DNA from: Desulfobulbaceae bacterium
GTDB lineage: Bacteria > Desulfobacterota > Desulfobulbia > Desulfobulbales > Desulfobulbaceae
DNA: 35,884 nucleotides
Direction: 5' to 3'
Assembly: GCA_011389815.1 (NCBI GenBank)
Contig: JAABTP010000005.1
Location: forward strand, 1 to 35,884
The notes under the pieces: model-generated
The model's database searches: none
Told to the model about the DNA's origin: nothing
The model's input: the letters and a program-made list of their open reading frames with translations, nothing else
In this document: piece after piece, positions 1-35,884 of the stretch
Position numbering within the stretch: position 1 is the first letter of the stretch
Layout of the letters: every line of letters starts with the position of its first letter
Translations under genes and position numbers: made by a program

Positions 1-74
1 TGTGGCTAAATTAATTTTCTGAATTCTCAATAAATACAACTCGTTCATAAAGGCCAAGCCTTAAAGTCGTGCCA

Positions 75-443
75 TTAAGTTTTATACCGGTCACCGGAAG
101 TCAGGACCACAAGGGTGTACACCTTGAGTGCCGGATGATAATCTTTTGAATTTGCAATCTGTTCCAATAAAGCGACACAGTGATAATAAAGAAACCTGTC
201 GTAATGATCAATGCTGCGCGCATGCTGAATATCAACTATGACACGGTGTTTCTTGTCTTCTGCAAACAAATCAAAACGCGGTGCGACATACCCTATGGGA
301 GGATCGAATTCTTTCTCAGTTTCAACCTGTTCGATCTCCAGAACCATTCCCAGCATATCCCGAATAAATGCGACAAAGATCTCTGGGTCACAGAATGCTT
401 TCTTAAAGACAACTCCGTACCGTAATGATGCAACATGTTTCAT
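75..443 (-). pseudogene. Rpn/PD-(D/E)XK transposase-family protein, C-terminally truncated
   Basis: The 122-residue product matches the N-terminal half of the Rpn-like PD-(D/E)XK nuclease/transposase family, whose full members usually run to about 250-330 residues. The nuclease core is visible as PRFDLFAEDKKHRVIVDIQ (roughly residues 55-73), with the acidic Asp and the following V-D-I-Q strand, and then the YHCVALLEQ helix. The reading frame stops right after SGDRYKT, where relatives continue into a PLNEI-like segment. Traces of that segment (P-L, then N-E-L-Y) appear in shifted frames down to base 1, so decay rather than a natural short form is likely. The ATG at 443 has a TAAGG-type ribosome site about 8 nt upstream. 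Family members promote recombination in E. coli; whether this copy is active is doubtful. Confidence 0.7.
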
Positions 444-579
444 GGGGATTTACCTTACATTTTCTATGTTAAGGGAACAGCTTTTTGTTTTTCTTCAACA
501 AGAGTGATGATCTGCGTAACAAAATCTCGTTTTTTGCTTCAGTCATTTTGCTCATGATGTTGTTGGTTATAGCTTATAG

Positions 580-1269
580 CTATAGCTCAACTCTCCTGAT
601 TTTCAGCATTTGATTTTCACCTCGTTGAAACTCGTAGGGCACCTGGACACATGTCACCTCGTATCCCTCAGTTCGAAAATGCTTGATCACCGGTACGACG
701 TGCCGAGAGGGCACAGCTCCCAATTGAAGTAAAGGAAAGAGCCGCGTTTCTCTGCATACACGGCAAAGTTCAGTGATGGTGTCGATGTGAAAACGGAGAT
801 CAAGATGGTCACTGTACAGGAAGAGAAAATGTGAGCATACGGCAAGACTAAAGCTGTCATCAGGAAAACTCAGGTTAGGAGCCGATTCCGCAAGGTACCT
901 CTTTTCGATCTTGCCCTGCGGGTAGTCTGAGAGAAAATTGCGCATTGTCTTCATCCGCACCTTACCCAGTTCATCAACAGAGCGGATGTGTCCCCAAACG
1001 AATTCATCTCTATTTTTGTTCGTTTCCCGCATGACATTGTCAAACGTTTCGTCAATTCGCCTGCTGATAGCATCCATGCTGAAGGCGTAGAGAGGATCAA
1101 TGGAGACAACCGTTCCCCCTCGTTGGGTCAATTCGGCGTTGAAACTGGCGGGGCCATCACCACACCCGAGAATTTGCTTGGCAAGATCTTCCTCTGACAG
1201 GGCAAACATAGCCACATATTCTTGGAACGATCTACCCCACGGCACAATTTCTTTCAGTTGAAATGACAT
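580..1269 (-). CDS. Class I SAM-dependent methyltransferase
   Basis: The 229-residue protein has methyltransferase motif I, ILGCGDGPASFNAEL (about residues 34-48), followed by VVSIDPLY, where the Asp should bind the ribose of S-adenosylmethionine. A later segment, DDSFSLAVCSHFLFLYSD (about residues 136-153), matches motif IV and post-motif regions of small-molecule or unspecified class I enzymes. The substrate cannot be read from the sequence. The ATG lies inside the end of the upstream Rpn remnant (16-bp overlap) and has an AGGGGGTG ribosome site about 9 nt upstream, so translational coupling is possible. It is not a CheR-type receptor methyltransferase, judged by the lack of the CheR N-terminal and beta-subdomain signatures. 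Confidence 0.8.
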   Translation of the reverse strand: MSFQLKEIVPWGRSFQEYVAMFALSEEDLAKQILGCGDGPASFNAELTQRGGTVVSIDPLYAFSMDAISRRIDETFDNVMRETNKNRDEFVWGHIRSVDELGKVRMKTMRNFLSDYPQGKIEKRYLAESAPNLSFPDDSFSLAVCSHFLFLYSDHLDLRFHIDTITELCRVCRETRLFPLLQLGAVPSRHVVPVIKHFRTEGYEVTCVQVPYEFQRGENQMLKIRRVEL

Positions 1270-1565
1270 ATCTGCTGCACCCCCTGAAACTCTTTGATCG
1301 ACAACCCCGTAATTTCCGCAATTGCGCCTGTATCCAAGTTCCCGGAGGCAAGCAGTTTAATCGCAATTTCTCTTTTCCTCTCAGCTCTTCCTTTTTGTTC
1401 GCCCTGGCTGACTCCTTTCTCCATTCCCTTTGCGATACCTCGTTCAGTACCTTGTTCAATACCTCTCTCATATGCTGATTCGATCATATCCTTTTTGCTG
1501 GCTTTGTCGCTCAGGACATTTTTAATCATCCAGTCGAAACTGACCAGAGTTCGTGTCTCGCCCAT
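1254..1565 (-). pseudogene. Rpn-family transposase with internal deletion (N- and C-terminal ends fused)
   Basis: The 103-residue frame starts like the Rpn/PD-(D/E)XK transposase family (MGETRTLVSFDWMIKNVL) and jumps at about residue 29 to the typical C-terminal tail of alternating Glu-Arg-Gly-Ile repeats (AYERGIEQGTERGIAKG) and a short helix-turn-helix-like end (LDTGAIAEITGLSIKEFQ). The central nuclease core of about 200 residues is missing, so the protein should be catalytically dead. The frame has stayed open across the junction, and its stop overlaps the start of the methyltransferase gene, which may explain its retention as a translated leader. The ATG at 1565 is preceded by AGAGAAA. Confidence 0.65.
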
Positions 1566-1595
1566 AATAGTTTTTCTCTGTAAAAAGCTGCGGTT

Positions 1596-2816
1596 TTATG
1601 ACTCAATGTTGTACGTCCGGTGCACTGTAGAAATCAATCCCTTGGGCCGGAAGACCATCATGAGCACCAGAGTGGCCCCAAAGACCAGCATCCGGTAATC
1701 GGCAAAGGCCCGCAGGTATTCGGGCAGCAGCATCAGAACCAGGGCCGCAATAATCACCCCAATGATAGATCCCATCCCACCCAACACCACGATGCAGAGG
1801 ATAATAGCGGATTCAAGAAAGGTAAAGGAAGAAGGGTTGACAAAGGTGGTCTTGGCCGCAAAAACAACCCCAACCATACCTGCCCAGAAGGCACCCAAAG
1901 CAAAGGCAGTGAGCTTGGTCTTGGTTTTATCAATGCCCATAGCCTGGCAGGCGATCTCATCTTCGCGCAGGGCAAACCAGGCCCGCCCGATCCGGGAATT
2001 TTGCAGGCGGTTCACCACAAATACGGTAAAGAGCACCAGAGCGATCATCAGGTAATAGAGATAGTTGATGGATTGGTCCAGAGACAGCTCCATCCCGAAA
2101 AAGCCGGGTCGGGGAATACCGGCGATTCCGCTGGGGCCGTGGGAGAACTCTGTCCAGTTTTCCAGAACCAAGCGGATGATTTCGCCGAATCCCAGGGTGA
2201 CAATGGCCAGGTAATCCCCTCGCAGACGAAGGACAGGAAAGCCGAGCAGGATACCGAAGCAGGCGGCCAGTAATCCGCCGATGGGCAGGGCTGTCCAAAA
2301 GCCGATATCAAAATGGAGATTGAGCAGGGCATAGGTATAGGCCCCCACTGCATAAAAGGCTACATAACCCAAGTCCAGCAGACCCGCCACTCCGACCACG
2401 ATGTTCAGGCCCAGCCCTAAGACCACGTACATCAGGGCGGTTATCATGATGTTGATCTGATAGGTGGAGAGGAAAAACGGAAAGGAGGAAAAAACAGCTA
2501 TAAGGACAGCGATAATCGGCAGGAATACTTTCGGTTCATTGAACAGCACATGCTGCCATTTTTTTTTGTTGCTCTCCGGGCTGGGTTGTGCTTTTTTCTT
2601 TTCCTGCTGACCAGCCTTCCAGAACAGAAAGAATCGGCTGAAGAGGTAGAGGGAAAAGCTGGCCAACCCCACATAGAGCATATTCTGCCAACGCCAGACA
2701 ACCGTCTCTTCATAGGGATTCACCTTGATAACCATGATGGGAAAGGTGAGGAAGCAGAACCAGAGGCTCACCAGAAAGGCATTTTTCAGGTATGTTAAGA
2801 TGATTGTTGTGTTCAT
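1596..2816 (-). CDS. livM: Branched-chain amino acid ABC transporter permease LivM-like
   Basis: The 406-residue polytopic membrane protein belongs to the LivM family (E. coli LivM has about 425 residues). Two N-terminal membrane segments and a Lys/Gln-rich loop precede the permease domain, which begins near residue 100. Family blocks are clear: LGLGLNIVVGVAGLLDLGYV, LRLRGDYLAIVTLGFGEIIR and the coupling-loop region GRAWFALREDEIACQAMGID that contacts the ATPase. The C-terminus LMMVFRPKGL is also typical. Normally LivM sits with LivH, LivG, LivF and LivJ/K; here both neighbours are unrelated nuclease-type genes, so it is an orphan. The substrate is inferred only from family. No strong ribosome site precedes the ATG. 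A LivJ-type binding protein lies 17 kb away but inside a chemosensory operon. Confidence 0.88.
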   Translation of the reverse strand: MNTTIILTYLKNAFLVSLWFCFLTFPIMVIKVNPYEETVVWRWQNMLYVGLASFSLYLFSRFFLFWKAGQQEKKKAQPSPESNKKKWQHVLFNEPKVFLPIIAVLIAVFSSFPFFLSTYQINIMITALMYVVLGLGLNIVVGVAGLLDLGYVAFYAVGAYTYALLNLHFDIGFWTALPIGGLLAACFGILLGFPVLRLRGDYLAIVTLGFGEIIRLVLENWTEFSHGPSGIAGIPRPGFFGMELSLDQSINYLYYLMIALVLFTVFVVNRLQNSRIGRAWFALREDEIACQAMGIDKTKTKLTAFALGAFWAGMVGVVFAAKTTFVNPSSFTFLESAIILCIVVLGGMGSIIGVIIAALVLMLLPEYLRAFADYRMLVFGATLVLMMVFRPKGLISTVHRTYNIES

Positions 2817-2963
2817 ATATTCAGCGCGATCTTAAAACTCTTGCAGGATATCTTGTTGTCAGCCCTGATTGTGCCCAAGACTGAGGCTGACCTGCCTGAA
2901 CACATCATAGCTGAATCGCTCTGTCAACGCAATCTATCAGTGTTTTTTTCAGAGAAGTGAGGA

Positions 2964-4658
2964 TCACCCAACCGCCACCGCCTCAATCCCGCTGCCGTCG
3001 GTGAGCAGGAGATAGGATTTTAATGCGGAGATCTGTTGAATATCCGCCAGCCGTTGATACTCTTTGATCTGCTTGATGCCTTCGGCACGTTTTACCTCCA
3101 ATCCCTTTGCGCCGTCTTTCTTCTTGCTGTATTTCAGCTCAAAAAGAAACTGATACCGCACCTTGAAGGGGTTACGCTCCAGCAGAAGAATATCCGGGTA
3201 GCGGTTGTTCCTCTCAGGTTCACTTCGGATGAAATAGACCCCGGACTGACAGAGCAGGGTCAGGATCACGGCCTTGATGTGCTTTTCGTCCATGCGCATA
3301 AAATCACGGTTGGAGAACAGAGCCAGTGCCTTGCGGATTTCTTCAGTCAGCGGATTGATATTGTTATGCAGGGCGAGCTGTCGGATCGCTTCTTTGATCC
3401 TGTCGTTTTCTATGGTGATCTGTGCGCGCAGTTCGATTTCCTTTTTAAAGTAGCGGTAATAGAGCTGTTCGATAACATAATTCGGCACCCGGTAGACCAG
3501 TTCATCCAGGACCGCACCGCTGATGGTGATAAACCCCATGTACAGGAGTAGGCTGATGAAATCGTCGCGTTCAAAGGGCTTGCTGATATCCAGATCAAGC
3601 TTCCCTTTATGCCGTCCAAGGATTTCGCCGTTGACGATCAGTTCCTCAAGAAGACGGAAATTGCTCTCCCGATCACCGACGCTGAAAAGCCGCATGATTT
3701 TTCCGTAATCCGAGGCGATGTTTTCGTCAAGCATCTGCTCGGGATAACGGCATTCGTCCGTGTCAAAACTGTCGATGAAATACAGAACCATGTCCGGGTT
3801 GAAGACCTTTTCCTTAGCACGGCTGCTGAAGCGGTAGCCGTTGTACCAAGTGCCTAGGGATCGCATCATTTCCAGAGCATCAAGTTTGCAGATATTGACA
3901 AGCGGCCGGATCAGACCTTCAACTTCCTGAGAGGTGAAGCCCATGGCCTGATTGAATTCTTTCTTGAACGAGAGGTTTTTGCCGATATTGAAGCCGCTGG
4001 TCATGCTGTCCAGTGTGATGGAGGTCACACCGGTGATGAAGAGGCGGTCGATGATGCCTTGGCTTGTTGCGGTTTTGATGACTTCATAAAACGTTCGGAC
4101 AAAACCTCCTTTGCCGACGATTTCCGTAAACAGCTCCAGACTCTCTCCGAGCACAGCATTGGCAAAATGGTCGTATTCATCAACCAGCAGGTAGATATTC
4201 GCCTCTCCTATGACATTGAAGAAGTAATCCAGTTTTCCTGCCGGACTCCCCTGGTTTTCTATGACCCCGGCGGCCTCCGGGTTATACCCATAGCGTCTGA
4301 GGAATTTTTTCAGGGCTGTTTCGACTCTGCGGTTGAATCCCTGTTCAATGCTTTCCCGGCTGCCGGTTTCAATGCCGCTGAAGTCAAAATCAAGAATCTG
4401 ATAGCTGTTGCTCTGCGGAGTGGGATCTTTACCCACAGCAAGCTTACTGAAAAGAGTCTCGAATTCATCCTTGAAAAGGATATCGTAATAATACCGGAGG
4501 GCGGAGAGAAAAAGCGTTTTGCCGAAGCGGCGGGGGCGGAGCAGGATGTTGTATTTTCCTGTTTCTTCGAGAGATGGTATAAAGGGCGTTTTATCAACAT
4601 AAAGATATCCCTCAGTGATAAGGGATTTGAAATTGCTGATGCCGTAAGGGATTTTCAT
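2964..4658 (-). CDS. AAA-ATPase-like / PD-(D/E)XK nuclease protein, paralogue A
   Basis: The 564-residue protein has the AAA-ATPase-like family N-terminus (MKIPYGISNFKSLITEGYLY, then VDKTPFI). A Walker A site follows in RPRRFGKTLFLSAL (about residues 42-55) and a Walker B in IYLLVDEYDHF (near residue 155). The C-terminus carries a PDDEXK_9-type nuclease domain with DILLLERNPF and QFLFELKYSKKKDG, where the Asp and the E-L-K form the expected active site. An AGAGGA ribosome site lies 7 nt before the ATG. Families of this type are often expanded in Bacteroidota and Desulfobacterota genomes; their role (mobile, defensive or other) is not established. A close tandem paralogue lies immediately upstream at 4723-6417. 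Confidence 0.85.
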   Translation of the reverse strand: MKIPYGISNFKSLITEGYLYVDKTPFIPSLEETGKYNILLRPRRFGKTLFLSALRYYYDILFKDEFETLFSKLAVGKDPTPQSNSYQILDFDFSGIETGSRESIEQGFNRRVETALKKFLRRYGYNPEAAGVIENQGSPAGKLDYFFNVIGEANIYLLVDEYDHFANAVLGESLELFTEIVGKGGFVRTFYEVIKTATSQGIIDRLFITGVTSITLDSMTSGFNIGKNLSFKKEFNQAMGFTSQEVEGLIRPLVNICKLDALEMMRSLGTWYNGYRFSSRAKEKVFNPDMVLYFIDSFDTDECRYPEQMLDENIASDYGKIMRLFSVGDRESNFRLLEELIVNGEILGRHKGKLDLDISKPFERDDFISLLLYMGFITISGAVLDELVYRVPNYVIEQLYYRYFKKEIELRAQITIENDRIKEAIRQLALHNNINPLTEEIRKALALFSNRDFMRMDEKHIKAVILTLLCQSGVYFIRSEPERNNRYPDILLLERNPFKVRYQFLFELKYSKKKDGAKGLEVKRAEGIKQIKEYQRLADIQQISALKSYLLLTDGSGIEAVAVG

Positions 4659-4722
4659 GTTTGTCCTCTTGAATTCAGGTCAATGCAGGTAAAGGCGATA
4701 ACAGCCATGCATCAGGCCCCGA

Positions 4723-6417
4723 TCACCCAACCGCCACCGCCTCGATCCCGCTACCGTCGGTGAGCAGAAGGTAGGATTTCAAGTCAGAGATCTGCTGAAT
4801 ATCTGCGAGCTGCTGATACTCCTTGATCTGCCTGATACCCTCAGCTCGTTTTTCCTCCAGCCCCTTTGCGCCGTCTTTCTTCTTGCTGTATTTCAGCTCA
4901 AAAAGAAACTGATACCGCACCTTGAAGGGGTTACGCTCCAGCAGGAGAATATCCGGGTAGCGGTTGTTCATCTCGGGTTCGCTCTGGATGAAATAGACCC
5001 CGGATTGACAGAGCAGGGTCAGGATCACGGCCTTGATATGCTTTTCGTCCATGCGCATGAAATCGCGGTTGGAGAACAGGGCCAGTGCCTTGCGGATTTC
5101 TTCAGTCAGGGGATTGATATTGTTATGCAGGGCGAGCTGTCGGATCGCTTCTTTGATCCTGTCGTTTTCTATGGTGATCTGTGAACGCAGTTCGATTTCC
5201 GTTTTAAAGTAGCGATAATAAAGCTGTTCGACAACGTAATTCGGCACCCGGTAGAGCAGCTCGTCCAGGACTGCACCGCTGATGGTGATAAACCCCATGT
5301 ACAGGAGCAGACTGATGAAATCGTCGCATTCAAAGGGCTTGCTGATGTCCAGATCAAGTTTCCCTTTATGCCGTCCAAGGATTTCGCCGTTGACGATCAG
5401 TTCCTCAAGAAGACGGAAATTGCTCTCCCGGTCGCCGATACTGAAAAGCCGCATGATTTTTCCGTAATCCGAGGCGATGTTTTCATCAAGCATCTGTTCG
5501 GGATAACGGCATTCGTCCGTGTCAAAGCTGTCGATGAAATAGAGAACCATGTCCGGGTTGAAGACCTTTTCCTTGGCACGGCTGCTGAAGCGGTAGCCGT
5601 TGTACCAGGTGCCCAGGGATCGCATCGTTTCCAGAGCATCAAATCCGCAGATATCGACAAGCGGTCGGATCAGGCTTTCTGTTTCCTGAGAGGTGAAGCC
5701 CATGGCCTGATTGAATTCTTTTTTGAACGAGAGGTTTTTGCCGATATTGAAGCCGCTGGTCATGCTGTCCAGCGTGATGGAGGTCACACCGGTGATGAAG
5801 AGGCGGTCGATGATGCCTTCCATGGTGGCGGTCTTGACGGTTTCGTAAAAGGCCCGGACAAACCCGCCTTTGCCCACAATGGCATTAAACAATTCCTGAT
5901 CCTCACTGAGCACAGCATTGGCGAAATGGTCGTATTCGTCGATGAGTAGATAAATTTTTTCTTCTCTAACGATCCTGAAAAAAGCCTTCATTAAAGATGC
6001 CGGGGAGGAGTGCTCGTCAAGCCGGTGGATTTCTTCGGCAGGGTATTGATACTCTTTCAGAAAGGCTCTGAGTCTTCCGGCGACCTCAAGGGCGAAATCA
6101 CGCTCAATACTCTCCTTATTATTTATGCTGATTCCACTGAACTCCATGAACAGTATTCGGTAGCTGTTTTTCAGCGGGGTGGGATTGTGACCGACAGCAA
6201 GACCGCTGAAAATTTCCTCGAACGCGTCTTTGAAGCGGATATCGTAATAATACCGGAGGGCGGAGAGAAAAAGCGTTTTGCCGAAGCGGCGGGGGCGGAG
6301 CAGGATGTTGTATTTTCCGGTTGCCTCAAGAGATTCTATAAAGGGTGTTTTATCAACATAAAGATACCCCTCAGTGATAAGGGATTTGAAATTACTGATG
6401 CCGTAAGGGATTTTCAT
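4723..6417 (-). CDS. AAA-ATPase-like / PD-(D/E)XK nuclease protein, paralogue B
   Basis: This is a tandem copy of the 2964-4658 gene with the same domains: Walker A RPRRFGKTLFLSAL, Walker B IYLLIDEYDHF and a C-terminal nuclease with DILLLERNPF and FELKYSKKKDG. An ATG seven codons further upstream (6438) is also open, but its ribosome site would touch the start codon. The start at 6417 matches the paralogue's MKIPYG and has GAAAGAA about 8-10 nt upstream. The two proteins are almost identical except for roughly residues 68-165, between Walker A and Walker B, where they diverge strongly. The gene faces away from the caspase cassette, sharing a 278-bp divergent promoter region. Confidence 0.85.
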   Translation of the reverse strand: MKIPYGISNFKSLITEGYLYVDKTPFIESLEATGKYNILLRPRRFGKTLFLSALRYYYDIRFKDAFEEIFSGLAVGHNPTPLKNSYRILFMEFSGISINNKESIERDFALEVAGRLRAFLKEYQYPAEEIHRLDEHSSPASLMKAFFRIVREEKIYLLIDEYDHFANAVLSEDQELFNAIVGKGGFVRAFYETVKTATMEGIIDRLFITGVTSITLDSMTSGFNIGKNLSFKKEFNQAMGFTSQETESLIRPLVDICGFDALETMRSLGTWYNGYRFSSRAKEKVFNPDMVLYFIDSFDTDECRYPEQMLDENIASDYGKIMRLFSIGDRESNFRLLEELIVNGEILGRHKGKLDLDISKPFECDDFISLLLYMGFITISGAVLDELLYRVPNYVVEQLYYRYFKTEIELRSQITIENDRIKEAIRQLALHNNINPLTEEIRKALALFSNRDFMRMDEKHIKAVILTLLCQSGVYFIQSEPEMNNRYPDILLLERNPFKVRYQFLFELKYSKKKDGAKGLEEKRAEGIRQIKEYQQLADIQQISDLKSYLLLTDGSGIEAVAVG

Positions 6418-6477
6418 AAGAGTATTCTTTCGGTACATGCCTTCTTTATTGCAATCCGGATCGTAGCTGCATTCAGG

Positions 6478-6499
6478 TGATACTTTTTAAGAAGTATCA
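6478..6499. promoter_or_regulatory. Operator-like inverted repeat between divergent genes
   Basis: An 8-bp perfect inverted repeat (TGATACTT and AAGTATCA) with a 6-bp spacer lies 60 bp upstream of the paralogue B start and about 200 bp upstream of the conflict cassette. Its placement in a divergent promoter region suggests a repressor or activator site. It could also be a simple transcript hairpin. A TTGACA hexamer lies at 6580-6585, but no convincing -10 partner follows. Confidence 0.4.
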
Positions 6500-6695
6500 T
6501 GATCAAGAAAAATACCTTTCCCGCCGGGCCGTGTCAAGTACCCTTAATGTGGCTTTTCCAAAGAGACACCGACTTCAGCTTGACAGGCGGATATGCTCTT
6601 TGGTAAGTACAACAGTTTATGAATGCTCTGTATTTTTTGAGAAAACAAGCCATCTTTTCCCTTGGCCGGAACAGCGAACCATCATAAGGATACCT

Positions 6696-7745
6696 ATGAA
6701 AAAGAAGAACATCTCCCTTTGCGATTACCTCTATGTAGACACCAAAAAAATTCTCTCTGTGTACAACCAACTCACCGGAGCTGTTGTTTCTGCCGGAGAG
6801 TCCACCTATGCAACTCTTGGTCAGGCTGAGAACAAAAAGAAGTATGACTTTAAGATATTTAAAAGTGATTCTGCTACGCAGGAGGAGCACGGGGCGCAGG
6901 AGCAGATAAAGCCCCATCATACTTTGTTTCAGGAGTTGGAACAGGAACTGGACAATCAAGGGCAGTTGGTAGACCTTTCCGGCAAAAAGATGGCAGAAAA
7001 GATTCAGGATAAGGCGTTTCGCGCAACCTTGAAGGATACCTTTTGCATCAAGGTCACAGGCCGTTGTGTGCTTGAGCATTATGAGCGGATGAAAAAGATC
7101 TCTGAGTCCTTCCCGGATATTGCCGAGTTGATTAATCAGAGCAATAAGGCCGCCGTCAAAAGCACGGATGCCTATAAAGAGCTTGTGGAGCAGATCAAGA
7201 CCAGAGAAGCAGAGATTGCCAAGATAAAGGATAGGAATGCCCGTAATATTCAACAGGTCCCGCTCAAGGAGCAAAAGAAGAAGCTGCAGGATTTGCTGGA
7301 AAACCATACCAGGGCTGGCGTGGTGGAGCAGTGGATTCTCGACGGTCTGAGGACCTGGATTGACACCTTTATCCCTGGTATCATTAATTTCCGGGTCTAC
7401 CCGGATCAGGAGCAGACAGCAGTGCAGGTCTTTGGCCATCTGAAGCAGGAAAACTTTTTTGACATGGATGTCTCTGCTTTTCATTTTACCTATGGCTCAG
7501 TGCCTACAGAGGAATTAACCATGCTCGGGATTGTCAGCTCTGTGCCCAATCCAGAGGATGCTGCTTTTAATCCGCACCAGGAATTTCAGGGCGGTGAGTT
7601 GTCCAGTAAAGAGGCGGTGGAACGGGGCTTCCGCAGTGTCTTTCGTGGCTTTGAAGGCTTTGAACAGATGGTGCGTACCTGTCGCTATCCCAGGGTGCTG
7701 GTGTCTCCACTACTGGTGTATCGGGAGATGGGGGGAGGGCGGTAG
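6696..7745 (+). CDS. DUF6414-like protein, first gene of caspase conflict cassette
   Basis: The start at 6696 is chosen because TAAGGA lies 5 nt upstream; the frame is open further upstream but without coding character. The 349-residue product begins with LCDYLYVDTKKILSVYNQLT, a YLD/VDxxKxxSxYxQLTG-type N-terminus that resembles DUF6414 proteins. A coiled coil follows at about residues 165-210 (KELVEQIKTREAEIAKIKDR). The C-terminal half contains a mixed alpha/beta segment with FRVYPDQEQTAVQVFGHL. No enzyme motif or membrane segment is visible. The stop is 2 nt before the EACC1-like gene, so the three genes should be cotranscribed. The DUF6414 assignment is from memory of the family and is moderately secure; a role as regulator or sensor in the cassette is inference. 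Confidence 0.7.
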   Translation: MKKKNISLCDYLYVDTKKILSVYNQLTGAVVSAGESTYATLGQAENKKKYDFKIFKSDSATQEEHGAQEQIKPHHTLFQELEQELDNQGQLVDLSGKKMAEKIQDKAFRATLKDTFCIKVTGRCVLEHYERMKKISESFPDIAELINQSNKAAVKSTDAYKELVEQIKTREAEIAKIKDRNARNIQQVPLKEQKKKLQDLLENHTRAGVVEQWILDGLRTWIDTFIPGIINFRVYPDQEQTAVQVFGHLKQENFFDMDVSAFHFTYGSVPTEELTMLGIVSSVPNPEDAAFNPHQEFQGGELSSKEAVERGFRSVFRGFEGFEQMVRTCRYPRVLVSPLLVYREMGGGR

Positions 7746-7747
7746 AT

Positions 7748-8143
7748 ATGGATGCAATACTCAGCCTGCACGATGATGAGAGAGCTGATGAGGATATTCA
7801 GGAGCTGGTCTTTTCTCTCACCCGGACGCTGAATCAGGAGACCGATCTGACAGCCGGTTTACCTGAAGAAACAGGTGGCCTTGGGACCAAAGGGGATATT
7901 GGGATTGTCGGTCAGATCATTCTTGCCGCCCTGAGTTCCGGGACAGTTGTGGCCTTGTTGCAGGTGCTGAAATCCTATGTTGAGCGTAAGCCGACCCTGC
8001 GGATTGAAATAGAGAATGCAGACGGCAGCAAGGTGAAGATTGAGGCGGAACATCTCAAAACGGACCGGATAGAACAGACCACCCGAGCGGTGCAACAGCT
8101 CTGTGAGCACAGCAGGGATACGGATAATGGCGGAAACGGCTGA
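7748..8143 (+). CDS. Effector-associated constant component 1 (EACC1)-like protein
   Basis: The 131-residue protein has the expected EACC1 layout: a variable N-terminus, a Gly-rich hydrophobic helix (GIVGQIILAALSSGTVVALL), a basic helix (LKSYVERKPT) and a beta-rich end (LRIEIENADGSKVKIEAE). EACC1 proteins are described as small constant partners of effectors such as caspases in bacterial conflict systems. The neighbour at 8127 is exactly such a caspase, and the two genes overlap by 17 bp, which supports the call. The hydrophobic helix may insert in or lie on the membrane. The biochemical role in the family is not settled; an adaptor or anchoring function is inference. Confidence 0.75.
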   Translation: MDAILSLHDDERADEDIQELVFSLTRTLNQETDLTAGLPEETGGLGTKGDIGIVGQIILAALSSGTVVALLQVLKSYVERKPTLRIEIENADGSKVKIEAEHLKTDRIEQTTRAVQQLCEHSRDTDNGGNG

Positions 8144-9731
8144 AAAACGCTACGCAATTCTGATTGCCAGCAGCAGCTACCCTAAAGAACCGGGCCTGAA
8201 GGACCTGCGCTGTCCGGAGAATGATGTTGATGCGCTGGATGCCGTGTTGCGCTCGTCGGATTTTGGGGGTTTCACCGAGACCTTTGTTTTCAAGAACCGG
8301 CCCAGCCATGAGGTACTGGAACGGATTGAGACCGTGCTGGGCGAGGCAGGTCAGCACGATCTGGTGCTCATCTATTTTTCTGGACACGGTAAGCTGAATC
8401 CGGCAGGACAGCTCTGTCTTGCCACGGCAAACACTAAGTTGCGGGCCTTGGGTTCCACCTCCATTCCGGCAGGATCAATCAAGTCCTACTTTGATCATTC
8501 CGCGAGCAGGAAGAAGATTCTCCTGCTGGACTGCTGCTACAGCGGGGCTGTGGGTAAAGATTTTGCCAGGGGAGGCGTTGACGATCAGTTACAGCTCGTG
8601 TCCCGAGGGCAGGGCACCTTTATCATGACTGCTTCCACCGGCATTGAGGTGGCAGTGGAAAAGGAGGGCGATAAGTACGGTCTGTTCACCAAGCATCTTG
8701 TGGCGGGGATTCGTTCCGGCGAGGCGGATAAGAACGAGGACGGCTTTGTGGATATGCAGGAGTTGTATGAGTATGTCCATGAGAAGGTGCAGGGGGAAGG
8801 GGCGCAGGAACCCATGAAGTGGGATCTGCATGTGAAGGGGAAGTTGGTGGTTGCACGGAGCGGCAGGGAGGCCAAAGAACAATGGCGGAAGAAGCTGCGG
8901 GCAATCCTCTACAAACTGGCTGCGCAGGGTTGGTTGTCAGACGGTATCGTCAGTAAGGCGGTGCATATCATTTCTTTGCCGGACAAGGAGATGACGACCA
9001 AAGACAGGGAATGTCTCCTGCTGATTGAACAGCTTGCTGATGAGCGGATCAGTACGGGAAACTTTGTTGAGTGTTGGGTGAAGACCTGCTTGTCAAATGA
9101 GAGTGAACAAAAAGGTGATAAGGACACGCCAAGTAGAACAAAGAATCTATGGAATTGGTTGCTTTACGATGTTTTTGCCGACCTGCTCTTGCGTTTTGTT
9201 TTTGCAGGCTTTATTGTTGCAATTGGGTGGTGGAGTTTGAAACAATGGGTGTCTCGCCCCGAGACTGTTTCTGTGCGGGAAGAAAGAACAATTGGGCAAT
9301 ATATTAATCATGGCGATGGCACGATAACGGATACGAAAACCGGTTTGATGTGGAAACGCTGTTCAGAGGGTTTGTCCGGTGTGAACTGCGAAGATGGCAA
9401 GGCCAAAGAGTATACATGGAATGATGCGGTGAAGCGTTTCAAGAATGTTGAATACGCGGGCTATGCTGATTGGCGGCTGCCGACCGTTGATGAACTGAAA
9501 ACCTTGGTGTATTGCAGCAAAGGGAAAGACAGAGAGGGTGACTGCAAGAATGGTTATGAAAGTCCGACTATCAACCAGCAGGTTTTTCCGAATACTGACT
9601 CTGTCTGGTCCGGGTCGCCGGATGCTGACTACTCGGTCAACGCGTGGTACGTCGATTTCTACGACGGCTATTCCCACATCCTCAACCGCACCTACAACTT
9701 TGCGGTGCGGCTGGTGCGCGACGGACAGTGA
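8127..9731 (+). CDS. EACC1-associated caspase-family protease fused to TM and Lcl (DUF1566) lectin-like domain
   Basis: From ATG 8127 (an upstream in-frame GTG at 8103 is less likely) the protein has 534 residues. Residues 7-250 are a caspase (clan CD) domain with catalytic His87 in IYFSGHGKLN and Cys137 in LLLDCCYSGA, both intact. A helical linker (about 255-340) may be an effector-associated domain. One membrane segment (RFVFAGFIVAIGWWSLKQWV, about 352-374) follows. The C-terminus (about 395-534) is an Lcl/DUF1566 domain with HGDGTITDTKTGLMWKRC, YADWRLPTVDEL and the ending FAVRLVR. With a single membrane segment, the lectin-like and caspase parts probably lie on opposite sides of the membrane. 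The last 35 codons are unusually GC-rich and NNC-rich, as in DGR variable regions. Cell suicide triggered by ligand binding is an inference from the family. Confidence 0.88.
   Translation: MAETAEKRYAILIASSSYPKEPGLKDLRCPENDVDALDAVLRSSDFGGFTETFVFKNRPSHEVLERIETVLGEAGQHDLVLIYFSGHGKLNPAGQLCLATANTKLRALGSTSIPAGSIKSYFDHSASRKKILLLDCCYSGAVGKDFARGGVDDQLQLVSRGQGTFIMTASTGIEVAVEKEGDKYGLFTKHLVAGIRSGEADKNEDGFVDMQELYEYVHEKVQGEGAQEPMKWDLHVKGKLVVARSGREAKEQWRKKLRAILYKLAAQGWLSDGIVSKAVHIISLPDKEMTTKDRECLLLIEQLADERISTGNFVECWVKTCLSNESEQKGDKDTPSRTKNLWNWLLYDVFADLLLRFVFAGFIVAIGWWSLKQWVSRPETVSVREERTIGQYINHGDGTITDTKTGLMWKRCSEGLSGVNCEDGKAKEYTWNDAVKRFKNVEYAGYADWRLPTVDELKTLVYCSKGKDREGDCKNGYESPTINQQVFPNTDSVWSGSPDADYSVNAWYVDFYDGYSHILNRTYNFAVRLVRDGQ
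9617..9731 (+). other. Candidate DGR variable region (VR) at the end of the Lcl domain
   Basis: Codon usage changes abruptly here. In the run encoding SHILNRTYN all nine codons are NNC, and GTC-AAC, TAC-GTC and TTC-TAC-GAC-GGC precede it. This is what results when AAC codons of a template repeat are mutagenised at adenines. The invariant frame (NAW, FxxG, R, FAVRLVR) matches the scaffold of C-type-lectin VRs. The 3' end is GC-rich (GCGGTGCGGCTGGTGCGC), as expected of an initiation-of-mutagenic-homing sequence. No template repeat or reverse transcriptase was noticed in this window, so the assignment rests on pattern only. Confidence 0.55.
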
Positions 9732-9733
9732 TT

Positions 9734-9754
9734 GCACGGGGTGTTACCCCGTGC
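9734..9754. repeat. Perfect hairpin 2 nt after the caspase stop (REP-like)
   Basis: The arms GCACGGGG and CCCCGTGC are perfectly complementary around a TGTTA loop. The same sequence family recurs nearby, so it is REP-like. There is no T-run, so it is a poor intrinsic terminator. Its place directly behind the candidate VR also matches the hairpin required downstream of VRs in studied DGRs. Confidence 0.8.
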
Positions 9755-9761
9755 TGGAATT

Positions 9762-9866
9762 GTATAACCCCTTCGGGGTATGCGTTGACTCGTCAAGCCG
9801 CCGTACAAGGAAAACATAATGCCCCAACGGGGCTGTATATAACCAGCTCAGGGTAACACCCTGAGC
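9762..9866. repeat. REP-like palindrome cluster, left flank of IS200-type element
   Basis: Three further palindromes follow: TAACCCCTTCGGGGTA, GCCCCAACGGGGC and a hairpin with arms GCTCAGGG and CCCTGAGC around TAACA. The last 48 bases (9819-9866) recur exactly at 10745-10792 on the other side of the transposase gene. Confidence 0.8.
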
Positions 9867-9895
9867 GCACATCCCAAAATATAAGAGGTTGCACC

Positions 9896-10351
9896 ATGCC
9901 GCAATCCCTCACAAGGATATATCTCCACATCATCTTTTCCACCAAGGAAAGAATCCCCTTTCTTGCCGACAAGGAAGTGCGCCGGAAAACCCATGCCTAC
10001 CTTTTTGGGACTTGTCGGAAATTGAGTACTCCCGCCGTGACAGTCGGTGGTATCGCAGATCATGTACACCTTATCTGCATCATGTCCCGCACCATAACGG
10101 TGGCGGATTTTGTCCGGGATATCAAGCGTACCTCCTCAAGCTGGCTCAAACAGCAGAGTGAAACTACCTCCAATTTCCATTGGCAGAACGGGTACGGCGT
10201 TTTTTCTGTCAGCCCGTCACATATTGATGCGTTAAAAAAATATATTGCCCGGCAGGAGGAACATCATCGGCAGCTTTCTTTTCAGGATGAATTTCGTCGG
10301 ATCATGCAGAAGTATGGGATGAAGTACGATGAAAAGTATCTGTGGGATTGA
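9896..10351 (+). CDS. tnpA: IS200/IS605-family (REP-associated-like) Y1 transposase
   Basis: The 151-residue protein is a complete HUH single-strand transposase. The HUH-type metal site is His56-Val57-His58 in GGIADHVHLICIM. The catalytic tyrosine is Tyr116 in LKKYIARQEEHH, and the C-terminus has the familiar YGMKYDEKYLW ending. It starts with QSLTRIYLHIIFSTKERIPF, the standard family start. AAGAGG lies about 8 nt before the ATG. No tnpB partner is present. The gene lies among palindromes and between exact 48-bp direct repeats, like REP-associated transposases that mobilise short hairpins. It should cut and rejoin single-stranded DNA at such hairpins. Confidence 0.92.
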   Translation: MPQSLTRIYLHIIFSTKERIPFLADKEVRRKTHAYLFGTCRKLSTPAVTVGGIADHVHLICIMSRTITVADFVRDIKRTSSSWLKQQSETTSNFHWQNGYGVFSVSPSHIDALKKYIARQEEHHRQLSFQDEFRRIMQKYGMKYDEKYLWD

Positions 10352-10395
10352 ACTGTTTGCACGGGGTGTTACTGCGGCCTGTGTTTTTCCCCTTG

Positions 10396-10563
10396 CGCAG
10401 CCCGGAAAAAAGATGAAACAGCCGGGCAAAATCACAAAGGAGCGGTGAAAAACGGCAAAACAGCCCGGAAAAATCATACAGAAGCGTGGAAAAATGACCG
10501 AGGAGCAGAGAAAAGTCATCAAGGAGCACGGAAAAACCGTTCAGGAGCATGGAAAACTCATCA
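10396..10563. repeat. 21-bp minisatellite, eight degenerate units
   Basis: Eight consecutive units of exactly 21 bp start at 10396, 10417, 10438, 10459, 10480, 10501, 10522 and 10543. The consensus is close to AGGAGCACGGAAAAATCATC. Because 21 bp is seven codons, all frames give heptad-like peptides; the minus strand reads as LxxFSxL repeats (for example LDEFSML, LNGFSVL, LDDFSLL). There is no convincing start signal or family match, so it is treated as non-coding. Confidence 0.85.
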
Positions 10564-10744
10564 AGGGGCACTACTTTCCTATTTTTCCAAGCTACGCTGC
10601 CGCATCGCAGGCTTGCTTCCTTGGTTTTCCCCCTTGCTGAACCGTTACGACATGCTCATCTGCCTCTTCAACAGTCTCCTTTGTTGCTGCTCGAAAATCC
10701 GGGAAGGAAATTGACATTCCCCTGCGATAATAACGGAATTATCA

Positions 10745-10792
10745 ATGCCCCAACGGGGCTGTATATAACCAGCTCAGGGTAACACCCTGAGC
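10745..10792. repeat. Right 48-bp direct repeat flanking the IS200-type module
   Basis: The 48 bases repeat 9819-9866 exactly, with the GCCCCAACGGGGC palindrome and the GCTCAGGG/CCCTGAGC hairpin. Together with the left copy it brackets the transposase and the minisatellite in a unit of about 974 bp. This may mark the element ends or a REP duplication. Confidence 0.85.
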
Positions 10793-10892
10793 ATACCTGA
10801 ATAGGTTTTCCGTTGAGGAAATTCAACGATATCTAGAGAAGAAGAAAAGCAAAAAGAGCAAAGAAGTTTTACGAGAAGACAGAAGGTACTAA
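10791..10892 (+). pseudogene. Possible 3' remnant of an unknown gene
   Basis: An open frame without a start codon encodes a coding-like, charged tail with FSVEEIQRYLEKKKSKKSKE and an RRY stop. It begins exactly at the end of the 48-bp repeat, so insertion of the repeat element may have removed the 5' part. No family is recognised. The rest of the stretch up to 11072 is AT-rich, and I see no gene in it. Confidence 0.25.
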
Positions 10893-11072
10893 ATATTGTT
10901 CTTCTTTACCATATCAACCCAGTGTTTTTGTTTTTTCAGAAAGTGCAAAAATTGATACTGCCAAGTTTCTTCTTTGCTTTTTTACCTTTGATCGGATACA
11001 TTAAGCATAACTTTACCAGGAAAATTTATATGAAAGTGTCGGGTAATTGATAAATCACTTACCCCATTGACC

Positions 11073-11116
11073 AGCTTTCATAATGTGTTGTCTCTCCCCA
11101 AAGGGAGGGAAGGCCA
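11073..11116 (+). repeat. Short interspersed repeat, copy A
   Basis: AGCTTTCATAATGTGTTGTC is followed by a C-rich/G-rich near-palindrome (CTCCCC..GGGAGGG). It aligns with copies at 17508, 17607 and 30873, which share CTTTCATGTTTTGTTGTCCC and a CAGAGG centre. It lies about 50 bp upstream of the outer-membrane protein gene. Confidence 0.5.
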
Positions 11117-11164
11117 TTATTTTACAAGACTTCTCCCAGCGGGAATAAAAAAAGGAAGAGCGTT

Positions 11165-11965
11165 ATGAAAAAAATATTAAGCGCAGCAGCAATTTCAGCC
11201 CTGATGTTCACAGCAGCCCCTGGAATGGCCGGTAATATGAAAATCATGCCGCCTTCCTTGGGGGCGGATTGTCCTGCTGATTGTCAGGATCAGATTGATC
11301 AGTTGAATTCCAGTCAGGCCCGGCAGGATGAACAGCTTGAGGCCCTGGAGGAGAGTCAGGTACGTCAGGATCAGGCGATTGAGGCCAATGCTGCTGATAT
11401 CCAAAACAATCTTCAGGAGATTGAAAAGCTGAAAACAAAGGAGATCCATAATCCCTGGTATGTGAAGGCCACGGCCCAGCTGACCTGGATGGGTTCGTTG
11501 GATCTTGATAAAGCACATTACGGGTATCAAGCAGACACAGATACAGGATATGGCTTTGGTTTTTCTGCTGGACGCCAGTTTGGCAATCTTCGCATTGAAG
11601 GGGAACTGGCCGGACGAACCGCTGATATCAAAGGTGAAAATCTTTCTGATATTACAATCAGCACAGCTATGCTGAACGGATTTTATGGCGTTCCTGTTTA
11701 CGGCCCCTTTTCTGTGTACGGCACAGCAGGCGCAGGTACGGCCAAGGTTGAAATGGCCTTTGCTGATGGCGATGACAGCGAAGTCACCTTTGCCTATAAA
11801 GCCGGAGCTGGTGTAGCTATGGATGTTGCTCGGAATATGGCTGTGGATCTTGGCTATGAGTACCTGCGAACCGGTGATGTGGAGTTTGGCCGGGATCATG
11901 AGATGTCCCGGGTTGATGACCTGAAAAGCAGTGCTATCAATGCCTCTGTTCGTTATTCATTCTAA
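11165..11965 (+). CDS. Outer-membrane beta-barrel protein with periplasmic coiled coil
   Basis: The 266-residue protein has a clean signal peptide (MKKILSAAAISALMFTAAPG, then MAG) with likely cleavage near residue 23. Residues about 40-95 form a polar coiled coil rich in Gln/Glu (SSQARQDEQLEALEESQVRQ), like the trimerising periplasmic helices of some porins. Residues about 100-266 are alternating beta strands of an OmpA-type small barrel (GYGFGFSAGRQFGNLRIEGE, FKAGAGVAMD-like pattern), ending in the terminal Phe (SVRYSF) recognised by the BAM machinery. AAGGAAGAG lies 5-8 nt upstream of the ATG. It stands alone, with a hairpin directly after the stop. A structural or adhesin role cannot be separated from a pore role. 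Confidence 0.85.
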   Translation: MKKILSAAAISALMFTAAPGMAGNMKIMPPSLGADCPADCQDQIDQLNSSQARQDEQLEALEESQVRQDQAIEANAADIQNNLQEIEKLKTKEIHNPWYVKATAQLTWMGSLDLDKAHYGYQADTDTGYGFGFSAGRQFGNLRIEGELAGRTADIKGENLSDITISTAMLNGFYGVPVYGPFSVYGTAGAGTAKVEMAFADGDDSEVTFAYKAGAGVAMDVARNMAVDLGYEYLRTGDVEFGRDHEMSRVDDLKSSAINASVRYSF

Positions 11966-11994
11966 GTTGTTCAATCAACCCATCATTGAACAAC
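11966..11994. terminator. Hairpin after the outer-membrane protein gene
   Basis: A 10-bp perfect stem (GTTGTTCAAT and ATTGAACAAC) with a 9-nt loop starts at the base after the stop codon. There is no T-run, so it may protect the mRNA 3' end rather than terminate. Confidence 0.5.
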
Positions 11995-12025
11995 AAGGAA
12001 TGCAATAAGAAATTTCCTGCCTATT

Positions 12026-12110
12026 ATTGTAGGTGCCGTAGGTACCATAGGGGCGATCCTCTGTGTTCGCCCTTTTATGCCGGGTAAACACGCAGGTCTG
12101 CTCCTACAAT
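12026..12110. repeat. 85-bp structured intergenic element with terminal inverted repeats
   Basis: The element begins ATTGTAGG and ends CCTACAAT (perfect 8-bp inverted ends). It contains an inner hairpin, GGGGCGA...TCGCCC, of the TAGGGGCGA type seen as dispersed repeats in many bacteria. A related GTAGGGGC/GTGCCCCTAC hairpin is at 35486-35513. Confidence 0.55.
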
Positions 12111-12162
12111 TCTGTCCCGGAAAATCGGGGTTTCCCACGTCCTTCAATATATTTTTTCCCTT

Positions 12163-14697
12163 ATGTATGTATTATACGCATTATCTGCTGCATCCGTATC
12201 ATCCCAAAAAATAAGAGACTCCCTGTGCTGGTCTCTCGCATTGTTCTTTTTCTTTTTTCTCACCTTTGTTCCTCTTTCTGTCCAGGCTGCCTCAAACGCT
12301 TCCAGTAAAATTGTGGTTCAAAAAACCATGGCAAGCTTTTCCCGGATACCAGGCCTGACAGCACAGGAACTGGAGTATGGGAGACAGGTCATTGCACAGA
12401 TGGACTATAACTCCCAGCGGATTACCCGCCAAATCAGTCTCCTGCCTGGAGCGAATTTTGCCCGGTGTGAAGAGATTTGGCAGGAGTTGGACAACAAAAA
12501 GATTTCCTATGATCAAATCCTTGCCTTTGATGATTGGACAAAGCTCCCTCATGCGACAATGCCGCTGGCAGTTCAAGTCATTAAGGCTATCAGAGACCTG
12601 ACCCGTGAAGAGGTAAAATGTCTTCGAACCTTTCTCACTATTGCTGATCAGCGAGCTGATGCAATCCTCTTGCTCATTCCTCAAATCGTGGCAATGGAGC
12701 CTTCAGGGAATTTTGCTGCCCGTAAGATGTTTACGGTTCGTGGGTTGAAAGTAGAGCAGGCCCTGGACAACCTGACGCTCATTGATACCTTTACTGATAA
12801 ACAGGCATGGGCTTATGCGGCCTTTGCAGAAGCCAGGAGGATGGATCCGGTAACCGTGACAGATGCCTTACCCCTCTTTCAGCAGTTGCGCGATGATGCT
12901 GCCTGGAACATGCGTACCCTGATCAAAAAGAATAAATTAACCAGAAATGCGGCCTGGCGATGGCTTATCAGCTATTTTGCCCATCCGGTCCATGTGCAGG
13001 AGAAGCAGTATTATCGATATGACGTCCCTGAAAGAACGCAGCTTTTAGATGCCTTTTATGCTGCTGGCGAAGATTTGATCTGGCGGATCAACAGTTTGCA
13101 TGCTGTCAGCGATGAATACGGAATGGAGTATTCCAGTGCCACGCTCCAGTCTATGTCCAAAAAAGAATTGAAAAGGCTTTTTGACAAGCTCTCTCAAAAG
13201 ACCAGGACAAACTATGGAGGTCATTTCCTGAATGCCTTTAAGGCAGGCAAAAAAAACAGCATGATCAGGATACTGCGTAAAGCAACCACAGCAGATCGCA
13301 CCCAGATTTCTCAGGACCTGACCTCTGCAAATATCTATGCCTTGCTGGCCCAGGGGAGCGAACTCTACGATTCTTCGTTTCGGGATATTCTGGTGCCTAT
13401 CCTGAAAAAGAGAATCCATAAAGGCTATGAAAAGAACCTGCTCACTTTTCTCAAGGCAACTGACCCGTCAAATCATCTGGTGTCCAGTTTTATTGTCAGT
13501 CTGGCTCAAAAAGGGAAGCTCACTACTTTTTTCCCAAAAGACGCTGCTGAACAGGAGAAAATTCTGGATTTAGTTGCAGCCTCTGCTTTTAAGGATGAGG
13601 ACTCTATACTTCTTTTTTCTGCTACCTTTCGCCATCTGCTCAAAGTGCTCAAACCGGATGTACGATATTATCTGATTGATAAAATGGTTCAGGCTGATAA
13701 CGGACGGACCAGCTTTAGCAAGCTGATTACTGTGATTCTTCAATATTATTTACAGGAATATCCAGACCTGCTTAATAAGCCAGCTCAGCAACTTATCCAA
13801 CAGACTGTTGAACGCAACGGGGCTGTGGATCTGGACAAGTACCTGTTGACACCTTTTGCGGACTGGAAGGAAGATAAGCAATTAGGTTCAATTTCGATTT
13901 TTCATCCTGATGATGATGGCCGGAAATCCTTTGTCTCCAACGCCCGGAACCTGCTCAAGCATGGTTATCAGATACAATATTCTGAACAGTACAGCCCGTA
14001 TCAAGAGGTCGCTGTGCAGAAGGTGAGTAAGCGGGCTGTGCAACGGTCCCGGTCAGGTAAAGGATTAGCTGCGCTTTTTGATACCATGCGGCGGAGTCCT
14101 TTTGCAGTGGTTTTTGTCAAAAAGGTCAATGGAATCACCATACGTCATTCTGTATATGTGTATGCCAATGAAGCTGACCAGCAGTTATTGATGAAGCGTT
14201 TTCTCCAGGGAGATGATGAGATGTTTGCCCAACGTGGTCATTCGTATTGGCGTTCAGAGCAAATTACCGATCCTTTGGAAAAACTCAAAGAAAATAACCA
14301 GATTTCTGAGCATGATCTTACCAAGCGGCAGCGTTTTCTCAGCCTGGGCTCCTGCGGTGGAGTGAAAGCCTATACCAAACTTACCCGGATGTTTCATGGT
14401 CATATTGATATCCTGGCCACTATTGGCACTGGAATGGCGATTATCAATGATCCTTATAATCGTAATTTTTTTGAAACTGTAGCCAAGAACCCGGCAACGA
14501 TTACCTGGGAGGATATGGCTGCAAAATCATCATTTATTTTTGCCAACGGACGAGGGCAGGATTATCTGCAACCTGGTTGCCTGACCGCTATTTTGCATAA
14601 AATATTGGATGAAGAACAAAAAAAAGGGAATTCATTTCCAGGATCAAGGGAAGGTGAACCCTATGATCTTGAGGTTGCCCCTGAGCCAGGGTATTGA
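12163..14697 (+). CDS. Large exported protein with a putative clan CD-like His/Cys C-terminal domain
   Basis: The frame encodes up to 844 residues. The start is uncertain because no ribosome site precedes ATG 12163. A signal sequence is visible as SLALFFFFFLTFVPLSVQAA (about residues 24-43). The next 550 residues are helical and match no family I recognise. Near residue 690 comes RGHSYWRSEQI, and about 35 residues later FLSLGSCGGVKAY, then ILATIGTGMAIINDP. The spaced GHS and GSCGG motifs resemble the His/Cys dyad of caspase/CHAT-like (clan CD) peptidases, as in RGHSY...GSCGG hypothetical proteins of Bacteroidota. Location is probably periplasmic or secreted. Protease activity is an inference. 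A terminator-like hairpin follows. Confidence 0.75.
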   Translation: MYVLYALSAASVSSQKIRDSLCWSLALFFFFFLTFVPLSVQAASNASSKIVVQKTMASFSRIPGLTAQELEYGRQVIAQMDYNSQRITRQISLLPGANFARCEEIWQELDNKKISYDQILAFDDWTKLPHATMPLAVQVIKAIRDLTREEVKCLRTFLTIADQRADAILLLIPQIVAMEPSGNFAARKMFTVRGLKVEQALDNLTLIDTFTDKQAWAYAAFAEARRMDPVTVTDALPLFQQLRDDAAWNMRTLIKKNKLTRNAAWRWLISYFAHPVHVQEKQYYRYDVPERTQLLDAFYAAGEDLIWRINSLHAVSDEYGMEYSSATLQSMSKKELKRLFDKLSQKTRTNYGGHFLNAFKAGKKNSMIRILRKATTADRTQISQDLTSANIYALLAQGSELYDSSFRDILVPILKKRIHKGYEKNLLTFLKATDPSNHLVSSFIVSLAQKGKLTTFFPKDAAEQEKILDLVAASAFKDEDSILLFSATFRHLLKVLKPDVRYYLIDKMVQADNGRTSFSKLITVILQYYLQEYPDLLNKPAQQLIQQTVERNGAVDLDKYLLTPFADWKEDKQLGSISIFHPDDDGRKSFVSNARNLLKHGYQIQYSEQYSPYQEVAVQKVSKRAVQRSRSGKGLAALFDTMRRSPFAVVFVKKVNGITIRHSVYVYANEADQQLLMKRFLQGDDEMFAQRGHSYWRSEQITDPLEKLKENNQISEHDLTKRQRFLSLGSCGGVKAYTKLTRMFHGHIDILATIGTGMAIINDPYNRNFFETVAKNPATITWEDMAAKSSFIFANGRGQDYLQPGCLTAILHKILDEEQKKGNSFPGSREGEPYDLEVAPEPGY

Positions 14698-14736
14698 TAC
14701 CTTGTAATATCATTTTTTTCCTGCACCTTACTCCTT

Positions 14737-14765
14737 CAGGCGTTTCTGTGTTCCAGGAACGCCTG
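14737..14765 (+). terminator. Likely terminator of the 844-residue exported protein gene
   Basis: CAGGCGTT and AACGCCTG form a perfect 8-bp stem, followed by a pyrimidine-rich tract (CTTCTTCTCTTTTCTCC) rather than a clean T-run. Confidence 0.55.
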
Positions 14766-15005
14766 CTTCTTCTCTTTTCTCCTCGCAAGTGCGTCCCATA
14801 ATATAACCTTCCTGTTTTTTTAATACCTCTTCCTGTTCGCCTCATTCTGTATAAAAAATAAAACTTTATAGTGTTGACGGTATGAAAAATTATACAGAAA
14901 TACGAGGGGAGCTACAGACAGATATTGCAAAAAGGATATTGTCTTCCCCCTTTTTTATCTGGAAAAATAGCCCCTTAGAAGGGAAAAAGGTATAATTATA
15001 GGAAG

Positions 15006-15021
15006 TGGCATATTTTTAGCA
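15006..15021 (+). promoter_or_regulatory. Possible sigma-54 promoter
   Basis: TGGCATATTTTTAGCA has the GG-N10-GC spacing of -24/-12 elements, with one mismatch in the TTGC box (TAGC). It lies about 180 bp upstream of the riboswitch. No activator gene is adjacent. The surrounding stretch 14698-15190 is AT-rich, and I see no gene in it. Confidence 0.3.
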
Positions 15022-15191
15022 TTAATATGAAAATATGTCGTTTAACTGTTTAAATTGATTGGATATAATAAAAGTATCTAATAAATGCCACAATGTGATG
15101 TTTGAAAGGAGTTGTTCTTTCACTACTCAGAACATGCTTTGTCATGTAGTGGCAACGCATTGTTGAACGCATTTGAACTTTATTTGATACC

Positions 15192-15325
15192 TTCTTTCCG
15201 ATAAGAAACGGAAAGTTGATAACGCCACAGCTGCTGCGAGGCAGTGTCGGAAAGCCACGGGTCTCCAATGATGGAGACAGCCGGGTTACCTGCTTTTACC
15301 TGTAACTTCTATCGGAAGGTTTATT
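15192..15325 (+). ncRNA. GEMM-I-like cyclic dinucleotide riboswitch
   Basis: The 3' half of the GEMM consensus is clear: GGAAAGCCACGGGTCTCC, a hairpin of GTCTCC and GGAGAC with an AATGAT loop, and then AGCCGGGTTACC (ending 15290). The 5' half has GATAACGCC and a stem ACA-CTGC/GCAG-TGT closed by a GCGA tetraloop (GNRA type). TTCCGATA (15196-15203) can pair with TATCGGAA (15310-15317), and AAGTT with AACTT, which covers the ribosome site GGAAGG at 15314-15319. That suggests translational control. The 5' core differs from the usual GGCAAACC, so the ligand (c-di-GMP or 3',3'-cGAMP) cannot be assigned by eye. Confidence 0.75.
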
Positions 15326-15415
15326 ATGAGATTTTTTTTCTTTCACGTACATTTCCCAGTGCTCCTGGTAGCACATTACTACCCGTCTCTCCCCTTCGTG
15401 CCACTCCTGGTATAA
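15326..15415 (+). CDS. Small hydrophobic ORF under the riboswitch (29 residues)
   Basis: An ATG with a strong GGAAGG ribosome site 6 nt upstream, inside the riboswitch's outer helix, opens a 29-codon frame starting MRFFFFHVHFPVLLVAHYY. It has no recognisable family. It may be a leader peptide for the sensor genes downstream or the first codons of a gene destroyed by rearrangement. Confidence 0.4.
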   Translation: MRFFFFHVHFPVLLVAHYYPSLPFVPLLV

Positions 15416-15426
15416 AAAACAAGAAT

Positions 15427-15559
15427 CAGAATACCCATATTTTGTATATCAAAATACCTATATTTTGATTCACGAAATATGCGTATTTCGCAACTCAAAA
15501 TACATGTATTCTGCCTCTCAAAATACATATATTTTGAAAGGCAAAACCTATGCTGTTTT
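15427..15559. promoter_or_regulatory. Array of six 18-bp palindromes with exact 23-bp period
   Basis: Palindromes of the form CAAAATA-NNNN-TATTTTG start at 15427, 15450, 15473, 15496, 15519 and (degenerate) 15542, with 5-bp spacers that differ between units. The third unit is a compensated variant, CGAAATA-TGCG-TATTTCG. Covarying arms argue for selection on dyad symmetry, as in tandem operators or iterons. It precedes the PilJ-like sensor genes. Confidence 0.8.
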
Positions 15560-15631
15560 TCAGGCAGTAATAATCAACTTCAGAGTCAATAAAAATCATA
15601 CCTGATTTTTTGTAGATAGTATTTTTACGTA

Positions 15632-15652
15632 CGGAATACATAACGTATTTCG
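15632..15652. promoter_or_regulatory. Isolated related operator-like palindrome
   Basis: CGGAATAC and GTATTTCG form a near-perfect dyad around ATAAC, resembling the units of the array 70 bp upstream. It lies about 40 bp before the first PilJ-like gene, a suitable place for a promoter-proximal operator. Confidence 0.45.
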
Positions 15653-15689
15653 TGCAAATATTTAAACGAACAAGAGGATGAAAAAGAAC

Positions 15690-16607
15690 ATGCAACAAAA
15701 ACACATTGGTAAAAAAATTATCCACGTCCCCAACAGGGTGCTTCTGGTACTGACAGCGATTACCACGCTGTTTTTTTGCACAGAAGTATCAGCAAACGCA
15801 TCAGCAAAGGATGTCCATGAAATGGCGGATATCTGTATGCAGGCCAATCGTATCCTAAAGGATTATGCTCTGGTCGGCATGGGTGTAAGTTATCATGACC
15901 CAGCCAAGGACCTGAAAGAGAACCTTGAACTCATTGAAAATGAAATCAAGGATCTTGAGGGACATAAGCAAAACGAAAAGATAGCAGCAGAGATTGAGGA
16001 AATTAAGAAATCTTGGCATGCCATCAAACCGGAATTTGAAAAAACACCGGATAAGAGCAAAATGAGTGATCTTCGGAAGATGGTTGAGAAGTTCACTGTT
16101 CGCTGTGAAGAAGTTGCCGAAGATATTGCCCAGGACACCGGTATTGAGGGAGAGCATGATGTGGTTTTGGTCGCTGAGCTGGGCATGGAGTCGCAGCGGC
16201 TGGCAGCCCTCTACCTGATGAAGGCATGGGGAATAGCTGACTCTGATTACGAAACAGAGTTACAACAGATTGTTGACCAGACCGAGAAGATCTACAAAGA
16301 ACTTTTTGAAGCTGATGAAAAACTGGTTTCTCAGGAAATTAAAGAAAGACTAAAAAAGGTTGAAAAGGAATTTATCGCCTTCAGCGTTATGGCCAAGAGT
16401 GACTCAGGCCGCTTCATGCCATCTGCGGCTGAAAAAATGGCGTCCAAGATCTTTGAAGAACTTCGTGAGATACTGGAGATGGAGCAGAAACTGGTTGAAG
16501 GAACCGTGTCAGGTTATTTTACCCCAATAGCTGATGAAAAAACAGCAGGGGAGATTTTCAGAGCAATTACAGGAATAGTACATACAAAAGGAGGAATCAA
16601 ATCATGA
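15690..16607 (+). CDS. Exported PilJ-domain-like sensor protein 1
   Basis: ATG 15690 is preferred because the AGAGG at 15673 abuts the other possible ATG at 15678; with 15678 the protein has 309 residues. A signal segment (VLLVLTAITTLFFCTEVSA) leads to a mature helical protein. Two related helical blocks are visible: MADICMQANRILKDYALVGM (near residue 45) and GMESQRLAALYLMKAWG (near residue 165). Both resemble the N-terminal sensing helices of type IV pilus chemoreceptor PilJ. There is no transmembrane anchor beyond the signal and no signalling domain, so it probably acts as a soluble periplasmic ligand or receptor partner. The next gene overlaps by 4 bp (ATGA). A close paralogue lies at 17731. 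Confidence 0.7.
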   Translation: MQQKHIGKKIIHVPNRVLLVLTAITTLFFCTEVSANASAKDVHEMADICMQANRILKDYALVGMGVSYHDPAKDLKENLELIENEIKDLEGHKQNEKIAAEIEEIKKSWHAIKPEFEKTPDKSKMSDLRKMVEKFTVRCEEVAEDIAQDTGIEGEHDVVLVAELGMESQRLAALYLMKAWGIADSDYETELQQIVDQTEKIYKELFEADEKLVSQEIKERLKKVEKEFIAFSVMAKSDSGRFMPSAAEKMASKIFEELREILEMEQKLVEGTVSGYFTPIADEKTAGEIFRAITGIVHTKGGIKS

Positions 16608-17410
16608 AATTCGGAACAATAAAGACATTGAAGTATGCAGTAGCAGGTATAATTTTTGCTTTATACCTTACCCCGGCATTGGCTGCGGATTCAAACCGTG
16701 AACTGCTTACAGTTGAGGCTGCTGAAAATATTAAGTTTTCCAGCCAAACAATCACCAAAGCATATTTTTATAAGCAACAGGGTGTCCGCGTGGACCGTGC
16801 GACCGAAGATTTGAAAAAGAGTCTTGCTCGTCTAAAAAAGGATCTGATTATAATTCAGGACGGGCTGGCAAAGGGGAGCAAAGAAGAAAAAAATATCGTG
16901 GTCTATCTTGAATATACCACGGAAGAACTGTTGAATCTTGTTGATAAGCCCTACAGCAAGGAAAACGGCGCATTGATGATTGATTACAGCGAATCGTTGC
17001 TGGAGGGAGCTGAGTTTGTTGCCCAGCAGCATATGCAAAAAGGGAATGCCGAGGAAGAAATGCTGGTTGCAGTAGAAGAGATGCTTTTTTTTCTGGAGAG
17101 AATCAACAAGTTCTACATCGCTTACCAGGCCGGTTTTGATGACTATAATAATGTTGTCCAGTTGAAGCAGGCTGTACAGGATTTTGAAAGCACTTTGGCT
17201 AAAGTCAATGCATATACCAAGTACGAAGGCATAACTTTGACCAGTCGCAACAAAATTAACGAATTCTGGCCAGTAGCCAAGGAATTCTTTGTTGATATTC
17301 AACGAGGTGCTTTGCCTGTGATTGTTCTTGCTTCGGTAGAAAAGCTGGTAAATGAACTTGAGGTATTGGAAGACTTCCACCATAAAAAAGCGAGTTCAAA
17401 CGCAAAATGA
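16604..17410 (+). CDS. Exported PilJ-domain-like sensor protein 2
   Basis: The 268-residue protein has a clear signal peptide (YAVAGIIFALYLTPALA) and a wholly helical mature part. The pattern TVEAAENIKFSSQTITKAYF near the N-terminus and RINKFYIAYQAGFDDYNNVV further on resemble the paired helices of the PilJ-type sensor family, but it is a distant relative of its neighbours rather than a copy. Its start overlaps the stop of sensor 1 by 4 bp (ATGA), so both are cotranslated. GGAGG-like AAAGGAGG lies upstream within the previous gene. Function is inferred only from family and context. Confidence 0.65.
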   Translation: MKFGTIKTLKYAVAGIIFALYLTPALAADSNRELLTVEAAENIKFSSQTITKAYFYKQQGVRVDRATEDLKKSLARLKKDLIIIQDGLAKGSKEEKNIVVYLEYTTEELLNLVDKPYSKENGALMIDYSESLLEGAEFVAQQHMQKGNAEEEMLVAVEEMLFFLERINKFYIAYQAGFDDYNNVVQLKQAVQDFESTLAKVNAYTKYEGITLTSRNKINEFWPVAKEFFVDIQRGALPVIVLASVEKLVNELEVLEDFHHKKASSNAK

Positions 17411-17443
17411 TGAATAAACTGCGAATGCGTTGAGTGAAAAGGG

Positions 17444-17479
17444 CAGTCCTGTGACGATAAATATATTTTTGCAGGACTG
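17444..17479. terminator. Hairpin after sensor protein 2
   Basis: CAGTCCTG (17444-17451) and CAGGACTG (17472-17479) form an 8-bp perfect stem. No T-run follows, so attenuation or processing is as likely as termination. Confidence 0.35.
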
Positions 17480-17507
17480 TCAATCCGATTAATATGAAAA
17501 TACTGAC

Positions 17508-17566
17508 CAGCTTTTTGAAATCAGTATGTTCATGTTTTGTTGTCCCGCCCCAGAGGGGGGGATGGG
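17508..17566 (+). repeat. Short interspersed repeat, copy B
   Basis: CCAGCTTTTTG, then TTCATGTTTTGTTGTCCC and a CCGCCCCAGAGGGGGGG near-palindrome with ATGGG. It aligns with copies A, C and D and lies about 90 bp upstream of copy C in the same intergenic gap. Confidence 0.5.
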
Positions 17567-17606
17567 TGTTTACAGGAAAGTACCGAGTGATTCCTTGGAG
17601 AGTCAC

Positions 17607-17655
17607 CCCATTAACTTTCATGTTTTGTTATTATCCCTCTCAGAAGAGGAGGGAT
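17607..17655 (+). repeat. Short interspersed repeat, copy C
   Basis: ACTTTCATGTTTTGTTATTA is followed by the hairpin-forming TCCCTCTCAGAAGAGGAGGG and ATGGG. It is the clearest copy of the family. Confidence 0.55.
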
Positions 17656-17730
17656 GGGAGTTATATGCGAAATAACGGCATGACTTCACGCAACAAACCA
17701 CAAACATTTTGGAGGTAATCAGAAAGTATC

Positions 17731-18648
17731 ATGAAACGGAAGAAAAAAGATGAAAAAAGCAACTGGATGCAGACGAGAATGCTGTTGACCTTGACAGCCA
17801 GTATTATCTTGTTGTTCTGCACAGAGGTGTCGGCCACAGCTTCAGCAAAAGATGTACATGACATGGCCGACATCTGTATGCAGGCCAACCGCATTTTAAA
17901 AGATTACACCTTGATCGGCATGGGGGTGGATTATCATGATCCAGCCAAAGATCTGAAAGAAAACCTGGAGGATATGGATAAGGAGATCAATGATCTTAAA
18001 GGGCATAAACTAAATGATAAACTGTCTTCCGAGATTGTTGACATTGAGAATTTCTGGTACGAGATCAAACCGGAATTTAAAAAGAAACCGGATAAAACAA
18101 AAATGCATGACCTTCGAGTGATGGTTGAGAAATTCACGACACGTTGCGAAGAGGTTGCCGAGAATATCTCAGAGGAGACCGGCATTAAAGGAGAGCATGA
18201 TGTGGTTCTGGTTGCTGAATTGGGCATGGAATCGCAACGGCTGGCAGCCCTCTACTTGATGAAGGCATGGGGAGTAGCTGACTCTGATTACGAAACAGAG
18301 TTGAAACAGGTTGTTGACCAGACTGAGAAGATATATAAAGAGCTTCTGGAGGCTGATGAGAAATTCGTTTCCAAGGAGATTAAAGAAAAACTCAGGAACA
18401 TTGAAAAAGAGTTTATCGTTTTCAGTGTAATGGCGAACAGCGACACGGGCCGATTCATGCCATCGGCTGCAGAAAAAATGGCCAGCAAGATTTTTAAAGA
18501 ACTCCGTTCGATACTGGATATGGAACAGAAATTGGTTGAAGGAACTGTCTCGGGATATTTCACGCCTGTTGCTGATAAATATCTCAGGAGTAAGTCTAAA
18601 ATTTCCATCAATGTTGAATTGATGGAGAGTGTCCAGGCAAATTCCTAA
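17731..18648 (+). CDS. Exported PilJ-domain-like sensor protein 3 (paralogue of sensor 1)
   Basis: The 305-residue protein is a close copy of sensor 1: it shares MADICMQANRILKDY, GEHDVVLVAELGMESQRLAA, YLMKAWG and RFMPSAAEKMASKIF. The signal segment is MLLTLTASIILLFCTEVSA. GGAGG lies 15 nt upstream of the ATG, with AGAAAG nearer. The last 18 residues (KISINVELMESVQANS at the end) differ from sensor 1 and fall inside a duplicated 135-bp block shared with the convergent two-CW gene. The pair suggests a sensor family that has recently expanded beside the Pil-Chp operon. Confidence 0.7.
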   Translation: MKRKKKDEKSNWMQTRMLLTLTASIILLFCTEVSATASAKDVHDMADICMQANRILKDYTLIGMGVDYHDPAKDLKENLEDMDKEINDLKGHKLNDKLSSEIVDIENFWYEIKPEFKKKPDKTKMHDLRVMVEKFTTRCEEVAENISEETGIKGEHDVVLVAELGMESQRLAALYLMKAWGVADSDYETELKQVVDQTEKIYKELLEADEKFVSKEIKEKLRNIEKEFIVFSVMANSDTGRFMPSAAEKMASKIFKELRSILDMEQKLVEGTVSGYFTPVADKYLRSKSKISINVELMESVQANS

Positions 18649-18857
18649 ATTGGAAGTGAGTGTTTTTAGCTCACCTCTTTGCCCGAATCTCTTTTAAAAT
18701 GGAGATTCCGATTTTACATTTTTTTTGAGCACAAAATCTCCACCAATGTTGGACTGGTGGAGATTGTCCTGGCAGATTCCTAAATCGGAAGTGAGTTCTT
18801 TTATAGCTCACCTCTTTGCCCGTATCTCCTTTAAGATGGATAAGCCGATCTTAAAAT
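18601..18857. repeat. Tandem duplication (135-bp offset) of two convergent gene ends
   Basis: Copy 1 (18601-18718) and copy 2 (18736-18857) are diverged direct repeats. On the plus strand each encodes a sensor 3-like tail (KISINVELMESVQANS versus KISTNVGLVEIVLADS, each with a stop). On the minus strand each encodes the two-CW protein end (KIGISILKEIRAKR versus KIGLSILKEIRAKR, each with a stop). Each copy also contains a GTGAG/CTCAC hairpin, probably a shared terminator. Confidence 0.8.
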
Positions 18858-19119
18858 GTGGTTCCTCCTCCTGTTTGACCGTGGCGTAAAAATCGCATTT
18901 CTGGCAATCACCAAACTTTTCTGTATAGGCACCCTGGGCAACTGCGCCCTTACATAAGGTGCCTGCAACCACCCAGCAGCAACGCCCAGCGTTTGTGCCG
19001 CTATGGATTCCGTCAGCTCTTTGCTCTTCAGCAGCCGGGCACACCCCGAATTCATCAGCTTTTATACCACCAGGCTCCCGCCCGCATTTCTTGGCTTCCC
19101 AGCAATCTTGTTTCTTCAT
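18808..19119 (-). CDS. Two-CW domain protein
   Basis: The 103-residue Cys-rich protein matches the two-CW family, common in Desulfobacterota. It has CWEAKKCGREPGG at the start, CPAAEE, then NAGRCCWVVAGTLC and FGDCQKCDFYATV. The eight or so cysteines could bind metal or an Fe-S cluster, but the function of the family is unknown. Here it ends in an extra KIGLSILKEIRAKR tail, a second copy of which lies in the downstream duplicated block. AAGGAAG lies about 9 nt before the ATG. It is convergent with sensor 3. Confidence 0.85.
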   Translation of the reverse strand: MKKQDCWEAKKCGREPGGIKADEFGVCPAAEEQRADGIHSGTNAGRCCWVVAGTLCKGAVAQGAYTEKFGDCQKCDFYATVKQEEEPHFKIGLSILKEIRAKR

Positions 19120-19156
19120 TTGCTTATCTTCCTTTTTTTCAACCTCATGTTTCTAT

Positions 19157-19190
19157 AAAAAAAACCAATCCCAAAGGAATCGGTTTTTTA
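19157..19190 (-). terminator. Bidirectional intrinsic terminator ending the Pil-Chp operon
   Basis: AAAACCAATCC and GGAATCGGTTTT form an imperfect stem flanked by A- and T-runs on either side, so it can work in both directions. It lies about 80 bp after the stop of the binding-protein gene. Confidence 0.7.
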
Positions 19191-19267
19191 TATTTTGCAG
19201 TATCATTCCGCAACAATGCCAGCTCAAATATCAATCACATTCTCAACACCTGCTTTCGAACAGGAAC

Positions 19268-20464
19268 TTATTCCACCGGAGACAACGTGTCTACATAGCT
19301 AAACTGAATTGTATCACCAGATTTATCTATCTTTGTTAAATACACCGAATCCATTCCCCGATGGTCATCTTTTCCAAAAGAAATTTCCACACCACCGGCA
19401 TCATATGCGGTCATTGATTCCAGCGCATTTTTTAGAGACGTTGTTGTGACCTCACCCTGAACTCTTGAAAGGGCCTGATGAAAAGTTTTGGCACTAAGAT
19501 AGCCTTCCAGGCTAGCAAAACCATATTCTACAGCCCCCATATCCTGCTGATACTCCTTTACCAACGGAATGCTGTTATCCCAAGGGTCAGGCACCACCTG
19601 ACTGATGTAGACATTATCAGTTTTTTTCAAACGGCTTGCCAAAGCGTTGGAGCCAACAAAGGAGATATTGAGCATGGGGACGTTAAAGCCTATCTTATGC
19701 CATTGGTTAATAGCCAATGCACTGGGTCTGCTCGCACCGATCAGGATAATTGCCTCCACAGCCTGTCCTCTGATTTGCCGGACAGCCCCACCAACTGACA
19801 CTGTATTTCTGCGATAATTAGGGACACTTTTCCAAAAGGCGTTCCAGTGATCCATTGAGCTTTGCTCATCAGGAAGATCTGGAATAGGAGGGGTAATAGT
19901 GATTCCTTTGATTTTTTCCTGAGCTTTCACAACAGCTTGTACTCCGGCCATTCCAAAGGCATCACGTTGGACAAAGATCCCGATTCGGGTGATTCCCAAA
20001 TCCTCTTTCAGGTGCTGCATCATGTTTTCAATTTCAGCTGCATAGCTTGCCCGGACGGCAAAGGAATAAGGGTTCTTTTCCACATCGCTTAAAAAGCCAG
20101 CTCCGGTAACCGGGGCAAAAAACACCACCTTGCTTTCGGTTGACAAAGGAACGGCCACCTTTGAGGTAGGAGTGCCCACATAGCCGAACAGCGCATCAAC
20201 ACCTTGTTGTAAGAAAAACTCTGTATTTTCAAGACAACGCCCTGGTTCATAGCCATCATTCCTGACCAGTACTTCAATCTCATCCGGGGCAGATGTCTTC
20301 AGATAAGCCATTGCCCCCTTATGCATTTGTTGGCCAAGAAATGACGTTCCTCCTGTCAATGCACAGGACTGACCAAGCGTAACTTCAGCATCACTCTGTC
20401 CGGGCAGAGCAGCTATAAGAGAGAAGCAGCAGCCCCACAGAATATTCCATCTATTATTTTTCAT
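19268..20464 (-). CDS. Periplasmic ligand-binding protein (LivJ/Peripla_BP_6 type), chemosensory partner
   Basis: The 398-residue protein (from ATG 20464; a TTG at 20473 is less likely) has a signal peptide (WGCCFSLIAALPGQSDA). It has the fold blocks of branched-chain amino acid/amide-type binding proteins: VTLGQSCALTGGTSFLGQQM at the mature start, VDALFGYVGTPTSKVAVPLS, FVQRDAFGMAGVQAV and VEAIILIGASRPSALAI. There are no transporter genes next to it. It directly follows the chemoreceptor as the last gene of the Pil-Chp operon, 109 bp downstream, so it probably presents a ligand to the receptor rather than to an ABC transporter. Ligand unknown. Confidence 0.82.
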   Translation of the reverse strand: MKNNRWNILWGCCFSLIAALPGQSDAEVTLGQSCALTGGTSFLGQQMHKGAMAYLKTSAPDEIEVLVRNDGYEPGRCLENTEFFLQQGVDALFGYVGTPTSKVAVPLSTESKVVFFAPVTGAGFLSDVEKNPYSFAVRASYAAEIENMMQHLKEDLGITRIGIFVQRDAFGMAGVQAVVKAQEKIKGITITPPIPDLPDEQSSMDHWNAFWKSVPNYRRNTVSVGGAVRQIRGQAVEAIILIGASRPSALAINQWHKIGFNVPMLNISFVGSNALASRLKKTDNVYISQVVPDPWDNSIPLVKEYQQDMGAVEYGFASLEGYLSAKTFHQALSRVQGEVTTTSLKNALESMTAYDAGGVEISFGKDDHRGMDSVYLTKIDKSGDTIQFSYVDTLSPVE

Positions 20465-20573
20465 TCTTTTCAACCCTTTTCAGTTGTCAATTGTCGTTAT
20501 ATACTCATCAATTACCGGCCTGACTGGAAATATCCTGCAAAAGCTACCTGCTGTAGCGAGAACAGATATCAGT

Positions 20574-23500
20574 TTACGCATCAAACGGATCTGCTTCCAA
20601 GACATCATTATCAGGATCCTTTTTGTCTGATTCAAGTTTAAAGGTGGCAACAGCCTGAAGCATGTCATCGCCCATAACCGCCATTTCCTGCATGGAAACC
20701 GAAGCACCCATAGCCTCTTCAGCAGTTTCCAGACTGATACTGCCGATTTCGCCCATTGAGGTTGCCAGAATAGCTGTTGTATCTGCCTGTTGCTGTGAAG
20801 CTGAGGCAACGCCTTGAATAAGCTCAAAAACTTCATTGGAGCGCTCTGTGATTTCGTCAAGCCGTGAAAGAGCATTTTGAGAAAGCTGAGTTCCTTGAAC
20901 AACCTCTTGAATACTGGAGTCCATACTGATGCCTGCCTCTGTAATCTCGCCAAGAATGTTTTTGATTAAGGTTTCAATCTGTCTGGTTGAAACAGCTGCT
21001 CGCTCTGCCAGGCGTTGAATCTCCTCAGCAACCACTGCAAAACCACGCCCTTCTTCACCAGCCGCAGCCGCCTGAATAGAAGCGTTCAGGGCCAGGATAG
21101 AGGTACGGTCGGAAATTTCATTAATTGTTCGGGCAAAGTCACTGATTTCCTGAGAGCTTTCACCCAGTCGTTTAATAGAACGCGCTGTATTTTGCACATT
21201 ACCACGAATAGCTTCCATAGCTTGACTGGTTTCCCGTACAGCCTTTGCGCCTTCTCCAGCAACCTGACTGGATTCACGGGAAAAGCTTGCAGACTGGTTG
21301 GCCTGATCAGCAGCTTCACGGATGGCTTTTGTCAGCTGATTAATTTCCTGCACAGCTTCATTAATCATGTTTGCCTGATTATTATTCTGACCAGCCAGTT
21401 CCCCTGTTGATGCACTCAGAATATTTGCTGTTGAACCAACCTGCTCAGCAGATTGCTTAATTCTAACAAAAGCTGTTCCAAGCTCTTCCAACATCAGGTT
21501 CAATGAGTCAGCCAGGGTACCGATCACGTCCTCAGTTACAGTGGCCCGAATACTCAGGTCTCCGTCTGCCAGCTCGGTAATTTCTTCAAGGAGGCGGATA
21601 ATGGAATCCTGAAGTTCATCATGCTCCTGCTGCCTGGATTCAATAAGGTCATGAATGGTGGTTGTCATCTGATTAAATGAGCCCGCCATCTGTCCCAGCT
21701 CGTCCTTACTGGTTATTTTAACCTGCTGTCCATATTCACCTTTTTCAACCATTGCAATACCTTGCATAATTTCATCAACCTGTTTGGTTACCCCGCCGGC
21801 AACCCGTAAACTGATGAAAATAACCGCTATTGCAGCAAGAAAAGCAAGCAGTCCAACAATGCGAAGCAGCTGCATAACAGGGCGATCAACTTCTTTCTGA
21901 GCAACCTCACTGATAAGAGCCCATTGAAGCCCCTTGTAGCGAACCGGTGACCAGGAGGTCAATGCCTTTTCTCCCAGGCTGTTGACAATAACTTGTGTAT
22001 CGCTTTTACCAGCAAGGGCCTGCTGAACAGCTTTTGTATCTGCTTTGACTTTTGGATTCAATAGGGTTGATTTTGCCTGGTATTTTTCGGGATTAAACGC
22101 TTCTGAACGCCATAATTTATCTGAGCCAACCAGGTAAGTGTCTACATGGATCATCTCAACATGGCCTTCCATTTCTGCCTGTCCAGATTCTTTTTCAAAA
22201 TCCTGTCGGATTTTCATAATATCATTAATCGGATCAATAGAAATCTGAAGGGCAACGATCATTGACATGGCGTCGTCATTCATTACCGGTATAGCCATAA
22301 AGGCCTCAGCCTGTCCACCTGCGGGCTCATAGAAGGCGTAATCGCTGATGGCCATTTTCTGCGTTTCTAAAACTTCTTGAACTGCTTTATTGAACATTGA
22401 GTCTGCATAGGGACCAGTGAGGATATTGGTCAGATAATCCTTGTGTCGCTTTGCAGAAGCAAAGATATATCCATCTGGGGCCACCAGATACAGATCGGAA
22501 AACGTATATGTTTGGGCAAGCTGGGAAAGAAGATCTGTTTTACCATCTTCCAGCTTGGGAATCACAGCTTCGGCCTGATTAATTTCAACCATCAAAACCC
22601 AGGTAACGCCGTATATGCTTACTGCTGTATAGGCGGAAAGAACACTATCACCGCGATAGTTGACAACGCTGGTTTCTCCATCTTCACCTGCCAGTGCGTA
22701 AACAATACTTTCTGTATCCACAAGAAAGGATGGGTTTGCAATAGTGGGTTCATCAAAATGGCGTGAGTTAGAGCGGAACATTCCGTCCATACCAACCAGG
22801 TAGGTTTCACCGGTTTCTCCCAATCCAGGAACCTCCTTCATGATGCTGTCCAGGGCATGGTCCTGAAGGCGAAAAAGCAGAAGGCTCGGAGGTTGATCAG
22901 CACTAAAGAGCGGAGTAGAAAAATAAGCTACATTTTTCAGTTCGTGAAAGGAGGAAGGACGGTAGTCAATAAAGCGGGTTTCCAGCATACCCTTCTGCAT
23001 TGCCTCCCACTCTGATGTACCTTCATGGACCGTGGCACCGCGAGGTACATTTTTATCAGTAGAGTAGACAACCTCACCATCCTGGTTCAGCATCGTAAGC
23101 GAGGCAAAATCCCGGTTCATTAACCATTCATCAAGAAATTCAACAAACTCAGAGTTGGGTTCTGTATCTGCATTTTGCAGAAGTTGGCTAAAGGCCTGCT
23201 GTTGTTGAGGGTTTTGGCCAAATATCTTTACATCTTCAAAACGTATTTTGAAATAGTCCTGTATTTGTTTTTTCTGCAAGGCCCGAATAGCAGAGAGTTT
23301 GGTATAGGCTTCTTCCTGAAAGACTTCCATATTACTGGCAATATTTTCCAGTTTTTTGGCCTGGTCATCAAAATATCGCTGTAATGCCTGATACTGGAAT
23401 GCCAAAGTTGTCTCCAACTGCTCAAAAGACTGATGCTGCAATGAGGAGGAGGAATAATTATAACTTACAAAGCCGATAACAGCCATTGGCACCAGTGAGA

Positions 23501-23600
23501 TAATCAGAAGCCAGAATAGCAGCTTGCCCCTGATAGTCTGTCGGCTGTGAAACAGCTTTTTTATATTCAACATCTTTTTATCCTTAGCCTTCTGTGCCAT
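20574..23600 (-). CDS. pilJ: PilJ-like methyl-accepting chemotaxis protein
   Basis: The start at 23600 has AAAGGAG 5 nt upstream (the frame is open 10 codons further). The protein has 1008 residues. TM1 is at about 27-48 ([20 protein letters not shown]). A periplasmic region of about 520 residues contains two sensor-like halves ([18 protein letters not shown] and [18 protein letters not shown]), as in tandem Cache domains. TM2 is near 572-600, then HAMP (about 600-655) and a second HAMP-like segment ([19 protein letters not shown]). The cytoplasmic hairpin tip is [20 protein letters not shown] and [16 protein letters not shown], close to PilJ. It should control the ChpA-like kinase through the CheW proteins. 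No CheR or CheB gene is in the window. Confidence 0.92.
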
Positions 23601-23825
23601 TTTTTCTCCTTTGAAAAAATTACCCAACACGATAATGTAAACAGGTAACTGCTTGTTTTTTTATTTTTTTTAAACGTAGGGGCCAGCAATCACTTATAGA
23701 GCGATCACTGTTTACGGCGTATTACAGCATTACAGCATTGCAATATCAACAATTTTTGTAAACCAATTTCTTCCACTCACAGTCTTGCTGGTGATCCATT
23801 CTGGTGATTTCCTGCAAGTGTGTTT

Positions 23826-24374
23826 TCAGGTTGTACTGCCTTGTACATCTGAATGTATTATTGTCGCAAGATCAGGGAGAAGAAATAATTTTTTCTCACC
23901 CTGGAAAAGCCCTTTCAGGAAAACCGGGGCAAAGCCAGCCTGCTTTGGAAAAACAGCTGTACACTCTGTGGGAATGTCTCCACTGATAATCTGGTTTGAG
24001 ACTTTAAGGACACAGCGGAGAACCACCTTGTTGGTATTTTGTTTTTCCTTGTTGTCTTTATTCGTGTCGAGCAGGGTACTGTCAACGGTTCGTACAACTA
24101 CATATCGTTCGTTTTTATCTTTTTGTGATGGTATCAGGTCGAAAAATGCAACAAGATCTATAATCGGTAAAACCTGTTCCCGCCAAGCACAGAGACCGAC
24201 AAGATGATTTGCTGCAAAGGGCAGGGGGTGTACCTCGGCATCTGCCAGTACCTCGTCAATCTGACTGGCAGTAAAGAGCAAAACAGGATCCCTTCCTTTG
24301 ATTTGTTCAGCATCTAAGGAAAGGGCAACGGTTTTTGCTTGTCCCTTCAAAGATTTTTTTTTCTTATCCCTCAT
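23826..24374 (-). CDS. CheW-like coupling protein
   Basis: ATG 24374 is chosen for its AGAGGAGC ribosome site about 5 nt upstream; it overlaps the previous gene by 11 bp, indicating coupling. The 182-residue protein has a Lys-rich start (MRDKKKKSLKG) and a single CheW domain with VHPLPFAANHLVGLCAWREQ and VLPIIDLVAFFDL, the usual beta-barrel core where the Gly-Leu-x-x-x-R loop meets receptor and kinase. A long insert (LDTNKDNKEKQNTNK) interrupts the second half. It should link PilJ to the ChpA-like kinase; overlap with another CheW-like gene suggests they act as a pair. Confidence 0.8.
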   Translation of the reverse strand: MRDKKKKSLKGQAKTVALSLDAEQIKGRDPVLLFTASQIDEVLADAEVHPLPFAANHLVGLCAWREQVLPIIDLVAFFDLIPSQKDKNERYVVVRTVDSTLLDTNKDNKEKQNTNKVVLRCVLKVSNQIISGDIPTECTAVFPKQAGFAPVFLKGLFQGEKKLFLLPDLATIIHSDVQGSTT

Positions 24375-25197
24375 GGTGCTCCTCTGGGTGGCTTGGCGTG
24401 ATACTTTCCTGACACCGAAGAGATATCTGGTCAATAAGATATTGAATAACCGTATCACTGAGCCCTTCCTGCTGAACTAATCCAGGTGGAAGCTGGTCTG
24501 CAAGGAGTTCTCCTGCACTGACCTTACCCTGCTTAAACTGTGAGATTGTCCACGCCATGATGCGTTTAAAGGTCTCCTCATTAACGGATTTAGGCCGTTT
24601 TTTATTCTTTTTAATTGTTTTCCACCTACCAGCTGGCCTGACAACTTTTTTGTCTGCTGGCTGAGTTTCAGCAGGCTGTTTTAACACGTTTTTTGAAGAG
24701 GACTTGATTGACTGTTGAGCAGTAGTGTCAACAGCTGGAACATATTTATGTCTTTGCGGTGCTCTCACCTGTACACAGTGTTCTCTGGCAAGAACCCCGA
24801 TTCCCTGGCCCAGCTGGCGAGCAACAGGGATAATTTGTCCAGGATCCAGCAAAAGGACAATAAGATTCATGCAAACAGCAACTTGCGGAAAAAGTATATG
24901 GGCAAGTTCGGGTGAAGGTGGGGGGAGTCGTGTTGTTTGTCCGGGAAGCTCTATTTCATCAATGACCTGATCAACCAGTAAAAAAAAGTTATTTTTTTCT
25001 TTCTCCACTTGAAGAAAAACAGATCCAGGTTCTGGACGCTTGCAATGCTTGCGCGCCAGTAACGCGCCGAGATGGAAGATATTTCCTTCCTGTGCCGCTG
25101 TTTCTGGAGCCAGCATTCCATTTTGGCGGGAAAGGATGTAGCTGGACTCAATCCCCAAAACAAAATTACCTCCTTTGACTAAACAAACTTTTTTCAT
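24364..25197 (-). CDS. CheW-like domain protein with basic linker and C-terminal helical extension
   Basis: The start at 25197 (MKKVCLVKGGNFVLGIESSY) gives 277 residues; a TTG at 25239 is less likely. Residues 1-150 have a degenerate CheW pattern (FVLGIESSYILSRQNGM, FHLGALLARKHCKRPEPGS, FFLLVDQVIDEIELPG). A basic linker (KNVLKQPAETQPADKKVVRP) follows, and then a helical end of about 80 residues with ETFKRIMAWTISQFKQGKVS that I do not recognise. It lies between the kinase and the second CheW in the operon, so an adaptor role is likely. The extension may be a regulatory or localisation domain. Confidence 0.65.
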   Translation of the reverse strand: MKKVCLVKGGNFVLGIESSYILSRQNGMLAPETAAQEGNIFHLGALLARKHCKRPEPGSVFLQVEKEKNNFFLLVDQVIDEIELPGQTTRLPPPSPELAHILFPQVAVCMNLIVLLLDPGQIIPVARQLGQGIGVLAREHCVQVRAPQRHKYVPAVDTTAQQSIKSSSKNVLKQPAETQPADKKVVRPAGRWKTIKKNKKRPKSVNEETFKRIMAWTISQFKQGKVSAGELLADQLPPGLVQQEGLSDTVIQYLIDQISLRCQESITPSHPEEHHEG

Positions 25198-25307
25198 TTT
25201 TTCTGGCCCCCATTCCGCCCCTTTGGGCTGGAGTAACAAATAATGAAAGTCAGCAAAATCACTTAAGTGTCCTGTTTGGTACTTTCACGTAACTCTGTAA
25301 GATTATA

Positions 25308-28300
25308 TTAGTATGACTCTACTTTTTCAGATGATGTCACCTTACGGATAAAGCTGATAACTTCATCGGCTTTAAAGGGTTTATTCATAAAACCGCGTGC
25401 TCCAAGCTCACGAGCCTTATTTTGGTATTTCTCCGCACTTCGTGATGTCAGCATTGCAACCGGGATGTCCCGTAATTCAGGCTGAGCCTGCAGGGCCTGG
25501 AGAACTTCAAACCCGTTCATGCGAGGCATTTCAACGTCAAGAAGTACGATATCAGGTCGCTCATCACGTATTTTTTCAATTGCTTCGATACCATTACGGG
25601 CAGAAACAGGCAGCCATCCTTGCTGAGTAATTAAATTAGAAACTACTTTTCGGACACTGATAGAGTCGTCAACAACTAGAACGCGAAGAAGTGCCTGACT
25701 TTGAGCTGCCCGTCTCTCTATCCCTTTATCCTGTTTTGTAACTGTAGATGTCCATGTGCGGAGGATCTCTTCTACCTGAAGAATGGGGATAAGGGAACCA
25801 TCACCCATAATTGTGACCCCTGAAATACAAGGAACATTGTGTAAATGGTTTCCCAGATCTTTGAAAACAATATCTCTCTGCCCAATGAGCTGTTCACAAA
25901 GAATTGCTGCCCGCTTTCGTCCTGCATGCACGACAAGAAGGGCTTGGTCTTCCTCCGTAAGGTTTTCTTGAGTATAGATTCTACCAGTCTCAAAGCCTGG
26001 TATCTCGGCAGGGTGGAGAAGCGGAATGTTTTCCCCGTCAAAATTGTATTCACGGCTCTTTTTTTCTTCAGAAGTGGCTCTGACAACGCTTTCAACGTCG
26101 TGCATTGGCAGGGCGTAAACCTGGGCTCCAAAACGAGCGAGAATAGCTGGTAGTTGGGCAACAGCAACAGGCAGGCGCATAATAAATGTTGTTCCCTGGC
26201 CTTGTTCTGAAATAAGTTCAATAGAGCCATTCAGTTGGTCAATCCCGTCACGAACAACATCCATTCCAACACCACGACCTGCAATATTGGTAATTGTGCC
26301 AGTACTTGAAAAACCATGCCTGAAGATTAAGTCAGCCAATTCATTATCACTCATGAGGTTGACCCGATCATCAGGATACAGCTTCATTCCTTTGATACGG
26401 ATGGCCTCGTAATCCAGTCCTTTTCCGTTATCGCTCACCTGGAGAGTACATAAGCCTCCTTTTCTTCGCGCTGTTATTGTGATGGCAAGGGGGCTTTTGT
26501 TACCCTGTTTTGGTGAACTCCCACCATGGGCTACGGCATTACGTAGAATATGCATGAGAGGGTCTGCCATGACATCCCAGACCCTGGTATCCATCATGAT
26601 GGATTCACCTTTAATGGTGAGTTGAGCAGGGTGACCAGTGGTTCGCGCTGCTTCCCGTACAGTTCGTTGCATCCTGCCGGACAGGGTTGAGAAGGGCGTC
26701 ATCCGGATACCCATCATCCTGTTTTGCAGCTCTTTCAAAACCATACTCTGCTGTTCAACCGTTTTTTGCCAGATGACATTATCCAGAGTATTCTGGGTCA
26801 TGATCGAATCAAGGTCACTAACAGCCTCTGTTAGAGATCGGATTAAGATATTCAATTCTGAATACTTATCCATCTCCAGGGGGTCAAAGTCCTGGTTCAG
26901 CTCAGAAGATTGACCGTCATCTGAGCTGCCAAGATGAGGGATTGAGGCCAGTTCGTACCCTGCCTCTAAGCTGGAATTGATATTTTTCAGGCGCTGAAGG
27001 ATCATATCCAGCTCATTCATTGTGCCTGACATGGTATCCATTGAATCTTCAAAACTACTCAGATTAATAACCATGTCACCACTCAGACCTACCATTTGGT
27101 CAATTCTGTTGATGTCAACACGCAAGGTTGCCGATTTTGTCCGTTGCTGTTGAGCAGGAGTTGTTTGAAATTTTTGTGTTGGTTTTTGCTCTGATATCTG
27201 TTCAGAAGGCGTTGCTCTGTCTTCTTCAACAGGGGGGAGATCAATCTCATCTGTTGATGATGCGTGACTGTCCTTTGTTTCCTCATGAAAGTATTGGAGG
27301 AGTTCCTCGTCAATATTTTCACCGCTACTGTCATTGCCAGCTTGCTGATTGGTTGGTTCCTTTTTCTCTTTTATAACAAAAGGCGTTTGTTGATTTGTCA
27401 AACTCCCATGATCTGCAATGATGATGTTGAATTGAGCGTTGAGATCATTTTTTTTCTTTTCAACTGAAATAGCCGGATTTTCCGAAAGTTCGGTCAGCAG
27501 GTCAGTCCCTTCGCGAAGCAGGGCAATAACTGAAGGGGAAAGCAGGCCTGCCTCATCATGAAGCCAATCAAGAAAGTCCTCAAAATCATGACCCCACGCA
27601 GCAACTTGTTCAATCCCTATAACAGCAGCAGCACCCTTGAGGGTATGGACGGAACGGCGAAGAGAATGAAGCGTTTCCCGGGTTGTTGTACAGAGTTCTG
27701 TTGGGCCGCTCACCTGATCTGTAAGTTGATTCAGGCAATAGTCAATATTCTCCAGATGCTCTTCGGTTTCTTCTCGAAAACATTCCAATAATTCAGGGTC
27801 AATGGCAACAAAGCCCGTTTCGTTTTGATCCGCTTCTGTCGCACTGGGAACATCAAAGAGGTTGTCAGTTTTTTCAGGATGTTCAGATAATCCGGCAAGA
27901 GCAGAGGCAAATAAATCGTCTTCTTCCTCTGTCTCAGATGGGAGGGAGGAAAACTCATCAAAAAAACTGTCAGCCTCATCCGGTTCTTCTGCAATAAATG
28001 ATGATGTTTTTGTTTCTGCTTCTTGTTTATCTGGACCTACAGGGTGGGAAGAAAATTGTTTGATTATATCTTCAAACTGTGTGGTTATTCGTTGCTTCTC
28101 CTTTGCAATCGCTAAACCAGGCGTTTCAGCCAGAGAGGCCAGAAGGTCAGATCCATCGCGGAGAGCAGCTAGTGTGGTGGGATCCAGTTGTTGGGCCTCA
28201 TCATGGAGCCAATCAAGAAAATCTTCAAAATCATGGCCCCAGGCCGCAACCTGCTCAATCCCTATAACAGCAGCAGCACCTTTAAGGGTGTGGACAGAAC

Positions 28301-29831
28301 GACGCAGGGAGTGAAGGGTTTCCTGACTTGACGGAGTGAGGGTAATAAGGTCGGTGGTGTACTCCTCAAGACTGTTAAGACATCTGTCAATGTTTTCCAG
28401 ATGCTCTTCGGTTTCTTCTCGAAAACATTCCAATAATTCAGGGTCAATGGCAACAGAGTCCGTTTCGTTTTGATCCGCTTCTGTCGCACTGGAAGCATCA
28501 AAGAGGTTGTCAGATTTTTCAGGATGTTCAGATAATCCGGCAAGAGCAGAGGCAAATAAATCGTCTTCTTCCTCTGTCTCAGATGGGAGGGAGGAAAACT
28601 CATCAAAAAAACTGTCAGCCTCATCCGGTTCTTCTGCAATAAATGATGATGTTTTTGTTTCTGCTTCTTGTTTATCTGGACCTACAGGGTGGGAAGAAAA
28701 TTGTTTGATTATATCTTCAAACTGTGTGGTTATTCGTTGCTTCTCCTTTGCAATCGCTAAACCAGGCGTTTCAGCCAGAGAGGCCAGAAGGTCAGATCCA
28801 TCGCGGAGAGCAACTAGTGTGGTGGGATCCAGTTGTTGAGCTTCATCATGGAGCCAATCAAGAAAATCTTCAAAATCATGGCCCCAGGCTGCAACCTGCT
28901 CAATCCCTATAACAGCAGCAGCACCTTTGAGGGTGTGGACAGAACGACGCAGGGAGTGAAGGGTTTCCTGACTTGACGGAGTGAGGGTGATAAGGTCAGT
29001 GGTGTGCTCCTCAAGACTGTTAAGGCATCTGTCAATGTTTTCCAGATGCTCTTCTGTTTCCTCCTGAAAACATTCCAGAAGTTCAGGGCCAATCGGTACT
29101 GACTCAGGAAGTTCCTGAGAATCCTGCTCGGTTTCAATAAAGGAAATACCGTTTTCCTTTGTAGGTGTCTTTTCTTGCAATGATGCTGAAGGAATTTCGT
29201 CAAAAATTTCATCAAAAAGACTGTCTGTATCTCCAGTCTCTTCAAATGATTTGCTCTTATCTTCAGCAAAAAGATCATCTATCGCATCGCTATTGATATC
29301 TTTATCCAGCTTGGCAGACTCATCTTGATCAAATGCTTCAGCTTCTGGCTGAAAGGGATACTCCTCTTCTCTATCAAAATGAAGGAGTTCAGGATTATTT
29401 TCTGCAGAGTCTCCTTCTGATTTGTTAGAATCAGAAATGTTTTTTAAAGTTTTTTCTTCAATTTTTGCAATTGGTTGTAAAAGGAGGTGACCATCATCAG
29501 GCCTTCCCTCTCGTTGCATTGCGCAATAGCTTTCAATACGACCAGTTGCATCTCCCAGCAGAGTAATGATCTCATCGTCTAAATCCAGAGAAGAATCAAG
29601 AAGGTTTTCCATCACTTTTTCAAGAACCTCACCAATATCGCTCAGGTCGTCCAGGCCAACCATTGCGGCTGCACCTTTGATGGTATGGGTGATTCTATGC
29701 AGTTCTGTTAATGACGGTCTATGGGTGCGATCCTGCTGCAGAGTCTGAAGGCAACGACTCATATCGGGAACGTATCCTTCCACCTCCCCGATAAACCCTA
29801 TTACTATTTCATTGCCCATGCTGCTATCCAT
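25308..29831 (-). CDS. chpA: ChpA-like hybrid chemotaxis kinase with four Hpt domains, CheW and REC
   Basis: The 1507-residue protein has four histidine phosphotransfer domains with His49 (HTIKGAAAMVG), His299, His514 and His729 (each VHTLKGAAAVIGI). After a Gln-rich linker comes the dimerisation helix pair (RVDINRIDQMVGLSGDMVIN, near 905). The HATPase has an N-box HILRNAVAHG (near 1094), G1 DNGKGLD and G2 GRGVGMDVV. A CheW-like domain (about 1240-1370) and a C-terminal receiver (LRVLVVDDSISVRK, LDVEMPRMNGFEV, about 1385-1507) follow. The N-box has Ala where many CheAs have Asp. This matches ChpA of the Pil-Chp system, which controls twitching. Hpt2-4 lie in a 645-bp tandem repeat. Confidence 0.92.
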   Translation of the reverse strand: MDSSMGNEIVIGFIGEVEGYVPDMSRCLQTLQQDRTHRPSLTELHRITHTIKGAAAMVGLDDLSDIGEVLEKVMENLLDSSLDLDDEIITLLGDATGRIESYCAMQREGRPDDGHLLLQPIAKIEEKTLKNISDSNKSEGDSAENNPELLHFDREEEYPFQPEAEAFDQDESAKLDKDINSDAIDDLFAEDKSKSFEETGDTDSLFDEIFDEIPSASLQEKTPTKENGISFIETEQDSQELPESVPIGPELLECFQEETEEHLENIDRCLNSLEEHTTDLITLTPSSQETLHSLRRSVHTLKGAAAVIGIEQVAAWGHDFEDFLDWLHDEAQQLDPTTLVALRDGSDLLASLAETPGLAIAKEKQRITTQFEDIIKQFSSHPVGPDKQEAETKTSSFIAEEPDEADSFFDEFSSLPSETEEEDDLFASALAGLSEHPEKSDNLFDASSATEADQNETDSVAIDPELLECFREETEEHLENIDRCLNSLEEYTTDLITLTPSSQETLHSLRRSVHTLKGAAAVIGIEQVAAWGHDFEDFLDWLHDEAQQLDPTTLAALRDGSDLLASLAETPGLAIAKEKQRITTQFEDIIKQFSSHPVGPDKQEAETKTSSFIAEEPDEADSFFDEFSSLPSETEEEDDLFASALAGLSEHPEKTDNLFDVPSATEADQNETGFVAIDPELLECFREETEEHLENIDYCLNQLTDQVSGPTELCTTTRETLHSLRRSVHTLKGAAAVIGIEQVAAWGHDFEDFLDWLHDEAGLLSPSVIALLREGTDLLTELSENPAISVEKKKNDLNAQFNIIIADHGSLTNQQTPFVIKEKKEPTNQQAGNDSSGENIDEELLQYFHEETKDSHASSTDEIDLPPVEEDRATPSEQISEQKPTQKFQTTPAQQQRTKSATLRVDINRIDQMVGLSGDMVINLSSFEDSMDTMSGTMNELDMILQRLKNINSSLEAGYELASIPHLGSSDDGQSSELNQDFDPLEMDKYSELNILIRSLTEAVSDLDSIMTQNTLDNVIWQKTVEQQSMVLKELQNRMMGIRMTPFSTLSGRMQRTVREAARTTGHPAQLTIKGESIMMDTRVWDVMADPLMHILRNAVAHGGSSPKQGNKSPLAITITARRKGGLCTLQVSDNGKGLDYEAIRIKGMKLYPDDRVNLMSDNELADLIFRHGFSSTGTITNIAGRGVGMDVVRDGIDQLNGSIELISEQGQGTTFIMRLPVAVAQLPAILARFGAQVYALPMHDVESVVRATSEEKKSREYNFDGENIPLLHPAEIPGFETGRIYTQENLTEEDQALLVVHAGRKRAAILCEQLIGQRDIVFKDLGNHLHNVPCISGVTIMGDGSLIPILQVEEILRTWTSTVTKQDKGIERRAAQSQALLRVLVVDDSISVRKVVSNLITQQGWLPVSARNGIEAIEKIRDERPDIVLLDVEMPRMNGFEVLQALQAQPELRDIPVAMLTSRSAEKYQNKARELGARGFMNKPFKADEVISFIRKVTSSEKVESY
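27460..29110. repeat. 645-bp (215-codon) in-frame tandem repeat of Hpt-linker units
   Basis: Landmarks recur at exactly 645-bp steps: ATGCTCTTC at 27756, 28401 and 29046, and the phospho-His codon at 27645, 28290 and 28935. The two upper copies are nearly identical at the DNA level, including the acidic linker (FFDEFSSLPSETEEEDDLFA), so the duplication is recent. The third Hpt (His729) has drifted in its second half. Confidence 0.9.
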
Positions 29832-29855
29832 CTACTCTCTCCAAGCTATTGTTCA

Positions 29856-30449
29856 TTATATTCTTATAGATGAGAGTAATTGTTCACCGTCAAAAAGTTG
29901 GACTACTTCTTCTTTTCCACCAGAGTGATATACTGCTGAACCAATGAGGAAACCCGATAAAACACCTTGTTTTATTCGTTCTGTTGAGAGTTTTTCTTCA
30001 GCGTCCTCTTTTTTGTATAACATACGTGTGGCAGCAATCCGATCAACAATAATTGCGGTTTTTACCTGGCCGTTATAGATGACTATAAATGCGTGATGTG
30101 TCTTTTTCTGCTGTTTTTTTGTAATATTAAAAAAACAAGCTATGTCAGTAACAGAGACTATTTCGCCACGTATATTGGTTATACCTTGAACCCATTCAGG
30201 CAAAAAGGGGAGGGGACGGACATTTTCCAGTTCACCTACCTCCACAACAAGTGAAAGAGGGAGGGCCAGGTTTTTGTTCCCAAGCTCAAAGCAAATATAT
30301 CTCCCCAGCTCTTGCAGGTGTTCATCAGAAGTATCTTTGAGACCGTCTCCGTATTGCAACACGGCTTGGTCAATTTCCTGATCAATACTCTGCAGAAGTT
30401 CTGAAAGGTCAGGAGAAGGGGCTGTTCCGTCACCTATATCGTCACGCAT
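29856..30449 (-). CDS. pilI: PilI-like CheW protein
   Basis: The 197-residue protein has an acidic N-terminal extension of about 45 residues and then a complete CheW domain: YICFELGNKNLALPLSLVVE, VRPLPFLPEWVQGITNIRGE (the hallmark GxxNxRGE loop) and IVSVTDIACFF. The end LSGFLIGSAVYHSGGKEEVV is the last barrel strand. Its neighbours are the CheY-like regulator (27 bp upstream) and the kinase (24 bp downstream), the usual pilG/H-pilI order. It should couple receptor to kinase. Confidence 0.88.
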   Translation of the reverse strand: MRDDIGDGTAPSPDLSELLQSIDQEIDQAVLQYGDGLKDTSDEHLQELGRYICFELGNKNLALPLSLVVEVGELENVRPLPFLPEWVQGITNIRGEIVSVTDIACFFNITKKQQKKTHHAFIVIYNGQVKTAIIVDRIAATRMLYKKEDAEEKLSTERIKQGVLSGFLIGSAVYHSGGKEEVVQLFDGEQLLSSIRI

Positions 30450-30475
30450 TGTCTTTCTTAGGGAATGAGAAAAAA

Positions 30476-30844
30476 TTAAGAAAGAAGGCTGGTTACGGCT
30501 TCTATTACTTCGTCGGTATTAAAAGGTTTTGTCAGGTAGACGTCAGCCCCTTGTTTCTTTCCCCAAAATTCATCCGATTTTTGGTTTTTGCTGGTCAACA
30601 GGATCACCGGAATATTTTCTAGTTCAGGAATAGATTTAATCTTCCTGCATGCCTGGAACCCATTCATTTTGGGCATAACAACGTCAAGGATAATGAGTTC
30701 AGGCTGTTCTGCTATGGCCATTTCTACACCAGCTTCACCATCAGTGGCAGTAACAACGTTATAATCAGGGGTATTGAATACATCAGTTATTAACTTAAGC
30801 TCTGTTGGACTGTCGTCAACAATCAGTAATTTTCTCGCAGACAT
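30476..30844 (-). CDS. CheY-like response regulator (PilG/PilH type)
   Basis: The 122-residue stand-alone receiver domain has all key residues: the acidic pair in LLIVDDSPTEL, the phosphorylated Asp in LIILDVVMPKMNGF, Thr/Ser in VILLTSKNQ and Lys in VYLTKPFN. It should take phosphate from the ChpA-like kinase's Hpt domains and act on pilus motors or adaptors. Receiver sequences alone cannot tell PilG from PilH. The 3' neighbour is the PilI-like gene. An interspersed repeat (copy D) lies just upstream of the start. Confidence 0.9.
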   Translation of the reverse strand: MSARKLLIVDDSPTELKLITDVFNTPDYNVVTATDGEAGVEMAIAEQPELIILDVVMPKMNGFQACRKIKSIPELENIPVILLTSKNQKSDEFWGKKQGADVYLTKPFNTDEVIEAVTSLLS

Positions 30845-30872
30845 AATATTCCTTCTTTATTTTATGAAAGTA

Positions 30873-30917
30873 CTAGCTTTCATGTTTTATTATTCCGGTC
30901 CAGAGGTCGGAATAGAG
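30873..30917 (+). repeat. Short interspersed repeat, copy D
   Basis: CTAGCTTTCATGTTTTATTA is followed by ATTCCGGTCCAGAGGTCGGA, an imperfect hairpin (stem ATTCCG/CGGAAT). It sits between the two receiver-containing genes of the operon and could affect their relative expression. Confidence 0.5.
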
Positions 30918-30966
30918 TTGTAAGGTGATGAAAAAACAGCACATCTGGATCGTGTGCAGTGAGTGC

Positions 30967-32793
30967 TTACTCAGATGCTCTTTCAGGTGCCTGTTCAATT
31001 TTTGTTCCACCCTTTACGATGGTGGAGTTGACTATATCAATAAGTTCAGCAGGTTTAAACGGCTTTGTCAGGTAGGCACTGGCCGCAGATAACCTGCCTT
31101 TGACCTTATCAATTATCCTGTTTTTACTTGTCAACATAATAACAGGTATATCTTTGGTGTCATTATTCTTTTTTAGAATAGAGAGGACACGGTATCCGTC
31201 AATTTTTGGCAGCATAATATCAAGGAGAACAAGGTCCGGTCGTTCCTCATTCAACCTGCTTAACGCCTCTACACCATCAGCAGCTTCAATAACACGAAAA
31301 TCACTGCTGGTCAGAGTCATTTTGATAACCTTTCTGGTTGTGGGGCTATCTTCAACAACAAGAATTGTTTTACTGTTTGAGCGGTTGGTGATTAAGCGCT
31401 TTACCTTTTGCTCATGCCAGCTGTCCTTTGTTTCGTCATTACCAGTTTCCGGCCTCTGGCTTGATGCAATATATTCAACTATTTCACGAACTTGTCCAGA
31501 AAATTTTTGCAATGTAGTGTCAACCTGAACAATGGGCAGCAGGAGATCAAAATAGGTCAATGCCTTATCATAATCATTCAGGTTAAGATAGGCCGCACCA
31601 GCATAGTAGAGCAGTCTGGGGTTGACTTCATCAGCTAGAACTTGTTCAAAACGAGCAACAGCCTCCAGAACCATTTTTCGCTCTACTTTATAGGGATCAA
31701 TTTTCGACAAGGTTGAGGAATCGGAGAGTGCGTTTGCCCGGCAATAGGGACAAAAGACAGCATGCTGCTCCATAGGCGCAAAACAGAAAGGGCAACGGAT
31801 TATTTTTTCGCTGCCTTTAAAGAGGCGAGCCTTTTCTACATCTTCAAGGATATGAGGTTCTTTTGGGGAACATTTATACGCTTCACCCAGTGCTTTTTTA
31901 ATTTTTGGTAAGTCTGTTAAGGAGCGAGAGAGCCAGAGCCAGCCCTGAGCACTTTTGCGATTATCGCGAACAAAGGCCATCAGTTTTTTCTGGGCCTTGT
32001 TCAGCTCCAATCTTTTACATAGTTCAATACCTTCATCCAGAAGTTGTTGCTGGGGTGGCCCTTCCGGCTCAACGTCATCGCATTGATTGTCTTTCTGAAT
32101 CATTGCGTTGATCAGCAGGTTTTGATTGCTTTTATGAACCCTCCTGACCACGTCATCTTTTAATGTACAACTGCTGACCTGAACGCCTTCCATGCTGAGC
32201 AATTTGAGCACAGCTTCTTCGCCAATCAGCTTGCCGCAAAGGGCATCGTAAATTTTTCCCTGAACAAGAAAAAGGCTCCCTTTGTATTCAGGACATTTAT
32301 TCTCTATGCAATGATCAATATCTTGATGTTCCCCGCAATTATGAACATCAAGGCGGCAGGTAGTCTCTTCTGTTTCCATTAGTTGAACAATTCCAACAAC
32401 AGAAAATTTTCCAAGGTCACCTTTTTTTTGCTGTGTTTTCAGTCCTCGTATAATTGCATCGGCAAGTTCTTCAGAAGCCAATGGCTTTTTAAAGATCTGG
32501 AAAGCCTTTCCCATAAGCCGGGTCTTCAGTTCTGGCAAATCATAGGAAGTTATAACAATCCTCGGTATTTCAGGATGTTTTTCCTGGATATAGGATAATA
32601 GCTGAAAACCGTCTCCTCCAGGCATAACAAGGTCGGTAATAACAAGAGAAATACCTCCTCGCTCTATTTGTCTGGCAGCTTCTTTGATGTCATAGGCATG
32701 TACTATCTGGAATATTTTTTTATAATCGCCCAGGGTTGATTCCACAATCTCATGGATCATTTCATCGTCATCTACCAACAATACTTTTTTCAT
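30967..32793 (-). CDS. REC-DUF4388-zinc ribbon/TPR-REC signalling protein
   Basis: The 608-residue protein has an N-terminal receiver (VLLVDDDEMIHEIVES, VITDLVMPGGDGFQ). A DUF4388/PATAN-like region follows (LGKFSVVGIVQLMETEETTC ... GKLIGEEAVLKLL, about residues 126-215), with a Cys-rich insert (CIENKCPEYKG). Then come helical repeats, a zinc ribbon with CPFCFAPMEQ and VFCPYC (about 340-362), a TPR pair (LYYAGAAYLNLNDYDKALTY) and a C-terminal receiver (TILVVEDSPTTRKVIKM, LVLLDIMLPKIDG, YLTKPFKP). Both receivers keep the phospho-Asp. It is the first gene of the operon. DUF4388 proteins are common in delta-proteobacterial motility and polarity pathways. Its target is unknown. Confidence 0.82.
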   Translation of the reverse strand: MKKVLLVDDDEMIHEIVESTLGDYKKIFQIVHAYDIKEAARQIERGGISLVITDLVMPGGDGFQLLSYIQEKHPEIPRIVITSYDLPELKTRLMGKAFQIFKKPLASEELADAIIRGLKTQQKKGDLGKFSVVGIVQLMETEETTCRLDVHNCGEHQDIDHCIENKCPEYKGSLFLVQGKIYDALCGKLIGEEAVLKLLSMEGVQVSSCTLKDDVVRRVHKSNQNLLINAMIQKDNQCDDVEPEGPPQQQLLDEGIELCKRLELNKAQKKLMAFVRDNRKSAQGWLWLSRSLTDLPKIKKALGEAYKCSPKEPHILEDVEKARLFKGSEKIIRCPFCFAPMEQHAVFCPYCRANALSDSSTLSKIDPYKVERKMVLEAVARFEQVLADEVNPRLLYYAGAAYLNLNDYDKALTYFDLLLPIVQVDTTLQKFSGQVREIVEYIASSQRPETGNDETKDSWHEQKVKRLITNRSNSKTILVVEDSPTTRKVIKMTLTSSDFRVIEAADGVEALSRLNEERPDLVLLDIMLPKIDGYRVLSILKKNNDTKDIPVIMLTSKNRIIDKVKGRLSAASAYLTKPFKPAELIDIVNSTIVKGGTKIEQAPERASE

Positions 32794-33194
32794 TGCACAG
32801 CTCTTATACGTTTGCCTTTAATCAAGAAAACACCCGTTTCATTCCTTCAGTTGGCTGAATTTGGAAGGTTTTACGAGAGTAATCTGTAGTTACGGAGAGG
32901 CTTTCTTCAAGTAGAGGTATTGTAATTGTTAATAAAATGAAAAGGTATCTGTGTTGCATTGAAGTTGAAAAGCAGTGTGTGCTCATCATTATAGTACATA
33001 GAGCTACATATGTATTATTCTATATATATTTGGCAAGTAAAATTATGCCGTACCTGTTAACGTGCAGTGATTTTGTGAAGAATGTCGAATGTAAGGGGAA
33101 AGTTTAAAAAAAGTCCACCCTCTATGGCACGCATCACATGCTCCACGCCAACATTGTCCTTCTAATATTTTCATAAGAAAAAGTTTTTGAGTAT

Positions 33195-33251
33195 AAAACA
33201 AATAAAATGGTTTTGTCAAACGAATAAAATGATTTTGTCAAATGAATTCAG
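33195..33251. repeat. 22-bp tandem repeat in AT-rich spacer
   Basis: CAAACGAATAAAATGATTTT-type units of 22 bp start at 33195 and 33217, with a partial third at 33239. Each has CAAA...TTTTGT dyad character. The surrounding 32794-33424 spacer (AT-rich, upstream of the Pil-Chp operon) contains no gene I can see and should hold the operon promoter. A hairpin AAAGTATA/TATACTTT is at 33363-33384. Confidence 0.6.
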
Positions 33252-33424
33252 TATTCTTCAATAATTAATCCTGTGCTTTGGGTTGCTAAGCTGTATTTGC
33301 TCAGCACAAGCATAAAAATCAAGCTGTTACTTCTTAAGAGGTAATTGTAAAAAAAATAAAATAAAGTATAAAATACTATACTTTTTAAAGAGATGGAGAA
33401 GGAGCCTCAAGCTCTCCTCTTCGT

Positions 33425-33490
33425 TTAATGAAGGACATCCACCTGGAGAGCATAGTTCGGTTCCGCTCTGACCAGCTGTGGGCGATACAT
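33425..33490 (-). pseudogene. DUF2442 domain remnant
   Basis: A strong AAAGGAG site 6 nt upstream of an ATG opens a 21-codon frame, MYRPQLVRAEPNYALQVDV then LH and a stop. This looks like the first 17 residues of DUF2442 proteins (an MxPxVxxVxPxxxYxL pattern) before the frame is lost. It lies 48 bp after the AAA+ ATPase gene in the same orientation. The remainder of the domain is absent, so it is probably a deletion relic. Confidence 0.45.
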
Positions 33491-33538
33491 GGTGTTCTCC
33501 TTTGTGCTCATCTTAGCCTGCGGGCCTTGCCTTCTTGT

Positions 33539-35134
33539 TCAACATCCCCATATTGCAATCTGACGACTGCCGTGCTGACGACTCTGCTGCCATATCTTGG
33601 CCTCCCATGCGATCTCTGGACCACGATCAAACAGGACAAGATGGGCCTCATCAGCATTAAAGGTATCACTGTACTCAGCAACCTGGTTCATGCCCTGCTC
33701 AATAAGCGTATCCAGGTTACCCCGCAATATCTTCAGCTCAATGACGATGCGTTGCACCGGGCCGAAGTACCCCTGTTCCTTGTCCAGAGGCCACTCAATA
33801 ACCAGGTCAGTGCGTTTCCGGCCCAGACCGTATTCCCTGCTGATCCTGCCGCCGCTGTTAATGATCCGCTGGAGAAAGGCCTGTAGCAGGAGCTGTGGCC
33901 CTGCCTCCTTATACTCAAAGCGTTCGATCCAGGATTCTGCATGCTCACGGAAGAATTGCTGAAACGCGGCCAGCAGCTTATGCATATCCAGCCGGTTCTC
34001 TGTATCCACATACCACTCCTGCTGCTCAACAATGGTATCCTGGGTGGAAGCGGTCAGTTCTCTGGGGATGATCTCCTGATAGATACGGTTGGCGATCCGT
34101 ACCTGGGGCTTGCGCTGAATCAGGCCAAGGTCCTCCAGGTATTGCAGGTCATCTGTGGGTACCTGAAAGGCTGTTGCATCACTGGCAAGGAGTGGAGCAA
34201 TGGTGCGGCGCACCCTGTCTTCCTGTAACTTATCCGCCAGCTGATCAAGATGGGTGGCGCGGGACTGAATCAGGCGTTCCCGTGCTGCCTGATACTGCTC
34301 CAGGCCAATGTCCCTGGTACGGTCACGGGCTGCCTTATCCTTCCAGGCCATCTCATAGGCAAGGGCATTGACCAACCAGGGTTGGCCCTGAGTGTCGAGC
34401 CAGACTTGGGGAAAGATCTCCTGGGCAAAGGCTTGCCCTGTCTCCTGGGTATGCTGTTGATACAGGGTATTGATCTCTTCCCTGGTAAAGTTGCCCATGC
34501 GCAGGGATTCTGCCTTGACATTAAAGGCTGACCCGCCAGTGATCACCTCGCCGTCTCCCTGTTGGATGCGGTAGTCCTTCACATCCCGGACACCGCAGAG
34601 GATGAGCGACTGGGGAAAGGCAGCCGGACGTTGGTTGTAGCCTTTGCGGAGCTGCCGCAGCACAGAGATCAGGGTATCGCCGACCAGGGCGTCTACTTCG
34701 TCCAGGAACAGGATTACAGGCTTTGCGCTCTCCTGAGACCATCGGGTCAGCAGGGCATCCAGAAGGCCGTGTCCATTACGTTTCTCCTTTTCTTCACACA
34801 GCCATTGATACAGGCGTTCGTCCCCAAGGTATATATTAGCTGATGCAGCAATGGCCCGTGCCACCTCAAAGATACCCTGCTCAACATCGCCCCGTGCGGT
34901 CTGGGCTGTTTCGATGTTAGCATACAGGCAGGTATATTCCTTGCCGTTGTTCAGGTACTCCATCAGGGCGAGCAGGAGTGAGGTCTTGCCGGTCTGTCGG
35001 GGGGCATGGAGGACAAAGTACTTCTTCTGCGCTATGAGCAGGAGCAGTTCCTCCAGGTCCAGGCGTGAGAGCGGGGGCAGGGTGTAGTGATCCTGCGGGT
35101 TGACCGGCCCTGCTGTATTGAAGAATCGTATCAT
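33539..35134 (-). CDS. AAA+ ATPase with C-terminal PD-(D/E)XK-like domain
   Basis: The 531-residue protein starts MIRFFNTAGPVNPQDHYTLP, the usual beginning of an AAA-like family. Walker A follows in LHAPRQTGKTSLLLALM (about residues 43-59) and Walker B in PVILFLDEVDALVGD (about 138-152). A winged-helix-like region covers about 300-350 (LLASDATAFQVPTDDLQYLE). The C-terminal third has GRKRTDLVIEWPLDKEQGY and RIVIELKILRGN, where Asp and the E-L-K triad form a PD-(D/E)XK nuclease-like site. It is unrelated in detail to the two paralogues at the left end but has the same logic of ATPase plus nuclease. Function unknown; defence or mobile-element roles are possible. Confidence 0.85.
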   Translation of the reverse strand: MIRFFNTAGPVNPQDHYTLPPLSRLDLEELLLLIAQKKYFVLHAPRQTGKTSLLLALMEYLNNGKEYTCLYANIETAQTARGDVEQGIFEVARAIAASANIYLGDERLYQWLCEEKEKRNGHGLLDALLTRWSQESAKPVILFLDEVDALVGDTLISVLRQLRKGYNQRPAAFPQSLILCGVRDVKDYRIQQGDGEVITGGSAFNVKAESLRMGNFTREEINTLYQQHTQETGQAFAQEIFPQVWLDTQGQPWLVNALAYEMAWKDKAARDRTRDIGLEQYQAARERLIQSRATHLDQLADKLQEDRVRRTIAPLLASDATAFQVPTDDLQYLEDLGLIQRKPQVRIANRIYQEIIPRELTASTQDTIVEQQEWYVDTENRLDMHKLLAAFQQFFREHAESWIERFEYKEAGPQLLLQAFLQRIINSGGRISREYGLGRKRTDLVIEWPLDKEQGYFGPVQRIVIELKILRGNLDTLIEQGMNQVAEYSDTFNADEAHLVLFDRGPEIAWEAKIWQQSRQHGSRQIAIWGC

Positions 35135-35360
35135 GGTATTTGGTATACGCGCTGGTGTTTCCTGGGCGTTGGGCTATATATATGTGTACAGGGCAAGGTA
35201 TCGTACTGCATTGCTTATGTCAAGCCTTGGGCAGAACGAGGTGATCTTTGTGTTTCCGCTCTTCTTGATTCAACGCAATTTATTGAAACGGAAAGCCGCA
35301 TCAGAAACTGTGCATTTGCGTAACACGATGTCGCGTATTCATAACACGCATGCAATCGTT

Positions 35361-35452
35361 CGGATCGAAACCATGCATTTGATCGGATCGAAACCATGCA
35401 TTTGATCGAATCGAAACCATGCATTTGATCAGATCGAAACCTATGTATGGCA
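35361..35452. repeat. 23-bp tandem repeat array
   Basis: Units near CGGATCGAAACCATGCATTT start at 35361, 35384 and 35407, with a diverged fourth at 35430. Each is a partial dyad (ATC.AAA...TTTGAT). Diverged related units extend to about 35303. The stretch 35135-35518 has no gene I can support. Confidence 0.8.
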
Positions 35453-35485
35453 TAGGGCGACAGGGTGCCTTTCCCTCAACCCGCT

Positions 35486-35513
35486 GTAGGGGCCCGGCAC
35501 ACCGTGCCCCTAC
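35486..35513. repeat. GTAGGGGC-type hairpin
   Basis: GTAGGGGC (35486-35493) and GTGCCCCTAC (35504-35513) can pair. It is related to the TAGGGGCGA hairpin inside the element at 12026-12110, a dispersed repeat type. Confidence 0.55.
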
Positions 35514-35518
35514 GCCAC

Positions 35519-35884
35519 CCCGATGCCCAGGGTGTTACCCTGGGCTTATTTGTTGAACCCCTTTGGGGTTCTTTGCTTATGGAGATATTGGAATCTGCTT
35601 GGCCCTGGACAGCACCTACAAACCGGAGAACCCTGAAAGGGTTCCGCTATACCAGGCCGGGGTAACACCCCGGAATCTCTGCTGCCTGCCTGTACGGGCA
35701 CCCCGATGCCCAGGGTGTTACCCTGGGCTTATTTGTTGAACCCCTTTGGGGTTCTTTGCTTATGGGGATATTGGAATCTGCTTGGCCCTGGACAGCACCT
35801 ACAAACTGGAGAACCCTGAAAGGGTTCCGCTATACCAGGCCGGGGTAACACCCCGGAATCTCTGCTGCCTGCCTGTACGGGCAC
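35519..35884. repeat. 183-bp tandem repeat made of REP-like hairpins (runs off the window)
   Basis: Two copies (about 35519-35701 and 35702-35884) differ at only a few bases. Each contains hairpins GCCCAGGG/CCCTGGGC, AACCCCTTTGGGGTT, GAACCC/GGGTTC and CCGGGGTAACACCCCGG. They belong to the same palindrome style as those around the IS200-type transposase. The array probably continues beyond 35884. Confidence 0.85.

Follow-up and report, generated by a model that had tools for sequence, protein, structure and literature searches.

A palindrome array between a riboswitch and a PilJ-like gene

The window, the whole 35,884-nucleotide stretch of DNA that was analysed, comes from a cable bacterium whose own genus includes Ca. 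Electrothrix aarhusensis, with Ca. Electronema aureum in a second genus; its own genome, here G000, is 97% complete. Downstream of a c-di-GMP riboswitch, in the native leader of a PilJ-like gene and 119 bp before that gene, lies an array of five near-palindromic 18-mers (15427–15536) at a pitch of exactly 23 bp, followed in register by a degenerate sixth at 15542. The features of the locus are as follows.

15214–15294, plus strand: c-di-GMP-I riboswitch aptamer of the native leader (RF01051, 60.6 bits; gathering score 35)
15427–15444, no strand assigned: dyad 1, CAGAATACCCATATTTTG, 6/9 complementary pairs
15450–15467, no strand assigned: dyad 2, CAAAATACCTATATTTTG, 7/9 pairs, +23 bp
15473–15490, no strand assigned: dyad 3, CGAAATATGCGTATTTCG, a compensated variant, 8/9 pairs, +23 bp
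15496–15513, no strand assigned: dyad 4, CAAAATACATGTATTCTG, 8/9 pairs, +23 bp
15519–15536, no strand assigned: dyad 5, CAAAATACATATATTTTG, 8/9 pairs, +23 bp
15540–15563, minus strand: element leader, CTGAAAAACAGCATAGGTTTTGCC, including the degenerate in-register unit at 15542 (4/9 pairs)
15631–15653, plus strand: native dyad, ACGGAATACATAACGTATTTCGT, not an array unit; found at −50 to −52 from the PilJ-like start codon in G002, G003 and G005
15678–16607, plus strand: PilJ-like gene (N-terminal domain of type IV pili chemotaxis transducers; PF13675, E 2.6e-5, 24.7 bits, below the curated cut-off of 26.6)

A preliminary description of this DNA had counted six palindromes at an exact 23-bp pitch; the pitch is exact and five dyads are clean, but the sixth pairs at only four of nine positions and is the unit inside the element leader. 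In the window, the longest chain of dyads at pitch 23 with at least 7/9 pairs is four. Dinucleotide shuffling of the whole window (100 replicates) gave a longest chain of one 90 times and of two 10 times, 2,000 shuffled versions of the local 400 bp never exceeded two, and at all other pitches from 18 to 39 the window itself yields chains of at most two. The covariation of arms read from the same units is weaker than described: one of the five carries a compensated double change, and all four double changes among 19 distinct units from seven arrays of the window's sequence type are complementary, but overall 133 of 171 cells are paired, compared with 130.0 ± 3.1 after column shuffling (p = 0.21). 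As 23 bp is arithmetically about 2.2 helical turns, neighbouring dyads do not face the same side of the DNA.

PilJ-like homologues are present in all eight genomes of the genus, and c-di-GMP-I aptamers above the gathering score also stand beside those of G002–G007, with none in G001 (the window's aptamer scores 62.9 bits against RF03168, below its gathering score of 65.9). The array is absent from 13 of 14 homologous upstreams (1 kb each), including those of all seven other genomes of the genus, and is found only in the window; the runner-up 23-bp score, in G001, was 25/46 against a threshold of 27. One of 15 PilJ-like matches, a C-terminal fragment, was left out of this comparison, and the leader alignment is unreliable across the array. 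What had been taken for an extra copy near the promoter, at 15631–15653, belongs to the native leader, since it is kept in place in the three array-less relatives G002, G003 and G005; the other PilJ-like homologues showed no such dyad in their upstreams.

Elsewhere in the window, positions 8103–9731 encode a protein that combines a caspase-like domain with a C-terminal Lcl domain, and 9896–10351 an IS200-like Y1 transposase that we read as RAYT-like. Matches of the array to Rfam microRNA and sRNA families lay far below gathering scores and were rejected as artefacts of the palindromes.

Dispersal of the element in cable-bacterial genomes

The element, comprising leader and 23-bp units, occurs elsewhere in G000 on C179 with four units and on C215 with two, related units lie on C65, C163, C165, C11, C115 and C233, and the element is found in relatives as well; elsewhere it lies beside other genes. 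Its leader is invariant across three aligned G000 copies and was seen again on further G000 contigs and in relatives. Unit number changes by whole steps, one site holding a single unit in G004 and four in G007, so that with fixed ends and a variable number of inner units the dispersed element is built like a BOX or MITE repeat. When 73 genomes of the family were scanned with a two-unit pattern, allowing up to two mismatches, 158 forward matches were recovered compared with 8 for a reversed control; 157 of the 158 fell in 10 of the 13 cable-bacterial genomes, and the pattern occurred in one of the 60 others. The preliminary description had staked its reading on the motif not being both at background frequency elsewhere and absent from this locus in relatives; the locus in relatives indeed lacks the array, but the motif lies well above background.

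Among 47 array loci of the CAAAA-N8-TTTTG class, which are those collected rather than all that exist, an HU-DUF4469 gene of the MPVxYYVRENK subfamily starts shortly downstream of the element at five (four intact, one broken), and the units at these five loci, in sister species, come with a similar leader. No gene of the close subfamily lies within 1.5 kb at the other 42 loci of the class or at any of the eight loci of the window's unit type, and no HU-DUF4469 gene was found anywhere in the window. In G000 as a whole no intact MPVxYYVRENK gene was found, although at 97% completeness one could be missing; its best HU-DUF4469 match is 46% identical, and short MPVxYYVRENK heads follow the arrays on C11 and C115.

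Some copies are interrupted or set in other surroundings. Array halves stand about 100 bp apart at one G004 locus (L172) and about 1.8 kb apart at one in G007 (L179), as if something had inserted within the array, and in the Electronema-like genome G040 (L073–L077, L078, L194) arrays follow an RBS-like stretch and a very short open reading frame beginning MNTS. Exact two-unit matches also occur in rumen Clostridia, Spirochaetales and Treponema (L104–L116, L151 and others), some of which may be chance.

Arrays upstream of cable-bacterial HU-DUF4469 genes

Every one of the 13 cable-bacterial genomes has HU-DUF4469 matches, between 1 and 28 per genome (ten or more in several, and only a 46-residue fragment in G005), and none of the 60 other genomes of the family has any; across 297 sampled genomes of the phylum, the DUF4469 model matched in one, the window's own. 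From 148 matches we sampled 90 loci, roughly best first, which gave 83 genes with usable upstream sequence (6 of 89 HU open reading frames had none and were left out). Upstream sequences were periodic in 74 of the 83, with a best lag of 23 in 47, 46 in 22, 45 in 4 and 24 in 1, compared with 11 of 415 shuffled sequences. At a fixed lag of 23, 70 of the 83 upstreams were positive against 1 of 217 random genes of G004, of which 24 showed some period, mostly other than 23. These random genes replaced a first control, the other open reading frames of the same loci, because the arrays themselves had contaminated that set, in which 27 of 82 were periodic and 20 of these had a lag of 23 or 46. Random G004 DNA totalling 400 kb held a single strong 23-bp array, together with a few arrays at other periods such as 21, 22 and 42, and downstream of the cable-bacterial HU genes lag 23 was found in 0 of 79.

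After exclusion of 10 of the 83 upstreams in which no array was detected, 73 arrays were available for motif analysis. Their palindromes span roughly 14–18 bp, with a median of six units ending about 108 bp before the start codon, and palindromic symmetry beat column permutation (p ≤ 0.05) in 46 of the 73. A TTGAC/TANNNT promoter accompanied 53 of the 73 arrays, against 1.8 in shuffles (maximum 5), with the −35 box typically at −87/−88. The array keeps a mostly fixed register with this promoter: with one gene taken per 70%-identity cluster, the phase from dyad centre to −35 box lay at 2–6 (mod 23) in 15 of 16 clusters, 14 of the 30 clusters having been left out for want of a usable promoter or dyad, and over all 53 promoter-bearing arrays 39 fell in this register and 14 outside it.

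Ten downstream neighbours of HU genes (nine in G000, one in G004) revealed no shared partner; they comprise an SLT transglycosylase, XisH, DUF1835, a TauE-like protein (below cut-off), HigB, Uma2 and four without a family, and a PADLOC search returned nothing. At one G004 locus (L346:15498–15675) a 23-bp array of a different motif is followed by a TTGACA box, and we regard it as a second kind of orphan because its motif differs and no HU gene lies nearby. The open frame of 10,983 aa reported at G026:C1:32000–32950 (L201) is probably an artefact, since the upstream there is a run of N.

Motif specificity and the protein

The palindromes differ from one gene to the next. Motifs of 30 cluster representatives contained no similar pair among 435 comparisons (highest similarity 0.59), and the window's genome alone holds at least 13 mutually distinct pairs of HU-DUF4469 gene and array. 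Proteins more than 90% identical had a common motif in 11 of 11 pairs, 10 of them between genomes; between genomes, sharing fell to 15 of 24 pairs at 80–90% identity and 19 of 48 at 70–80%, and paralogues within a genome shared a motif in only 2 of 292 pairs (one in G004, one in G007; 0 of 78 in G000). Because motifs diverge in this way between paralogues and less-close homologues, pitch and register outlast the turnover of sequence.

Similar proteins tend to have similar motifs (Mantel r 0.42, p 0.001). In the 303 pairs with about 55–95% identity the motif follows the HU domain (residues 1–120; partial r 0.47) and not the rest of the protein (0.05), and over all 2,556 pairs both parts contribute (HU domain 0.19, rest 0.12). 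Pfam matches in the MPVxYYVRENK proteins are to HU-HIG, HU-DNA_bdg and DUF4469, some below cut-offs. AlphaFold models (mean pLDDT 88 and 91) have a mixed alpha/beta N-terminus followed by beta-rich domains; HU chains 5lvt and 5l8z match residues 27–117 (Z 8.1 and 8.0, rmsd 4.6 and 3.2). The sole PDB relative found to span both domains is 4fmr (BVU_2165 of Bacteroides vulgatus; hmmsearch E 6e-7), whose fold matches over 209 residues with Z 12.9 and an rmsd of 16.0, the last suggesting differently oriented domains. Fab chains also matched in the fold searches and were discounted, as they reflect the common Ig arrangement only.

Arrays beyond cable bacteria

No 23-bp array was found upstream of Bacteroidales HU-DUF4469 genes, and we had at one stage taken the arrays to be special to cable bacteria; this was dropped once Bacteroidales arrays were found downstream of the genes. 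In non-cable genes (Bacteroidota and one Treponema) the arrays stand behind the gene: in the 300 bp after it (n = 21; one gene end, L353, estimated) the best lag was 23 in 12, 24 in 2, 22 in 1, 32 in 1 and none in 5, whereas 1 of 1,050 shuffled sequences was periodic and none at 23. At three loci a 23-bp array lies farther downstream. As in cable bacteria, motifs vary gene by gene (TTCCCACGCCCATGGGAA in L303, CATCGGAGCCTAATCCGATG in L294), and palindromic symmetry passed column permutation in 9 of 17 arrays when the best of four lengths was taken. Five genes behind such arrays were scanned: one is fimbrillin-like, the Treponema one encodes leucine-rich repeats and three have no Pfam family.

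In one Bacteroidota order DUF4469 matched in 9 of 149 genomes, and it was not found in seven Bacteroidota genomes reached through pattern hits. By tblastn, relatives were found in five contigs of Parabacteroides distasonis that are filed as plasmids, in one plasmid of Treponema saccharophilum and in one gut phage contig that is unverified; a cable-bacterial HU-DUF4469 query matched no plasmid or phage, and two Bacteroidales queries had no relative in viral contigs. Arrays with a 24-bp pitch beside HU-DUF4469 genes were seen at L299:871–996 and L350:3759–3855.

A probable private binding array and its orphan copies

The preliminary description proposed that the dyads are read by a dimeric DNA-binding protein for which pitch matters, and this has gained indirect backing from comparative sequence data: 23-bp arrays of unrelated palindromes stand beside 70 of 83 cable-bacterial and 12 of 21 other HU-DUF4469 genes. 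HU proteins are dimers, and palindromic sites fit for that reason. The pitch is invariant across unrelated sequences, and the distance is therefore probably set by the protein; the register with the promoter in turn implies that a row of proteins probably reaches it. Given the observed association with HU-DUF4469 genes, the common pitch and register, the specificity of motifs for subfamilies and the lack of the array at this locus in relatives, we think it quite probable that the window array is an orphan: a copy of an array that serves some HU-Ig protein, one with an HU domain and DUF4469, as its private binding site. It shares the 23-bp pitch and the unit class of HU-linked arrays, and is termed an orphan copy rather than a full member because no HU-DUF4469 gene adjoins it.

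For the mechanism, we lean towards binding, cooperativity and autoregulation by the HU-Ig protein. An HU-Ig dimer would bind each dyad, neighbouring dimers would pack against one another by their C-terminal domains at 23-bp intervals, and the resulting row would reach the promoter and set expression of the protein's own gene. Simple autoregulation is weakened by the arrays lying upstream of the gene in cable bacteria and downstream of it elsewhere; in Bacteroidota the array could instead act on the genes behind it. The simplest history for the window would be that an array of the MPVxYYVRENK class entered the PilJ leader without its gene, and it seems doubtful that it now has an effect on the PilJ-like gene.

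The strongest alternative, though an improbable one, is a selfish interspersed repeat of MITE, BOX or REP-like kind, whose hairpin units would spread with no protein of their own and whose HU genes would be hitch-hikers. A fixed leader with a unit number that differs between two close species at one site (1 against 4), many solo copies, the RAYT-like transposase in the window and a REP-like core that lies within 160 bp of the array in 6 of 47 cases, with none in 400 kb of G004, are all as such a repeat would have them. It leaves unexplained why unrelated palindromes should stand at the same 23-bp pitch beside HU-DUF4469 genes in both cable bacteria and Bacteroidota, and why in cable bacteria they mostly keep a fixed register with the promoter. 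It may nevertheless describe how orphan copies of the HU-Ig array spread.

Three further explanations are all very unlikely. A role in DNA partition or replication, with centromere- or iteron-like arrays bound by the HU-Ig protein, would fit cooperative arrays of fixed pitch beside a binder gene, as in parC, tubC and iterons, but the ten downstream genes scanned include no shared partner and several genomes have ten or more HU-DUF4469 matches. If the array were instead an RNA element, with hairpins in tandem along the leader transcript and coupled to the riboswitch, its position between riboswitch and gene and its predicted fold (−39.9 kcal/mol, z −7.3, none of 200 shuffles as stable) would be accounted for; palindromes fold by construction, however, and the HU-linked arrays of cable bacteria would not be in that mRNA, because they lie mostly upstream of the predicted promoter. 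The cooperative operator for the PilJ-like genes favoured in the preliminary description, for which dyads at constant pitch close upstream of the gene had spoken, is largely refuted, given that the 13 other homologous upstreams, including those of all seven other genomes of the genus, lack the array and the same element lies beside other genes.

Relation to known systems

Members of the HU superfamily are usually thought of as weakly specific, chromosome-packing proteins, and a 2017 paper on novel HU clades reportedly predicted that expanded HU-HIG families recognise invading DNA. On balance, the sequence comparisons lead us to favour the view that HU-DUF4469 genes form an undescribed class of self-addressed protein–DNA pairs, represented here in cable bacteria, Bacteroidota and one Treponema, in which a member of this superfamily would have turned into a sequence-specific reader, most paralogues would have their own array at a pitch set by the protein, and orphan arrays would be remote addresses or scars of lost pairs.

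Such pairs resemble several known systems in part. In ParR–parC and TubR–tubC the binder gene adjoins a promoter-proximal tandem array of its own sites, as the HU-DUF4469 gene does; what sets the HU-DUF4469 pairs apart is the HU fold, the 23-bp spacing of dyads, the many distinct pairs in one genome and the lack of a partner NTPase among ten downstream neighbours. BOX and REP/BIME repeats have fixed ends, a variable number of inner palindromic units and dispersed copies, features that the array element shares, but its pitch is fixed at 23 bp and it is linked to one protein family. In plasmid iterons an autoregulated binder, Rep, reads direct repeats at a regular pitch near 22–23 bp; the HU-linked arrays have a similarly regular 23-bp pitch, but their units tend to palindromes and their neighbour is an HU-Ig gene. 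A specialist might file the HU-DUF4469 arrays as a variant of autoregulated binder-and-operator arrays.

Searches of the literature on DUF4469, HU-HIG, the HU superfamily, BVU_2165 and cable bacteria found no report of such arrays, nor any array or sequence-specific site described for HU-HIG/DUF4469 proteins. The main texts of three cable-bacterial genome papers (PMC10926707, PMC10580974, PMC10030654) do not contain the terms palindrom, DNA-binding or HU family, and one HU-HIG gene is listed in a Bacteroides vulgatus table of a published paper. If the HU-Ig reading is correct, it would provide a function and a testable DNA target for the HU-Ig family (DUF4469), on which our searches found no study, and dozens of natural protein–site pairs from which a recognition code of the HU fold could be worked out. 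Cable bacteria, which the title of a published paper calls unculturable, would gain a lineage-expanded set of DNA-binding proteins that can be studied in laboratory hosts. Proteins combining HU-HIG/HU-DNA_bdg with DUF4469 (PF18291, PF14848, PF14734; 4fmr) have the same domain make-up as those of cable bacteria, which at mostly about 346–358 aa are some 100 residues longer than most from Bacteroidales.
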